A DNA stretch of 64,000 nucleotides from Tabrizicola oligotrophica (GTDB lineage Bacteria > Pseudomonadota > Alphaproteobacteria > Rhodobacterales > Rhodobacteraceae), in assembly GCF_011008935.1 (NCBI RefSeq), contig NZ_JAAIVJ010000008.1:1-64000 (forward strand), in the 5' to 3' direction. Position 1 is the stretch's first letter. Each line of letters opens with the position of its first letter. A program made the translations under genes and the position numbers. The notes below the pieces were generated by a model. It was not told where the DNA came from. It searched no databases and saw only the letters and a list, made by a program, of their open reading frames with translations. This document shows positions 1-64,000 of the stretch, one piece after another.

Positions 1-15
1 GGGAGCCTATGCCGT

Positions 16-807
16 TTGATTGCCGGTCAAACCTGCCCACGATCCCGTGGAAAGACTGCCCACCTTCGCGTGGAATCCGCGCCCATCATCCCATGGATTG
101 ACTGTCCACCATCGCGTGGAACACGCACGCTGCGGCGGCTGCGCGCGGCGCTGAAGGCCTTTCATCCCATTCTGGACGAAGACCTGGCCGACACCCTGCA
201 AGACAAATCCCGCGCCCTGTTCCGGATTCTGGGCGAGGTGCGCGATGCCGATGTCATGGCGCTGCGCTTTGCCGAAGCGCAGAATGCCGAGGCCACCCGC
301 GACGAGGCCGCCCATCAGCGCCGCAGGGCGCGCAAGCATCTGAAGCGCAAGAAGGCCGAGGGCTTCCGAACGGCGGTGCTGCGGCGGCTGGCGGGCAAGG
401 GCTGGCGGCGCGGCGGCAAGAAGGCCGGGGCGTTGCGCGAAGCGCCGGTGGCGGTGCAGGCCAAGGCGGCGCTGAACCGGGCCTGGGCGGCCTGCCTTGG
501 CAACGGGCCCGACCTGCGGCAGATGCGCGCCCGCACACAGCACGAGTTGCGCAAGGATCTGAAGATGTTGCGCTATCTGACGGAATTCTTTGAAGATCTT
601 TGGCCGGGCGCCGCGCAGGAGCGCTTTCTGGCGACGCTGCGCACCTTGCAGGACGATCTGGGCGAGATGACCGATACCGCGCTTGCCCGGTCGCTGGGCC
701 ATGACGATCCGTCCGATCTCGCCCCGCCGCAAGAGCGGGCGGCGCAGGACTGGCAAGCGTTGCAGGCGCAGGGGCCCTGGTGGCAGCCAGTCCCTGCGGT
801 GGCCTGA
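16..807 (+). CDS. CHAD-domain protein, 5' end disrupted or partial
   Basis: From about residue 37 the product matches a CHAD domain, a helical, histidine- and arginine-rich fold that binds inorganic polyphosphate. The helix TLRRLRAALKAFHP and later Arg/Lys-rich helices are visible. The usual lead-in, a VHQMRVxxRRLR helix preceded by more CHAD or CYTH sequence, is replaced by residues read through a 23-bp tandem repeat. The frame is open to the left edge, so the true start cannot be seen. The TTG at 16 is only the first possible start. The gene may be a decayed 5'-truncated copy or may begin outside the window. It converges on tadC, whose stop lies 40 bp away. Confidence 0.6.
   Translation: MIAGQTCPRSRGKTAHLRVESAPIIPWIDCPPSRGTRTLRRLRAALKAFHPILDEDLADTLQDKSRALFRILGEVRDADVMALRFAEAQNAEATRDEAAHQRRRARKHLKRKKAEGFRTAVLRRLAGKGWRRGGKKAGALREAPVAVQAKAALNRAWAACLGNGPDLRQMRARTQHELRKDLKMLRYLTEFFEDLWPGAAQERFLATLRTLQDDLGEMTDTALARSLGHDDPSDLAPPQERAAQDWQALQAQGPWWQPVPAVA
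34..121. repeat. Four tandem 23-bp units, each with a CCAY...RTGG palindrome
   Basis: Four imperfect copies begin at 34, 57, 80 and 103, exactly 23 bp apart. Each carries a 14-bp imperfect palindrome of the form CCAC/T-N6-G/ATGG (37-50, 60-73, 83-96, 106-119). The last unit runs straight into the CHAD-coding sequence. The period is not a multiple of three, so each unit shifts the reading frame. The array may continue left of the window. Confidence 0.7.
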
Positions 808-846
808 CCAGCGAGCCGCAGACTCTCTTTCTCCGGCGCAGCCGGT

Positions 847-1770
847 TCAGCCCGGCGACATTGTCGAGATCATCCGCACGATGCGGATCAGGACCGGAAC
901 CAGCACCATCACGAGGTTGACCGGAAACAGGAAGGCCGCCAGCGGCAACAGCATCTTGACCGGCAGCGCGTTGGCCTTTTCCTCGGCCTGCAGCAGGCGG
1001 ATCTGGCGCATTTCGGAGCTGTAGACGCGCAGGGTCTTGATGACGCTGCTGCCCAGCTCCTGCGACTGGCGGAACAGCACGGCCAGCGTGCGGACCTCCT
1101 CCAGATTGATCCGCATGGCAAGGTTGCTCAGCGCCTCGTGCAAGCTGCGCCCGGCCCGCACCTCAAGGCTGACCACCGCCAGATGCAGACCGAAACTCGG
1201 CTGGCTGCGCAGGAATTCCCGTGCCACCCGGTCAAGCGAGGCCTCGATGCTCATGCCGGCGTCGACGCAGACGATGATCAGATCAAGGAAATCCGGAAAA
1301 TACCGGCGAAACATCCGCACGTTCCGCTTGCCGATCCGCTCCAGCACGATGTTCGAGACGATGATCGACGCCCCGCTCAACACCGCGGCGAAGACCAGCG
1401 GCACGGCGGGATTGCCGGTATCGCGCAGGCTTTGGCCGATGTACCAGACGCCCACGAACACCAGGGCCGCCACCAGAAACCGCACGAGGTTGAAGCTGCG
1501 CAGCGCGTCACGGGTGAAGAACCCGGCGCGGATCAGCCGCATCTCCAGCGAATCCGGCTGGTTGCGGCGCTGGACATCCATGAAATAGGCGATGGAATCG
1601 TTGTCTTCGGCAAAAAGCGCGTCCGGGTCATAGACCTTGCCGCCCCGGACATTGGTGACCTGTTCGATATTGCGCCGGATCTGCCGCTGCCCGGCGAGAT
1701 AGTTCAGCAAGGCGAAGACGAACAGAACGACCGCGAGGAAGATCGCAGACAGGATGAGAATGTCGGTCAT
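847..1770 (-). CDS. tadC: Tad pilus inner-membrane platform protein TadC
   Basis: This 307-residue membrane protein belongs to the type II secretion F (GspF/TadC) family. A transmembrane helix lies near residues 4-26. The conserved segment FPDFLDLIIVCVDAGMSIEA (from about 163) marks the T2SF domain, and a long hydrophobic C-terminal hairpin (about 275-300) closes it. With TadB it would form the inner-membrane platform on which the CpaF ATPase drives Flp pilus assembly. It is the last gene of the minus-strand tad operon and starts 21 bp after the tadB stop. Length and order (tadB then tadC after cpaF) are normal for the family. Confidence 0.93.
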   Translation of the reverse strand: MTDILILSAIFLAVVLFVFALLNYLAGQRQIRRNIEQVTNVRGGKVYDPDALFAEDNDSIAYFMDVQRRNQPDSLEMRLIRAGFFTRDALRSFNLVRFLVAALVFVGVWYIGQSLRDTGNPAVPLVFAAVLSGASIIVSNIVLERIGKRNVRMFRRYFPDFLDLIIVCVDAGMSIEASLDRVAREFLRSQPSFGLHLAVVSLEVRAGRSLHEALSNLAMRINLEEVRTLAVLFRQSQELGSSVIKTLRVYSSEMRQIRLLQAEEKANALPVKMLLPLAAFLFPVNLVMVLVPVLIRIVRMISTMSPG

Positions 1771-1791
1771 GCGGAACTCTCCCTCGGGCCG

Positions 1792-2748
1792 TCAGAAATC
1801 GAACCGGACCATGCGGTTCATGATGTAGATGCCGATGCACATGTACAGGATGGTCCCCACGACGATCGCAGTGCCATGGCCGGTTTCCCAGATCGTGTCG
1901 AAGTAATCCGGGGCCAAGGTGCTGATGATGAGATAGAGGATGCCGGGAAAGACCGACATCAGGACTGCGGTGAACCGCCCCTCTGCCGAAATCGCGCGGA
2001 TCTTGTTCTTCAGCATCAGCCGGTCGCGGATCATGGCCGTCAGGTTTTCCAGGATTTCCGACAGGTTGCCGCCGGTGTTGCGCTGGACGCTGACAGTCAC
2101 GGCAAGCAGGTTAAGCTCGTCCGCCCCCACCCGCTCGTAAAGGCTGTAGAAGGCCTCGTCGAACTCCGAGCCAAAGGTCAGCTGGTCGGTCAGGATGCCG
2201 AACTCGCTGCCCACCGGGTCGGGCATTTCCCGCCCGACCAGCGACACGGCGGCGTTCAGCGGGTGGCCGGCGTGCAGCGAGCGCACGATGATGTCGATGG
2301 CCGCCGGCAGTTGCTGAACAAACCGCTTGACCCGCTTCATCCGCAGGTAGGCGAGGATCACATAGGCCAGCCCGACCGCCAAGGCGAGCGCGAGCGGCAC
2401 CCGCAAGAGCCAGGTCCCGACGACCAGAGACACCGGAACCAGCGAAGCACTGACCAGCGCAAGGGCGTAAAGCACCTTCTGGCGCCCCGAAAGGGTCAGG
2501 CCGGTCTGCGCATAAAGCTTGCGCAGGCTTCGCAGCAGATCGCCCTCGGCCGAGGAGGCCAGAAGCGACCGGTCCTTGAGAAGCGAGCGATAGGCCGCTT
2601 CGTGATCGCCGCCGCCCCGGGCCAGCCGGATCAGCCGTTCATTGACCTCTTGCCTTGCGGCCCTGCGCGCCAACAGGCGGCGCAGCAGGGTATCACCCGC
2701 AATCAGGACCGAGGAGAAGACAAAGGCATAGATGATGAGAAGGGACAT
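1792..2748 (-). CDS. tadB: Tad pilus inner-membrane platform protein TadB
   Basis: This 318-residue T2SF-family membrane protein has an N-terminal helix (about 3-20), a paired helical segment (about 90-135), the cytoplasmic T2SF domain starting LPAAIDIIVRSLHAGHPLNA and two C-terminal helices. The conserved polar stretch VQRNTGGNLSEILENL is the typical GspF/TadB signature. It is the partner of TadC in the pilus platform. It begins 9 bp downstream of the cpaF stop, so the two are very likely cotranscribed. Confidence 0.93.
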   Translation of the reverse strand: MSLLIIYAFVFSSVLIAGDTLLRRLLARRAARQEVNERLIRLARGGGDHEAAYRSLLKDRSLLASSAEGDLLRSLRKLYAQTGLTLSGRQKVLYALALVSASLVPVSLVVGTWLLRVPLALALAVGLAYVILAYLRMKRVKRFVQQLPAAIDIIVRSLHAGHPLNAAVSLVGREMPDPVGSEFGILTDQLTFGSEFDEAFYSLYERVGADELNLLAVTVSVQRNTGGNLSEILENLTAMIRDRLMLKNKIRAISAEGRFTAVLMSVFPGILYLIISTLAPDYFDTIWETGHGTAIVVGTILYMCIGIYIMNRMVRFDF

Positions 2749-2757
2749 GCGCCTTGT

Positions 2758-4134
2758 TCATTGCTTGACGGTTGGATCGAAGATCTTGGGATCGACCTTG
2801 AGGCCGATGGTCGCGATTTCCTGCAGGAAGCGCGGCCGGATGCCGGTGGCGCGGAACTCGCCGAAGATCCGGCCGTTCTCGTCCACGCCGACACGGTTGT
2901 AGCGCATGATGTCCTGAATCTGGATCACCTCGCCTTCAAGCCCGGTCAGTTCCGAGATGGCGGTGACACGGCGGCTGCCGTCGCGCATGCGGTTCAACTG
3001 CAAGACCATGTGGATCGCCGAGGAGATCTGCGACCGGATGCTGAGCTGCGACATCGGCATGCCGGCCATGCCGACCATCTGTTCCAGACGCGACATGGCA
3101 TCGCGGGTGTTGTTGGCGTGGATCGTGCTCATGGAGCCTTCATGGCCGGTGTTCATCGCCTGCAGCATGTCAAAGGCCTCGCCGCCGCGCACCTCGCCGA
3201 TGATGATGCGGTCGGGACGCATCCTGAGCGCGTTCTTCACCAGATCGCGCTGGGTCACCTCGCCCTTGCCCTCCAGCGTCGGCGGGCGGGTTTCCATCCG
3301 CACCACGTGTTTCTGCTGCAACTGAAGTTCCGCCGCGTCCTCGATGGTGACAAGGCGTTCCTCATGCGGGATGAAGCCCGAGAGCGCGTTCAGCATCGTG
3401 GTCTTGCCCGAGCCGGTGCCGCCGGAGATCAGCATCGAGACCTTGCCCTCGACCGCCGCCGCCAGAAGCTGCGCCATGCCTTCGGGCAGCGCCCCTTTGC
3501 TCACCAGCGTCGACAGGTTGAAGGGCCGGCGCGAGAATTTCCGGATCGAGACCTGCGGGCCGTCGACCGCGATGGGCCGGATCGCCACGTTCACGCGCGA
3601 GCCGTCGGCAAGACGGGCATCGACCAGCGGCGAGGCTTCGTCGACCCGCCGTCCGACCGAGGCGACGATCTTGTTGATGATGCGCAAGAGATGACGCTCA
3701 TCCTTGAAGCGGACGTCGGTCAGAAGCAGCTTGCCATAGCGTTCGATGTAAACCGTCTTGGGGCCGACGATCAGGATATCGGCGATGGAATCGTCCTTGA
3801 GCAGCGGCTCGATCGGACCAAGGCCCAGCATCTCGTCGGCCAGATCCGAGACGAGGCTGTCCAGCTCTCGGGCATTCAGCGCGACGTTCTGGATCTTGAG
3901 GTAGTCGCGCACCATCGGGCGCAATTCGTCATGCAGTTGCACGGTCTCCAGCGTATCGAGAACCGTCAGGTTGATCTTGTCGAGCAGGAAGCGGTGCAGG
4001 TTCACCCGTTCGGACACCATGTCCACCTCGGGCGCGGCCTGGGCTTCAACGGTCAGGACCGGGGAGGGAACCTCCTCGACAGCGTGGGGTTCGGGCGCCT
4101 GTTCGCCCTGCTTGCGGAAAAACCGGCCGACCAT
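2758..4134 (-). CDS. cpaF: Tad pilus secretion ATPase CpaF/TadA
   Basis: This 458-residue hexameric traffic ATPase of the VirB11/CpaF family powers Flp pilus assembly at the cytoplasmic face of the inner membrane. The Walker A motif GGTGSGKTT is at residues 238-246, the Walker B region RIIIGEVRG at 309-317, and the His box [13 protein letters not shown] follows at about 329-341. The first 45 residues are a variable, Glu/Pro-rich tail. It starts 26 bp after the L,D-transpeptidase gene, which is inserted between cpaE and cpaF. Confidence 0.96.
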
Positions 4135-4160
4135 CTACGACCTCCTGATTGAAAAGGGCT

Positions 4161-4724
4161 TCATTGCACGATCACCTTGGTGCCGACCTTGACCTGTTCG
4201 AAAAGCTCCATGACATCGGCATTGCTCAGCCGGAAACAGCCCGAGGTCTCATAGCCGCCGACGGTTTCGGCGGTGTTGGTGCCGTGGATGCGATACAGCG
4301 TGTCGCCGCCGCCGCGATAAAGATAGATCGCCCGCGCGCCCAAGGGGTTGTAGGGGCCAGAGGGCACATGCTCGGGCAGGGCCGGGTTGCGCTGGCGCAT
4401 CTCGGCCGGCGGGCGCCATTCCGGCCATTCCGCCTTGCGGCCCACGACCACGGTGCCGGTCCACAGGAAACCGTCCTTGCCGACGCTGATGCGGTAGCGC
4501 GCCGCCCGGCCATCGCCCAACACCAGATGCAGCGTGCGGTCGGCGTTGGAAATGATCAGGGTGCCGGGGGCCTCGGTGGTCTGGAAATCCACCACCTCGC
4601 GCGTCACCTTGCCATGATCGCGCGGCACCGACTTCATCTCGACGCGGTGCAGATCGGGCAGCGCTGCGCTGTCGGCCGGCGGGGAATGCGCCGCCACGAC
4701 TGCGGCCAGTGCCAGCCAGATCAT
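4161..4724 (-). CDS. L,D-transpeptidase (YkuD family) inside the tad operon
   Basis: This 187-residue exported protein has a short N-terminal hydrophobic segment (about 1-12) and a YkuD catalytic domain from about residue 53. The motif HGTN (147-150) and SGCFRL with Cys163 and Arg165 form the L,D-transpeptidase active site, which cross-links or anchors substrates on peptidoglycan meso-diaminopimelate. Its ATG overlaps the cpaE stop by 4 bp, so translation is probably coupled to cpaE. The location suggests local cell-wall remodelling for the pilus machine or anchoring of a pilus component, but that role is inferred from context only. Confidence 0.9.
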   Translation of the reverse strand: MIWLALAAVVAAHSPPADSAALPDLHRVEMKSVPRDHGKVTREVVDFQTTEAPGTLIISNADRTLHLVLGDGRAARYRISVGKDGFLWTGTVVVGRKAEWPEWRPPAEMRQRNPALPEHVPSGPYNPLGARAIYLYRGGGDTLYRIHGTNTAETVGGYETSGCFRLSNADVMELFEQVKVGTKVIVQ

Positions 4725-5902
4725 GCCTTGACCCCTTCGATGTGCAGCTTCTGCACGGCAAAGCGCGCCAGTTCCTTCAGGAACCGCGAAGACCGGTTCA
4801 GCTCGCTCAGCGGAATGCCCCGGTCCATCGCCTCGGACAGCGCCTCGTCCTCATTCGGCAGATAGCTGTAGGGAATTTCCCCCAGAAGCTGCTTGATGCG
4901 CGATTCCGCAATGCGCTGGCTGCCGAAAAACCCCTTGCGGCGCTTGTTGATGAGGATATGCGCCTGCGGCAGCCGGCCGCCTTCGGCATGCAGCTGGTTG
5001 CGCAGCGCCAGCGCCTGCTTGATCGAGGGCAGGTTCAACTCGCACACGATGGTCAGGCTGTTCACCTCGGCCAGAACATCCTGCCGCCAGTCGGTTTCGT
5101 AATAGGGAATGTCCAGAACCGTATGACCATGCTGCGCGGTCACGGCGTCCAGCAGACGCAGCACCAGCTCATAGCAGTTCAGATGGGTGACAAGCTCGGG
5201 CTTGCGGAAGGAATAGAGCGAAAAGCCGTGCGGGTGGCGCTGCTGGATCAGGCTGACGAACTCGGCATCGACCCGGCCGGGGTTGCTGAGAACGCTGTCG
5301 AGGTTGAAGGTGTTCTCCATGTTCAACAGATCGCCGCAGGCGCCGGTGGAAAAGTCGAGATCGAAAAGACCGACGCCATTGCGCTTGGTCTCGGTGCTGC
5401 GCGCCAGAAGGTCGGCAAGCATCACCGCCACCGTGGTCGCGCCCGCCCCGCCATTGGCCGAGGTCACGGCATGCACCCGGTTGGTCGATTGCTTGGACGA
5501 CCGCGCGCCGCTGATGATCGCGTTGTGCAGATCGACCGTGGACAGCGGATGGCGCAGCCAGTCATGCACGCGCAGCTTCATCAGCCGCCGCACCTGCTGG
5601 TCATCCAGCGCATCCGACACCACGATGATCGGCAGGTCATGCGACTGGCCACGCAGGCCGTCGATCAGCTCGGCCCGCTCGGCGCTGAACTCCGCGATGT
5701 CCAGCACCACGATATCCGGCGTCACGTCGCGCAGCCGCGCCAGCACATTCTGGCTGCTGGCCAGATGCATCGTCACGTTGGAAAGCTCTTCGGTCGCCGC
5801 TTTCAGGAGTGAGAAATCCGGGTGGCCGCAATCCACGACCAAAGCGGTCATCTTCCGCATCCGGCTCTTGGGTTCCGTGGTGATGAGGTCTTGCGCGTTC
5901 AT
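4721..5902 (-). CDS. cpaE: Pilus localisation protein CpaE/TadZ (ParA/MinD-like)
   Basis: This 393-residue protein has an N-terminal atypical receiver-like domain (about 18-130) and a C-terminal ParA/MinD-type ATPase domain (about 143-390). TadZ/CpaE proteins position the pilus machine at a cell site. The deviant Walker A is NGGAGATT (150-157), so the lysines expected in KGGVGKTT are absent. The Walker B-like FDLDFSTGACGD is kept. The loss of lysine resembles what I recall of other TadZ proteins, so it may be a family trait. The start overlaps the stop of the TadF-like gene by 4 bp. Confidence 0.9.
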   Translation of the reverse strand: MNAQDLITTEPKSRMRKMTALVVDCGHPDFSLLKAATEELSNVTMHLASSQNVLARLRDVTPDIVVLDIAEFSAERAELIDGLRGQSHDLPIIVVSDALDDQQVRRLMKLRVHDWLRHPLSTVDLHNAIISGARSSKQSTNRVHAVTSANGGAGATTVAVMLADLLARSTETKRNGVGLFDLDFSTGACGDLLNMENTFNLDSVLSNPGRVDAEFVSLIQQRHPHGFSLYSFRKPELVTHLNCYELVLRLLDAVTAQHGHTVLDIPYYETDWRQDVLAEVNSLTIVCELNLPSIKQALALRNQLHAEGGRLPQAHILINKRRKGFFGSQRIAESRIKQLLGEIPYSYLPNEDEALSEAMDRGIPLSELNRSSRFLKELARFAVQKLHIEGVKA

Positions 5903-6513
5903 GGGGGTGTTCCGACAGAGGAAAGGTCTTCGCTGGTAATGGTGACGGCATGCGCCGGCATGGTGATGACGTTTGCACCGATCAGCGCATCCAGCATCAG
6001 GAAATCAAAGGTCAGGCCGACGCTTTCGACCCGAATCGTCAGCACCGGCCCGGCCGGGCGCCCGACATAGCCAAGACCGGCGCGTTCATAGGTGACGCGG
6101 ACATTGTCGGCGGAAATCACCGGGAAGAAATCGCACATGCCGCTGACGCTGCCGGCCAGATCCGGATCACAGACCCCATCGCTGCCTTCGATCAGGCGGC
6201 CCATGCCGTCGGCGTCACAGGCGGCAGCGCCCGCACCGCAACTGACGGTCACGATGGCGGCCGGCATCGGACGCCCGGCATCTATGTCTCCCAGGTCTTC
6301 GGCGAAGGCGTCAAGGTTGGCCAGAATCGGATCGGACACCGCCAGTTGCCGCGCGCCGATCTGCATGGCCTTTACCGTCTGGTTCCATTGGAACATCAGG
6401 AAGCCAAGCTCGACCATGGCCGCCATGACAAGCATCAGGATCGGGACGACCAGCAGGCCCTCGATCAGGACTGCGCCGCTGTCATCCGCCAGGGAGCGCC
6501 GCCGCCTCACCAT
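5899..6513 (-). CDS. TadE/TadF-like minor pseudopilin
   Basis: This 204-residue protein has a basic N-terminus (MVRRRRS) followed by a TadE-type hydrophobic helix (GAVLIEGLLVVPILMLVMAA, about 13-32) and a soluble periplasmic part. The Gly-Ala...Glu pattern before the helix resembles a prepilin-like cleavage and membrane-insertion segment. It overlaps the next pseudopilin gene upstream by 7 bp and cpaE by 4 bp. Four Cys residues in the middle (about 92-125) could form disulphides. TadE and TadF are hard to tell apart from sequence alone, so no symbol is given. Confidence 0.85.
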   Translation of the reverse strand: MVRRRRSLADDSGAVLIEGLLVVPILMLVMAAMVELGFLMFQWNQTVKAMQIGARQLAVSDPILANLDAFAEDLGDIDAGRPMPAAIVTVSCGAGAAACDADGMGRLIEGSDGVCDPDLAGSVSGMCDFFPVISADNVRVTYERAGLGYVGRPAGPVLTIRVESVGLTFDFLMLDALIGANVITMPAHAVTITSEDLSSVGTPP

Positions 6514-6974
6514 CCGATATACCTCTGGCTGTAGGTGTAGCTGAAGCTGATGGCGTCAATCTCAAGCGCGCCGAAGAACGGCGAGGTGACATAGGTGACG
6601 GTGCCAACGCCGGTCACCATCGAGGTGGCATCGGGGCTGGTCGGCGGCTCGGCCGGCGCCAGCGTCAGCTCGTCGGCCTCATCCCACCCCGGCACCCTGA
6701 GCGACCCGGTCCCCGCGGCATTGCCGTAAAAGGCGATATTGCGGGCCATTGTCACCGTGCAGGCATTGAAGGTTGGCCGGCAGCGCGACCAGTAGCGCAC
6801 GGCGTCGCGCACCCCGATCTGCATCTGTTGCCGCTGCCAGAAGATATTGGCGAATTCCAGCGTCCCGATTGTCATGACCGTGAGGACCGGCACCACGATG
6901 ATGGTTTCGGCAAGCACCGCGCCCGCTTCCTCGGCCCAGAGGCGCGATATCCATCTCGGAATGACACGATACAT
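6507..6974 (-). CDS. TadE-like minor pseudopilin
   Basis: This 155-residue protein has one N-terminal hydrophobic helix (AVLAETIIVVPVLTVMTIGT, about 19-38) preceded by a short cytoplasmic tail, as in TadE-family pseudopilins. The acidic residue in the helix start (AET) matches the family. Pseudopilins of this kind are processed by the prepilin peptidase and are needed for Flp pilus assembly. It lies between the small lipoprotein gene (84 bp upstream) and the TadF-like gene, which it overlaps. Confidence 0.85.
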   Translation of the reverse strand: MYRVIPRWISRLWAEEAGAVLAETIIVVPVLTVMTIGTLEFANIFWQRQQMQIGVRDAVRYWSRCRPTFNACTVTMARNIAFYGNAAGTGSLRVPGWDEADELTLAPAEPPTSPDATSMVTGVGTVTYVTSPFFGALEIDAISFSYTYSQRYIGW

Positions 6975-7057
6975 CGCAAGGCATCCTCAAAACGCGCCCG
7001 CCTCCCCTTTTCGCACCCCAGAGGTCAAGCGGTATCTACCCGGCGGAGTTCGGCGGG

Positions 7058-7255
7058 TTACGGGCTAATCGTGACGTCTGTATTCGAAACGTTGTTCGGA
7101 AACGGATAGATGGTCTGGATCGCCGTATTGGCTTCGGCGGCATCGCCGGCGCCAAAGGTAATGGTGTCGCTGTGGTTCAGATAATCCGCACAGCCCGCAA
7201 GCGGCGACACGAAGATCAAAACCGCGAGGATCTTACTGCTTCTTGATGACCGCAT
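7058..7255 (-). CDS. Small Tad-locus lipoprotein
   Basis: This 65-residue protein begins MRSSRSSKILAVLI and has a lipoprotein signal ending in the lipobox LAGC, so Cys should be lipidated and the remaining roughly 45 residues exposed in the periplasm. I chose the ATG at 7255 because it places the basic n-region directly before the hydrophobic core. Longer in-frame starts would precede the signal with unrelated residues. It overlaps the end of cpaC by 23 bp. It may be a CpaD-like or secretin-assisting lipoprotein, but similarity is too short to name it. Confidence 0.75.
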   Translation of the reverse strand: MRSSRSSKILAVLIFVSPLAGCADYLNHSDTITFGAGDAAEANTAIQTIYPFPNNVSNTDVTISP

Positions 7256-8717
7256 CGTCAAATTCCAGATCAATGATATGTCCATAGGGGCCGACTGTGC
7301 CATCGCCGTTCTTGAAGGCACGGATCATCTGCTTGTCCACTTCCAGCATGCCAAGCAGGAACATCTCGACATCGTTCGACGAGCGGGAGTTGTCCAGCGG
7401 CGAGGCCAGCGGTTCGGCGGGCGTGCCGGGCTTGACCAGCCGCGGCGTGACCAGGATCACCAGGTCGGTTTCCTTCTTCTGGAACGCCGAGGAGCGGAAC
7501 AGCGCGCCAAGGACCGGAATCTGCCCCATCCACGGCACCTGTTTCAGGTTGCGCTCGTTGTCGACCTGCAACAGCCCGGCAATGGCAAAGCTTTGCCCGT
7601 CGCGCAGCGTCACCGTGGTATCGGCCTTGCGCGAGATAAAGGCCGGCTGGCCATTCACCGTGACCGAGGTGTCAATGTCGCTGACCTCGGGGCGGATGCG
7701 CAGGCTGATGAGCCCGTCATCCATCACCACCGGGATGAAATTCAGCCGGACGCCATATTCGCGGTAATCGGTCTGCGTCGCCATGACGCCGTTTTCCCCC
7801 GCCACCGCGCTGGTGATCGGAACCTCACCGCCGACGACGAAATTCGCTTCCACTCCGCTGGTCGTGACCAGCGTCGGGTTGGCCAGACGGCGGGCAAGAC
7901 CCCGGCCCTCCAGCACGTTGATCACCGCGTCGATCTCGGTCCCGGCGATCTGCAACAGGTTGCCGATGAAGCTGCCGAAGGGCGCATTGCCCGACACGAT
8001 GCCATCCGTGACATGTCCGGTAGCCGGATCCGGCACGCCGCCCGTGCTGCCGCGGCTGACCCCGGCATTGGTCGCGTTCAGTTCCACCCCCAGCTCGCGG
8101 CCCGAGGTGCGGCTGATCTCGATGATGCGCACATCCAGCTGCACCTGCTGCGGATCGGTCACACGGATCGCGTTGACCACCGGATCGGTGGAGAACTGCA
8201 TCGCAATCTCCAGCACCCGCTTCAGATCAACCCCGTCCTTGACCGCGCCCGACAGCCGGATCCGGCCGTTGATGTTGTCGACGTCGACATTGGCGCTGGG
8301 AACGGCGCTGGAAATCGCGCGGTTCAGCTCGGCGAAATCCACCTCGACCTTCAGGATGGCGCTGCCCATCAGCTTCTTGTCGGCGTCGTAAAAGCTGATG
8401 TTGGTCGCCCCCGCGGTCCGGCCCTGCACATAGGCCGAGGCGCCGGTCAGCGGAAAGACGTCGGCCACATTGGCGTCGCCCACCACCACATCGTTGAACG
8501 GTGTGTTGGTGATGATCGTCATGGTGAAGCCCGGCTTCAGCGTGATCGTCGTCACCGGCGCGCCCTGCCCCAGCGAGACAAACCGCTCCTGCGCCATGGC
8601 GGGCGCCGCCCCAAGGGTCAGGACAGTCAGAACCAGCAGAACGGCGACAGGGGCAAGCCCTGCGGCCAGAAATGACGTGATCCGTTTGAAATTCGCAGAG
8701 TGGCCCATCTTCAGCAT
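7233..8717 (-). CDS. cpaC: Tad pilus outer-membrane secretin CpaC/RcpA
   Basis: This protein of about 494 residues has a signal peptide ending near APAMAQE, an N-terminal pilus/secretin N0 domain (LKPGFTMTIITNTPFNDVVV), a BON-like domain (VDNINGRIRLSGAVKD) and a C-terminal secretin domain ending VPWMGQIPVLGALFRSS and ETDLVILVTPRLV. It forms the outer-membrane channel for the Flp pilus. Candidate starts are ATG 8717, with a GGGA upstream, and ATG 8708. Earlier in-frame codons would run towards cpaB and lengthen the signal peptide unreasonably. It lies 46 bp after cpaB. Confidence 0.93.
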   Translation of the reverse strand: MLKMGHSANFKRITSFLAAGLAPVAVLLVLTVLTLGAAPAMAQERFVSLGQGAPVTTITLKPGFTMTIITNTPFNDVVVGDANVADVFPLTGASAYVQGRTAGATNISFYDADKKLMGSAILKVEVDFAELNRAISSAVPSANVDVDNINGRIRLSGAVKDGVDLKRVLEIAMQFSTDPVVNAIRVTDPQQVQLDVRIIEISRTSGRELGVELNATNAGVSRGSTGGVPDPATGHVTDGIVSGNAPFGSFIGNLLQIAGTEIDAVINVLEGRGLARRLANPTLVTTSGVEANFVVGGEVPITSAVAGENGVMATQTDYREYGVRLNFIPVVMDDGLISLRIRPEVSDIDTSVTVNGQPAFISRKADTTVTLRDGQSFAIAGLLQVDNERNLKQVPWMGQIPVLGALFRSSAFQKKETDLVILVTPRLVKPGTPAEPLASPLDNSRSSNDVEMFLLGMLEVDKQMIRAFKNGDGTVGPYGHIIDLEFDDAVIKKQ

Positions 8718-8763
8718 TCTGTCTGTCCCGTCGTGCCCTTGAGGGCTGTTGTTCTTGAGCTGC

Positions 8764-9789
8764 TCAATTGTCACCAGAGAGAACCACATAATCCTGCCGC
8801 GCGCCATTGCGCACAACGCCCACGGTCACGAAAGTCGGCTGCGGTGGTGTTTCTACCACCTCCGGCGCGGGCTTGGTCAGCTCTTCCTTCAGCTCTTCAA
8901 GCCGCGCATCGACGTTGCCGCCAAGCGAGCGCACCATTTCCTCCAGCGAGGCGATGCGGGCCTCCTGTTCGCCGGCCCGGCCCTCGGCGGCGGCACGCTC
9001 GGCGGCAGCCATCGCCTCAAGATCCGATTCCAGCGCCGCAGCGGCCGAGGATTTCGACATTTCGGCCAGCGTCACCCGCTGGCTTTGCTCCACATCCGAC
9101 GACACCACATTGCGCAGCGCCAGCGACAGCGTGCCGATCGACGAGCCGAGCGTCAGTTTCTGCGCCTCTTCGGTGGAAACCTCGAAGGTCACGGTGCGCA
9201 CCACCGACGGCTGGTCCTTGCGGTCGTCGGCGATCTGGTCGATCGCCAGCACCCGCACGCCTTGCAGCAGCACGTCGACATAGGCCTCTTCGGCATTGTT
9301 GTTCTCGCTGCGGGTCAGCAGCACATCCACCCGGTCGCCGGGCAGCACGAAGCCCGCGACGCCCGCCACGTCATTAACGCGGATCGACAGCGCCTTGAGG
9401 CCGGGCTTGATGGCGGTGGAAAGCTTCGCGCGCTGGCCGGGGTTGGTGATGCGGCTGCCAAGCACCGGTTCACCCTTTTCGATCGAGGACAGCACGAAGC
9501 GCGCGGTTTCCTCGGAATTGTCGCCGATCTCCTCGACGGTCTTGAAGGCGCCGTCCGGCAGGGTGGCGCTGCCCCATGGAATGACTTCCAGCTTTTCCGG
9601 CACCACACGCTCGCCAAATCGCATCGCCTCTCTGGCGACGACGATGGTCTGCCGGGCGTCCGAGGCCGGACCGTCAGTCGAGGCCGCCAGTTCGGCGCGC
9701 TGGTCCGCGAGCCAGGACCGAACGCCCAGAACGGCCGTGATCCCGAGGATCGCGGCCACCAGAAGACTCAGAAGGGTCGATGTACGCAT
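8764..9789 (-). CDS. cpaB: Tad pilus assembly protein CpaB/RcpC
   Basis: This 341-residue periplasmic protein is anchored by an N-terminal helix (about 5-20). An SAF domain (IVVAREAMRFGERVVPEKLE, from about 49) is followed by the RcpC/CpaB domain (GFVLPGDRVDVLLTRSE). The C-terminus carries an Ala/Glu-rich coiled-coil stretch (about 230-305). CpaB family members stabilise the secretin and bridge it to other pilus parts. ATG 9789 is chosen over an upstream in-frame start because GGGGCAG precedes it at good spacing and the hydrophobic helix follows directly. Confidence 0.93.
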   Translation of the reverse strand: MRTSTLLSLLVAAILGITAVLGVRSWLADQRAELAASTDGPASDARQTIVVAREAMRFGERVVPEKLEVIPWGSATLPDGAFKTVEEIGDNSEETARFVLSSIEKGEPVLGSRITNPGQRAKLSTAIKPGLKALSIRVNDVAGVAGFVLPGDRVDVLLTRSENNNAEEAYVDVLLQGVRVLAIDQIADDRKDQPSVVRTVTFEVSTEEAQKLTLGSSIGTLSLALRNVVSSDVEQSQRVTLAEMSKSSAAAALESDLEAMAAAERAAAEGRAGEQEARIASLEEMVRSLGGNVDARLEELKEELTKPAPEVVETPPQPTFVTVGVVRNGARQDYVVLSGDN

Positions 9790-9964
9790 GCCTGCCCCAT
9801 TCCTTCGCAGAGATTCGCGCGGCATTGCTGCCTGATCGAACTCTGCCCTTGCCTGCCCAAAACCTCAACGCCGATTCTCCGCGGCTTGTCGAGCCGCCCT
9901 GACCCCTTGGGTCAGGGCGTTTGCCGTTCGCCCCGTTCAGGCCGAACCGCGCAATCCACCCATA

Positions 9965-10168
9965 TCAGGGAGCCGGGATGGCGTCATCGAGCGTGACGAT
10001 CCAGCCGGCCCAGGCGTTCCAGGCGGTGGTCAGGTTGGTGCCGAACAGGATGACCGCGGCGATCACACCGCCAACGAGCAGGCCGAGGAGGATGAGGTAT
10101 TCCGACAGCGCCACGCCATCCTCTTCCTTGCGAATGCGCGCGACCAGGTATTTGGCAATATAGAACAT
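9965..10168 (-). CDS. flp: Flp/Fap pilin
   Basis: This 67-residue prepilin has an 18-residue leader ending EEDG, cleaved before VALSEY, which places the required Glu and Tyr at +5 and +6 of the mature pilin. A hydrophobic helix (LILLGLLVGGVIAAVILFG) and a short polar tail follow. It is the major structural subunit of the Tad pilus. ATG 10168 is preferred because GGAG lies 6 bases upstream. The in-frame ATGs at 10180 and 10195 have poorer ribosome sites. The 353-bp gap upstream probably contains its promoter. Confidence 0.95.
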   Translation of the reverse strand: MFYIAKYLVARIRKEEDGVALSEYLILLGLLVGGVIAAVILFGTNLTTAWNAWAGWIVTLDDAIPAP

Positions 10169-10521
10169 TTTGAACTCCATTTCGTTGCGAGACATCCAGA
10201 CAACAACGCCACCCCGCCTGCCTGAACATAGCTGCATCAATCACGTCTACTGGCCAACCAATCACTTTTTAAAAATTCCGGGCCATGCCCTTGCGCCGAC
10301 TATGGCGACAAGCGGGCAGTCCTGTCAAGAAAATGCCCTATTTCACGGGAACATGGTGCAGCTTTGTGGCGAATTGATGGCATTGTTTTTCAATCATTAA
10401 CACTCGGGCCATTAACCCATCATTGATGAGCAACCCCCGGTTGAAAATTGGTCAAATCAAAGGCCACAGATTGAAACTGCCGCGAATCGCGGGCGAATCG
10501 ACCAGAGGTCTGAAGGCGGAT
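10169..10521. other. Intergenic region upstream of flp
   Basis: The 353 bp hold no convincing gene and are visibly richer in A+T than their surroundings (for example CACTTTTTAAAAATTCC near 10264). The flp promoter must lie here. Two CATTAAC direct repeats (10395-10401 and 10410-10416) are 15 bp apart. They resemble CtrA half-sites, but their 11-bp internal spacing does not fit the TTAA-N7-TTAA consensus. Confidence 0.5.
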
Positions 10522-12042
10522 TCAGCGCACCAGGATCGCTTCATCGCGGACAAATTCGTCCAGCGAGCCATTGCCGCCCCAGCCGGTGATGTCGATGATC
10601 TCGACGTCGATGGTGCCGTCGCCGGAACTGTTCGGCAGCATGGGGCGGGTCAGGAACAGCGAGGCATAGGAATTGACCCGCATGTCATCGGCTCCGTTGT
10701 CAGCCTCCGCCCCGCAGTCGATGATCGCGGCAAAGATGACGCGGCGTCCGGCTTCGGGGGGCGCGGGGTTGGTCTTGCTGGCGGAACAGATCGGGGTGCC
10801 ACGTTCCTTGAAATCGCCATTTTCAGGAGCGGCCGAATTGCCTTGCGACAAGGTATCAACCAGATTGTTGGCAATCTCGTAGCTGTAAACGTCATAGCGT
10901 GACGGCACCAGCCCGTCCGGCAGCGCGCCACCGGGATAGTTGGCGGCATCAAACACAGCCTCCGGCGGGGTAGTCTGGAAGTTGACTTGCCAATAGGTGT
11001 CGATGTTCCAGATCCCCGAGCCGACAAAGGCCCCCGCCGCGCCGTCACCGGGCGGGCTCATCGTGTTGTCATCGGGAAAGGCCTGCGCCCAAGTCGGATC
11101 TGTGGCCGGGCCTTTGTTGCAAGCATTGTTCGGGCCAGTCGCGCGTCTGACGAACCCTTTGCGCACATTGATATCCGGCGGATAGTCGTCGGCGGCATTG
11201 CCCATGTTGCCTTCATAGATGTCCATCCGCACATTCAGCCCCTGCGCGATGCCGGTCGCCGCGCCGGGCTTGGTCGTCACCATCCGCTGCGAATAGCAGG
11301 TCGGGTTGTATTCCCCGGCGAAGATGTCGCGGATCGCATTGGCCGAGGCCGTGGTGTTGTCATTGTGCCCGGTGACTTGCAGGAAGCCGAAATTGCCCGG
11401 CGAGGCGGTGTCAGAGCCTTTGGGGTGCAGGCGGATCAGCCGGGAGTAAAGATCGCCATCGGCGAAGGCCTGTTGCAGGTCGATCTCTTCGCTTTCAAAC
11501 GGGTTGCAGATGAACAGCGGCGTCACATCGCAGGCCGCCGTGGCGGAGGTCGCCACGGCAACCGCCCCGACCGGCACATCGCCCAGAATGCCGCCAAGCG
11601 TCGACAGATCCTCGCTTTGGGCGACGACATGGACGTAATAGGCCAGCGCGCCGTCAGTCGTGGCGTGGCCGGACAGATAGTCGGCGTCGATCGCCGTGTC
11701 GTCGCTGGCCGGGATCCCGTCAAGGAAGGTCACGGCATAGTCGCCGCCGTCGCCACCGAACGCCAGGGTGATGCGCGCGCCTTCGACCGACTGGCCAAGG
11801 AAGCTGACACTGTTCGACACGTTGCCCATGGCAGCGGTGGCCCGATCGATCGCGTCGACCCCGCCATCCAGCTCGCGCGCGCCGGCCAGCGCCATGGCAT
11901 CGGCCGCCGCCTGCAGGTCGGCATGGGCGTTGTTGCCGCGGCCAAGGTCGACCAGAAGCACCGTCATCAGGATGAAGGCGGGCAGCATGACCAGACCCAG
12001 CGTCAGGGCATAGCCCCGCTCAGATTTCACAAATCCAATCAC
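10522..12042 (-). CDS. tadG: TadG-like pilus assembly protein
   Basis: This 506-residue protein has an N-terminal transmembrane helix (GYALTLGLVMLPAFILMTVL, about 9-28) followed by the Tad/TadG motif LQAAADAMALAGARELDGG and a large extracytoplasmic domain. TadG proteins are pilus-assembly pseudopilin relatives. I place the start at GTG 12042 because GGAGG lies five bases upstream and the helix begins soon after. ATG codons further upstream add residues without family resemblance. It lies between the prepilin peptidase (97-bp gap) and flp. Confidence 0.85.
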   Translation of the reverse strand: MIGFVKSERGYALTLGLVMLPAFILMTVLLVDLGRGNNAHADLQAAADAMALAGARELDGGVDAIDRATAAMGNVSNSVSFLGQSVEGARITLAFGGDGGDYAVTFLDGIPASDDTAIDADYLSGHATTDGALAYYVHVVAQSEDLSTLGGILGDVPVGAVAVATSATAACDVTPLFICNPFESEEIDLQQAFADGDLYSRLIRLHPKGSDTASPGNFGFLQVTGHNDNTTASANAIRDIFAGEYNPTCYSQRMVTTKPGAATGIAQGLNVRMDIYEGNMGNAADDYPPDINVRKGFVRRATGPNNACNKGPATDPTWAQAFPDDNTMSPPGDGAAGAFVGSGIWNIDTYWQVNFQTTPPEAVFDAANYPGGALPDGLVPSRYDVYSYEIANNLVDTLSQGNSAAPENGDFKERGTPICSASKTNPAPPEAGRRVIFAAIIDCGAEADNGADDMRVNSYASLFLTRPMLPNSSGDGTIDVEIIDITGWGGNGSLDEFVRDEAILVR

Positions 12043-12139
12043 TTGCGCCTCCGGTGTTTGCCACAGCCAAAAGAGACCGATCCAGTCAACAATCGCGGGC
12101 ATTATGCCGCGACATCGGCCTTGCGTAAACAGCGGAGCA

Positions 12140-12643
12140 TCAGACGCCCGCCGAAACCATCGCAACCAGTGCCGCCAACGACATCGGCACGCCATAGGGA
12201 TAGGTGCGGCGCAACCGGAACAGCATCAGGCGGTCGCGGAACCGGCCGGGCGGAAAGATCGCCCCGGCCTTGGTGACCACAAGCAGCAGCACGGAGCCAA
12301 GGATCAGGCCAAGGGCATAGGCGCCAAGCCCCGCCCAGCCGACGGCAAGGCCCAGCGGGAAGTAAAGCTTGGCATCGCCCGCCCCCATCATCCGCAAGAG
12401 CCAAGCCAGAAGGCCAAGCGCGAACAGCAGCCCCGCCGCGCCAAGGTCGGCCAGAATCCCGGCGCTGTCACGGGTGGCGGCCAGAATCAGCGCCGGCCCC
12501 AGCAGGTACAGCACGTCACGGTTGCGGATCTTCAGGCTCTGGAAATCCACCCAGGCGATGCGCAGGAACATCCCCGCGCAGGCCACCATGGCCAGCGCGG
12601 CCAGACCGGTCAGCAAGACGCCCATCTGCGGCGGAACAGGCAC
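12140..12643 (-). CDS. cpaA: Prepilin peptidase CpaA/TadV (A24 family)
   Basis: This 167-residue polytopic aspartic protease cleaves Flp prepilin and pseudopilins at the inner membrane. Both catalytic aspartates are visible: one in RIAWVDFQSLKIRNRD (about residue 33) and one in the GxGD motif GAGDAKLYFPLG (about residue 88). About five hydrophobic helices follow each other. It lacks the N-terminal methylase domain of PilD, as expected for the short CpaA/TadV branch. It starts 3 bp after the TPR lipoprotein gene. Confidence 0.92.
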   Translation of the reverse strand: MPVPPQMGVLLTGLAALAMVACAGMFLRIAWVDFQSLKIRNRDVLYLLGPALILAATRDSAGILADLGAAGLLFALGLLAWLLRMMGAGDAKLYFPLGLAVGWAGLGAYALGLILGSVLLLVVTKAGAIFPPGRFRDRLMLFRLRRTYPYGVPMSLAALVAMVSAGV

Positions 12644-12646
12644 CGG

Positions 12647-13168
12647 TCAGATGCCCTGCAGATCGCCCTTGGCGCGGCGCTGGTAGTTCACCGAATTGCG
12701 CAGCAGTTCCAGATTGTTGGCGACATGCGGATTGTCGGGGGCCATCTCATAGGCGGCAAGGAAGTGCTGGCGCGCGCCCTGCAGGTTGCCCCGCAGCAAG
12801 AGCGAATAGCCATAGTTGTTGTGGAACACCACGGTATTGCCGATGATCGGCTTCAGCTGTCGGTAGGCCAGATCGGACTGGTCGAAGCGGGCCAGCATGT
12901 CATTGGCCGCGGCATAGCCCAGAAGCGCCTCGGGATCGGTCGGGGCGACCTCAAGCGCCTGCTTGAACAGCGAAGCGGCCTTGCCATAGTTCTCTTGCTT
13001 GAACTGCAGCTTGGCCGAAACGATGTGCTGGTCGTCCGGATAGTAGTCGCGGTTCGCCGTGTCGGTGATCGTGGTAGCCCTGTCGCCAAACCCCGAAAGG
13101 TCGCCCGGCGTGCCATCGACGCAGGCAGCAAGGGCCAAAACGGCCGCACCAGTAAGGAGTCTGCGCAT
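12647..13168 (-). CDS. tadD: TPR-repeat lipoprotein TadD
   Basis: This 173-residue lipoprotein has the signal MRRLLTGAAVLALAAC with lipobox LAAC, then TPR motifs (for example NYGKAASLFKQALEVAPTDP and GNLQGARQHFLAAYEMAPDN). TadD-type proteins scaffold or pilot Tad components. ATG 13168 follows GGGGCAGTT and begins the lipoprotein signal directly, so it is better than the upstream in-frame start at 13192. It is the first gene of the minus-strand pilus cluster, and its promoter should lie in 13169-13321. Confidence 0.88.
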   Translation of the reverse strand: MRRLLTGAAVLALAACVDGTPGDLSGFGDRATTITDTANRDYYPDDQHIVSAKLQFKQENYGKAASLFKQALEVAPTDPEALLGYAAANDMLARFDQSDLAYRQLKPIIGNTVVFHNNYGYSLLLRGNLQGARQHFLAAYEMAPDNPHVANNLELLRNSVNYQRRAKGDLQGI

Positions 13169-13321
13169 AACTGCCCCATGAAAATTTTTCATTGGCGGAA
13201 ATCTGCGCTTTTTGCCCGGCGCTGTCCATAAGCGGGCGACAGGAAGTTGCGCAAAGCCGCGAAATTCCGGGCAATGAGTGCAGTGATGTCACGCTGGGGC
13301 CGGTTTCACCCCGCCCGCGCC

Positions 13322-14119
13322 TTACAACCCGCTGAAGAAGAACCAGTTCAGCAGCCACCAGCCCCCCGCCATATGCGCCCCCATCAGCGCCGCCCAGGTC
13401 AGGAACACCAGCACCGCGGTCTTTTTCGGCATGGCGGCGTGTTTCGGGGCCAGCGCCTCGGGGTGATAGAGGAAATGCGCCCCGACCAGGCAGGTCATCA
13501 GCAGCGTGGTCGATTGCACATGAAAGCCCAGCGCCGTGGCGAAGGCCGAGGTTGCCAGCAACAGAAGTACCGTCTTGCGCGGCATCAGGCTGCGCCCGAT
13601 GAGCGCGAGGCACCGCCCGCCATCCAGCGGCCAGAGCGGCAGGAGGTTGAGCGCGTTGAGCGCGGCAATCGTGCCGCCGATTGACATCAGGATCGGGTGC
13701 AGGGCCGAGCTTTCCGCGTCAAGCAGGAGCCCGATGCCGACCAGCGGCACCATCGGCACCAGCGACAGGCCGGCGCCCGCAAGCGCAATGAACGCCTCTT
13801 CCGCATCCGAGCGCGTCGCCTTGTCCGAGGTCGACAGGCTTGCCACCATGGGCAGGGCCCGGAACCGGGCACCGTCATGGCCAAGCGCCCGATAGGCAAG
13901 GAAATGGCCCAGTTCATGCACCAGCAGGCCCGCCACCAGCCCGAAGGCATGCGGCCCCTTGAACAGGGAAAAGACGATGGCGAAGAAGGCCAGCCCCAGC
14001 CAGAACGACCGGTACTCGATGCGCGAGATCAGCACGTTTTCCCCGGTGACCACCCGCCCCGGCCGCATCACGACCATGGCAAAGAGGGCGAATACGAAAA
14101 CTGCGACAACACCGGTCAT
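13322..14119 (-). CDS. Site-2 protease-like M50 membrane metallopeptidase
   Basis: This 265-residue polytopic protein has the zinc-binding motif HELGH at residues 68-72 and the second M50 motif NLLPLWPLDGG at 158-168. This places it among M50/S2P intramembrane proteases, which cleave membrane-bound regulators or processed signal peptides. No PDZ or CBS domain is seen. ATG 14119 is preceded by GGGAGA and opens on a hydrophobic helix. The longer frame to 14182 adds an implausible polar head. The substrate is unknown. It lies upstream of, and on the same strand as, the pilus genes but is separated by 153 bp. Confidence 0.85.
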   Translation of the reverse strand: MTGVVAVFVFALFAMVVMRPGRVVTGENVLISRIEYRSFWLGLAFFAIVFSLFKGPHAFGLVAGLLVHELGHFLAYRALGHDGARFRALPMVASLSTSDKATRSDAEEAFIALAGAGLSLVPMVPLVGIGLLLDAESSALHPILMSIGGTIAALNALNLLPLWPLDGGRCLALIGRSLMPRKTVLLLLATSAFATALGFHVQSTTLLMTCLVGAHFLYHPEALAPKHAAMPKKTAVLVFLTWAALMGAHMAGGWWLLNWFFFSGL

Positions 14120-14343
14120 GCCAGATCTCCCATCGTGACAGGCCATGATTCCCAAACGGGTTTGTCCTTTTTTTGCGCCCAATGTGTTAGGAATCTGTCA
14201 ATTGGCCCCGGTATGAGCGTCGATTTGCGCATGGCCAAAGGCCGCCGCGCGCCAAGCCGCGATCACGGTCACACCTTGGCGCCTCCCCCGCGGGCATGCC
14301 CGCACCTGAGCCGGCTGAAGTGCCACCCACGCCCTGCCGCGCG

Positions 14344-14372
14344 GCAAAGCCCCCGGCACGGGACGCGGGGGC
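14344..14372 (-). terminator. Possible rho-independent terminator of tdh
   Basis: A GC-rich hairpin (arms 14349-14355 and 14366-14372, GCCCCCG/CGGGGGC) lies 14 bp after the tdh stop on the minus strand and is followed by only three T residues. The weak T tract lowers confidence. Confidence 0.45.
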
Positions 14373-14385
14373 CGGGCCTGCCGCC

Positions 14386-15411
14386 TCAGCCCCAGTCCAG
14401 CACCACCTTGCCCGACAGGCCCGAGCGCATGGTCTCGAACCCGGTCACGAAGTCGTCGGCCTTGAAGCGGTGGGTGATGACGCGGCGCACGTCCAGGCCG
14501 TTTTCCAGCATGGCGATCATCTTGTACCAGGTTTCAAAGATTTCCCGGCCATAGACCCCCTTGATGGTGATGGCCTTGAAGACGATGCGGCTCCAGTCCA
14601 CCGGCGATTTCCCCGGCGGGATGCCGAGCATGGCAATGCGCCCGCCCATCACCAGATTGTCGACCATCTGGTCAAGCGCCTGCTGGTTGCCGCTCATCTC
14701 CATGCCGACATCGAAGCCTTGAGACATCTTCAAGGACGGATAGACCGAGCGCAGATCGGTCTCGGCCACGTTCACCGGCACCACATCGGCGACCTGCGCC
14801 GCCAGCTCCAGCCGTGCGGGGTTCACGTCGGTAATCACCACATGCCGCGCGCCGACATGCCGCGCCACTGCGGCGGCCATGATGCCGATCGGCCCGGCGC
14901 CGGTAATCAGCACGTCCTCGCCCACCAGATCGAAGGACAGCGCCGTATGCACGGCATTGCCCAAGGGATCGAGAATCGCGCCGATCTCGTCGTCGATGGT
15001 GTCCGGCAGCGGCACCACGTTGAAGGCCGGCAGCCGCAGGTATTCGGCAAAGGCGCCCTGTTCGTTGACGCCGATCCCCCGCGTCGCCGGGTCAAGGTGG
15101 AACTTGCCGGCGCGGGACTGGCGGGAAAGCTTGCCGATCAGGTGGCCCTCGCCCGAGCAGCGCTGGCCAATCTCCAACCCCTCGACCAGCGCCCCCTTGG
15201 CGACGATCTCGCCGGCAAACTCATGCCCCGTCACCAACCCGACCGGCACAGTGCGCGCCGCCCAGTCGTCCCAGTTCCAGATATGGATGTCGGTGCCGCA
15301 GATCCCGGTCTTCTTCACCTTGATCAGCACATCCTCCGGCCCGATCTCCGGCACCGGCCGGTCGACCTGCCACAAGCCGACTTCAGGCTTCACTTTTGCC
15401 AAGGCTTTCAT
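14386..15411 (-). CDS. tdh: L-threonine 3-dehydrogenase
   Basis: This 341-residue zinc medium-chain dehydrogenase oxidises L-threonine to 2-amino-3-ketobutyrate with NAD+. The catalytic zinc ligands Cys38 (GICGTD) and His63-Glu64 (TGHEFAGE) are present, as is the Rossmann motif GAGPIG. The structural-zinc lobe, usually four cysteines near residues 90-110, has none here: the segment reads [20 protein letters not shown]. Its start codon shares the A of the kbl stop (TGATG), so the two are translationally coupled. The product passes directly to Kbl for cleavage to glycine and acetyl-CoA. Confidence 0.95.
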
Positions 15412-16598
15412 CACAGCACCCCCGTCTCGCGTCCCGCCGAGGCAAACGCCTCCAGCGCAAAATCCAGATCGTCCAAGGTCAGCTTCGCATTCATCTGCGT
15501 GCGGATGCGCGCCCGCCCATGCGGCACCACCGGATAGAAGAAGGCCGACACCATCACCCCCCGCGCATCCAGCGCCCGGGCAAAGGCCTGCGCCTTCGGC
15601 GCCTCGCCGATCATCACCGGGATGATCGGATGCTCGCCGGGCAACAGCGTAAAGCCCGCCGCCGCAAGACCCGCCCGCCAATGCGCGGCATTGCGGAAAA
15701 GATCGGCGCGCAGCCCGTCCGCGCCCTCGACCAGATCAAGCGCTGCCAGCGCCGCCCCCACCACCGCCGGCGGCAGGGCGTTCGAGAAGAGATAGGGCCG
15801 CGCCCGCTGCCGCAAGAGGTCGATCACCGGCTGCGGCCCGGCGATATAGCCGCCGAGCGCCCCGCCCAAGGCCTTGCCCAGCGTGCCGGTCAGAATGTCC
15901 ACCTGCACCCCGGCATGGGCCGGCGTGCCGCGCCCCTCGGGCCCCATGAACCCCGTGGCGTGGCAATCGTCCACCATGGTCAGGCAGTCATGGGCATCGG
16001 CGATCCGGCGGATTTCCTTCAGGTCGGCCAGATAGCCATCCATGGAAAACACCCCGTCGGTGGCGATCATCACGAACCGCGCGCCACCCTCCCGCGCGGC
16101 CTTCACCTGACGCTCGAGATCGGCCATGTCGCCATTCTGGAACCGATAGCGCCGCGCCTTGCACAGCCGGATGCCGTCGATGATCGAGGCATGGTTCAGA
16201 CTGTCCGAAACAATCGCATCCTCCTCGCCCAGCAGGGGCTCGAACAGCCCGCCATTGGCGTCGAAACAGGCCGCGAACAGGATGGCATCCTGCATCCCCA
16301 GAAACCGCGCGATCCGGGCCTCCAGCGCGCGGTGCAGATCCTGCGTGCCGCAGATGAAGCGGACCGAGGCCATGCCATAACCATGGCTCGCCATCGCCGC
16401 CTCCGCCGCCGCGATCAGCCGCGGATCATCGGCCAGCCCGAGATAGTTGTTGGCGCACAGGTTCAGCATCCGCCGCCCGCCGACCTGCACATGCGCCCCC
16501 TGCGCGCCCTCAATCAGGCGCTCGCGCTTCATCAGGCCGTCAGCCTCGATCTCGGTCAGCGTGGCGGCAAGGTGATCCAGAAACCGATTTTCTGTCAT
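15411..16598 (-). CDS. kbl: 2-amino-3-ketobutyrate CoA ligase (glycine C-acetyltransferase)
   Basis: This 395-residue PLP enzyme of the alpha-oxoamine synthase family splits 2-amino-3-ketobutyrate with CoA to glycine and acetyl-CoA. The PLP-binding motif [18 protein letters not shown] contains the Schiff-base lysine. The segments [13 protein letters not shown] and [11 protein letters not shown] are typical of the family. It overlaps tdh by one base and forms the threonine-degradation operon with it. It could be confused with 8-amino-7-oxononanoate synthase, but the tdh partner fixes its identity. Confidence 0.96.
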
Positions 16599-16685
16599 GA
16601 CGGAAATCCTCCAATTTAGCGGATACTGCCTGCGGCGCCCAGAGATGTCAAGATAACGGAAAACATCCGCAAAAGTGGAAATTCC

Positions 16686-16737
16686 TTTCAGACTGGCTCA
16701 AATATCCCACGGGGGCTCGGGGGTGTGAAACCCCCGC
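16686..16737 (+). repeat. Dispersed intergenic repeat, copy 1
   Basis: The copy starts TTTCAGACTGGCTCAAATAT, continues through CCCACGGGGG and ends in a hairpin GGGGGT-GTGAA-ACCCCC. It matches the copies at 47079 and 55681 almost base for base. It lies just downstream of the XRE-cupin gene and could act as its transcription terminator. Confidence 0.85.
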
Positions 16738-16747
16738 TCCGCCCCGC

Positions 16748-17308
16748 TCAACTGTCCTGCACGATCAGAATGGCGCGCGCCGGTCCGCCTTCGGCCCGGA
16801 TCGCATGGTCGCGGTCAGCGGGGTAGCGCGCGGTATCTCCGGGGCCAAGCAGGCTTTCCTCCTCGCCCGAGCGCACCCGCAACGCGCCTTCAACCACCGT
16901 CAGATGCTCGCGGCAGCCCGGCGAATGCGGCTCGCTTTCCAGGGCGCCGCCGGGGCCGAAACTCAGGTCATAAACCTCATGCTCTCCCACCGCCTCGGCG
17001 GGCGACAGGATGCGGATCGACACCGACTTGCCGCGTCCCAGAATGACCGGGGCGCTTGCGGCGCGGATCACTACGATGCCCGGTTCGGGCTTGCCTTCCA
17101 GAAGACCCGCGAAATCCACCTGCAGCGCCTGGGTCAGGTTCCACAAGGTTGCCACGGTGGGCGAGGATTCGCCGCGCTCGATCTGGCTGACCATGCTGCG
17201 CGACACACCCGACAGCTTGGCCACCGCGTCCAGCGACAAGCCGCGCGCCTTGCGCGCGTCGCGCAAGGAGGCGGCCAGCCGGTCATGGATGTCGGAACGC
17301 GGGTTCAT
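16748..17308 (-). CDS. XRE-family transcriptional regulator with cupin domain
   Basis: This 186-residue regulator has an N-terminal helix-turn-helix (about 9-64, core LSGVSRSMVSQIERGESSPT) and a C-terminal cupin domain (about 105-180, SPGCREHLTVVEGALRV) that could bind a small effector. It lies upstream of kbl-tdh on the same strand with 149 bp between, and may regulate threonine/glycine metabolism. That link is inferred from position only. I use ATG 17308 (MNPRSDIH) rather than the ATG three codons earlier, but the difference is small. Confidence 0.88.
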   Translation of the reverse strand: MNPRSDIHDRLAASLRDARKARGLSLDAVAKLSGVSRSMVSQIERGESSPTVATLWNLTQALQVDFAGLLEGKPEPGIVVIRAASAPVILGRGKSVSIRILSPAEAVGEHEVYDLSFGPGGALESEPHSPGCREHLTVVEGALRVRSGEEESLLGPGDTARYPADRDHAIRAEGGPARAILIVQDS

Positions 17309-17428
17309 GGCCGCCACCCTGCCCGCCCGCGCCGCCCGCCGTCAACCGCAACTTGGCGCCCCCGGAGAAGAAGTGCCCCCAGACAGGAAGCGCTCCCGAC
17401 GAGAAGCGCGCCGCGCGCCCGAGGAGGC

Positions 17429-18808
17429 TCAGGTGCCGCAGAAGGTGACGTAGCGGCCAAAGCCCTCGGGCGCCGGCAGGGCAAAGCCCTCGCGCCCCGT
17501 CGCGGGCGCAAAGGGGCGGCGCACTTCGGCCAGCAACGCCTCAAACGGTGCCATGTCGCCCGCGCTTGCCGCCTGCAAGGCCGCCTCGACCAGATGGTTG
17601 CGCGGGATCACCGCCGGGTTGACCGCCTGCATCGCGGCAAGATCGGGCGACAGCGCCCGCCAGCGCTCGACCCATGCGGCAAACTCCGGCGCAGCCGTCC
17701 GCCCCTCGCCCAAGCCACGGAAGAACAGCGTCCAGTCCTGCCCCGGCATCAGCGCCAGAAGATCATCGACCAGCCCGGCCTCGGGCGCGGCAAGGCCCAG
17801 CTTCGCCGCCATCACCGCCAGAAACGCCTCCCGGTAGATCCCGGCAATCGCGCCAAGCCGGTCATTGGCCAGAGCCACCGCCCGCTCCTCGTCGGCATCG
17901 AAGAACGGCAGCAGGCATTCCGCCAGCCGCGCCAGATTCCAGCCCAGGATCAGCGGCTGGTTGCCATAGGCATAGCGCCCCTGCCGGTCGATCGAGGAAA
18001 ACACCGTGCCGGGCGCATAGGCTTCCATGAAGGCGCAGGGGCCATAGTCGATGGTCTCGCCCGACAGCGCCATGTTGTCGGTGTTCATCACCCCATGCAC
18101 GAAGCCCACCCCCATCCACTGCGCAATGAGCTTTGCCTGCGTCCGCAGCACGGCGTCAAACAGGCCCAGCCCATCGCCGGGGGCAAGCTGCGGATAGTGC
18201 CGGGCAATGGTGTAATCCACGAGCGCGCGCAGCTTGTCCGCCTCGCCGCGCGCCGCGAAGAACTGGAACGTGCCCACCCGGATATGGCTTGCGGCCACCC
18301 GCGCCAGCACTGCGCCCGGCAGGGCCGCGCCGTCGCGCCAGACCGTCTCGCCCGTGGCCACCACCGCCAGCGACCGCGTCGTCGGGATGCCCAGCGCCGC
18401 CATCGCCTCGGAGATCAGGTATTCCCGCAGCATCGGCCCGACTGCCGCCTTGCCATCGCCACCGCGCGAAAACGGCGTGCGGCCCGAGCCTTTCAGCTGG
18501 ATGTCCCAGCGCCGGCCCTGCCCGTCCAGTACCTCGCCCAGAAGATGCGCCCGCCCGTCGCCAAGCTGCGGCGAGAAACCGCCGAACTGGTGGCCGGCAT
18601 AGGCCAGCGCCGCAGGGTCGGCCCCCGGCACCGGATCGGCGCCGGAAAACCAGGCGGCCGCATGCGCCCTGACTTCGGGCTCCAGCCCGAGTTCGGCCGC
18701 CAGCGCTGCGTTCCACGCCAGCAGGCGCGGCGCCGGCGCCGTCTCGGGCGCCAGCCGCAGGTAGGTTCCCGGCAGGTCACGCAGATAGCTGTTGTCGAAC
18801 CGGATCAT
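17429..18808 (-). CDS. selO: Protein adenylyltransferase SelO (YdiU)
   Basis: This 459-residue pseudokinase-fold protein transfers AMP from ATP to hydroxyl side chains of target proteins. The characteristic segments are [40 protein letters not shown] and [20 protein letters not shown], which together supply nucleotide and metal ligands. ATG 18808 follows GGGAG at suitable spacing and starts [13 protein letters not shown], as the family usually does. Bacterial members lack the C-terminal selenocysteine of the animal protein, and this one ends [10 protein letters not shown]. It lies on the same strand as the XRE regulator. Confidence 0.95.
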
Positions 18809-19199
18809 GCGCCGCTCCCTTCCATTCCCCATGGCATATGGCGCGACCGCCCGGTGACGACAAGCGGCACCGGACAATTCGCGTGCAGGGAAAGGACGGA
18901 AACAGCAAACCAGGCAAAAAGGCCGATCAAGGCAAAAGTCGCAAGCGGCTCGAACTCAAATCGGGTAGATCAGACAAACAAGGGCCACCAGAACAAGAAG
19001 CTCGCCCCAAGGCATAGCCGTCCTGACTGGCCCAAGCGGTGCAACGCACCTTCTGAGGGCAGTCTCAAACATATCGCCACCAAGAATACAGGGTAATCCT
19101 GTGATAGCACGGGCGGGCGGCGAATTCGCCTCTTGCGCGACGCGGCAATGAAAACAGCCTGTCCTGCAGCGGAAACAATCGCAGGGCCGCCGCGCGGCG
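18809..19199. other. Intergenic region between selO and a secreted-protein gene
   Basis: The 391 bp hold no long gene. The A-rich stretch 18900-18960 upstream of selO may hold its promoter. The only protein-like feature is a very short hydrophobic reading frame on the minus strand, listed separately. Confidence 0.4.
18956..19072 (-). CDS. Possible very small membrane peptide
   Basis: A 38-codon frame starts at ATG 19072. Its last 19 codons, from an internal ATG at 19015, encode the hydrophobic peptide MPWGELLVLVALVCLIYPI. AGGA lies five bases before the internal ATG. Nothing else supports it, so it may be chance. No function is suggested. Confidence 0.2.
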   Translation of the reverse strand: MFETALRRCVAPLGPVRTAMPWGELLVLVALVCLIYPI

Positions 19200-19937
19200 T
19201 CAGTTGGCGGCAAGCCCGATGATCCCCTGCCCCCAGGCCTCGGACCAGCCGGCATCGAGCCCGCTTTCGCGGGTGATGACGGCAAAGCCCAGATCGGGAA
19301 ACCAGATCTGCCGGCGGGTCAAAAGCATCTCGTCCGCCGCCCCGGCGATGCCCGGCTGCGGCGCGCCGTCGAGGGTAAAGCGGCTGTCCTCCTTCACGGT
19401 CAGCACGGTTTCGACCGGCTGGATGCGATAGGCGCAGCCCGAGATCGTCACCGTCGCTTCGGCGAGATAGCGCACCTGCGCGGCGACCGTGCCCTTGATG
19501 CGCGGCTGCGGCCCGATCGAGGGGCCGTCCTGATCGCGGCTCAGGCGCAGGCGGCCGGCCCAGTCCTTGCCCGGTTTCGGCAGGTTCGGATAGGCATAAA
19601 GTGTCGTCGTCGTGCCGCCGTCATTGCCGCCCACCAGAACTTCGCCCTCGGCCAGATCGGACGCGCCTTCATGCTCGGTGCGGTGGTCGGAGACCACATG
19701 CAGCCCGCGCGCCAGAACCAGCTCGGCGCTGAAGCCATTGCCGCCGGCCGGCACCGGGATCGAGGCCAGCACATCGCGCCCCTTCGCACGGTAGACCTGG
19801 ACCGCCCCGCCCTCGACTGTGACCGCCACCCCGGATTTCAGCGTCTCTGCCGTCAGGCAGGCCTCCTCGGCGAAGGCCGGGGACAGCGGGCAGGCAAGGG
19901 CGAGCAGGAGGGCAAGCGCGCGAGGGGCAAGGGTCAT
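19200..19937 (-). CDS. Secreted protein of unknown function
   Basis: This 245-residue protein has a clear signal peptide (MTLAPRALALLLALACPLSPAFAEE) and a mature domain rich in beta-type segments. One Cys follows the signal cleavage (EEACLTAE) and a second lies in VTISGCAYRI, so a disulphide is possible. I do not recognise the family. The start at 19937 follows from the signal peptide, since the frame upstream reads through the tRNA-Pro gene. It is a monocistronic-looking minus-strand gene just downstream of that tRNA. Confidence 0.75.
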   Translation of the reverse strand: MTLAPRALALLLALACPLSPAFAEEACLTAETLKSGVAVTVEGGAVQVYRAKGRDVLASIPVPAGGNGFSAELVLARGLHVVSDHRTEHEGASDLAEGEVLVGGNDGGTTTTLYAYPNLPKPGKDWAGRLRLSRDQDGPSIGPQPRIKGTVAAQVRYLAEATVTISGCAYRIQPVETVLTVKEDSRFTLDGAPQPGIAGAADEMLLTRRQIWFPDLGFAVITRESGLDAGWSEAWGQGIIGLAAN

Positions 19938-19992
19938 GACGGCTCCGGACGGGCGGCCACGGACCGTCGGGCCGCAAAAGGACTTGCTGAAA

Positions 19993-20069
19993 TGGTCGGG
20001 GCGAGAGGATTCGAACCCCCGGCCTACGGTACCCAAAACCGTCGCGCTACCAGACTGCGCTACGCCCCG
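19993..20069 (-). tRNA. tRNA-Pro (anticodon TGG)
   Basis: The 77-nt minus-strand gene folds as a full cloverleaf: acceptor CGGGGCG/CGCCCCG with discriminator A and encoded CCA, T arm GGGGGTTCGAATCC, and anticodon loop TTTGGGT with TGG at 20035-20033. No insertion or integrase gene lies beside it. Confidence 0.97.
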
Positions 20070-20109
20070 ATGCCCGCTTCCTAACCCGGCGCGCGGCAAA
20101 TGAAAAGGC

Positions 20110-20601
20110 TCAGGGTGCGGTGCAAGGCCAAAGCGCGCGGTCGGCCGGAACGGCCGGGTGACGCAGCACCGCGCCGGGCGCAATGCCCATCGGCCCCGCC
20201 AGCCCGCCGTTGATTTCCAGCACATAGGCCACGCCGGGCCCTCCGTCGATCAGGGCCTCGCTCATCGGTTCGGCCATGTCCTGCACCCGGGTCACAAGGC
20301 CCGTCGCATCGACAAAGATGATGTCCAGCGCAAGCGGCGTGTTCTTCATCCAGAAGGTGGCGCGCTTGGGTTCGGGAAACACGAACAGCATCCCCGAGGC
20401 CATGGCCATCTGCTCGCGGAACATCAGCCCGCGCGCCTGTTCGTCCGGATCGTCGGCAATCTCCACCGAAAAGCGCTGCACGACCCCCGCGGCGGTGCGC
20501 AGCTCTGCCTGACCGGGGGCGCAATCCGCGCCCGCCACCGCCGCCCCTGCCCAGACGGCAAGCACGGTGCCGGGGATCAGCCGCGCAGCGCCGAATCCCA
20601 T
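20110..20601 (-). CDS. DUF192-family secreted protein
   Basis: This 163-residue protein has an N-terminal signal-like helix (about 9-24) and a DUF192 domain. Characteristic segments are RGLMFREQMAMASGMLFVF, FWMKNTPLALDIIFVD and VAYVLEINGG. The molecular function of DUF192 proteins is not established. Its start overlaps the end of the upstream cold-shock gene by 25 bp, so the two are probably cotranscribed, an arrangement I recall in related bacteria. Confidence 0.88.
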   Translation of the reverse strand: MGFGAARLIPGTVLAVWAGAAVAGADCAPGQAELRTAAGVVQRFSVEIADDPDEQARGLMFREQMAMASGMLFVFPEPKRATFWMKNTPLALDIIFVDATGLVTRVQDMAEPMSEALIDGGPGVAYVLEINGGLAGPMGIAPGAVLRHPAVPADRALWPCTAP

Positions 20602-21104
20602 GACAGCACCTGCACCGCCATGCGGCCGCGCCGCCCCTCGACGATGCGCAGGCCCACGGCCTCGCCCGCCTGCAGGTCAGCAAAGCCGGAATGGCGCAGA
20701 ACCTCGATATGGATGAACACGTCATCGGCCAGACCGAAGACATTGGCAAAGCCGAAACCCTTGCCCTTGTCGAACCACTTCACCCGCGCCGGCTCGATCG
20801 CGAGATCGCCCAGATTCGCCAGGTTTTCGTTCTCGGCCTCGTCGCTCAGCGGGAAAGGCACCCCGGCCGGTGGCTCGATCTTCAGGACTTCGACCGCCTG
20901 GATGCCCCGCTGGGTCCGCTGCACCCTGGCCGTGATGCCTGCGCCATCGGCCACCGAGCTTTGGCCAAAGTTGCGCAGGATATTGGCGTGCAAAAGGATA
21001 TCGGAGTCCTCACCGTCGGCAACGATGAACCCGAATCCCTTTGCAGGATCAAACCACTTCACGCGCCCCTGCACGACGTGCGTTGCGCTTTCTTCTTCCA
21101 TCAT
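20577..21104 (-). CDS. Double cold-shock-domain protein
   Basis: This protein of about 175 residues has two cold-shock (CSD) domains. The first begins GRVKWFDPAKGFGFIV (about 12-27) and the second ARVKWFDKGKGFGFANV (about 106-122). Each has the RNP-like aromatic motif for single-stranded RNA or DNA binding. A Glu-rich linker separates them. Such two-domain proteins act as RNA chaperones. The start is taken at ATG 21104 (MMEEESATH), one codon before a second ATG. An earlier in-frame ATG at 21140 is possible. Confidence 0.92.
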   Translation of the reverse strand: MMEEESATHVVQGRVKWFDPAKGFGFIVADGEDSDILLHANILRNFGQSSVADGAGITARVQRTQRGIQAVEVLKIEPPAGVPFPLSDEAENENLANLGDLAIEPARVKWFDKGKGFGFANVFGLADDVFIHIEVLRHSGFADLQAGEAVGLRIVEGRRGRMAVQVLSWDSALRG

Positions 21105-21230
21105 CTTCGAGCCGTTTCCCCAGATAAAGCCCACATGCACTCATGCCGCCAAACCATACTGACTTGCAAGCCAATTCAATCTATCCTTTTGGGCAGGAGC
21201 AGGGCGATCTCCACTCGCGAAGCGTGAAAT

Positions 21231-21851
21231 TCAGGGGTTGAGACGGAGGATTTCCCAGGCCCCGCCCGGGGTGGCGCGCGTCCAGCGGAAGCGGTCGTGC
21301 AGCCGGAACGCACCATCGGCCCAGAACTCGATTTCCAGCGGCTGAATGCGGAAACCGCCCCAGAACGGCGGACGTTTCGGCATCGGTCCCTGGGTGATCG
21401 TCACCTTCGCCACCTCGGCCATCAGCGTAGCCCGCGAGGCCAGCGGCTGCGACTGGTGGCTGGCCCAGGCGCCAAGCCGCGATTGCAAGGAGCGCGAACT
21501 GTAATAGGCATCCGCCTGCGCCCCCTCTTCCCGGCTGACCAGCCCCCGTACCCGGATCTGGCGGCGCAGCGACTTCCAGTGCATGACGAAAGCCGCCTTG
21601 CCCGCAGCCTCGATCTCGCGGCCCTTGGCACTGGTGTAGTTGGTATAGAACACGAAGGCCCCGCCGCCCGCGCCGCCAAGCTCGATTTCCTTCAGCAGCA
21701 CCATGCGGGCGTTGGGCATGCCGCTGGCGTCCACGGTGGACAGCGCAATGGCGTTGGGGTCGTTCGGCTCGGTCGTCTCGGCCTCGGCCAGCCAGGCGCG
21801 GGCGATGGCAAATGGATCGTCGCCCGCAAAAATTCCGGTTCTGTCGCTCAT
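21231..21851 (-). CDS. pdxH: Pyridoxamine 5'-phosphate oxidase
   Basis: This 206-residue FMN enzyme oxidises pyridoxamine or pyridoxine 5'-phosphate to pyridoxal 5'-phosphate, the cofactor used by many enzymes in this window. Family segments [28 protein letters not shown] and [14 protein letters not shown] mark FMN and substrate contacts, and the C-terminal segment [20 protein letters not shown] closes the domain. ATG 21851 follows GGAAGACG. It is divergent from fabI, and the 107 bp between must hold both promoters. Confidence 0.96.
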
Positions 21852-21958
21852 CGTCTTCCTTCCGGCTTCCTTCCGGGGCCACACCCGCCGCCCTTGCGAG
21901 AGGCTGGGCTTTGGCCTATTCGTCTCTTTCACAATCAAGGGTGGACGAGGGCAACCGA

Positions 21959-22780
21959 ATGTCAATGGGACTAATGGCCGGAAAACGCGGCCTCATCATG
22001 GGGCTGGCCAATGACAAATCCATTGCCTGGGGCATCGCCCAGCAACTGGCCGCGCAGGGCGCCGAGATCGCGTTTTCCTATCAGGGCGAGGCGCTGAAAA
22101 AGCGGGTGGAGCCGCTGGCCGCCTCGATCGGGATGAACACCTTCGTCGAATGCGACGTGTCGGATGAGGCGTCGATGGATGCCCTCTTTGCCGAACTGGC
22201 CGCGAAATGGGGCAAGATCGACTTTCTGGTCCATGCCATCGGCTTTTCCGACAAGAACGAACTGCGTGGCCGCTATGTCGACACCTCGCGGCAGAACTTC
22301 CTGATGACGATGGACATTTCGGTCTACTCCTTCACCGCCGTCTGCCAGCGCGCGGCGGCCATGATGACCGAAGGCGGCAGCCTCCTGACGCTCACCTATT
22401 ACGGCGCCGAAAAGGTCATGCCGCATTACAACGTGATGGGCGTGGCCAAGGCCGGGCTTGAGGCCTCGGTCAAGTATCTCGCCGAAGACCTCGGCAAGGA
22501 CGGCATCCGGGTGAACGCGATTTCCGCCGGCCCGATCAAGACGCTGGCCGCCTCGGGCATCGGCGATTTCCGCTACATCATGAAGTGGAACGAACTGAAC
22601 TCGCCCTTGCGCCGCAACGTGACGCAGGACGAGGTCGGCAAGGCCGCGCTGTATCTCCTGTCCGATCTGGGCTCTGGCACCACGGGCGAGAACCTGCATG
22701 TCGACGCGGGCTATCACGTCGTCGGCATGAAGGCGGTGGACGCGCCCGACATCGACGTGGTGACGGGCCGCAAGGACTGA
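21959..22780 (+). CDS. fabI: Enoyl-[acyl-carrier-protein] reductase (NADH) FabI
   Basis: This 273-residue short-chain dehydrogenase carries out the last reduction of fatty-acid elongation. The nucleotide-binding start is [20 protein letters not shown]. The catalytic region has Tyr residues in [20 protein letters not shown], with the Lys that defines FabI. ATG 21959 has GAGG upstream. A short gap of 4 bp leads into the LysE exporter gene, so the two may be cotranscribed. A FabI of this type is a target of triclosan and related inhibitors in other bacteria. Confidence 0.96.
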
Positions 22781-22784
22781 TCAG

Positions 22785-23399
22785 ATGACGCTCGCCGCCT
22801 TCCTCACCTTTGCCGGTCTGGTGACCTTCGCCGCCATTTCCCCCGGCCCGGCCGTTCTGATGGCCGCCCGCACCGGCCTGACCGAAGGCGCGCGGACCGG
22901 GGTGATGCTGGCGATGGGCATCGCGACCGGCGCGATGTTCTGGGCGCTGGCGGCGATGTTCGGGCTGAACCTCGTGTTCGCCGCCGCCCCCAAACTGCTC
23001 TGGGCGCTGAAGATCGGCGGCGCGGGCTATCTTTTGTGGATGGCCTGGCACCTCTGGCGCGACGCCCCGAAACCCTTCCTGACCGAGGACGCCCGCCCGG
23101 TGCCGCGCTCGGCGCTCGGGGCCTACCGGCTGGGGCTGTGGACCAATCTTGCCAATCCCAAGGCGGTGGTGGTGATGTCCTCGATCTTCCTCGGCACCTT
23201 GCAGGAAGGCACGCCGCTCTGGGTGCTGGGCCTGCTGCTGGCGGTGATCTTCACCGCCGAAACCCTGTGGAACAGCCTTGTGGCCCGGATCTTCGCCGCC
23301 GACCGCACCCGCGCCCGCTATATCAGCCTGAAAACCGTGATCGACCGCAGCTTCGGGGGCGCGCTGGCGCTTCTGGGGGTCAAGATCGTCGCCACCTGA
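22785..23399 (+). CDS. LysE/RhtB-family amino-acid exporter
   Basis: This 204-residue inner-membrane protein has about six hydrophobic segments and the LysE/RhtB signature [20 protein letters not shown] near the N-terminus and [18 protein letters not shown] in the middle. Members export amino acids such as threonine or homoserine, but the substrate here cannot be read from sequence. It begins 4 bp after fabI and ends 13 bp before gpt, so a three-gene plus-strand unit is likely. Confidence 0.88.
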
Positions 23400-23412
23400 A
23401 GGGAGTTTGCCG

Positions 23413-23937
23413 ATGTCCGCCGACCGCCTGCCGCATGAAAAGGGCTTCCACGTCTCCTGGGACCAGATCCACCGCGACGCCCGCGCGCTCGCGTGGCGGC
23501 TGGATGGCAAGGGTCCGGGCGAAGGCGGCACCTGGAAGGCCGTGGTCGGCATCACCCGCGGTGGCCTCGTGCCGGCGATGATCGTCAGCCGCGAGTTGGA
23601 CATCCGCGTCGTCGACAGCATTTCGGTGATTTCCTACCACTCGGGCGGCGGCGCGGCCGATCAGCGCCACGAGGCCAAGGTGACGAAAAGCCCGCAGGCC
23701 GATCTGATGGGCGACGGCACCGGCATCCTGATCGTCGATGATCTGGTCGACAGCGGCAAGACGCTGGAACTGGTGCGCAGCCTGTATCCCAACGCGCATT
23801 TCGCCACGGTCTATGCCAAGCCGAGCGGAAAGCCGATGGTCGACAGCTATATCACTGAAGTCAGCCAGGACACCTGGATCTTCTTCCCCTGGGACATGGC
23901 GCTGCAATATGTCCAGCCGTTCCGCGGCAAGGACTGA
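23413..23937 (+). CDS. gpt: Xanthine(-guanine) phosphoribosyltransferase
   Basis: This 174-residue type I phosphoribosyltransferase attaches ribose-5-phosphate from PRPP to xanthine, guanine or hypoxanthine in purine salvage. The PRPP-binding motif [13 protein letters not shown] (about 113-125) and the base-binding segment near the C-terminus ([15 protein letters not shown]) are visible. The start is ATG 23413, preceded by GGGAG at seven bases. A TTG six bases earlier is less likely. Length fits the Gpt family. Confidence 0.93.
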
Positions 23938-24030
23938 CAACTCCTCGGGCGCCTCCGGCTTCTCGTCGGGGGCGACCGCAGGGCATCCGCGAAGAGCGGC
24001 GCAGCCGACGATGAGCATAGGTTGACACAG

Positions 24031-25209
24031 ATGACCCACCCGCTGAATCCCGCCATGGCCACCACCTTCCCGCCGCCCGTCATGGAGGCGCGGCGCTGGC
24101 TTACCGGCGTGACCTTCCCGCCCGAGCGCCCGCTGATCAACGTCAGCCAGGCCGCGCCGGTCGACACGCCTCCGCTTGCCTTGCGCCAGGCGCTGGCCGA
24201 GGCGGCGCTGAACAATCCCGACGCCCATCTTTACGGCCCCGTCCTTGGCCTGCCCGCGCTGCGCGCCGAGATCGCGAGCCAGTGGTCGGCGGCCTATGGC
24301 GGGCAGATCGCGGCAGAGCAGGTCGCCATCACCCAGGGCTGCAACCAGGCCTTCTGCGCCGTGATGTCCACCCTTGCCGGCGCCGGCGACGAGGTGATCC
24401 TGCCGACGCCGTGGTATTTCAACCACAAGATGTGGCTTGACATGCAGGGCGTCCGCACCGTGCCGCTGCCCGCCGGCGAGGGGCTGATCCCGGTGGCTGC
24501 AGAGGCGGCAAAGCTCATCACCGACCGCACCCGCGCCATTGTGCTGGTCTCGCCCAACAACCCCGGCGGGGCGGAATATCCGGCGGAAACCCTGACCGCC
24601 TTCCACGCCCTTGCCCGCGCGCATGGGCTGGCGTTGATCGTCGACGAAACCTACCGCGACTTTGACAGCCGCACAGGCCGCCCGCATGATCTGTTCACCG
24701 ATCCCGACTGGGCGCGCGACTTCATCCATCTTTATTCGTTTTCCAAGACCTACCGGCTGACCGGCCACCGCGTCGGCGCGGTGGTGGCGGGGGTGGACCG
24801 GCTGGCGGAAATCGAGAAATTCCTCGACACCGTCGCCATCTGTCCCAGCCAGCTTGGCCAGATCGGCGCGCTTTGGGGAATGCGGAACCTCAGCCAGTGG
24901 GTCGCCGGCGAACGTGCCGAAATCCTTGCCCGCCGCGCCGCCATGGTCGGGGGCTTCTCCGCCCTGCCCGACTGGAAGCTGCTCGGCTGCGGCGCGTACT
25001 TCGCCTATGTCGAACACCCGTTCCCGCTGGCCTCGGACGCGCTTTGCAAGCGGCTGGTGGCCGAGGCGGGGCTTCTGATGCTGCCCGGCACCATGTTCCA
25101 GCCCGAAGGCTCCGAGGCCGGCAAGCGCCAGATCCGCATCGCCTTTGCCAATGCCGACACCGCCGGCATCGCGGAAATGTTCCGGCGTCTGGCGGGCTGG
25201 CGGCCCTAG
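24031..25209 (+). CDS. Class I/II aminotransferase
   Basis: This 392-residue PLP-dependent aminotransferase has the PLP-lysine motif YSFSKTYRLTGHRVGAVV and the usual VSPNNPGGAEYP and VDETYRDF segments of fold type I enzymes. Its substrate is not clear. It resembles aspartate or aromatic aminotransferase-like enzymes of the aat/patA group. ATG 24031 is favoured over an upstream TTG at 24022. The 93 bp upstream has no other gene. Confidence 0.88.
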   Translation: MTHPLNPAMATTFPPPVMEARRWLTGVTFPPERPLINVSQAAPVDTPPLALRQALAEAALNNPDAHLYGPVLGLPALRAEIASQWSAAYGGQIAAEQVAITQGCNQAFCAVMSTLAGAGDEVILPTPWYFNHKMWLDMQGVRTVPLPAGEGLIPVAAEAAKLITDRTRAIVLVSPNNPGGAEYPAETLTAFHALARAHGLALIVDETYRDFDSRTGRPHDLFTDPDWARDFIHLYSFSKTYRLTGHRVGAVVAGVDRLAEIEKFLDTVAICPSQLGQIGALWGMRNLSQWVAGERAEILARRAAMVGGFSALPDWKLLGCGAYFAYVEHPFPLASDALCKRLVAEAGLLMLPGTMFQPEGSEAGKRQIRIAFANADTAGIAEMFRRLAGWRP

Positions 25210-25281
25210 GCCCATCTTGCCCCCCACCGCCTGACCGCATAGACAGTCCAGCAGCACCGGCCCAACAGGGAAAGCATACCC

Positions 25282-27168
25282 ATGTCCAAAGCTCCGCACC
25301 ACACCGACAGCGATGACGCTCCCCGCAGGAAGAAGCGCGGCGCCGGCGTTCTGGTCTGGGTGCTGCTTGCCATGCTGATCGCCGGGCTTGGCGGCTTTGG
25401 GGTCGAGAATTTCGGCGGCGGCGCGTCGTCCGTGGGCCAGGTCGGCGACACCGAGATCACCGCCAATGACTATGCCCGCGAGGTGCGAAATCAGGTGAAC
25501 GCGCTGTCGCGGCAATTCGGCACGCCGATCTCCATGGCCGATGCCCGTGCCATGGGCATCGACCGGCAGGCGCTGGCGGGGCTGGTGAACCGCGCCGCGC
25601 TGGACAATGAGGCGGCAAGGATCGGCCTGTCGGTCGGCGACGCCGTAGTGGCCGCCGAGCTTGGCAAGATCGCCGCCTTCCGAGGTCTGGATGGCAGCTT
25701 CGACCGCGCCGCCTATGGCCAGACGCTGAAGCAGAACAACACCAACGAGGCCGATTTCGAGGCCACCATCCGCCGCGACGTGGCACGCTCGCTGTTGACT
25801 GGCGCAGTGGCCGGCGGCGTTCTGGCGCCCGCGACGCTGACCGACACGGTCTTTGGCTGGGCCGGCGAGAAGCGCGGGCTGACCTTGCTGGTTCTGGACG
25901 AAGCTGCGCTTGACGCGCCGCTGCCTGCGCCGACCGAGGCCGAGGTCAAGGCGCATTACGACGCCAACATCGCCAGCTACACCCGCCCCGAGGCCAAGCG
26001 CCTGCAATATGCAGCACTTCTGCCCGAAACGCTGGGCGCCACACTGGAAGTGCCCGAGGATCAGGTGAAAGCCGCCTATCAGGCGCGGCTGGACGAGTTC
26101 GTCATTGCCGAAAAGCGGTTGGTCGAACGGCTGGTCTTTTCCGACGAGGCGGCGGCGGCCGAGGCGAAGGCCCGGCTCGATCAGGGCACCCCGTTTGAGG
26201 ATCTGGTGAAGGAGCGCGGCCTGACGCTCGATGACATCGACATGGGCGATGTGACCCGGGCCGAGCTTGCCGAGGCCGGCGAGGCGGTGTTCGCGCTGCA
26301 GGGCCCCGGCGTTGTCGGTCCCTTGCCCTCGGCGCTTGGCCCGGCGCTTTACCGGATGAACGCAGTTCTGGCCGCACAGGAAACCACCTATGACGCGGCC
26401 CGGCCCGAGCTGCTGAAAGCCTTGCAGACCGAGGCCGCCGCCAAGGCGATTGCCGACAAGGTCGAGGCGATTGACGACCTCTTGGCCGGCGGCGCGACGC
26501 TGGAGGAGCTGGCGAAGGAATTCGGCATGGAGCTTGGCACCACCGATTATGCCGCGGGCGCCACCGACAACGACGCGATCACCGGCTATGCCGCCTTCCG
26601 CAAGGCCGCCGATGCGGTCAAGGAAGGCGATTTCGCCGAGGCGGTGCTGATGGACGATGGCGGTCTGGTCGCCCTGCAAATGCTGGAAACCGTGCCGCCC
26701 GCGCCGGTGGCCCTGGACAAGATCACCGAACGCGTGACCGCCGAAACCCGCGCTGCCGCGCTGGCCAAGGCGCTGTCGGCCAAGGCCGCCAGCCTCAAGG
26801 CCGCCGTTGACGGCGGGGCCGGGCTGGAAACCCAGGGCGCGGTGACATCGGTCGAACCCAAGGACCGGCAGGCCGTTCTTGACAATGCCCCGCCCGCGGT
26901 GCTGGAAGCGGCCTTCGCCATGGCCCAGGGCGAAGTGCGGCTGATCGAGGACGGCGGCTATGTCGCGCTTGTGCGGCTTGACAGCATCGCCCCTGCCGAT
27001 GCCACCAGCGAGGATGGCGAGGCGCTGCGCGCGGCGATCGTCGAGAATGTCGAACGCGATATTGCCACCGACATCTCGACGCTGTTCACCGGCGCGGTGT
27101 CGCAAGCCGCCGGCATCTCGCTTGACCAGCAGATGATCGACGCCGTCAACACCCAGATGGGGAACTGA
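25282..27168 (+). CDS. ppiD: PpiD/SurA-like periplasmic folding factor
   Basis: This 628-residue protein has an N-terminal membrane anchor (VLVWVLLAMLIAGLGGFGV, about 23-41), a SurA N-terminal domain (about 50-190) and parvulin-type peptidyl-prolyl isomerase segments in the centre, with a helical C-terminus. PpiD proteins act at the periplasmic side of the Sec translocon on outer-membrane and secreted proteins. AGGGAAAG precedes the ATG. It lies 7 bp before trpE, so trpE is likely read from its promoter. The parvulin domain is divergent and may not be catalytic. Confidence 0.9.
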   Translation: MSKAPHHTDSDDAPRRKKRGAGVLVWVLLAMLIAGLGGFGVENFGGGASSVGQVGDTEITANDYAREVRNQVNALSRQFGTPISMADARAMGIDRQALAGLVNRAALDNEAARIGLSVGDAVVAAELGKIAAFRGLDGSFDRAAYGQTLKQNNTNEADFEATIRRDVARSLLTGAVAGGVLAPATLTDTVFGWAGEKRGLTLLVLDEAALDAPLPAPTEAEVKAHYDANIASYTRPEAKRLQYAALLPETLGATLEVPEDQVKAAYQARLDEFVIAEKRLVERLVFSDEAAAAEAKARLDQGTPFEDLVKERGLTLDDIDMGDVTRAELAEAGEAVFALQGPGVVGPLPSALGPALYRMNAVLAAQETTYDAARPELLKALQTEAAAKAIADKVEAIDDLLAGGATLEELAKEFGMELGTTDYAAGATDNDAITGYAAFRKAADAVKEGDFAEAVLMDDGGLVALQMLETVPPAPVALDKITERVTAETRAAALAKALSAKAASLKAAVDGGAGLETQGAVTSVEPKDRQAVLDNAPPAVLEAAFAMAQGEVRLIEDGGYVALVRLDSIAPADATSEDGEALRAAIVENVERDIATDISTLFTGAVSQAAGISLDQQMIDAVNTQMGN

Positions 27169-27175
27169 AGCCGCA

Positions 27176-28684
27176 ATGCGTCTGGAACCCACTTTCGAGG
27201 CCTTTGAACAGGCATGGAACGCAGGCCGCAATCAGGTGGTCTTTGCCCGGCTTGCCGCCGATCTCGACACGCCGGTCAGCCTGATGCTGAAACTGGCCGA
27301 GGCGCGGACCGACACCTTCATGCTGGAATCGGTGACGGGTGGCGAGGTGCGCGGACGCTATTCCATCGTCGGCATGAAACCCGACCTGATCTGGGAATGC
27401 CGCGGCGAGCAAAGCCGGATCAACCGCGAGGCGCGCTTTGACAAGGCGGCCTTTGCCGATCTGCCGGGCCATCCGCTGACCACGCTGCGCGCGCTGCTGG
27501 CCGAATGCCGGATCGAGCTGCCCGAAGACCTGCCGGCGGTGTCGGCCGGGCTGTTCGGCTATCTCGGCTATGACATGATCCGGCTGGTCGAACACCTGCC
27601 CGACGTCAACCCCGACCCCCTGGGCCTGCCCGATGCGGTGCTGATGCGCCCCTCGGTCGTCGCCGTGCTGGACGGGGTCAAGGGCGAGGTGACGCTGGTC
27701 GCCCCGGCCTGGGTCGCCTCCGGCCTGTCGGCCCGCGCCGCCTATGCCCAGGCGGCCGAGCGGGTGATGGACGCACTGCGCGATCTTGACCGCGCGCCGG
27801 CCGCCCAGCGTGATCTGGGCGAGGCGGCGCCGGTCGGCGAGATGCAATCGAACTTCAGCCATGCGGGCTACAAGGCCGCGGTGGAGAAGGCCAAGGACTA
27901 CATCCGCGCCGGCGACATCTTTCAGGTCGTGCCCTCGCAGCGCTGGAAACAGCGGTTTGAGCTGCCGCCCTTCGCGCTTTACCGCAGCTTGCGCCGCACC
28001 AACCCCTCGCCCTTCATGTTCTTCTTCAACTTCGGCGGCTTTCAGGTGGTGGGCGCCAGCCCCGAAATCCTTGTCCGGCTGCGCGATGGCGAAGTGACGA
28101 TCCGCCCGATCGCCGGCACCCGCAAGCGCGGCGCGACGCCCGAGGAGGACAAGGCGCTGGAGCTGGATCTTCTGGCCGACCAGAAGGAACTCGCCGAACA
28201 CCTGATGCTCTTGGACCTTGGCCGCAACGATGTGGGCCGGGTGGCGAAGGTGGGCACGGTGCGGCCGACCGAGAAGTTCATCATCGAGCGTTACAGCCAC
28301 GTCATGCATATCGTGTCGAACGTGGTGGGCGAGATTGCCGAGGGCGAGGACGCGCTGTCGGCCCTGCTCGCCGGCCTGCCTGCCGGCACGGTCTCGGGCG
28401 CTCCCAAGGTGCGGGCGATGGAGATCATCGACGAACTGGAGCCGGAAAAGCGCGGCGTCTATGGCGGCGGGGTGGGCTATTTCGCCTGCAACGGCGAGAT
28501 GGATTTCTGCATCGCGCTGCGCACGGCGGTTCTGAAGGACGAGACGCTGTACATTCAGGCCGGGGGCGGCGTGGTCTATGACAGCGACCCCGAGGCGGAA
28601 TATCAGGAAACCGTCAACAAGTCCCGCGCCCTGCGCCGGGCGGCGGAAGACGCGGGCCTCTTCACCCGCCGCGGCAACGGCTGA
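27176..28684 (+). CDS. trpE: Anthranilate synthase component I
   Basis: This 502-residue chorismate-utilising subunit converts chorismate to anthranilate with ammonia from TrpG. The N-terminal Trp-binding segment MLES (in FMLESVTGGEVRGRYSI) is kept, so feedback inhibition by tryptophan is expected. The C-terminal catalytic domain has PIAGTRKRGATPEEDKALE, MLLDLGRNDVGRVA and AGGGVVYDSDPEAEYQE. No leader peptide or attenuator is visible because the gene follows ppiD by 7 bp. It is separated from trpG by about 16 kb, which is unusual (see findings). Confidence 0.97.
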   Translation: MRLEPTFEAFEQAWNAGRNQVVFARLAADLDTPVSLMLKLAEARTDTFMLESVTGGEVRGRYSIVGMKPDLIWECRGEQSRINREARFDKAAFADLPGHPLTTLRALLAECRIELPEDLPAVSAGLFGYLGYDMIRLVEHLPDVNPDPLGLPDAVLMRPSVVAVLDGVKGEVTLVAPAWVASGLSARAAYAQAAERVMDALRDLDRAPAAQRDLGEAAPVGEMQSNFSHAGYKAAVEKAKDYIRAGDIFQVVPSQRWKQRFELPPFALYRSLRRTNPSPFMFFFNFGGFQVVGASPEILVRLRDGEVTIRPIAGTRKRGATPEEDKALELDLLADQKELAEHLMLLDLGRNDVGRVAKVGTVRPTEKFIIERYSHVMHIVSNVVGEIAEGEDALSALLAGLPAGTVSGAPKVRAMEIIDELEPEKRGVYGGGVGYFACNGEMDFCIALRTAVLKDETLYIQAGGGVVYDSDPEAEYQETVNKSRALRRAAEDAGLFTRRGNG

Positions 28685-29120
28685 CACCGACCGGCGGCGC
28701 AGGCCATACCCGGCTTGGCGACGCGCGCCCGCGGCGGGTTTGCCGGACAGATCTTTCCTCCCCGGCGCGGGGTGGGGGCAGGCCAAGCCCCCCCCGCAGG
28801 TCTCGGGACCACGCGAGCCTTCAGCTGCCCGCAGCGCACCGCTTGGCGCCGACGGCCCCGCCCCACAATCAGGTCAACCGGACGCACGGGCGCCTTGCCC
28901 CGGAATCCCGCGGGGCTGCATGAAACCGCGCCGCAGACGATGGATCTTCCCCTATTGCATCCGGCACCGTCTCGGACAAGCCGGGCAGAAGCGCTTGCGG
29001 GCCTTGCGCCGCGGGTGCGGGGCGGCCGCCCAGCATGCCGCGCCCCGGCTCACCGGGCGCGACAAACCCCGTGCCGCAGCCTTGCCTCCGGCACCGCCGC
29101 CGTCGAGGTCATCCAGCCTG
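28685..29120. other. Intergenic region between trpE and the deacetylase gene
   Basis: The 436 bp lie between two convergent genes. A strong GC hairpin (28767-28779 with 28787-28797) follows the trpE stop by about 80 bp and may end transcription from the left, but it lacks a T tract. The rest has no supported gene, since the frames here are short or shadows. Confidence 0.4.
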
Positions 29121-30740
29121 TTACCTGCCATCCATCAAGGCGGTGATCGGGGCCAGCGCCACCGAGGCAGAGCGGCCTTCGACCGTCCATTCCAGCAGCG
29201 CGGTGATGGTTTCCCGCCGCGCCGTGCCGATCACCGCCACCTCGCCCTCCTGCGCCGCCTTGAAGGCCGCGCGGTCAAGGTAGCGGCGGATCAGCGGGGC
29301 CTCCTCGCCGTCGTCGTCAAGGCTGCGGAAGATCGTCGCGCTGGGCAGGCCCTCGCGGCGGGCAACCTGATCGGCGGCGTTGAGGCCGCGATCAAAGGTG
29401 ATCAGCCCGCGGCCCTGCACGGCAAGCAGCGTCACCACCTCGGCAGACAGCTTGCGGTCCTCCTGAAACGCCGCCGCTGCCGTGTCGATCAGCGCCACGG
29501 CTTCGGGCAGCCTGCCCTCAAGCCCGGCAAAGCTTTGTTCCAGATCGCCGGGCGTTGCGCCTTGCGGAATGCCGGTCGCCAGCATCACCACCTCTTGCCC
29601 CGCCGCGCGGTAGATTGCCGCGGCCTCGGCAGCCCCCTGGGCCATCGGATCCAGCACGAAGGTCACCGGGAAAGGCAGCGCGGCAAGCTCCGCCCGTGGC
29701 ACATCCGCCGCGCCGGTATCGACCAGAAGGATGACGAACAGCGGCTTGGCGTCGGGATTTTCAAAGGGCCGGGCATAGCGGCGCAGCGGCGGCAGATCGG
29801 CCGGGGCCTCTGCCGGGACCAGAGCGGGCGCCTCCTCTGCAGCGTCCGGGGCGGGTGTCGGCAGGGTGGGGATTGCCGGGGCGCTGGCCTCCGGGATCGG
29901 CGCGTCGGGCTGGCCAGCTTCCGGCGCCGCCGCAATCGAGGGCAGACGCCCGGTCGTCACGCCGTCAACCGTGCTTTCGCCGAGCTGGGCATCCGGGGCA
30001 AGTGTACCGGCGGCCGGGGTTCCGGTCTCGGGGGCGGTCGCCGTGGCGGTCTCGGAAGGGGCGGCCTCGGACGGGGCAGGCTCGGCGGCGGCAGGTGGCA
30101 TCGCCTCCACCTGCGGCAAGTCCGCGCCTTCCGCCTCCGCTGCCGGGCTGGCCGGGGCCTCCGGCACCAATGCTTCGGCTTCGGCGTCCTCGGGTTTCGG
30201 CTCCTGTGCGGTTTCCCCCCCGCCTTCGGCCGGCACTTCGGCCGACGGGGCCTCTGCGGGCTCGGGCGCCTCGCCCCCCCCCACTTCCGGCGCCGCAGCA
30301 GGCTCCGTCGCTGCTTCGGCCTTGGCCGCCGGCTCCGGGGTCTCCGGCGCAACTGGCGCGGGATCGACCTTGGGGGTTTCGGCGGGTGTGGCCGGTTCGG
30401 CGATGTCCGGCACTACAGAGGCGGGCGGGGGCGCTCCTGCCGCGGCCAGCGGGCGCAACAACGGCTCGTCGAGTTCAGTCGCGGTCTCGGTCTCGGCCAG
30501 CGGTTCGGGATCGGCCACGACCTGCGGCGGCGCGTTACCCGGCGCGACAGACGGCGGTGCCGGCACGGCCTCCGGGGTGGCCTCCTGCGGTCCGGCAGGC
30601 TCAGGCGTCATCGGCCCGGCGCTCTCTTGCGGCTCTGCCCCGGTCTCGGTGCGGATCGGTGTCAGCAGGCTGACCACGGCAAGACCGCCTGCAGCCACCA
30701 CACCGCCCCACAGGACACCTGTCACGAAATTCCGCACCAC
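29121..30740 (-). CDS. Divergent polysaccharide deacetylase-family protein
   Basis: This 539-residue protein has an N-terminal membrane anchor (VTGVLWGGVVAAGGLAVVSL), a long Ala/Pro/Glu-rich linker (about 40-310), and a C-terminal divergent polysaccharide-deacetylase domain (about 315-539, starting FVILLVDTGAADVPRAELAA). The typical PLFVILLVDTG strand and AILPFPVTFVLDP-like segment (here AALPFPVTFVLDP) are visible. It may act on envelope glycans, but many members lack metal ligands and activity is unproven. GTG 30740 follows GGAGG by six bases and is preferred to an upstream ATG. Its 5' end faces the orphan trpG fragment at 30865. Confidence 0.85.
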   Translation of the reverse strand: MVRNFVTGVLWGGVVAAGGLAVVSLLTPIRTETGAEPQESAGPMTPEPAGPQEATPEAVPAPPSVAPGNAPPQVVADPEPLAETETATELDEPLLRPLAAAGAPPPASVVPDIAEPATPAETPKVDPAPVAPETPEPAAKAEAATEPAAAPEVGGGEAPEPAEAPSAEVPAEGGGETAQEPKPEDAEAEALVPEAPASPAAEAEGADLPQVEAMPPAAAEPAPSEAAPSETATATAPETGTPAAGTLAPDAQLGESTVDGVTTGRLPSIAAAPEAGQPDAPIPEASAPAIPTLPTPAPDAAEEAPALVPAEAPADLPPLRRYARPFENPDAKPLFVILLVDTGAADVPRAELAALPFPVTFVLDPMAQGAAEAAAIYRAAGQEVVMLATGIPQGATPGDLEQSFAGLEGRLPEAVALIDTAAAAFQEDRKLSAEVVTLLAVQGRGLITFDRGLNAADQVARREGLPSATIFRSLDDDGEEAPLIRRYLDRAAFKAAQEGEVAVIGTARRETITALLEWTVEGRSASVALAPITALMDGR

Positions 30741-30864
30741 GCTTCGCCTCCAGCTCGCCCGACAGCAAGTCCGGCCATTGGGCCTTGACGCCCCTTGCCC
30801 GCTCTGGGCATCTATAGCCCGACTGCCCGCGCCCTTCATCCCCTATCCGCCAAGGCCAAGCAAG

Positions 30865-30881
30865 ATGCTGCTTCTGATCGA
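30865..30881. repeat. Left copy of 17-bp direct repeat (trpG 5' end)
   Basis: The 17 bases ATGCTGCTTCTGATCGA are identical to positions 44781-44797, the first codons of trpG. Here they stand alone: after six codons the frame reaches TAG next to an IS end. The sequence looks like an orphan trpG start or the left attachment site of an integrated element. Confidence 0.75.
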
Positions 30882-30908
30882 AGACTAGGGTCAGGACTCG
30901 TTCTCGTT

Positions 30909-31298
30909 TCATAGCCAGAACATGACGGTTGCGGCGAGGGCGACGGCGGAGAGGAAGCCCTTCGGGCATCTGTCGTAGCGGGTGGCGACGCGTCGCCAGT
31001 CCTTGAGCCTTCCGAACATGATCTCGATCCTGTTGCGGCGTTTGTAGCGTCGCTTGTCATGCTTGATTGGTTTTCCGCGAGACTTCCGGCCGGGGATGCA
31101 GGGTTTTATCCCCTTGTCTTTCAACGCTTCCCTGAACCAGTCAGCGTCATAACCGCGGTCGGCCAGCAGCCAGTCCGCCTTTGGCAGGCTGCCCAGCAGG
31201 GCCGCTGCACCGGTGTAATCGCTGACCTGGCCTGCGGTCATGAAGAACCGGATCGGGCGGCCATCGGCATCGGCTACGGCATGTAGCTTGGTGTTCAT
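30909..31298 (-). CDS. IS5-family transposase, OrfB part
   Basis: This frame holds the C-terminal transposase half: MNTKLHAVADADGRPIRFF, the second Asp in LLADRGYDADWFR, and the Glu region RNRIEIMFGRLKDWRRVATR of the DDE motif. Read back past its first ATG, the same frame continues as QRGRLIGRTKGG, so it is the -1 frame of OrfA rather than a separate gene. The fused protein would be about 256 residues. The stop is close to the left inverted repeat, as usual. Confidence 0.88.
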   Translation of the reverse strand: MNTKLHAVADADGRPIRFFMTAGQVSDYTGAAALLGSLPKADWLLADRGYDADWFREALKDKGIKPCIPGRKSRGKPIKHDKRRYKRRNRIEIMFGRLKDWRRVATRYDRCPKGFLSAVALAATVMFWL

Positions 31299-31318
31299 GC
31301 CACCCTTGGTTCGCCCGA

Positions 31319-31678
31319 TCAGACGGCCCCTCTGGTCGTCTGGTCCCCCCTTTTCGACCGCAGGCTGGTCGCCGTGCGATGCGCCTTGAGATAGGTCGCG
31401 TCAATCATCACCGTCTTCGGAACGGCGGCCTGGGAGGCCAGACCAACCATCATCCGGGCGAAGACCCCCTTGTCGCTCCACCGCTTCCAACGGTTGTAGA
31501 GGGTCTTCGGAGGGCCATACTCCTTCGGTGCATCGCACCATCTCAACCCATTGCGATTGATAAAGATAATGCCGCTCAACACCCGTCGGTCATCGACGCG
31601 TGGCTTACCATGGCTCTTGGGGAAGAAGGGCTGCAGCCGCGCTATCTGCGCCTCGCTCAGCCAGAAAAGGTTGCTCAT
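31319..31678 (-). CDS. IS5-family transposase, OrfA part
   Basis: This frame of about 119 residues starts MSNLFWLSEAQIARLQPFFP, the usual N-terminal domain of IS427-type transposases, and includes the first catalytic Asp in KTVMIDATYLKAHRTATS. The reading frame ends at 31319. The remaining catalytic residues lie in the overlapping frame below. A slippery stretch of four A then six G on the coding strand (31354-31345) allows -1 frameshifting to the OrfB frame and a full transposase. Confidence 0.88.
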   Translation of the reverse strand: MSNLFWLSEAQIARLQPFFPKSHGKPRVDDRRVLSGIIFINRNGLRWCDAPKEYGPPKTLYNRWKRWSDKGVFARMMVGLASQAAVPKTVMIDATYLKAHRTATSLRSKRGDQTTRGAV

Positions 31679-31742
31679 TGATCGGTCTCCTTCCGGAGGC
31701 TGAATCACGGCACGAGCGGATAATCAATGGGTCCTGACCCTA

Positions 31743-31932
31743 GGGCATTCGGTCCGTTTCCGCTCGCGGGCCTTGCCGAAGCAGTGCGCACAGACCGTCG
31801 GCGCCGAGGTGGTGGTACCGCTCCATTGGGCTGGGCGTCAATGACGGCGCACAGGTCACAGACGGTCGAGATAATGCTGGGATTCTTCCGAATGCCGGTT
31901 CCAAAGAACCGACGGCGCCACCTCTCAAAGAC
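31743..31932. other. Unassigned remnant between IS and CRISPR array
   Basis: The 190 bp hold no complete gene. A minus-strand frame of 62 codons (31740-31928) has no recognised product and may be a broken fragment. The trailer end of the array lies to its right. Confidence 0.35.
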
Positions 31933-34900
31933 CCTCCTGCCCTACCGTGGGCGGCGAACAGATAATGAACCGGTCGTCGAAACTGAGATCGGTCGGGTCA
32001 GCCCCGCGTGGGCGGGGAACAGGCGGCCCAAGACCGTTTCAGCGCGGACGCACTCGGATTATCCCCGCGTGGGCGGGGAACAGTGATACTTGGCGTCAGC
32101 CGATTTTCTGGCCGCCGGATCATCCCCGCGTGGGCGGGGAACAGAAAGGCATAGCCAAGACACTGTATTCATTCATCGGATCATCCCCGCGTGGGCGGGG
32201 AACAGTCTTCGCCGCCACGTCTGGCCGCATGGCAAGGCGGATCATCCCCGCGTGGGCGGGGAACAGGTTTTGTCGGCTGAGGTCATTTGGTTTCCCCCCG
32301 GATCATCCCCGCGTGGGCGGGGAACAGGCATCGCCACCGAGGGGCAGGCGATCTACACGCGGATCATCCCCGCGTGGGCGGGGAACAGATGCGGATAAGC
32401 CGCTCCCCGCTGGTCGTGATCGGATCATCCCCGCGTGGGCGGGGAACAGGTCATGCGCGCAAGATCGGCCATGCTGACGCGCGGATCATCCCCGCGTGGG
32501 CGGGGAACAGTAATGATAGCTCTATCGGCGCTGGCTATACAACGGATCATCCCCGCGTGGGCGGGGAACAGAAGCCGGTTTTCCAGTCGCGGTTCTCGAT
32601 GTCCGGATCATCCCCGCGTGGGCGGGGAACAGTGCAGGCAGCGATGGGGTTCATCTGATGAAGACGGATCATCCCCGCGTGGGCGGGGAACAGACACACG
32701 CCCATCAATTTCCCACTTGCACGGACGGATCATCCCCGCGTGGGCGGGGAACAGCATCAGCGCTTCATGCTCGGTCAGGTTTTGGGCGGATCATCCCCGC
32801 GTGGGCGGGGAACAGGTTCAGGCCCCCTTACGCGGTCAAACCGAGCATGGATCATCCCCGCGTGGGCGGGGAACAGCCTTTTCGGAAGGTTGAAATGTTG
32901 CTTGTCCCCGGATCATCCCCGCGTGGGCGGGGAACAGTGATCCAGATGCGGACAGGTGCGCCCTGCCCGCGGATCATCCCCGCGTGGGCGGGGAACAGTT
33001 AGCCCGGCCTTCATGGCAAGGGTGATCGCGCGGATCATCCCCGCGTGGGCGGGGAACAGCCCGTCTGCAAACTTGACGTATTCCCCGTTAGCGGATCATC
33101 CCCGCGTGGGCGGGGAACAGGCTGGGGGCAAGCCTCGGCGGCGCAGCATTGCCGGATCATCCCCGCGTGGGCGGGGAACAGCTTGGCGTGTCGGTCCGCG
33201 ATGCGGCCGGCAACGGATCATCCCCGCGTGGGCGGGGAACAGGGGCGGCGGCGGTGAAACACTATGGCCCGCAGCGGATCATCCCCGCGTGGGCGGGGAA
33301 CAGCTCAGCGCCGTGGCGCAACCGGCATAGGTGATCGGATCATCCCCGCGTGGGCGGGGAACAGATCGACCCGTTATTCTCGAGCAAAAGCGGGGCCGGA
33401 TCATCCCCGCGTGGGCGGGGAACAGGCAGCAAAACGGCTGAGGCCAAATTCGCAGCCCGGATCATCCCCGCGTGGGCGGGGAACAGCAGCCCGGCCTTCA
33501 ACAGCCTCTGGCCCGGCGCGGATCATCCCCGCGTGGGCGGGGAACAGCACCACAAGCGATGCTGGCGTCTGGATGGCGTCGGATCATCCCCGCGTGGGCG
33601 GGGAACAGCCGCCCCAACGCCGCCCCCAACGACGGGGTGGCGGATCATCCCCGCGTGGGCGGGGAACAGGGGTGTCAAGAGTTGTCCTCGTCGGTCCTCG
33701 CCGGATCATCCCCGCGTGGGCGGGGAACAGGCCCGCGAGAACCCGTAGTTCACGTAGGTCCGCGGATCATCCCCGCGTGGGCGGGGAACAGTGCCTGGCG
33801 CGCGCCTGCCAGTCTGCCAAATCCGGATCATCCCCGCGTGGGCGGGGAACAGGCCGGAAGATGCTGGCAAGCCGGTCAATGACGCGGATCATCCCCGCGT
33901 GGGCGGGGAACAGCTCGCCATATTCGCCCGCCACGAGATACCGAACGGATCATCCCCGCGTGGGCGGGGAACAGAGCGGCGCATGCACCGTGCCCGCCGG
34001 GTCCAGCGGATCATCCCCGCGTGGGCGGGGAACAGAGGGGAGAGGCTTCACAGCAACGGCCCTCCAACGGATCATCCCCGCGTGGGCGGGGAACAGCGGC
34101 GCGTGGTATTAATTTGGTCCCTGTGATGCGGATCATCCCCGCGTGGGCGGGGAACAGCTCGACGGCGGCGATCAGGTCAAGGAGGCACTCGGATCATCCC
34201 CGCGTGGGCGGGGAACAGTCTTGCCATGCGGGCCAGCCAGCCCGGCCAGCGTCACGGATCATCCCCGCGTGGGCGGGGAACAGGTCACCGCCGCCGCAAG
34301 GTCCTCCGCCGCATACGGATCATCCCCGCGTGGGCGGGGAACAGAGCGTCAGCGTGTCCTTGGCCAAGAACGAGGTCGGATCATCCCCGCGTGGGCGGGG
34401 AACAGCTGCGGTCATTCCGACCGCGCCTGACCCTGTGCCGGATCATCCCCGCGTGGGCGGGGAACAGTTCGGCACCATCGGCGAATGGATCGCGGCGGGC
34501 GGATCATCCCCGCGTGGGCGGGGAACAGCACTCTCGTCGGTCCTGCGCCGCCATACCTACCGGATCATCCCCGCGTGGGCGGGGAACAGCTCAGCGCTGT
34601 GGCACAACCGGAATAGGTGATCGGATCATCCCCGCGTGGGCGGGGAACAGTCGCTGGTGGTGCGGCGGATCAGCGCCAGCGGCGGATCATCCCCGCGTGG
34701 GCGGGGAACAGGCCGGCAGGTCAGCCGCCGCTTGCTCGATGATCGGATCATCCCCGCGTGGGCGGGGAACAGCGTTGACCAGCGCCTCGGCCTCGGCCTT
34801 GTCGCGGATCATCCCCGCGTGGGCGGGGAACAGTGCCGGATACGCAATCGACGGAATTCTCGGATCGGATCATCCCCGCGTGGGCGGGGAACAGCTGGGC

Positions 34901-36114
34901 CAGCATGTCGGAGCGAACAACCTCGCCGGATCATCCCCGCGTGGGCGGGGAACAGGGTATCGGGGATGTTTACCAGGTGATTTCATTCGGATCATCCCCG
35001 CGTGGGCGGGGAACAGTATGCTGCAGCTGTTGGACGGTTTCAGGAAGGCGGATCATCCCCGCGTGGGCGGGGAACAGAGCCCGAGGAATGCCCGATGCCG
35101 CGCTGACTTCGGATCATCCCCGCGTGGGCGGGGAACAGGCCACCGTGCCGGGATCATCCGACAGAGCCAGCGGATCATCCCCGCGTGGGCGGGGAACAGG
35201 CGTATTGCGGGGAGTTTGATAGTCCATGCTCAGGATCATCCCCGCGTGGGCGGGGAACAGAGCTGCATTTCCTCCATCGGCATCGTCAGTTCCGGATCAT
35301 CCCCGCGTGGGCGGGGAACAGTGGAGGCCAACCATGGCTGACCGCCCGATCATCGGATCATCCCCGCGTGGGCGGGGAACAGGAATACTGCCGCGTGTAG
35401 CGCACAGCCCGCCCCGGATCATCCCCGCGTGGGCGGGGAACAGCATGTAAACCCTACATCGCGAGTTTCGCCTCACGGATCATCCCCGCGTGGGCGGGGA
35501 ACAGCAAGGAACATACTCACGTTCACTCCTACCGCCCGGATCATCCCCGCGTGGGCGGGGAACAGGCTTCCCTCTCCTCTGGGCTGGCATCCTCAACCGG
35601 ATCATCCCCGCGTGGGCGGGGAACAGGGGCTATTCTGTTCGGCACCAGCGGTAACGGGCGGATCATCCCCGCGTGGGCGGGGAACAGGAAGGAACCATGC
35701 GTTACGGCAAAGGCGAGAACGGATCATCCCCGCGTGGGCGGGGAACAGTGCACCCGTGGCAGGCGTCGCGCATGGTGGCCCGGATCATCCCCGCGTGGGC
35801 GGGGAACAGAAATCAGGCCGGGCCGCGTTCTGCAGGAAGTTCGGATCATCCCCGCGTGGGCGGGGAACAGGCCCTGCACCGCCACCTCGCTGCGGTCGAT
35901 CACGGATCATCCCCGCGTGGGCGGGGAACAGCCGACCTGATCGTGCGCAACAAGGACGCGATCCGGATCATCCCCGCGTGGGCGGGGAACAGTGTTTGCG
36001 GCAGGTTTCGCCGTGTTGCCGTCGCGGATCATCCCCGCGTGGGCGGGGAACAGGAACCGGAAGATATTTCCCCCGCCCCACAATCCGGATCATCCCCGCG
36101 TGGGCGGGGAACAG
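31933..36114 (-). CRISPR. Type I-E CRISPR array, 69 repeats, 68 spacers
   Basis: I counted 69 repeats of 29 nt by locating each repeat end, giving 68 spacers, nearly all 32 nt (61-bp period). In transcription sense (minus strand) the repeat starts CTGTTCCCCGCCC and ends GCGGGGATGATCCG, close to the E. coli I-E repeat. The stem is CCCCGCCCACGCGGGG. The leader-proximal end is 36114. Degeneration is confined to the far (trailer) end: repeats at 31933, 31994 and 32054 have many, two and one changes. Odd spacers are 31 nt (32023), 33 nt (32083), 36 nt (34219) and 33 nt (34406). Confidence 0.98.
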
Positions 36115-36194
36115 TCTTGTTGCAGCTTATTGTTCTGCAAGGGTTTTCACAATGTCAAAGAGCGCACCGATGCGGGAACCGGAGTTTGGGGGTG
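36115..36194 (-). promoter_or_regulatory. CRISPR leader
   Basis: The 80 bp lie between the cas2 stop and the first repeat on the minus strand. They contain TTGACA (36158-36153) and AACAAT (36134-36129), 18 bp apart, a plausible promoter for the pre-crRNA, and an A+T-rich section near the first repeat. No IHF consensus was found. Confidence 0.65.
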
Positions 36195-37431
<1,237 letters not shown>

Positions 37432-37435
<4 letters not shown>

Positions 37436-38103
37436 GCGGCCCGCCGGATCAGCATCAGCCCGCAGCCAAAGGCCTTGGCGCGGCCAAAGCCCAGCGCCAG
37501 TTGCGCGCGGAACGCTGCCGGCTCCGTGACCTCGACGCGCCCGACCAGGTCAAGGATGCCGAACTGCTTTTGCCCCTTTCGCGGTCCGCGATGCCCGGGC
37601 AAGACCTCGGTGCCGTAATCCTCGGCCTCGGCGGTGATCACCCTGAACCCGGCTTTCTCGCCCTGACGTGCGAGCCATGCGCTGCCTTCTTGCGATGCCA
37701 GACGCATGCGTTCCCCGGCCCGCGCCTCCTGTGGCAGAGCGTGAAGCGCGTCCATCACCAGATCGACCCGCTGACCATCCCGCTTTTGCCGCGTGGCGTT
37801 GCAGCGCAACTGGAACTCCAGCCGGTCGCCTCCATCGAGTGCCGGCGCAAAATCCTTGACCTTGTGGGGTTCAAACAGGTCGGATTGAAGGGGCGGGCGG
37901 GCTGACAGGGCAAGAAAGCTGCCGTCGCGTTCCTCGCGCCATAGAAAGTCGCGGCGACGGTCCGGGCCATCGGTGAAGACCGACCACAGCAGATTGTGCT
38001 GGGCCGAGCGCCGCGCGCCGAGGGCGGAAGGCAGGAGCAACGGGGCCAGCGCCTGTGCCGCCGGTTTGCGCGACAGGCGGATATGGCTGAGATACAGGCT
38101 CAT
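37432..38103 (-). CDS. cas6e: crRNA endonuclease Cas6e (CasE)
   Basis: This 223-residue protein cuts pre-crRNA below the repeat stem-loop and stays bound to the 3' stem. The catalytic His is in RSAQHNLLWSVF (His36). The Gly-rich loop GFGRAKAFGCGLMLI near the C-terminus is the ferredoxin-fold RNA-binding loop. It overlaps cas5e and cas1 by 4 bp at each end, typical of this tightly packed operon. Confidence 0.95.
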
Positions 38104-38783
38104 GTCACGTCCCCTGCCCCGACAGGAACACGCGACACCCGGCGCGGGCCGAAGTGCCAGCGGGTTCGATCCAGCGGCAGGTCATGGATCACCTCACCTT
38201 GCGGGTCGTCTTCGATCAGCCAGCAGAGCCGCACTGCATGCGGGCCTTCACTGCGCCAGGGCGGAACGACCATCTGCGCCAAGGCATCGGCGGGCGATGC
38301 GGCCTGCACAACGCGCGCGCCCGGCGGCGCGGCCAGCGGGCATGATTTGCGCCCCAGATAGAGCGTGAAACCGGGCGCATTCAACGCCGCCGCAATGGCC
38401 TCCAGCCCCTCGCCACTCACCGCCACGCCGTAAAGCGGCCCTGTGCGATAATCACGCAGGGTGATGGTGGTGTTGGTCCGTCCGCGCGCCGAGACAAGCG
38501 CCTCAGGACGGGAATTGGGGGACTTGGCGGCGGCGGAAGGCACCGTTTCGATGGTGTGGTAATCGCGGAGCGGCGTGCCGTCGTCAAAGATGCCCAAGGT
38601 GATTGCCAACGCATCCAGTGCCGAAAAGTCACCGTCGCGGCGGATGCCCAGCGCCGCGCCCATCAGCCCGATGACGGCCGAGCGGCCCGGCCAGGACAGC
38701 GCGCCACGCCGCTCATGCCCCGCCAGCTCGCCCATCGCGCCCAGGCTGGCAGTCAGGCCAAAGATCAGGAACGGCTGCATCAC
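38100..38783 (-). CDS. cas5e: Cascade subunit Cas5e (CasD)
   Basis: This 227-residue RAMP-fold protein caps the 5' end of crRNA in the Cascade complex. The N-terminal segment MMQPFLIFGLTASLGAMGEL and GRSAVIGLMGAALGIRRDGD match the type I-E CasD start. The Gly-rich area follows. It sits in the usual order after cas7e and overlaps neighbours by 4 bp. Confidence 0.95.
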   Translation of the reverse strand: MMQPFLIFGLTASLGAMGELAGHERRGALSWPGRSAVIGLMGAALGIRRDGDFSALDALAITLGIFDDGTPLRDYHTIETVPSAAAKSPNSRPEALVSARGRTNTTITLRDYRTGPLYGVAVSGEGLEAIAAALNAPGFTLYLGRKSCPLAAPPGARVVQAASPADALAQMVVPPWRSEGPHAVRLCWLIEDDPQGEVIHDLPLDRTRWHFGPRRVSRVPVGAGDVT

Positions 38784-39850
38784 ACGCCCCGCACCGCATC
38801 GCCGGCAAAGCGCACGATCTCATCCAGCCTGCCGTCCCCATCCAGCGTGTTCAACCGGAGGAACGCTTCGGCCGTGCCGTCGTAATAGCACCTGTCGATC
38901 TGGTCCGCCGTCTGCTCCAAAGCCTTGATCGAGCCCTGTTCAAGGTTGTTGACCTTGAGGTCGGACAGCTTGCGTTCAACCGGAGTGAAAAACGCCCCCG
39001 ACAGATCGCGCGGGGCGCGCGTGCCGCGTTCGGCGCGGTAGTAGAACGCCATCGGATGATGGGCGAAACTGTTCTGCTTGCCCTTCGGCGTGGTCTGGGC
39101 CAGCGCGCGCGCCAGCGCTTCGATGCCGCGCGTCGCCAGTTCGGCATCTCCCCCCAGATTCTCGACCAGCAGATCGCAGTTCACGCAGACATACTGGTAA
39201 TAGATGCCGGACCCGAAAGCGGTCTCGCCCAGATGGCCCGCGCCAGTGTCCTCGGCCTTGTTCAGGTCGTCGACCGCCGAATACCAGTCCTCTTCGGCAT
39301 GGGCGCTGTGGGTGGTGACGGCATGGGCGACCTGCACCGCCGCATCACGGTTGAAATCGGCGTCATCGGCCAGCATCCGGCCGAACATTGCAATATCCAC
39401 CGCCCCGTCGGCCCGCCGCAGCACCAGCTTTTTCAGGTCCTTGTCCTTGGGCAGGGTTTCGCCCGCCGCTGCCTTTTCCGCCAGATCCTCGGCAAGCTTC
39501 CATTCCTCGGGCGAGATGAAGGCCAAAGTTGTGGCCCTGGTGCCGTCCTGTTTGCCGAAAACCTCGGCAACGGTCCGCGCGGCCTCGACAGAAGCCTTTT
39601 CGGAATGCCCCCTGTTCACGAGATATTCCGACAGCCGCGACTGAAGCTGCTTGGTACGCGTGCCGATGTTTCCTGCAAGATCCAGCGCGAAAAAGCTGCT
39701 TTCGCGCAGCGCGCGCTTGACCGATTGCGACGACATTCGCAGCCGGGGCGCCCCGCCGATCACCGCCTGTTTCGGGCGGCCCTGATCGTCGCGGTTGGGG
39801 TTCGACGGGCCATAGCTGGTCAGCAGGTGGAATTGCACGAAGGTCGTCAT
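38780..39850 (-). CDS. cas7e: Cascade backbone subunit Cas7e (CasC)
   Basis: This 356-residue RAMP protein forms the backbone that wraps the crRNA spacer in repeated copies. The start MTTFVQFHLLTSYGPSNPNR and RMSSQSVKRALRES agree with the CT1975/CasC family. Length is normal. It overlaps cse2 and cas5e by 4 bp. Confidence 0.96.
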   Translation of the reverse strand: MTTFVQFHLLTSYGPSNPNRDDQGRPKQAVIGGAPRLRMSSQSVKRALRESSFFALDLAGNIGTRTKQLQSRLSEYLVNRGHSEKASVEAARTVAEVFGKQDGTRATTLAFISPEEWKLAEDLAEKAAAGETLPKDKDLKKLVLRRADGAVDIAMFGRMLADDADFNRDAAVQVAHAVTTHSAHAEEDWYSAVDDLNKAEDTGAGHLGETAFGSGIYYQYVCVNCDLLVENLGGDAELATRGIEALARALAQTTPKGKQNSFAHHPMAFYYRAERGTRAPRDLSGAFFTPVERKLSDLKVNNLEQGSIKALEQTADQIDRCYYDGTAEAFLRLNTLDGDGRLDEIVRFAGDAVRGV

Positions 39851-40368
39851 GCGGTCTTCTCCTCGGTCTCTTTGACGGGCGGCTCAATGGGGGCATCGGC
39901 CCCGAAATAATGGAAACACCAGCGCGGCCGGGCAGCCTCCCAGTTCAGAAGGTCAGCAGCCAGCGCGGCCAAGTTGCAGCGGTGATCGGCCATGTGGATG
40001 GCGCGGCGCAGGTGATCGGTCAGTTCGTCGCCCTCGGCGCGCATCAGGCGCTGGAAGCGAAAGGGTGACAGCACGGGCTCATCGCCCCCCAGCCGCCTGG
40101 CCAAGGTCTCACCGCCATGCTCGCGCACCTCGGCCAGCAGCATTGCCAGTTGCACGAGCCGCTCGGCCTGACCCGGGCCGATACCCAGCGCCTGCGCCAG
40201 ATCCTGCACCTTGGGTTCGCACAGCACCGCCAGTGGAGCCGCCCGCCGCAGCCGCGCGGCCAGCCCCCGGGCCGCCGGAATGTCGCGCGGCGCGATTTCG
40301 CGCGACCACCAGCCCAGCGCGATGGCGCCCGGCCCCTTGTCCCTGCCGCTCATGTCCCGCTCGCTCAT
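39847..40368 (-). CDS. cse2: Cascade small subunit Cse2 (CasB)
   Basis: This 173-residue, mostly helical protein is the Cascade small subunit (two copies) that stabilises target and displaced strands. Segments WWSREIAPRDIPAARGLAAR and FRFQRLMRAEGDELTDHLRR fit CasB. Four-base overlaps with cse1 and cas7e show translational coupling. Confidence 0.93.
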   Translation of the reverse strand: MSERDMSGRDKGPGAIALGWWSREIAPRDIPAARGLAARLRRAAPLAVLCEPKVQDLAQALGIGPGQAERLVQLAMLLAEVREHGGETLARRLGGDEPVLSPFRFQRLMRAEGDELTDHLRRAIHMADHRCNLAALAADLLNWEAARPRWCFHYFGADAPIEPPVKETEEKTA

Positions 40369-41825
40369 GCGGATTTCCCCTTCTTTTTCTCTGGCAGGGT
40401 CAGGCCCAGTGCCTCAAAGAGCGTCTTGCCCTGCTTGCCGTGCCCCGCGAAGGCGAGGCCAAGGAATTTGCGCGCGTTGACGAGGCGCGCAATCTGGTCG
40501 GTTTCGCGCTGGTCGATCCCCGGCACGGCCAGCGCATCAAACTGCGCCAGCGCCTGATTGCGCAGATCGGCCAGCCAGTCGGCGCGCGGGTCGCCCCCGG
40601 CGCGCAGAGTGTCGAGATGCGCCAGAAACCGCGCTTCGGTGGCGATGAAGAACGCCTCCCGCTCGGCCTCGTGCGCCTCGCCTGCGGCCAGGACCGGCTC
40701 CAGCGCACCGCGCAAGGCGACGCCTGCCGCCTCGGCGCCAAGGATCAGCGCGTTCAGGGCAACCGCCTCCTCGACCGTCAGATCAGGAAGCGGCGCCTGC
40801 GACAGGATGAAATCGCGTGGCTTCATGTTATCCATCGCCCAGCCGGCGACGATGACCTGCACCTCGCCGCCGCGTTGGCGGTAATCTTCCAGACAGCGGG
40901 CACGCTGGCTCAGATCACTGCCCGGCACATCGGCTACAACGCCTTGCCAGTTGCGATAGCCAAACCGCCCGGCGCGGGGATGTTTGGGCAAGAGCTCTGC
41001 CCCCTGTTTCATTCGGTAATAGGGGCTGAGCGGATGCACCCAGCCGGCGTAATTCGTGCCCCAGGGCTTTTGGATCACGCCGGTCACCCCCGCCGCGTCA
41101 GCGTGCAGCCGCAACCGGCGCGGCATGCCGAAAAACGCCTCGACGCCAAACAGCTGGCCATCCGGAGGCAGCACCTCAAGGCCCTTGTCGGAGACCCGCG
41201 TTGGCCGCATCCACGGCAGGTTGGCAGGGGCCGAGGGCGCGCCGCAAGGCATGTTGGCCCAGACCCGGCGCCACAAGCCGCCCTCGGGATCGACCAGCGT
41301 CACCAAGGGACCGCCGCCGCGCATCGAGGTGCGGTTTCCCGCTCCACCCGAAGGCGCAAAGGCCTGAAAGGTGTAAAGCGCCATCGCCGCGAGCGGCAGA
41401 TCCAGCCGGTCATAGCGGTCCCGATGCACCATCACATCGGCATTGTTGCGGGCGGTATTGGCCCCGGCACTGTCGATGAACAGCATGTCCGGCGGATTGG
41501 CCTCGCCCACCAGCGGCTCGAAGTCCTGCAGAAACAGCGGCCCCTCGCCCAGAAGGTTGAAAGCCGGGGCAAAGGGTTCCAGCCGGGCGCGCAGCCGCGC
41601 CGGGTCTGGCGCCAGCCGCGCCCGCCAGTCGCTGTCACTGGCGGGCGGATCGGCCATGAAGACCAGCCCGATCAAGAGTTCCAGACAGGCGATGTTCAGA
41701 TCTGGGCGCGGCCAATCCGGCGCGACAATCTCCGCCTCGGCCATCTGCCAGGGTGCGATGACCTGCCGCGATCCATCGGCACAGCGCACGGGAATCCATG
41801 GATCAACAATCAGATTAAGCGACAT
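40365..41825 (-). CDS. cse1: Cascade large subunit Cse1/Cas8e (CasA)
   Basis: This 486-residue protein recognises the PAM in target DNA and recruits Cas3. It begins MSLNLIVDPWIPVRCADGS, a typical CasA start, and contains ACLELLIGLVFMADPP and the helical C-terminal bundle. It starts 76 bp after cas3. The next gene cse2 overlaps it by 4 bp. Confidence 0.95.
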   Translation of the reverse strand: MSLNLIVDPWIPVRCADGSRQVIAPWQMAEAEIVAPDWPRPDLNIACLELLIGLVFMADPPASDSDWRARLAPDPARLRARLEPFAPAFNLLGEGPLFLQDFEPLVGEANPPDMLFIDSAGANTARNNADVMVHRDRYDRLDLPLAAMALYTFQAFAPSGGAGNRTSMRGGGPLVTLVDPEGGLWRRVWANMPCGAPSAPANLPWMRPTRVSDKGLEVLPPDGQLFGVEAFFGMPRRLRLHADAAGVTGVIQKPWGTNYAGWVHPLSPYYRMKQGAELLPKHPRAGRFGYRNWQGVVADVPGSDLSQRARCLEDYRQRGGEVQVIVAGWAMDNMKPRDFILSQAPLPDLTVEEAVALNALILGAEAAGVALRGALEPVLAAGEAHEAEREAFFIATEARFLAHLDTLRAGGDPRADWLADLRNQALAQFDALAVPGIDQRETDQIARLVNARKFLGLAFAGHGKQGKTLFEALGLTLPEKKKGKSA

Positions 41826-41901
41826 ATGAAACCCTTACTTCAATCCCAGATAGAAGACCGGAGTTGAAAACAAAAGTAAATGGGCCGTTTGACGCAGTGC
41901 C

Positions 41902-44403
41902 TCAGCCTTTCTCGCCAATCACCAGACCAAGCGCTTCATCATACCGCAAGCCCTCGCAGATCGTGCCGTCCTCTGCCACCGGACAGACCTGCACCTGACC
42001 TGCCCGCCACTCCGGCCAATCGCGGGTAATGGCGGCGATTTCGGGGGCGGACTGCTCGGGCAGCGCCAGCCGGTCAAGGCGGCGGCGGCTGGCCGAAACC
42101 TCGGACAGCGCCCAGGCCTCGACGCCGCATCCCGGCGCCCAAGGTCGCAAGGCACCGCTCTCGCGCCGCGCCAGCACGAGGGTACGGGTCTCTTCGCCCA
42201 AGCGGGTGGGATAGGTGGCATCATCCGCCCCCCTGCCCGCCCTGCGAAACCCGTCCTCCAAGCGGACAAGGTTCTGGATGGCATGGGTCCTGGCCGCCGC
42301 GTCCTTGCCTTGCGTCTCGGTTTCGGCGGGGATCAGGGCGTCGGGCACCGCTTCGGCATCTTCGCCATGCACCGCCTCGATCAGGGCGCGCAAACCGGCG
42401 GGGGCGTCGATCCGGCCTGCCGCAAACAGAACCCGCGCGCTGCGCCAGACATCGGCAACCGAATAGACAAAGGCACCCCCGCCCAACGTGCCGTGCAGCC
42501 AGCGTGCGTCCGGCACCGCCTCCGGGTCGGGCGACAGTACCTGCAGGACCGGCGCTGCAACCGGGCGCGCATCGGCAGGCCTGCGGTCCATATGCCGCCA
42601 AAGCCGCCCGGCCCGCTGGATCAGCGCTGCGACGGGGGCGATGTCGGACAGCATCACATCGAAGTCGAGATCGAGCGAGGCTTCCAGAACCTGCGTGCCC
42701 ACCAGAACATAACCCGTGCGCCCTGCACCGTCCTTGCCGACACGGGCCAGAACCTCGGACTCGATCCGCTTGCGGTCGTGCAAGGTGTAGCGGGCATGAA
42801 GCAAGCTGGCCTTGATGCCCCGCGCCCGCAAGGTGCCGACAGCCGCGATTGCGTCATCGACGGCATTTCGGACCCAAACGCAGGCCGCCCCCTGCGCGGC
42901 AGAGGCTGCAATGATATCAACCGCGGCCTCGGCACAGTCGATCCGCTGGATCGCTACTGGCCCTTTCAGCGTGCGTCCATCCCGGGCAAATTCGGTCACC
43001 GCCGCCGCCCCGGCGACGGTCAGCGCCGGATAGGCCGCCCCCGGCCCGGCGCCGCCATAAACCGCCAGAAGCCTTTCCCGCAAGGCCAGCGGCAGGGTCG
43101 CCGTCAGCAGGATCGCCGATCCGCCCGCTGCCCGGTGCATCTGCAAAAGCCGCTCAAGTTCGGTGGCGATATAGGGCTCTCCCATCTCGTGCACCTCGTC
43201 CACGATCAGGATCTTCGACGACAGCCCGAAATGGCGCAGACATTGGTGACGCACCGGCAGAACCGACAACAAGGCCTGATCGATCGTGCCAACCCCGACA
43301 TCGGCCAAGAGGGCGCGACGGCGCGATTCAGCCAGCCAACCGGTGCAACTCGGCGCATCCTCGCCCGCGGCCCCGCCCTCTACCAGATCACGGAACGTCA
43401 CCGACAGCCCCGCCCGGCCATGGGCAAGCGTCAGCGTCGGTGCATCAAACATCCGCCCGAGGATATCGCCTGCCCGGGCAAACATCGCATCCGCGGTCGC
43501 CATGGTCGGCAAGGCAAAGAAGATCCCCCGCCCTTTGCCCGCCAGCACCATGCGGTGCGCAAGCAGAAGCGCCGCCTCGGTCTTGCCCGCGCCGGTCTCG
43601 TCCTCGATCACAGCCAGCGCTGGCCCATCCGGCAACGGCAGATCACGACAAGCGGCCTGCATCGGGCGCAAGGCGAAATTGAACAGATCGCCGGGCTTGC
43701 CTCGGCAGCCGGCCAACCCGGCCCCGGCAACCGCCACAGCGGCGGTCTGGCGGGCCTTGGCCAGATACTCCGGCAGGGAGAGACCAAATGACTGGGGCTG
43801 GAACCACGCAGTATTTGACCCCACCCAATCGGCCGCCGCGCAAAACCCCGGAAGCCACCACGACAACGTCGTGGCCTGCTGATCGCTCAGACCCTCCAAC
43901 GATGCATCTGGCCAAAGGTCACAAAACGCTTCGATCACGGACGCGGCCGTCGCGTTGCCGCAGCCTATCGCCAGACGGGCCTTGTAACGCTCCATTGGCT
44001 CTCTGGGCGACAGAAATGTATCCCAAAGCACGCCCCGGTCTGAGGGCCGGCCATGATGCCCGGATACGGCAGCATAAAGCGCCAGCCTGACCTCAAAGCT
44101 CCCCGCGAGCCGTCGGGCCAGTCCAGTGTCATTCAAGAGCAGCAGAACCTCGGTCAATTCCCAGTGCCTGAAGGTCTGTGAGGCACCGGTCAGGATCATG
44201 TCACGAAAGCTCTCGCTGATCTTGCCCAGATCGTGCAGCGCAACCAGCAATATCAGCGCATCCCGCAACGGGGCGGGATGGCCGAAGGGAGCAATCAATC
44301 GTTCCGCCACGGCGGCCACGTCCAACATGTGATAAACGGCAGGATGCTCTGGCCCGCCTTCGGCCATAGCGCTCTTGCCGGGCCATTCGTGATAATCCTG
44401 CAT
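41902..44403 (-). CDS. cas3: CRISPR nuclease-helicase Cas3 (HD + DEXH)
   Basis: This 833-residue protein has an N-terminal HD nuclease domain (HDLGK at 57-61, GHHGRP at 115-120) and a C-terminal superfamily 2 helicase (Walker A EDETGAGKTE at 267-276, DEVH box at 402-405). It degrades targeted DNA after recruitment by Cascade. I use ATG 44403. A TTG six bases earlier is possible. The 76-bp gap to cse1 may hold a separate promoter. No frame break is seen. Confidence 0.95.
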   Translation of the reverse strand: MQDYHEWPGKSAMAEGGPEHPAVYHMLDVAAVAERLIAPFGHPAPLRDALILLVALHDLGKISESFRDMILTGASQTFRHWELTEVLLLLNDTGLARRLAGSFEVRLALYAAVSGHHGRPSDRGVLWDTFLSPREPMERYKARLAIGCGNATAASVIEAFCDLWPDASLEGLSDQQATTLSWWLPGFCAAADWVGSNTAWFQPQSFGLSLPEYLAKARQTAAVAVAGAGLAGCRGKPGDLFNFALRPMQAACRDLPLPDGPALAVIEDETGAGKTEAALLLAHRMVLAGKGRGIFFALPTMATADAMFARAGDILGRMFDAPTLTLAHGRAGLSVTFRDLVEGGAAGEDAPSCTGWLAESRRRALLADVGVGTIDQALLSVLPVRHQCLRHFGLSSKILIVDEVHEMGEPYIATELERLLQMHRAAGGSAILLTATLPLALRERLLAVYGGAGPGAAYPALTVAGAAAVTEFARDGRTLKGPVAIQRIDCAEAAVDIIAASAAQGAACVWVRNAVDDAIAAVGTLRARGIKASLLHARYTLHDRKRIESEVLARVGKDGAGRTGYVLVGTQVLEASLDLDFDVMLSDIAPVAALIQRAGRLWRHMDRRPADARPVAAPVLQVLSPDPEAVPDARWLHGTLGGGAFVYSVADVWRSARVLFAAGRIDAPAGLRALIEAVHGEDAEAVPDALIPAETETQGKDAAARTHAIQNLVRLEDGFRRAGRGADDATYPTRLGEETRTLVLARRESGALRPWAPGCGVEAWALSEVSASRRRLDRLALPEQSAPEIAAITRDWPEWRAGQVQVCPVAEDGTICEGLRYDEALGLVIGEKG

Positions 44404-44780
44404 CGCCAATTCGTCCCAAGTAACATTTCCATGCCCGCGACACCATGAGGTGAGCGGCGCACCAATTCAACTCGGCGGACCATGCTTTACACATTGCGGG
44501 GTGGTAAAGGCCGGTCACTGTCGAAACATCGAACCGCCCAGACCTCTCCTTCACGTTGACCACCACCGACAGCAGGCCCGCCGTCTGCCCCCCGCCTCGC
44601 AGATCGTCCCCATGCGCCGCGCAGTTTACACCGCCGGGCGTATCAGCGATAAGTCCGGGGAAAGCTTCGACCGTTTGGGCAGGTTTGCAGGGGTATCCAA
44701 GAAAAAAGCGGGTATCCTTGCGGGTATCAAGTGGAAACTCAAGGAAAGAAGCAAAACAAAAACAAACGGTTGTGTGAGAC
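44404..44780. other. Junction region between cas3 and trpG
   Basis: The 377 bp are upstream of both divergent genes, so promoters for cas3 and trpG should lie here. No gene is supported. The last 90 bp are clearly A-rich (AAGAAGCAAAACAAAAACAA, 44747-44766) and contain three GGGTATC repeats, listed separately. I regard it as the right end of the CRISPR island. Confidence 0.5.
44691..44728 (+). repeat. Three GGGTATC direct repeats
   Basis: GGGTATC occurs at 44691-44697, 44710-44716 and 44722-44728 (starts 19 and 12 bp apart). They lie 53-90 bp before the right 17-bp repeat, where arm-type binding sites of an integrase would be expected. The sequence resembles the GGGGTATC-rich ends I recall near P4-like integrases, but this was not checked. 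Confidence 0.6.
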
Positions 44781-44797
44781 ATGCTGCTTCTGATCGA
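44781..44797. repeat. Right copy of 17-bp direct repeat (start of trpG)
   Basis: The first 17 bp of the intact trpG are identical to 30865-30881. If an integrative element entered here, this is the right attachment site, and trpG was rebuilt with a new upstream region. Confidence 0.75.
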
Positions 44798-45368
44798 CAA
44801 CTACGACAGCTTTACCTACAATCTTGTGCATTATCTGGGCGAACTCGGCGCGGATGTGAAGGTGGTGCGCAATGACGCGCTGTCGGTGCAGGATGCGCTT
44901 GCGCTGCGCCCCGAGTTGATCGTGCTGTCGCCCGGCCCCTGCGATCCGGCGCAGGCCGGCATCTGCATTCCGCTGACCAAGGCCGCCGCCGCCGCCGATG
45001 TGCCGCTCCTTGGCGTCTGTCTTGGCCACCAGACCATTGGCGAGGCCTTTGGCGGCAATGTCGTGCGCTGCCATGAGATCGTGCATGGCAAGATGGGCGC
45101 CATGCACCATGAGGGCAAGGGCATGTTCCGCGGCCTGCCCTCGCCCTTCCTTGCCACCCGCTATCACTCGCTGATCGTCGACCGCGCCACCCTGCCCGAT
45201 TGCCTTGAAGTCACGGCCTGGCTTGAGGACGGCACCATCATGGGCCTGCGCCACCGCGAAAAGCTGATCGAGGGCGTGCAGTTTCACCCCGAAAGCATCG
45301 CTTCTGAACATGGCCACCAGCTTCTGAAGAACTTCCTTGACGCCGCGCGCGAACGGGTGCCGGCATGA
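44781..45368 (+). CDS. trpG: Anthranilate synthase component II (glutamine amidotransferase)
   Basis: This 195-residue class I amidotransferase supplies ammonia from glutamine to TrpE. The catalytic triad is visible: Cys80 in [15 protein letters not shown] and His169/Glu171 in GVQFHPESI. The start is fixed by [14 protein letters not shown]. Upstream there is no good Shine-Dalgarno (only GTGAGAC), whereas the orphan copy at 30865 has AAGG before it. It overlaps trpD by 4 bp. Its promoter now lies in the island junction. Confidence 0.97.
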
Positions 45369-46393
45369 GTGACGTTCTCAAACCCCTGATCGGCATCGCC
45401 GCCACCCGCCCCCTGACCCGGGCCGAGGCCGAGGCCGCCTTTGGCGCGCTGTTCGAAGGCATGGCGACCCCGGCCCAGATGGGCGGCTTCCTGATGGCGC
45501 TGCGCACCCGCGGCGAGACGGTGGACGAATACGCCGCCGCCGCCTTCGTCATGCGCTCGAAATGCCATGCGGTGAAGGCGCCGGCGGGCGCGATGGACAT
45601 CGTCGGCACCGGCGGCGACGGCAAGGGCACGCTCAACATCTCGACCGCCACCGCCTTTGTCGTCGCGGGCGCCGGCGTGCCGGTGGCCAAGCATGGCAAC
45701 CGCAACCTGTCGTCGAAATCCGGCGCGGCCGATGCGCTGACCGAGATGGGCCTCAATGTCATGGTCGGCCCCGAGGTGGTGGAGCGCTGCCTTGCAGAGG
45801 CCGGCATCGGCTTCATGATGGCGCCGATGCACCACCCCGCCACCCGCCATGTCGCCCCGGTGCGGATGGAGCTTGGCACCCGGACGATCTTCAACATCCT
45901 CGGCCCGCTCACCAACCCCGCCGGGGTGAAACGGCAGTTGACCGGCGCGTTTTCCGCCGCGCTGATCCGCCCGATGGCTGAAACCCTGCGTGCCTTGGGG
46001 TCTGAAAAGGCCTGGCTGGTGCATGGCGGCGATGGCTCGGACGAGCTGTCGATCGTCGCCGCCTCGCCGGTCTGCGAGCTTGACGCCGGCGAGATCCGCG
46101 AGTTCACGGTGCATCCCGAAGACGCCGGCCTGCCCGCCTACCCGTTCGAGGCGATCCAGGGCGGCACCCCGGCGGAAAACGCCGTGGCCTTCCGCGCGCT
46201 TCTCGACGGCGCCAAGGGCGGCTTCCGCGATGCGGTGCTTCTCAATGCCGCCGCCGCGCTGGTGGTGGCGGACAAAGCGAAGACCCTGAAGGAAGGCGTT
46301 GAAATCGCCCGCGAAAGCCTGGATTCCGGCAAGGCCAAGGCCAAGATCGAGGCGCTGGCCCGGATCACCCACGCCCCGGTCGCGCATGGCTGA
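45365..46393 (+). CDS. trpD: Anthranilate phosphoribosyltransferase
   Basis: This 342-residue enzyme couples anthranilate to PRPP in tryptophan synthesis. The PRPP loop [14 protein letters not shown] and the segment [20 protein letters not shown] are the family signatures. It overlaps trpG by 4 bp and ung by 8 bp. No anomaly seen. Confidence 0.97.
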
Positions 46394-47030
46394 GATCCCG
46401 GCCCCGCCCGAGAGCTGGGCCGACCTGCCGTTCTTTGCCGCCGACTGGCCCGCCCTTGCCACCCGCCTTGCCACCGCGCCGGGCTGGCAACCCGCCGACC
46501 CGTTCCGCGCCCTGCGCCTGACGCCGCGCGGGCAAACCCGGGTGGTGATCCTTGGCCAAGACCCCTACTCCACGCCGGGCCGCGCCACCGGGCTGGCGTT
46601 TTCCTTCCCGCCGGGCGAACGGCCACGGCATTCGCTGCACAACATCCTCGCCGAGCTTGCCGCCGACACCGGCCAGAGCAAGGCCGATGGCGACCTGACC
46701 GGCTGGGCGACCCAAGGCGTTCTCCTCCTCAACACCGTCCTCACCGTGCCCCTGAACGCCGCCAATGGCCACAAGGGCTGGGGCTGGGAGCCGCTTGTGG
46801 CGCAAATCCTCACCGCCCTTGCCGACGACGGGCCAAAGGCCTTCATCCTCTGGGGCGCCCCGGCGCAAAAGCTCTGCGCCCGCCTGCCCCGCACTGGCCA
46901 CCTGTTCCTGACCGCCCCCCATCCCTCGCCGCTCTCCGCCCATCGCGGCTTTTTCGGCTCGCGCCCCTTCAGCGCCGTCAACCGCTGGCTCGCCGCCCGC
47001 GGCGAGCAGCCCGTCGACTGGTCCGCGTAA
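46386..47030 (+). CDS. ung: Uracil-DNA glycosylase (family 1)
   Basis: This 214-residue base-excision repair enzyme removes uracil from DNA. The catalytic Asp59 is in [10 protein letters not shown], and the DNA-binding loop is [18 protein letters not shown]. The start ATG 46386 overlaps the trpD stop by 8 bp. It is inserted between trpD and trpC, which has no obvious pathway link. Confidence 0.95.
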
Positions 47031-47078
47031 GGCTTCCCTTCGCTGCCCGGCCGCGCTAGACCCAAGACAACGCCAGCC

Positions 47079-47130
47079 TTTCATACTGGCTGAAATATCC
47101 CACGGGGGTCCGGGGGTGTGAAACCCCCGG
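47079..47130 (+). repeat. Dispersed intergenic repeat, copy 2
   Basis: The copy starts TTTCATACTGGCTGAAATAT and ends in the hairpin GGGGGT-GTGAA-ACCCCC. It lies about 50 bp after ung and 24 bp before trpC. A hairpin here could reduce read-through into trpC or protect the upstream mRNA end. Confidence 0.85.
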
Positions 47131-47153
47131 GGCGCCAGCCAAGAGGAAACCCG

Positions 47154-47966
47154 ATGTCGACCATTCTTGACCGGATCAAGTCCTACAAGCTCGAGGAGGT
47201 CGCCACGCGGAAGGCCGCCCGGCCGCTCGCCGCGGTCGAGGATGCGGCCAAGGCCGCCCCCGCCCCGCGCGGCTTTGCCCGTGCGCTGACCGAAGCGGCG
47301 GCGCAAGGCTACGGGCTGATTGCCGAAATCAAGAAGGCCAGCCCCTCCAAGGGCCTGATCCGCGCCGATTTCGACCCGCCGGCGCTGGCCCGCGCCTATG
47401 AGGCCGGTGGCGCCACCTGCCTTTCGGTGCTGACCGACACCCCGTCGTTTCAGGGCGAGGACAGCTTTCTTGTCGCCGCGCATGATGCGGTGAAACTTCC
47501 CTGCCTGCGCAAGGATTTCCTCTACGACACCTATCAGGTGACCGAGGCGCGGGCGCTGTCGGCCGATTGCATCCTCATCATCATGGCCTCGGTCAGCGAC
47601 CAACAGGCGCAAGAGCTGGAGGCCGCCGCCTTCGCCCTTGGCATGGATGTGCTGATCGAGGTGCATGACCGGGCCGAGCTTGACCGCGCGACGCAGTTGA
47701 AATCGCCGCTGATCGGCATCAACAACCGCAACCTGCACACCTTCGAAGTCACGCTCGACACCACGCGGCAGCTTGCCCGCCATGTGCCGGAGGACCGGCT
47801 GATCGTCTCGGAATCCGGGCTTTTCACCCCCGCCGATCTGGCCGATGTCGCCGCCTATGGCGCGCGCTGCTTCCTGATCGGCGAGGCGCTGATGCGGCAG
47901 GCCGACGTGACCGCCGCCACCCGCGCCATCCTGTCCCGGCCGCTGACCTCGGAGAACGGCGCATGA
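47154..47966 (+). CDS. trpC: Indole-3-glycerol phosphate synthase
   Basis: This 270-residue TIM-barrel enzyme closes the indole ring of tryptophan. Catalytic Lys and Glu residues are in [25 protein letters not shown] and IVSESGLF. The start is ATG 47154 ([15 protein letters not shown]) with AGAGGAAAC upstream. It overlaps moaC by 4 bp. Unlike some relatives it is not fused to TrpF. Confidence 0.96.
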
Positions 47967-48442
47967 GCGGCCTCACCCATTTCGACGATCAGGGTCAGGC
48001 CCATATGGTCGATGTGTCCGGCAAGCCCGTGACGGCGCGCGTCGCGGTGGCGCGGGGCCATGTGGTGATGTCGGCCGAGACGCTGGCGCTTGTCACCTCT
48101 GGCGCCGCGAAGAAGGGCGATGTCCTGGGCGTGGCGCGGCTGGCCGGCATCATGGGCGCGAAAAAGACTGCCGATCTGATCCCGCTCTGCCACCCCCTGC
48201 CGATCACCAAGGTCGCGGTCGAGCTGACCCCCGACGCCAGCCTGCCCGGCATCGTCGTCGAGGCGACGGTGAAGACCGGCGGTCAGACCGGAGTGGAGAT
48301 GGAGGCGCTGACTGCCGTCTCGGTGGCCTGCCTGACGATCTACGACATGGTCAAGGCGGTGGAAAAATCCATGCGGATCGAAGGCATCCGCCTGATCCTG
48401 AAAGACGGCGGCAAGTCCGGCCGGTTTGAGGCACAGGAATGA
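47963..48442 (+). CDS. moaC: Cyclic pyranopterin monophosphate synthase MoaC
   Basis: This 159-residue hexameric enzyme converts the MoaA product to cyclic pyranopterin phosphate in molybdenum cofactor synthesis. [13 protein letters not shown] and [20 protein letters not shown] carry the family active-site residues. The gene overlaps trpC and moeA by 4 bp each. Confidence 0.96.
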
Positions 48443-49620
48443 TCACTGTCGAGGAAGCGCTTCAGCGCTGTTTCGCCCTAGTCACGCCGCTGCCGGCCGA
48501 GACCGTGCCCCTGCGGCAGGCCGCGGGCCGTGTGCTGGCCGCCGCCGCCACCGCGCGCCTGACCCAGCCGCCATTCGACGCCTCGGCCATGGATGGCTAC
48601 GCGCTTGGCCGCGCAGGCGCCGCCGGGGCCGGCTATAGCGTCATTGGCGAGGCCGGGGCTGGCCATGCCTTCGAAGGCCGGCTTTCCCCCGATCAGGCCA
48701 CCCGCATCTTCACCGGCGCCCCCCTGCCGGAAGGCGCGGAAACCATTGCCATTCAAGAGGATGTCACGGTTTCCGGCAGCGCGATCACCGTCAACGCTGC
48801 CACCCGCCCCGGCGACAATATCCGCCGGCGAGGGCAGGATTTCGCCCTTGGCGACGCGCTTTCCGCGCCCCGCCGCCTGCGCGCCAATGACCTTGCGCTG
48901 CTGGCCGCGATGAACATTGCCGACATTCCGGTCGCCCGCCGCCCGGTGGTGGCGATCATCGCCACCGGCGACGAACTGGTGATGCCCGGCGACACCCCCG
49001 GCCCCGAGCAGATTGTCGCCTCGAACCTGTTTGCGCTGGAAGCCATGGCGCGGGCCGAGGGCGCCGAGGTGCGGCTTCTGCCCATCGCCCGCGACACCGA
49101 GGACGACCTGCGGCAGGTGTTCGCCCTCGCCGAGGGCGCCGACCTGATCGTGACCATCGGCGGCGCGTCGGTTGGCGACCATGACCTTGTCGGCCGGGTT
49201 GCCGAGGGCATGGGACTGGAGCGGGCGTTCTGGAAGATCGCCATGCGGCCCGGCAAGCCCCTGATGGCCGGGCGGCTGGGCGCGGCGCTGATGCTGGGCC
49301 TGCCCGGCAACCCGGTTTCGGCCATCGTCTGCGGCCACCTGTTTCTTCTGCCGATGCTCAGGGCGATGCAGGGCCTGCCCGCCGCCGCCTCCCCGACCGC
49401 CCGCGCGGTGCTGGCCGAGGATGTCGGCCCCGCCGGCCCGCGGGTGCATTACATGCGCGCCCGCCTGTCGCCCGGCGACGGGCTGCCCCTGATCGCCCCC
49501 TTCGTGTCGCAGGATTCCGCGCTGCTGCGCATCCTGACCGAGGCCGATGCCCTGCTGATCCGCCCGCTTGGCGACGGGCCGCGCCGCGCCGGCGAGGTGG
49601 TAGACTACCTGCCGCTCTGA
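48439..49620 (+). CDS. moeA: Molybdopterin molybdenumtransferase MoeA
   Basis: This 393-residue enzyme inserts molybdenum into molybdopterin. Conserved segments are [49 protein letters not shown] and GLPGNPVSA, in order. It follows moaC, so two Moco genes share an operon with trp and ung genes. Confidence 0.96.
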
Positions 49621-49667
49621 TCCTGCCGGTGCCGCGCCTCGGCCTGCCCGCAGTCTGCGCTCCGCGC

Positions 49668-49693
49668 GGGGATATTTGGGCCAGTATGAAAGG
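49668..49693 (-). repeat. Dispersed repeat, reversed partial copy
   Basis: The minus strand reads CCTTTCATACTGGCCCAAAT then ATCCCC, the same core as copies 1-3 but without their hairpin. It lies 48 bp after the moeA stop, just before the lexA promoter. Confidence 0.7.
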
Positions 49694-49735
49694 TCAGCAT
49701 GAAAGGCCCGCGCGGAATGGCTTGACACAATGCGG

Positions 49736-49750
49736 GAACAAGGGCAGAAC
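49736..49750 (+). promoter_or_regulatory. LexA operator (GAAC-N7-GAAC)
   Basis: GAAC (49736-49739) and GAAC (49747-49750), seven bases apart, form the direct-repeat LexA box known in Rhodobacter-type alphaproteobacteria. It lies 9 bp downstream of a TTGACA -35 box (49722-49727) and 32 bp before the lexA start, so LexA should repress its own gene. Confidence 0.88.
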
Positions 49751-49781
49751 ATATCGGAAACACAAGCCACGGGGTGCGGGC

Positions 49782-50468
49782 ATGCTCACGCGCAAGCAGT
49801 TGGAACTTCTGGATTTCATCAAGACCCGGATGGACCGTGACGGTGTTCCCCCCTCGTTTGACGAGATGAAGGATGCGCTTGACCTGCGCTCGAAATCCGG
49901 CATCCACCGGCTGATTACGGCGCTGGAGGAACGCGGCTTCATCCGCCGCCTGGCGCACCGCGCCCGGGCGCTGGAAATCGTCAAGCTGCCCGAGGCGATG
50001 GAAAAGCCCGGCTTCACCCCCAAGGTGATCGCCGGCGACAAGGTAGACCCGCCGCGCGGGGCGATGCCGGTCGAGGCGGTCTATGCAATGGAACTGCCGG
50101 TGATGGGCCGCATCGCCGCCGGCGTCCCGATCGAGGCGATTTCCCATGTCTCGCACCATGTCGCGGTGCCGGGCAGCATGCTGTCGGGCCGCGGCCAGCA
50201 TTACGCGCTGGAGGTGAAGGGCGATTCGATGATCGAGGCCGGGATCAACGATGGCGATATCGTGGTGATCCGCGAACAGGACACCGCCGAGAGCGGCGAT
50301 ATCGTGGTGGCGCTGGTTGAAGATCACGAGGCGACGCTGAAACGCTTCCGCCGCAAGGGCAACATGATCGCGCTCGAGGCGGCCAACCCAGCCTATGAGA
50401 CGCGGGTGTTTCCCGATCACCTGGTCAAGGTGCAGGGCCGGCTGGTCGGGCTGATCCGGAGCTATTGA
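49782..50468 (+). CDS. lexA: SOS repressor LexA
   Basis: This 228-residue repressor has an N-terminal winged-helix DNA-binding domain ([20 protein letters not shown], helix [20 protein letters not shown]) and a C-terminal S24 self-cleavage domain. The cleavage site is the Ala-Gly of [10 protein letters not shown], the Ser is in [10 protein letters not shown] and the Lys in [13 protein letters not shown] 49782 begins the family N-terminus. Upstream in-frame codons lie in the operator. It is convergent with comEC, 91 bp from its stop. Confidence 0.97.
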
Positions 50469-50559
50469 CGCAACCGCCCGGCCCGCGCCATTCCGCTGCC
50501 GGGCGGCCAGTCGCCGCGCGCGGGGCGGCTCCGATACCATTAGCCGCGCCGCCCCCGGA

Positions 50560-52737
50560 TCACCAGACGAGGTCCGGCAGGTCGGGCAATCCGGCCTTTC
50601 CCGTCCAGATGCGGCCCGCCCGCGCCGCGGGCAGGAGGATCCAGCCTTCGCGCCCCCGCCAAAGGGCCAGCGCCCCGGTCTTGCGCAACAGCGCCCGGTC
50701 GATCAGGCGACAGCCCTCCGGCGCCCGTCCGGCGGCATCGCTGGCAAGGATCACCAGATCGGCGGCGGCACAGGCGGCGGCCAGATCGGGGGTCTTTCCG
50801 GTCAGGACGATACCTCTGAACGGCCCGCCGCACTCTGCGCCCGCGGGGCATCTCTCGGCTCCCCTCCCCCTCGTGGGGAGGAGCTGGGGGTGGGGGGCAC
50901 CTGGCGGCTCGCTTGGCGTCACGTCTGGCCTTTCATCCGGCAGCACAAAGCCCCGCGCCGTCTTTGGCCCGGAAAACCCAGGCCGCAGGAAGGCCGCGGC
51001 CTGGGTGGCAAGATCGCCGTCCTTTTCCAGCCAGGCCCCGGCGGTAAACCCCGCCCCCTTTTCGGCCGAAAGCGCCCGCCCCTCCGGCCCCATGAGACCG
51101 ACCAGCGCGCCATCGCCGCTGATGAGCAGGATCGGCCGCCCGGTCATGGCCCAGAGCGCCGCCCCCAAGGCCAGCGGCAACAGCGACAACCCCCGCACTC
51201 GGCCCCGCATCAGCACCAGCCAGCAGCCCGCGACGGTCAAGAGCGGCAAGACCCATGGCCCCGGCGCGACGATGGGTGTGACCGCGCCCTCCAGCCCGGC
51301 GATCCAGTGCGCCACGAACAGGATCCAGCGCGCCGCCAGTTCCATCAGCCACAGCGCCGGCGCGGCAAGACCGATGGGCGCCAAGAGCGCCGCCACCGCC
51401 CCCGCCGCCATCAGAAGGCTCATCACCGGCACGGTCAGCAGGTTTGCCACCAGCCCGTAATCGGTGAACCGGTTGAAGGTCGCCGCCGCGTAGGGCGCCG
51501 TCGCCGCCCCGGCGATGACCGAGGACAGGACCAGCGTGAACACCGGCAGAACCCAGCGCGGCAGGCGTTCGCGCATCACCCGGCCCTCCAGCGCACCAAA
51601 GCCCGCGATCAGGGCGACGGTCGCGGCAAAGGACAGCTGGAACCCCGGTTCCGTCAGGCTTTCGGGCTGCCACACCAGCAGCACCACCGCCGAAAGCGCC
51701 ACCGACCGCAGGGTCAGCGCGCGCCGGTCGAACAGAATCGCGCCCAGCATCACCGAGACCATCAGGAAGGCGCGTTCGGTTGCCACATTTGCCCCTGACA
51801 GCAGCAGGTAGAACAACGCCACCGCAAAGGCCACGATCGCCGCCAGCTTCTTGGTGTTCACCCGCAGCGCAAGCGGCGGCACCAGCGCCAGCCCATGGCG
51901 CAACAGCACAAAGACAAATCCGGTGAGGAAGGCCATGTTCATGCCCGAAATCGCCAGCAGATGCGCGAGGTTCGAATCGCGCAGCGCCTCGACCGTCTCC
52001 TTGGAAATCCCCGACCTGTCGCCGGTCATCGCCCCGCTGGCAAAGGCTCCGGCATCGCCCGGCAGGGCCGCCATGATCCCGCGCGACAGCCGCATCCTGA
52101 GCCGGTTCACCAGCTGCGTGCCGGGGGCGGGGTCTTCCCAGACCACCACCGGCGTACGGCTGTAGCCGACCGCCCCCAGACCATCGAAGAACGCCATGCG
52201 GCGAAAGTCGAAGCCGCCCGGTTCCGTCGGCCCTTCCGGTGCGGCAAGGCGGGCAGTCAGCAGCACCACCTGCCCCGGATCCGGATCCGGCACCGGCACC
52301 TCGCCGTGCAGCGAAATCCGCACCCGCGCCGGGGTCTTGTCGGGTGGCAGCTCCAGCACAACATGGTCCAGCGTCAGCCGCAGCGCGTCGGACTGCGAGC
52401 GGTCGATCTCGACGATGCGGCCCTGCACCGGGCCGGCATAGGGCTGCTCCAGCATCGGGGCGGCGACCAGATGCGCCCGCGCCCCCGCTGCCAGAAACCC
52501 GGCCAGCAGGCAGGCCGCAATGACGGCCAGCGGATGCGCGAGTTCCGGCCCATGGCGCCAGAATCCGAGGCAGCACCCCAACCCGAGCGCCGCCGCGCCA
52601 TAGCTTAGCATCCCCGGCTCCTGCGCAAGTCCGAACCACAGCCCGATTCCCGCGCCAAGAAACACCGGCACCCACGGAAACAGCAGCCCCCGCATGTCAA
52701 GCAGCCGGTACAGCGGCCAGAGAAGCCAGCGCGTCAT
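50560..52737 (-). CDS. comEC: ComEC/Rec2 DNA-uptake channel protein
   Basis: This 725-residue inner-membrane protein has about ten hydrophobic helices in two blocks. The competence domain contains LLAISGMNMAFLTGFVF, and an N-terminal OB-like domain precedes it. The C-terminal metallo-beta-lactamase-type domain seems shortened or divergent, since no intact HxHxDH motif is visible. Family members carry single-stranded DNA across the inner membrane. The start at ATG 52737 follows AGGTGG. An upstream GTG at 52746 is possible. It is convergent with lexA. Confidence 0.9.
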   Translation of the reverse strand: MTRWLLWPLYRLLDMRGLLFPWVPVFLGAGIGLWFGLAQEPGMLSYGAAALGLGCCLGFWRHGPELAHPLAVIAACLLAGFLAAGARAHLVAAPMLEQPYAGPVQGRIVEIDRSQSDALRLTLDHVVLELPPDKTPARVRISLHGEVPVPDPDPGQVVLLTARLAAPEGPTEPGGFDFRRMAFFDGLGAVGYSRTPVVVWEDPAPGTQLVNRLRMRLSRGIMAALPGDAGAFASGAMTGDRSGISKETVEALRDSNLAHLLAISGMNMAFLTGFVFVLLRHGLALVPPLALRVNTKKLAAIVAFAVALFYLLLSGANVATERAFLMVSVMLGAILFDRRALTLRSVALSAVVLLVWQPESLTEPGFQLSFAATVALIAGFGALEGRVMRERLPRWVLPVFTLVLSSVIAGAATAPYAAATFNRFTDYGLVANLLTVPVMSLLMAAGAVAALLAPIGLAAPALWLMELAARWILFVAHWIAGLEGAVTPIVAPGPWVLPLLTVAGCWLVLMRGRVRGLSLLPLALGAALWAMTGRPILLISGDGALVGLMGPEGRALSAEKGAGFTAGAWLEKDGDLATQAAAFLRPGFSGPKTARGFVLPDERPDVTPSEPPGAPHPQLLPTRGRGAERCPAGAECGGPFRGIVLTGKTPDLAAACAAADLVILASDAAGRAPEGCRLIDRALLRKTGALALWRGREGWILLPAARAGRIWTGKAGLPDLPDLVW

Positions 52738-52822
52738 CCCCGCCACCTTGTTTTGCGCCCCGCGATTGCCTAAAGCTCTGCCGATCCTAATGCCCTCTTG
52801 GTTTCCGAAAGGTTAACGCCGC

Positions 52823-54226
52823 ATGACCTCCCAGGTAGTCACCCGCTTCGCCCCCTCGCCCACCGGGTTTCTGCACATCGGCGGCGGGCGGACGGCGCTG
52901 TTCAACTGGCTTTACGCCCGCGGACGCGGCGGCAAGTTCCTGCTCCGCATCGAGGACACCGACCGCGAACGCTCCACCCCCGAGGCGACCGCGGCGATTC
53001 TGAAGGGGCTGAGCTGGCTGGGCCTTGACTGGGACGGCGAGGTGGTCAGCCAGTTCGACCGCCGCGGCCGCCATGCCGAGGTGGCGCATGAAATGCTGGC
53101 CCGCGGCACCGCCTACAAATGCTTTTCCACGCCCGAGGAAATCGCCGCCTTCCGCGCCGAGGCCGAGGCGAAAGGCGCCTCCTACGCCGTCTTTCAAAGC
53201 CCTTGGCGCGATGCCGACCCTGCAAGCTACCCCGATGCGCCCTATGCGATCCGCATGAAGGCACCGCGCGACGGGGTGACGGAAATCCGCGACGAGGTTC
53301 AGGGAATCGTAACGATCCGGAACGAAACTCTGGACGACATGATCGTCCTGCGCTCGGATGGCACGCCGACCTATATGCTCGCCGTGGTGGTGGACGATCA
53401 CGACATGGGCGTGACCCATGTGATCCGGGGGGATGACCATCTGAACAACGCCGGCCGCCAGCAGATGGTCTATGACGCGATGGGCTGGCCGGTGCCGGTC
53501 TGGGCCCATATCCCGCTGATTCACGGCCCCGATGGCAAAAAGCTGTCCAAGCGCCATGGCGCGACCGGGGTCGAGGAATATCAGGCCATGGGCTATCCGG
53601 CGGCGGGGATGCGCAATTATCTGACGCGGCTTGGCTGGGCGCATGGCGACGCCGAGATCTTCACCAGCGCCGAGGCGATGACGATGTTCGACCTGAAGGG
53701 AATCGGTCGCGCGCCGGCCCGGCTGGATTTCAGGAAGCTGGAAAACACCTGCGGCCATCACCTGGCGATGACCGCCGATGCTGCACTGCTGCATGAACTG
53801 GAGGCCTTCCTTGTCGCCGCCGGGCGGCCCGCCCTGACCGACACCCAGCGCGACCGGCTGTCGCGGGGGCTGTACTGCGTGAAGGACCGGGCGAAAACCT
53901 TCCCGGAACTGCTTGAAAAGGCAGAGTTTGCGCTAACGTCGCGCCCGGTGGCGCCGGACGAGGCGGCGGCGAAGACTCTGGATTCGGTATCCCGTGGTAT
54001 ACTGAAATCATTGACGCCGCGCCTGCAAAATGCTAGCTGGACAAAGGAAGGGCTGGAAACCATCCTCAACGATGCTGCCGCAGAAAACGGGATCGGTTTC
54101 GGCAAGCTCGCCGCGCCGCTCCGCGCGGCCTTGGCGGGACGGACAGCCACGCCCAGCGTGTTCGACATGATGCTGGTCATCGGTCGTGATGAGACGATTG
54201 CACGGCTGCTGGACGCCGGGGCCTGA
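52823..54226 (+). CDS. gltX: Glutamyl-tRNA synthetase
   Basis: This 467-residue class I synthetase charges tRNA-Glu. The HIGH motif is HIGGGR (about 18-23), inside [20 protein letters not shown], and the KMSKS motif is KLSKRHG. The C-terminal anticodon-binding half is complete. It is divergent from comEC, with 85 bp between, and 75 bp before gltA. Confidence 0.96.
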
Positions 54227-54261
54227 CCCCACCGCCCAGAGCCGGAAACCAGGAACGCCGC

Positions 54262-54280
54262 CCGGCATGGCCCATGCCGG
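54262..54280 (+). terminator. Hairpin between gltX and gltA
   Basis: CCGGCATG and CATGCCGG (8 bp, loop of 3) form a perfect stem 36 bp after the gltX stop. Only a short T stretch follows (AGCCTTTG). It may end gltX transcription or lie in the gltA leader. Confidence 0.5.
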
Positions 54281-54301
54281 AGCCTTTGATGGGGACGGAA
54301 G

Positions 54302-55597
54302 ATGGCCGAACAGACCAAGACCGCAACGCTCAGCCTTGACGGCAAGACCTATGACCTGCCGGTCTACGCCCCGACCCTCGGGCCGGAAGTCGTCGATATC
54401 GGCAAGCTTTATGCCCAGGCTGATGTCTTTACCTTCGACCCTGGCTTCACCTCGACGGCGGCCTGCGAAAGCACGATCACCTATATCGACGGTGACAAGG
54501 GCGAGCTGCTGCATCGCGGCTATCCGATCGAACAGCTGGCCGAACACTCGCATTACCTCGAGGTCTGCTATCTGCTGCTTTACGGCGAACTGCCAACCGC
54601 TGCCCAGCTCAAGGACTTCGAAGCGCGTGTGACCAAGCACACGATGGTGCATGAACAGATGCACAACTTCTTCCGCGGGTTCCGCCGTGACAGCCACCCG
54701 ATGGCGACCATGGTCGGCGTCGTCGGCGCCATGTCGGCCTTCTACCACGACAGCCTTGACATCAACGACCCCTGGCACCGCGAAGTCGCCTCGATCCGGA
54801 TGATCGCCAAGCTGCCGACCATCGCCGCCATGGCCTACAAGTATTCGATCGGCCAGCCCTTCGTCTATCCGAAGAACGCGCTGTCCTATGCCGGCAACTT
54901 CCTGCACATGTGCTTTGCGGTGCCGACCGAGGACTATGTCGTCAACCCGGTCCTCGAAAAGGCGATGGACCGCATCATGATGCTGCACGCCGACCATGAA
55001 CAGAACGCCTCGACCTCGACAGTGCGTCTGGCCGGCTCGTCGGGCGCCAACCCGTTTGCCTGCATCGCCGCCGGCATCGCCTGCCTTTGGGGCCCGGCCC
55101 ATGGCGGCGCCAACCAGGCCTGCCTTGAAATGCTGAAGGAAATCGGCACTGTCGACCGCATCCCGGAATATGTCGCCAAGGCCAAGGACAAGAACTCGGG
55201 CTTCCGCCTGATGGGCTTCGGCCACCGGGTCTACAAGAACTTCGACCCGCGGGCGACGGTGATGAAACAGTCGGCGGACGAGGTGCTGGGCCTGCTCGGC
55301 ATCGAGAACAACCCGCTCCTGCAGGTCGCCAAGGAACTGGAGCGCATCGCGCTGTCGGATGACTATTTCATCTCGAAAAAGCTCTACCCCAACGTCGACT
55401 TCTACTCGGGCATCATCCTCGAGGCGATGGGCTTCCCGACCTCGATGTTCACGCCCATCTTCGCCATCTCGCGCACCGTCGGCTGGATCAGCCAGTGGAA
55501 AGAGATGATCGGCGAGAAGAACCAGAAGATCGGCCGCCCGCGCCAGCTTTACGTCGGTGCCGCGAAGCGCGACTATGTCGACACCCGCCATCGCTGA
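54302..55597 (+). CDS. gltA: Citrate synthase
   Basis: This 431-residue type II citrate synthase condenses oxaloacetate and acetyl-CoA. Catalytic residues lie in [25 protein letters not shown] and [14 protein letters not shown], with the final Asp in PNVDFYSG. Length is that of hexameric NADH-sensitive enzymes. GGGGACGG precedes the ATG. Confidence 0.97.
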
Positions 55598-55621
55598 GGC
55601 GGAAAGACGCGCATGACAGCA

Positions 55622-55648
55622 GGGCGGTCCGGCGTGGACCGCCCTTTT
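55622..55648 (+). terminator. Rho-independent terminator of gltA
   Basis: A perfect 9-bp stem GGGCGGTCC/GGACCGCCC (55622-55630, 55636-55644) with a five-base loop is followed by TTTT, 25 bp after the gltA stop. Confidence 0.9.
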
Positions 55649-55680
55649 GCGTTGCGCCCGGCGCTCAAAACCACCATGTC

Positions 55681-55731
55681 TTCATCTGTTCCCAAATATC
55701 CCACGGGGGTCCGGGGGTGTGAAACCCCCGG
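55681..55731 (+). repeat. Dispersed intergenic repeat, copy 3
   Basis: Starts TTCATCTGTTCCCAAATATC and ends in the same GGGGGT-GTGAA-ACCCCC hairpin as copies 1 and 2. It lies between the gltA terminator and the next gene, only 10 bp before its start. Confidence 0.85.
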
Positions 55732-55740
55732 TCACGACGC

Positions 55741-56475
55741 TTGACCCAAGACAGCGGCCGCCTGATCGGCCTCGACATCGCCCGCAGCGCAGCCCTCCTA
55801 GGCATGGCGGCCTTCCATCTGGTCTTTGACCTGCAGATGTTCGGCCTCCTGCCCTATGGCACCACGCTGCATCCGGTCTTCTACTGGCACGCCCGGATCG
55901 TGGCGGGCAGCTTCCTGTTTCTCGCCGGCGCCTCGCTCTGGCTGGCCCATGGCGCCGGCCTGCGCTGGCCCGCCTTCTGGCGACGCTGGGGCAAACTCGT
56001 TGCCGCGGCGGCGCTGGTCAGCGCGGGCACCTACGCGGCGCTGCCCGAGTATTTCGTCTATTTCGGCATCCTGCATTGCATCGCCGTCTGCAGCCTGATC
56101 GGGCTGGCCGTGCTGCGCCTGCCGGTGCCGGTCATCGCGCTCGGCGGGACGGCAGTCATGGCCGCGAGCTACCTGCTGCCCTCGCCGGCCTTCAACGCGC
56201 CCCTCCTGCGCTTCCTTGGCCTTGCGACCGAGCCGGCGCTGACTGTCGATTTCGAACCGCTGTTTCCCTGGGTCGGCCCGTTTCTACTGGGCCTTGCCGC
56301 AGCGAAGCTTGCCGATCAGCTTGGCGCCCTGCGCTGGCTGGCCCGGCCCGACACAGCCGGCCTGCGCCGGCTCGCCTGGCCGGGGCGGCACAGTCTGGTG
56401 ATCTATCTCCTGCACCAACCCCTCCTGATCGGGCTGATCTACGCCGGGCTCTTCCTGTCGACCCGCCTGCCCTGA
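55741..56475 (+). CDS. DUF1624 / heparan-alpha-glucosaminide acetyltransferase-like membrane protein
   Basis: This 244-residue polytopic protein has about seven hydrophobic segments. The start RLIGLDIARSAALLGMAAFH and HARIVAGSFLFLAGASLWL match DUF1624/HGSNAT-like acyltransferases, and YFGILHCIAVCSLIGL holds the likely catalytic His. The substrate is unknown. The start codon appears to be TTG 55741, since no ATG precedes the family N-terminus, and no Shine-Dalgarno is seen. The repeat just upstream ends 10 bp away. Confidence 0.85.
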   Translation: MTQDSGRLIGLDIARSAALLGMAAFHLVFDLQMFGLLPYGTTLHPVFYWHARIVAGSFLFLAGASLWLAHGAGLRWPAFWRRWGKLVAAAALVSAGTYAALPEYFVYFGILHCIAVCSLIGLAVLRLPVPVIALGGTAVMAASYLLPSPAFNAPLLRFLGLATEPALTVDFEPLFPWVGPFLLGLAAAKLADQLGALRWLARPDTAGLRRLAWPGRHSLVIYLLHQPLLIGLIYAGLFLSTRLP

Positions 56476-56481
56476 CACCGC

Positions 56482-57591
56482 TCAGAACAGACGTGTCAGC
56501 GGCCAGGGCATCCAGCTGAAGGGGCGCTCACCTGCGGCTGTCGGGTGAATCGCCTCCGACACATCGCGCCCCACCACGCGCGGGCGGCGCAACAGGAACA
56601 GCTTCGCCCAGCCCCGCGTCGTGCCCATCATCGGCGCCGAAGGATCACAGGGGAACCGCCCGTGCCACCCCTGCGGCAGGCGCAGACCAACCGCCTCGGC
56701 CCGCTCCAGCATCCACACCAGCGGAATATTCGCCAGGGGCCGTGCGGCGGGATAGGTGCCCACCTGCCCGCCCACATCGGAATGCCCGCCGCGGAACCAG
56801 ACCTGCTGCACATTGCCCTCCCATCCCGGCGGGCAATCCCACATCACCGGATCGAACACCGCCCGCGTCTCATGCAGGGCCAGCGCCTGAAAGCCGTGGC
56901 GGATCGAGGCGCCAAGGTGGTGATTGTGAAAGCGGTATTTCCGGTCGGTCAGCATCCACAGCAGCGGCAGGCGCAGCCCCAGCGCCTTGACGGTGTCCCA
57001 GACGCCCACCAGTTCGATCGCGGCCTCGGGGTGGCAATAGGCGCGGGCAAAGGCCTGCGCCGCCGGGCGCTCCGGTCCCATGCGGTAATGGCGATAGGCA
57101 AGCTTGATGACCCGCTCCACCGCCTTTTCGCGCCGCACCAGCCCGACCCGGTCGATCACCCCGGCAAGGCTGCGCACCGCATAGGCCCCGCGCGAATAGC
57201 CGAACAGGAAGATCCGGTCGCCGGGGCGATACTGGCTGGCCAGCCAGCCATAGGCGCGGGAGATCTGGCGGCTGAGGCCGCGGCCCTGCAGGAAGCCCCA
57301 GGCGTGGCGGATGCCCTCCCATTGCAGGCCTTCCTCGTAATAGACCCGGCGATGCACACCCTTCTGATCTTCCAGCAGGAGTTTCAGCAAAAGCCCGGCG
57401 TTGGTCTCATATCCCGGCTCCAGCAGCGAGAGCGTGCCGTCAAGGATGATGACATGATCGACAACACCTCTTTGCCGCCCCGGCGCCGGCGGCGCGGCGG
57501 GTTCGGCAGTGGCGACGGGCTTGCCCCGCCACCAAAGCGCGATGCGTTCGACCAGAGACGTGGCACACCCCCAAACCGCAATCGGCCACAT
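56482..57591 (-). CDS. DUF2235 alpha/beta-hydrolase-like protein
   Basis: This 369-residue protein has a DUF2235 domain (about 45-330). The nucleophile elbow GYSRGAYAVRSLAG and the segment LVGVWDTVKALG are characteristic, as is FRGGHSDVGG. Some DUF2235 proteins are phospholipase effectors of type VI secretion (Tle1-like), but no T6SS gene is near and an N-terminal hydrophobic stretch suggests membrane association. The role is unknown. It converges with the DUF1624 gene. Confidence 0.82.
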   Translation of the reverse strand: MWPIAVWGCATSLVERIALWWRGKPVATAEPAAPPAPGRQRGVVDHVIILDGTLSLLEPGYETNAGLLLKLLLEDQKGVHRRVYYEEGLQWEGIRHAWGFLQGRGLSRQISRAYGWLASQYRPGDRIFLFGYSRGAYAVRSLAGVIDRVGLVRREKAVERVIKLAYRHYRMGPERPAAQAFARAYCHPEAAIELVGVWDTVKALGLRLPLLWMLTDRKYRFHNHHLGASIRHGFQALALHETRAVFDPVMWDCPPGWEGNVQQVWFRGGHSDVGGQVGTYPAARPLANIPLVWMLERAEAVGLRLPQGWHGRFPCDPSAPMMGTTRGWAKLFLLRRPRVVGRDVSEAIHPTAAGERPFSWMPWPLTRLF

Positions 57592-57641
57592 CAGGCGGCC
57601 ACAGCTCCATCATAGACAGAACAAGGTTAAGAAAATGACGC

Positions 57642-57668
57642 AAAACGGGCACCCGCAAGGGGTGCCCG
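57642..57668 (-). terminator. Rho-independent terminator of the decarboxylase gene
   Basis: On the minus strand a 9-bp stem CGGGCACCC/GGGTGCCCG (57668-57660, 57654-57646) with a five-base loop is followed by TTTT. It lies 30 bp after the stop of the decarboxylase gene. Confidence 0.9.
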
Positions 57669-57697
57669 CCACACGGTTCTGAAATTTCCGCGGAAAG

Positions 57698-58843
57698 TTA
57701 CAGTTTCTGGCCCAGAACCGTGACCATCGCCAGCTCGCCAAAGCCGTTGAAGCGGCTGTTGGTCACCGTGGAATAGGCGCCCATGCCTTCGAAGATCACG
57801 AAATCGCCCTCGGCGATGTCATCGGGGAGGGGCACATCGCCCGGCAGGCGGTCCACCGAATCACAGGTCGGGCCAAAGCAGACCCGGCCATGCACCGCGC
57901 CCTTGCGCTGCTCGCCCTGGGGCGTCAGAACCGTGATGCGGTCAATGATGCCGATCTGGCCGAGTTCAAAGAGCGAGCCATAAAGCCCGTCATTGAGAAA
58001 GACATGGATGCCATCCCGCACCGCCTTGACGCGCGCGGCAAGGGTGAAGGCGTCGCCGCACACCGCGCGGCCCGGCTCGCAGACCAGCGCCGGACGGTCT
58101 GTGCCGAAGGCCTCGGTCGCGACGCGGTCGATGGTGGCGAAGGTTTCATCCAGCTGCGGTGCCACGCCCACGGCGCGGTGGTTCGGGAAGCCGCCGCCGA
58201 CGTTCAGCCGGGCGATCTTGACGCCGGCCTTGCGGGCGATCACCGCCGCCTCGCGGATATAGGCCGCCCAGGCGTTCGGATCGGTGCATTGCGTGCCGGG
58301 GTGGAAGGTGATCGAGGGGATATAGCCCGCTGCCGCCACCGTTTTCAGCAGCTCGACCGCGACATCCTCGGTCGCGCCGAACTTGGCGCCGAAGTTATAG
58401 GCGGCGCCGGCCACCGGCAGCTTGAAACGCACCGAGATTTCACAACCTGCCGCCGGCACCAGTTCGATCAGCTTGGCCAGTTCGCTGTGGCTGTCGACCG
58501 AATAGGACTTCACGTCCCGCGCAACGGCATGGGCGATCTCGGAGCGCGAGCGCACCGGGTTGTTGTAATGAATCGCGGCATCGGGGGCGAGACGACGGAT
58601 CAGGTCGATCTCGAAGGGCGAGGCGCAGTCAAAGCCCCTGACCCCGGCGGCGACCAGATTCTCGATCATCTCCTCGCCGGGATTGGATTTGACGGCATAG
58701 GTGACAAGGCCGGGAAAGCCCGTCAGAAACTTGCGCGCCACGGCCTGCACGGCGCTGGGGGCGAAGAACAGCACCGGGTTTTCCGGGCTTTGCGTCTTCA
58801 GGAATTCGGTCGGATTGGTCCAGATCGTCTTGGACAGTCCCAT
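57698..58843 (-). CDS. Ornithine/lysine decarboxylase-like PLP enzyme (fold type III)
   Basis: This 381-residue enzyme resembles eukaryotic-type ornithine decarboxylase and its bacterial lysine/ornithine branch. The PLP lysine is Lys52 in TYAVKSNPG. GGGFP (216-220) and EPGR (256-259) bind PLP phosphate, and the second-subunit Cys327 is in CFGPTCDSVDRL. Products would be putrescine or cadaverine, so it probably starts polyamine synthesis. ATG 58843 follows AAAGGA and gives the normal length. A much longer upstream frame is not coding. Divergent Lrp-type gene at 59284. Confidence 0.92.
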   Translation of the reverse strand: MGLSKTIWTNPTEFLKTQSPENPVLFFAPSAVQAVARKFLTGFPGLVTYAVKSNPGEEMIENLVAAGVRGFDCASPFEIDLIRRLAPDAAIHYNNPVRSRSEIAHAVARDVKSYSVDSHSELAKLIELVPAAGCEISVRFKLPVAGAAYNFGAKFGATEDVAVELLKTVAAAGYIPSITFHPGTQCTDPNAWAAYIREAAVIARKAGVKIARLNVGGGFPNHRAVGVAPQLDETFATIDRVATEAFGTDRPALVCEPGRAVCGDAFTLAARVKAVRDGIHVFLNDGLYGSLFELGQIGIIDRITVLTPQGEQRKGAVHGRVCFGPTCDSVDRLPGDVPLPDDIAEGDFVIFEGMGAYSTVTNSRFNGFGELAMVTVLGQKL

Positions 58844-58888
58844 CGGCGTGATCCTTTCTGCCAACAAGATGCGTGTCCTCCTCCATTG

Positions 58889-58908
58889 CCACACCAGATA
58901 TGGTATGG
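58889..58908. promoter_or_regulatory. Imperfect palindrome upstream of the decarboxylase gene
   Basis: CCACACCA-GATA-TGGTATGG is a 20-bp near-palindrome (one mismatch pair) about 46 bp before the decarboxylase start. It could be an operator for the neighbouring Lrp-type regulator. Confidence 0.45.
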
Positions 58909-59138
58909 ACGGACTCGGCCCCCGCGTGGTTTTTCCAACCAGGCCAGGTGCGTATGAGCCGCCCTTTTCCTGCAACTGAGGATGCCGCATATGGGGTACA
59001 ACTTCACCGGTTAAAACTACATTTCTGCCTGATTTTGACGGCATAACGACAGCATTTCGATACATTGTGCAAGGTTTGCCCCGAAAAGCGCCCCGACCGG
59101 GCGTGTCGGGCAGCGCCTGTCGTGGCAGTGCGGAAACA

Positions 59139-59174
59139 TGATCAAATTTCCAGACGGAGATGATCAAATTTCCA
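59139..59174 (+). promoter_or_regulatory. Two 14-bp direct repeats, likely Lrp-type sites
   Basis: TGATCAAATTTCCA occurs exactly at 59139-59152 and 59161-59174. The 22-bp spacing is about two helical turns, as expected for binding by an oligomeric Lrp/AsnC protein. They are 110-145 bp before the lrp-type gene. Confidence 0.6.
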
Positions 59175-59283
59175 ACCCGCCAGTACGACCCGCCCGCGGG
59201 CGCCGTTCGGGCAAAAGGCTCTGGCCAACCGGTCGAATTGCTTGCTATGCAAGGCAATCTGACGAAACGGGGCTGCGACCTGC

Positions 59284-59715
59284 ATGGATGATCTGGACCG
59301 CAACATTCTGACGCTGCTGGGGGCCGATGCCCGCATGTCGGTGGCCACGCTGGCGCGGCGGCTGAAAGTGGCGCGCTCCACCATTCAGGCCCGGCTGGAG
59401 CGGCTGGAGACCACCGGAATCATCGCCGGCTACACGCTGAAACTGGGCGAGGCGGCGCGGCAGGGACGGCTTCGCGCCAGCGTGCTGCTGACCATCGAGC
59501 CGCGCTCGCAGGCCGCGATCCTGACCCGGCTGAAAGGCATCGGCGAGGTGGAGCGGGTCTTCACCACCTCGGGCCGGTTCGACCTTTTGTTGCAGGTCGC
59601 CGCTTCGAACACTCAGGTGCTGGATTCGGTGCTGGACCAGATCGGCGCGCTGACCGGGGTCAAATCCTCCGAAAGCCTGATCCACCTGTCGACCCGGCTG
59701 GATCGGGCGGTCTGA
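59284..59715 (+). CDS. Lrp/AsnC-family transcriptional regulator
   Basis: This 143-residue regulator has an N-terminal winged helix (MDDLDRNILTLLGADARMSV, recognition region ARRLKVARSTIQARLERLE) and a C-terminal RAM ligand-binding domain. It probably senses an amino acid. Its divergent placement suggests control of the ornithine/lysine decarboxylase gene, but no ligand can be read from sequence. Confidence 0.92.
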   Translation: MDDLDRNILTLLGADARMSVATLARRLKVARSTIQARLERLETTGIIAGYTLKLGEAARQGRLRASVLLTIEPRSQAAILTRLKGIGEVERVFTTSGRFDLLLQVAASNTQVLDSVLDQIGALTGVKSSESLIHLSTRLDRAV

Positions 59716-59783
59716 GCGGAAACCAGCGGCGGGCTTTGCCAGCCCTTCCGGCCGACCGGGGCGCGGAGGGACAGCATGCAGCC

Positions 59784-59814
59784 TCCGGCGGGAGTATTTG
59801 GGCCAAGAGGAAGC
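59784..59814 (-). repeat. Dispersed repeat, reversed partial copy
   Basis: The minus strand reads CCTCTTGGCCCAAATACTCC, a diverged form of the shared core. It lies about 70 bp after the lrp-type gene. Confidence 0.6.
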
Positions 59815-59878
59815 ACTGCCGCTTGGCCTTTTGCCCGTGATTGGCTAAAGCCTGCGGGACGATGTGAGGATGCCCGCG

Positions 59879-62800
59879 ATGCCGATGGAAAAGACCTTCT
59901 CCCCCGCCGAGGCCGAAGCCCGGATTTCGAAGCTCTGGCTGGAGGAAAAGGCCTTCCGCGCCGGGGCGAATGCCAAGCCGGGACACCCTGCGTTTTCGGT
60001 GATGATCCCGCCGCCGAACGTGACGGGCAGCCTGCATATGGGCCATGCCTTCAACAACACGCTGCAGGACATTCTGGTGCGCTGGCACCGGATGCGCGGC
60101 GATGACACGCTCTGGCAGCCCGGCACCGATCATGCCGGCATTGCCACCCAGATGGTGACCGAGCGCGAGATGGCGCAGAACGGCGAACCCTCGCGCCGCG
60201 AAATGGGGCGCGAGGCGTTCCTGTCCCGGGTCTGGCAGCAGAAGGTCAAATCGCGCGGCACCATCATTGGCCAGTTGCAGCGGCTCGGCGCCTCCTGCGA
60301 CTGGGACCGCGAGGCCTTCACCATGTCGGGCGCACCGGGGGCGCCGGCGGGCGAGGCCGGCAACTTCCATGACGCCGTGATCAAGGTCTTTGTCGAGATG
60401 TATCGCAAGGGGCTGATCTATCGCGGCAAGCGGCTGGTGAACTGGGACCCGCATTTCGAAACCGCGATTTCCGACCTTGAGGTGGAAAACACCGAAGTCG
60501 CCGGCCACATGTGGCATTTCAAATACCGGCTCGCGGGCGGCGAAACCTATGACTATGTCGAGAAGGACGCCGACGGCACTGTGACCCTGCGCGAGACGCG
60601 CGATTACATCTCGATCGCCACCACCCGGCCCGAAACCATGCTGGGCGACGGCGCGGTGGCGGTGCATCCCAGTGACGAACGCTATGCCCCGATCGTCGGC
60701 AAGATGGTGCATCTGCCGCTCTGTGACCGCCTGATCCCGATCATTGCCGACGAATACCCGGACCCGGATTTCGGCTCGGGCGCGGTGAAGATCACCGGCG
60801 CACATGATTTCAACGACTATGGCGTGGCCAAGCGCAACGCCCTGCCCTGCTACCGGCTGATGGACAGCCGCGGCCGGATGCGGGCCGATGGTGCGGCCTA
60901 TGACATCGCCGTGCGGCGCGCCCGCGAGATCGCCGCCGGCTCTGCGACCAGCGAATCCGAAGTCGACAGCCTGAACCTCGTGCCCGAGAAATACCGCGGG
61001 CTGGACCGGTTCGAGGCGCGCAAGCTGGTGGTGGCCGACATCAATGCGCAAGGCCTGTCCGTCGTGGTCAAGGTCAAGTCGATCGACCCGGAGACCAACG
61101 CGGAAGACTGGAAGAACCTGCCTTTCGTCGAGGACAAGAAGATCATGCAGCCCTTTGGCGACCGCTCCAAGGTCGTCATTGAACCCATGCTGACCGACCA
61201 GTGGTTCGTCGACACCGCCAAGATCGTCGAACCCGCGCTGGAGGCGGTGCGGACCGGCAAGACGAAGGTCATCCCGGACTCGGGCGAAAAGACCTATTAT
61301 CACTGGCTGGAGAACATCGAACCCTGGTGCATCTCGCGCCAGCTGTGGTGGGGCCACCAGATTCCGGTGTGGTATGGGCTGGCGCTCGACCCGGGCAGCT
61401 TCACCGATGACGAAGGCGACGATGCGCTGGACGAGGTGGAACTGCTCACCATCCTCGGCGATGGCGGTCCGAGCGAACGCGAAGCCCGCCATCATTGCGC
61501 CGCCGATTTCGCCACTGTGACCGAGGCGTTCCGCGACGATCTCGCCGCCCTGCCGCATCCCTTGAACGCCTGCCGCGTGGTCGAGGTCGCCAATCGCCAC
61601 GCCGCCGTGACGCTCTTGGCGCAGTCGCTGGCCGATTACAACCTGAGCCAGGACCCGACGCATCTGGCCTACCCGGTCTGGCGCGACCCCGACGTCCTGG
61701 ACACCTGGTTCTCCTCGGGCCTCTGGCCGATCGGCACGCTGGGCTGGCCCGAACCCACCCCGGAACTGGCGCGGTATTTCCCGACCAGCGTTCTGGTGAC
61801 CGGGGCCGACATCCTGTTCTTCTGGGTCGCCCGGATGATGATGATGCAGCTGGCGGTGGTGGACCAGATTCCGTTCCACACCGTCTATCTGCACGGGCTT
61901 GTCCGCGACGCCAAGGGCAAGAAGATGTCGAAATCCTTGGGCAATGTCATCGACCCGCTGGAAATCATCGACGAATTCGGCGCCGACGCGCTGCGGTTTG
62001 CCAATGCGGCGATGGCCTCGCTTGGCGGCGTCTTGAAACTCGACACCCAGCGCATCGCCGGCTACCGGAACTTCGGCACCAAGCTGTGGAACGCCTGCCG
62101 CTTTGCCGAGATGAACGGCGTCTGGGAGGGCCATGCCACCCAGAACGCCGCCCCCAGGGCCGAGGCCACTGCCAACCGCTGGATCATCGGAGAAACCGCC
62201 CGCACCCTGGCCGAGGTGAACGAGGCGCTGGAAAACTTCCGCTTCGACCAGGCCGCCGACACGCTTTACAAATTCGTCTGGGGCAAGGTCTGCGACTGGT
62301 ATGTCGAATTTGCCAAGCCGCTCTTCGATGGCGCCCATGCGGATGAGACCCGCGCCACCATGGCCTGGGTGCTGGATCAGTCGATGATCCTTTTGCACCC
62401 GTTCATGCCCTTCCTCACCGAAGAACTCTGGTCCACCACCGGAATCCGCGCCAAGCGGCTGGTCCATACCGACTGGCCAGCCTTCGCCGACCTGACCGAT
62501 GCGGCGGCGGCGACCGAGATGGGCTTCGTCACCGGGCTGATCGACGAAATCCGCTCGGCGCGGGCGCAGGTGCATGTGCCGGTCGGCCTGAAATGCGATC
62601 TGGTGGCAACCGAACTTTCGCCCGCCGCCCGCGCGGCCTGGGCGCGCAACGAAGCCCTGATCCGCCGCATGGCGCGCATCGAAGGCTTCAGCGAAGGGCC
62701 GGCGCCGAAAGGCTCCATCGCCATCGCCATGGAGGGCGCGGGCTTTGCCCTGCCGCTCGAAGGTCTGATCGACATTGCCGAGGAAAAGGCGCGGCTGGCC

Positions 62801-62980
62801 AAGGCCATGGACAAGCTGATGAAGGAAATCGGTGGCCTCAAGGGGCGGCTGAACAACCCCAATTTCGTCAAATCTGCCCCCGAAGAGGTGATCGACGAGG
62901 CCCGCGCCAATCTGGAAGCCCGCGAGGACGAGGCCGCCAAGCTGCAGGCTGCCGCCAGCCGGCTCGCCGAAATCGGCTGA
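59879..62980 (+). CDS. valS: Valyl-tRNA synthetase
   Basis: This protein of about 1033 residues is a class I synthetase that charges tRNA-Val. The HIGH-like motif is in [15 protein letters not shown], the editing (CP1) domain follows ([17 protein letters not shown]), and the KMSKS motif is [13 protein letters not shown]-terminal coiled coil (about 960-1033) is typical. I start at ATG 59879 ([15 protein letters not shown]). In-frame starts at 59864 (GTG) and 59870 (ATG) would add a few residues. Confidence 0.96.
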
Positions 62981-62983
62981 GGT

Positions 62984-63012
62984 CATCTGTTCGAAAATAT
63001 CCTCGGGGGGTT
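62984..63012 (+). repeat. Dispersed repeat, shortened copy after valS
   Basis: GTCATCTGTTCGAAAATATCCTC followed by GGGGGG resembles copy 3 in its first half but lacks the second hairpin arm. It begins 4 bp after the valS stop. Confidence 0.6.
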
Positions 63013-63029
63013 GAATGGCCGCAGGCCAG

Positions 63030-63058
63030 AAGGGGGGCAGACAGCCCCCCTTCTTCTT
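63030..63058 (+). terminator. Rho-independent terminator of valS
   Basis: A perfect 9-bp stem AAGGGGGGC/GCCCCCCTT (63030-63038, 63044-63052) with loop AGACA is followed by CTTCTTCC, 50 bp after valS. Confidence 0.75.
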
Positions 63059-63066
63059 CCGGCAGG

Positions 63067-63169
63067 CGATTTCCGGCGCGGAAATCGCGGCGGAGTTTGG
63101 CGCAAGCTCCGGGCCCCTGTCCCCGATTTCTGCGCCAGAAATCGACCGCGGAATTTGCGCCAAATTCCG
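63067..63169. repeat. Cluster of four alternating 21-nt hairpins
   Basis: Each hairpin has a 9-bp stem and 3-nt loop: 63067-63087 (arm CGATTTCCG), 63091-63111 (CGGAGTTTG, one G-T pair), 63124-63144 (CGATTTCTG) and 63149-63169 (CGGAATTTG). Types A and B alternate, so a two-hairpin unit is repeated with 57-58 bp period. Confidence 0.85.
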
Positions 63170-63212
63170 CCCGCGTCTTGCCCGGACCGGATTTTTGCGC
63201 TTCCCTGTTGCC

Positions 63213-64000
63213 ATGACAGCCCTACGCCTCACCCCGCTTGCCGCCTCGCTGCCCTCCACCGTGCCCTTCGTCGGCCCTGAGACGCAGGAGCGCAGCCTTG
63301 GCCGCCCGTTCCGCGCCCGGCTTGGTGCCAATGAAAGCCTGTTCGGCCCCTCGCCCCACGCCATCGCGGCCATGGCCAAGGCCGCGACAGAAGTCTGGAT
63401 GTATGGCGACCCCGAGCTTTTCGAGCTGAAGGCCGCGCTTGCCGCGCATCACGCCTGCCGCCCGGACCATATCGTTGTCGGTGAAGGGATTGACGGGCTG
63501 CTGGGCTATCTCACCCGGCTGATGATTGCGCCGGGTGACAAGGTTGTCACCTCGCTCGGCGCCTATCCGACCTTTCCCTTCCACGTCGCGGGCTTTGGCG
63601 GCGAGATCATCCGCGTGCCCTACAAGGGCGACCATGAAGACCCCGAGGCGCTGGTCGCTTGCGCCCGGGCGCACCGGCCGAAACTGGTCTATCTCGCCAA
63701 CCCCGACAACCCGATGGGCAGCCATCACGCCGGCCCGGTGATCGAAGCCATGGTCGCGGCGCTGCCGCCTGAAAGCCTGCTCATTCTGGACGAGGCCTAT
63801 ATCGACCTCGCCCCGCCCGGCACCGCGCCGATGATCGCACCGGACGATCCCCGCGTCATCCGCTTCCGTACCTTTTCAAAGGGTTACGGCATGGCGGGCC
63901 TGCGCGTCGGCTATGCGATCTGCGCCCCGGACCTGGCGCGGGCCTTCGACAAGATCCGCAACCATTTCGGCATGGGCCGCATCGCGCAGGCGGGGGCGCT
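63213..64000 (+). CDS. PLP aminotransferase, HisC-like (truncated by window end)
   Basis: The frame is open from ATG 63213 to the window end (262 codons seen). It has GEGIDGLLGYLTRLMIAPGD, the substrate segment LANPDNPMGSHH, LILDEAYIDLAP and the PLP-lysine motif FSKGYGMAGLRVGYA. The protein belongs to the histidinol-phosphate aminotransferase-like group of class I/II aminotransferases, but a different amino-acid substrate is possible. No strong Shine-Dalgarno is seen. The hairpin cluster lies 43 bp upstream. Confidence 0.85.
   Translation, partial: MTALRLTPLAASLPSTVPFVGPETQERSLGRPFRARLGANESLFGPSPHAIAAMAKAATEVWMYGDPELFELKAALAAHHACRPDHIVVGEGIDGLLGYLTRLMIAPGDKVVTSLGAYPTFPFHVAGFGGEIIRVPYKGDHEDPEALVACARAHRPKLVYLANPDNPMGSHHAGPVIEAMVAALPPESLLILDEAYIDLAPPGTAPMIAPDDPRVIRFRTFSKGYGMAGLRVGYAICAPDLARAFDKIRNHFGMGRIAQAGA

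Follow-up and report, generated by a model that had tools for sequence, protein, structure and literature searches.

REP, BIME and REPIN palindromes are short and extragenic, number at least in the tens, frequently form inverted pairs and lie between tandem or convergent genes, all of which holds for the element described here; they are its nearest described kind. Bidirectional intrinsic terminators are symmetric and are often found between convergent genes or directly 3' of stop codons, and fungal mitochondrial DNA contains intergenic double-hairpin and repetitive hairpin elements. Sponge mitochondrial DNA has repetitive hairpin elements too, invading ones according to the title of the report (PMC2800124); they resemble our element as intergenic hairpin repeats, belong to other genomes and are likened to it by description. 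As described in the main text of PMC3733652, the CGTC families of REPs are mostly alphaproteobacterial, with species from every order of that class among their hosts; their stems measure 8-9 bp and no transposase is associated with them. That main text contains no mention of Rhodobacter, Roseobacter, Ruegeria, Silicibacter, Jannaschia, Paracoccus or Rhodobacterales, and Rhodobacterales species may be among the CGTC-family hosts it covers. In the literature searched, mostly at the level of titles and abstract openings, no earlier description of the four-hairpin family was found.

The window analysed here, a stretch of 64,000 nt from Tabrizicola oligotrophica, holds four hairpins between valS and an aminotransferase gene, as the original prediction had it; pattern scans and folding place them at 63067-63169. 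The features of this region are listed below, where A and B are stem types and > and < are orientations.

59870..62980, + strand: valS, the upstream gene (NCBIfam PRK05729, valine--tRNA ligase, 1167 bits against a cut-off of 704; start from our own gene caller)
63028..63054, + strand: intrinsic-terminator-like hairpin with T-rich tail, 3' of valS, distinct from the element and upstream of it (shuffled versions of the region would give 0.5 such sites)
63067..63087, + strand: hairpin A, CGATTTCCG-GCG-CGGAAATCG, loop type RCR (>)
63091..63111, + strand: hairpin B, CGGAGTTTG-GCG-CAAGCTCCG, one T.G pair, loop type RCR (>)
63112..63123, no strand: spacer of 12 nt between both doublets
63124..63144, - strand: hairpin A', loop CGC on + and GCG on -, inverted (<)
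63149..63169, - strand: hairpin B', CGGAATTTG-CGC-CAAATTCCG on +, inverted (<)
63178..63206, + strand: promoter-like TTGCCC-17-TTCCCT, putatively of the aminotransferase gene, downstream of the hairpins; a similar pair is present in three of four genomes with the same gene order
63213..63998, + strand: PLP-dependent aminotransferase, PRK08153-like and HisC-related (435 bits against a cut-off of 510, the gene being truncated where the window ends)

The stems of A, A' and B' are perfect over 9 bp, and A and B' reach 10 bp with a flanking pair; hairpin B is not fully Watson-Crick because of its one T.G wobble, so that of the predicted 9-bp stems and 3-nt loops, which all four hairpins display, only the B stem needs this qualification. 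The predicted 57-58 bp repeat is found as offsets of 57 (A to A') and 58 (B to B'), with 24 nt between A and B and 25 nt between A' and B'. Since the loops read GCG, GCG and then CGC, CGC, the second doublet is inverted: the alternation A-B-A'-B' that had been proposed is correct for the order of stem types, but the block is not a plain direct repeat and its layout is >><<. The compensated stem change, C:G to T:A between A and A', is found on both arms. With up to two mismatches the A pattern gave four matches in the window (two sites, both strands) against 0.19 expected, and with up to three mismatches the B pattern gave three against 0.00 expected. A covariance model trained on 91 doublet sequences matched 63067-63111 (+) with 60.6 bits and 63124-63169 (-) with 56.6 bits. 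RNA folding of the strand 62981-63215 yielded z = -5.9, and the two doublets folded as single-stranded DNA yielded z values of -2.95 and -4.88.

The element ends 43 nt upstream of the aminotransferase start codon, which is where a leader RNA controlling that gene could lie, and such an RNA control region had been proposed. We consider this role highly improbable because the promoter-like pair lies downstream of the hairpins and is common to three of four genomes; moreover, the other copies stand beside many different genes, near stops rather than starts. The same valS-aminotransferase gene order was read in four of the 25 genomes with valS located, namely the window's own (G000), G200, G201 and G215. 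Ending 6-7 nt before the ATG, the pair recurs in the form TTGCSC-17-TTCCYT in G000, G200 and G215 and is weak in G201; a sigma-70 consensus scan gave no match at it, and it is a putative promoter of the aminotransferase gene. A riboswitch or leader was made unlikely by this pair and by Rfam 15, which at gathering score had no match at the element, just a tRNA elsewhere in the window; four sub-threshold hits fell in 62900-63300. Read by eye, the full set of four hairpins (hereafter quad) is present at this border only in G000 among the four genomes; hairpins of another type number four in G200 and two in G201, and there are none in G215. Those of G200 and G201 at this border (L253, L261) have TGGC or GGC loops.

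A scan of 62900-63300 for GC-rich hairpins with a T-tract found only the separate valS terminator. The region of this terminator (62983-63062) matches unannotated plasmid stretches at about 77-85% identity among the best 20 of 21 records, with hosts in Leisingera, Phaeobacter, Paracoccus and Thioclava and, by tally, Cereibacter. When plasmids were searched with the element region, only the valS terminator part matched (among 20 of the 21 records). Judged by sequence, this region is a separate, repeated, terminator-like module of the Rhodobacteraceae.

Further copies of the hairpins, expected by the original prediction, were found for both stem types. The window's own genome, 3.85 Mb in 62 contigs, has 15 places with the A pattern and 12 with the B pattern, against none for a reversed control pattern; the covariance model adds more, and further quads lie at C1:807104-807209 and C15:18228-18333. 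Seven of 198 genomes drawn from the family Rhodobacteraceae carry the A pattern. It is abundant in the own genus, where three of four genomes have it at 15, 12 and 18 places, and in genus g105, where it occurs in 18 of 19 genomes at as many as 26 places. When named genomes were scanned, at least 115 stretches with the A pattern came up; among the 80 listed are Tabrizicola, Rhodobacter kunshanensis, R. amnigenus, R. ruber, Gemmobacter straminiformis, Cypionkella and Pseudorhodobacter, and 21 of the 80 come from unrelated groups, nearly all as single places and many without an adjoining second hairpin. Searched with strict filters and with E up to 1e-4, the covariance model matched 45 of 295 family genomes, own included, where no more than 21 candidates were scored in each genome and per-genome counts are lower bounds, and 3 of 289 genomes drawn from the class, own included, all three of the same family. 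The model's matches are thus confined to the own family in the samples searched. Six places were found by the model in 400 kb of G201, and seven (E up to 2e-4) plus two weaker ones in 464 kb of the own genome including the window; 100 kb each of G148, G009, G013 and G003 (L332-L351) contained no 24-nt doublets. Density is uneven, because the samples of G148 and G009 were empty though the model matches elsewhere in those genomes; G013 and G003 have no listed covariance-model match.

Two viral contigs (L173, L174) carry the exact A pattern, and L174 has a doublet with other loops; these contigs may be prophages or host pieces. A phage origin of the element was made unlikely by the absence of any phage-collection match and by there being just these two viral contigs with the exact pattern.

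Hairpins adjoining A copies reveal that A and B are only two among many stem types. A hairpin of the family begins with C G, continues with five mostly A/T pairs and T G (or C G), and then has an RCR loop, in most cases ACG, followed by the complement; the pitch is 24 nt in 106 of 114 same-facing RCR hairpin neighbours (at least 8 of 9 pairs, distance up to 60 nt). The layout was read at 59 sites of G200, G201 and G202, fetched for holding an A hairpin: 41 are exactly >><< (RCR RCR ... YGY YGY), 11 are single doublets (6 >>, 5 <<) and 7 take other forms, where two of the 59 are halves of one place (L297), one of two at L327 is probably not of the family, and two of the 59 stretches fetched gave no site. 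Extra doublets were seen at L057 (1941-2095), where they are repeated about 110 nt apart, and at the six-hairpin sites L315 and L319. Among 94 oriented doublets with clear loops, G stands at position -1 in 78%, no tetranucleotide is conserved outside the stems and the GTAG/CGTC end tag is absent; CGTC occurs in doublets only where it spans loop and stem (TG-CGT-CA). No T-rich tail follows the doublets 3', the T fraction being 0.03-0.19 in the eight following columns.

The window block is one copy of an extragenic Rhodobacteraceae element family, made of four short hairpins and largely inherited in place. The earlier suggestion of a REP-like family was right as to kind, although the terminal GTAG/CGTC tag, a RAYT-type transposase and frequent G-T stem pairs were not found. 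Set against the description in the main text of PMC3733652, loops are 3 nt here instead of the 4-5 nt of the CGTC families, head-to-tail dimers, 'negligible' there, occur here as 24-nt doublets inside an inverted pair, the conserved unpaired end tag of GTAG/CGTC REPs has no counterpart, and G-T stem pairs, frequent there, are rare (18 of 3060). The inverted pairs (41 of 59 sites with >><<) recall BIMEs and REPINs, from which the element differs in that each arm is a tandem doublet and that full quads of G201 are not related over their whole length, neither in flanks nor in spacers. From bidirectional intrinsic terminators it is set apart by the missing T-tract, the AT-rich stem middle, the conserved loop and pitch, and its occurrence also in divergent gaps.

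As to function, our tentative reading, somewhat short of an even chance, is that the element is a transcription boundary acting in both directions. Whichever side RNA came from, it would first run into a double hairpin with RCR loops; this double hairpin would mark or protect the 3' end and curb read-through or antisense transcription into the next unit, with no U-tract involved. The partner would probably be Rho or a hairpin-binding factor reading the loop, and stems would change by template switching while selection keeps pitch, loop and layout. It is possible, though rather unlikely, that the family forms an undescribed class of two-way boundary, a quad free of U-tracts in which a dedicated factor reads loop orientation (RCR versus YGY) and the 24-nt pitch and the stems are free to vary. 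The strict geometry and symmetry fit a boundary. Against it count the lack of a T-rich tail after the doublets, the terminator-like hairpin that valS already has of its own, and the fact that the window's copy is not common to the three relatives with the same gene order.

That the fold is being kept, as the original prediction held, follows from partners found by position alone and from orthologous sites. In 400 kb of G201, a partner with at least 8 of 9 pairs lies exactly 24 nt from 21 of the 23 perfect RCR hairpins, and all six heptamer doublets have 14 of 14 outer pairs; such pairing, found by position with no condition on the stem, supports a boundary. In the 400 kb of the own genome there are no heptamer doublets and three perfect RCR hairpins, whose best partners have 9, 7 and 5 pairs. 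With so few hairpins and such mixed partners, the rule of loop and pitch is looser in the own genome, a point against the boundary. Two TGRCRCA heptamers 24 nt apart, again with no stem condition, occur at 135 places, with at least 8 of 14 outer pairs at 134 and all 14 at 114; single heptamers most often have 1-2 of 7 pairs, and 106 of them form a second maximum at 7 of 7. Of 786 places 24 nt from a perfect hairpin, 293 have 9 of 9 pairs by position alone, about half of the 786 being expected to be empty because each hairpin was tested on both sides. In both the 135-doublet and the 786-place counts the tested stem was unconditioned, and most loci had been fetched for an A hairpin.

Mismatches in the stems comprise 18 G-T and 19 A-C among 3060 pairs, taken from 340 partner hairpins that have 6 or more of 9 pairs. 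Their equal rarity is as expected if RNA of both strands must fold, and it speaks for a two-way transcription boundary. The same strand-neutral pairing would also be produced by a boundary at the DNA level, where the palindromes would act as cruciforms, single-stranded hairpins, or protein or gyrase sites and form a topological or nucleoid border between transcription units; gyrase targets the REPs of E. coli according to the main text of PMC3733652. We hold this to be unlikely yet worth weighing: the doublets do fold as single-stranded DNA, with the z values given above, but a pitch of 24 nt does not amount to an integral number of DNA turns, and this would speak against a dimer bound on one face of double-stranded DNA.

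When 163 sites were sorted by both of their flanking genes, 26 groups formed; by our own reading 19 of these join different genomes and seven are one genome under two names or one locus twice. Thirty site comparisons were kept, 27 having been dropped for unequal doublet numbers (real or from cut records) and nine because the records were identical; one of the 30 sets two doublets of the single locus L297 against each other, and comparisons within a group are not independent. In these, stems are identical in 71 of 104 hairpins, and among 936 pairs 55 changed on both sides with pairing kept against 14 that changed otherwise, which favours a conserved boundary. The distance from doublet to doublet varies between orthologous sites (e.g. 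40 and 93 nt, or 61 and 49 nt), and elements stand at the same borders across species despite altered stems and spacers. Within the own genus a doublet lies by the same gene in the own genome (L003), in G199 (L035) and at L164, which by its position is probably in G178, with a compensated change in the second stem.

Most of these orthologous changes keep Watson-Crick pairs and there are few mismatched intermediates, as would be seen if template switching between the arms restored the palindromes under little selection. Template switching has been proposed, in the parts of PMC8794818 drawn on here, to create and maintain hairpins. As a full account it is quite improbable, since it leaves unexplained the 24-nt pitch, the loop orientation and the layout at orthologous borders whose spacers have diverged; it may be how the stems change.

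A different origin would be that of REP- or MITE-like mobile palindromes, spread by a transposase yet to be identified, slowly decaying and tolerated in gene borders. The many extragenic palindromic copies with inverted pairs as in BIMEs and REPINs agree with this, as do presence and absence at the same border among relatives and the duplicated doublets at L057, L315 and L319. We nevertheless regard it as improbable: full quads of G201 share no flanks and their spacers match over 10-14 nt only (10 hits listed), stems differ between copies while the layout is constant, and the same borders are occupied in several species, once across genera (G297). Copy-and-paste of the whole element was made unlikely by the missing flank similarity between those G201 quads. 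The Y1 transposase (PF01797) was found in none of five genomes, the own included; in 20 other genomes there was none in 18 and weak matches in two, one of them just over the cut-off, with control genomes positive in 5 of 14 in both searches. A RAYT-driven REP was made unlikely by these results.

The placement of the copies relative to genes was then compared with that of ordinary gaps, using gene borders from our own codon-usage gene caller. Of 57 loci with sites, 56 were classed as 30 tandem, 18 convergent and 8 divergent; the control comprised 110 gaps of at least 130 nt, all from 400 kb of G201 and not cleared of elements, of which 18 are convergent, 56 tandem and 36 divergent. For tandem sites the median distance is 8 nt from the preceding stop and 157 nt from the following start, and 28 of 30 are closer to the stop. 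Convergent gaps are enriched (18/56 versus 18/110, p 0.03) and divergent ones depleted (8/56 versus 36/110, p 0.015). Sites near stops, the convergent excess and the divergent shortage support a transcription boundary, and the strong pull to stop codons and convergent gaps argues against a DNA-level one. A simple scan found canonical terminators at 3 of 60 gene ends beside elements, where one of them is itself a hairpin of the family type, and at 15 of 110 control ends; they are not clearly rarer at element-side gene ends, a point against the transcription boundary.

The divergent sites weigh the other way. Four or more hairpins were counted at 22 of the 30 tandem sites, at 15 of the 18 convergent ones and at all 8 divergent ones, so that the whole quad may be the unit, both doublets being kept even in tandem gaps. 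All eight look divergent when read singly, some starts being uncertain, and some of them share a divergent border across several genomes (L299/L314; L273/L128/L057). Neither neighbour's transcript should cross such a site, which counts against the transcription boundary and favours a border in the DNA. With the strand-neutral pairing, these sites would also fit a DNA-level role.

One border was followed across many genomes. Among the genes at occupied borders are ones that we take, recognising them from sequence, to be smpB, purD, xseA, carB and a sulfurtransferase. On the 3' side of the smpB-like gene 29 loci were read, one of which ran off its contig, and the quad is present in 8 of the 28 assessable genomes; another double hairpin (centre TTCGAA or alike) occupies the same spot in 5 of 28, and neither kind of hairpin is found in 15 of 28, the window's genome among them, which counts against a boundary function. 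G297, of another genus, has a quad after this gene with different stems. Read by eye, 6 of the 8 quads have a 4-nt loop in their third hairpin, and in the g105 genomes with hairpins at this border a shared TTGCCA-17-TACTTG-like stretch, weaker in some, follows them. This stretch is probably a promoter, and the position of the hairpins mostly ahead of it is in keeping with a boundary between transcription units.

The second kind of double hairpin (CAAATTCCTTCGAAGGAATTTG-like) was read after the smpB-like gene at L358, L363, L365, L370 and L383, and also at L009. In G203 an ACG-type hairpin remains beside a CAAATTCCTTCGAAGGAATTTG-like double hairpin, as if hairpin types replace each other.

If the bidirectional boundary is real, these elements would be signals of a new kind at gene borders, used in a large bacterial family and accounting for part of its intergenic DNA. 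They also offer a natural test case, in which perfect hairpins keep their pairing while stems change, at the same border across species, with pitch and loop as internal controls.
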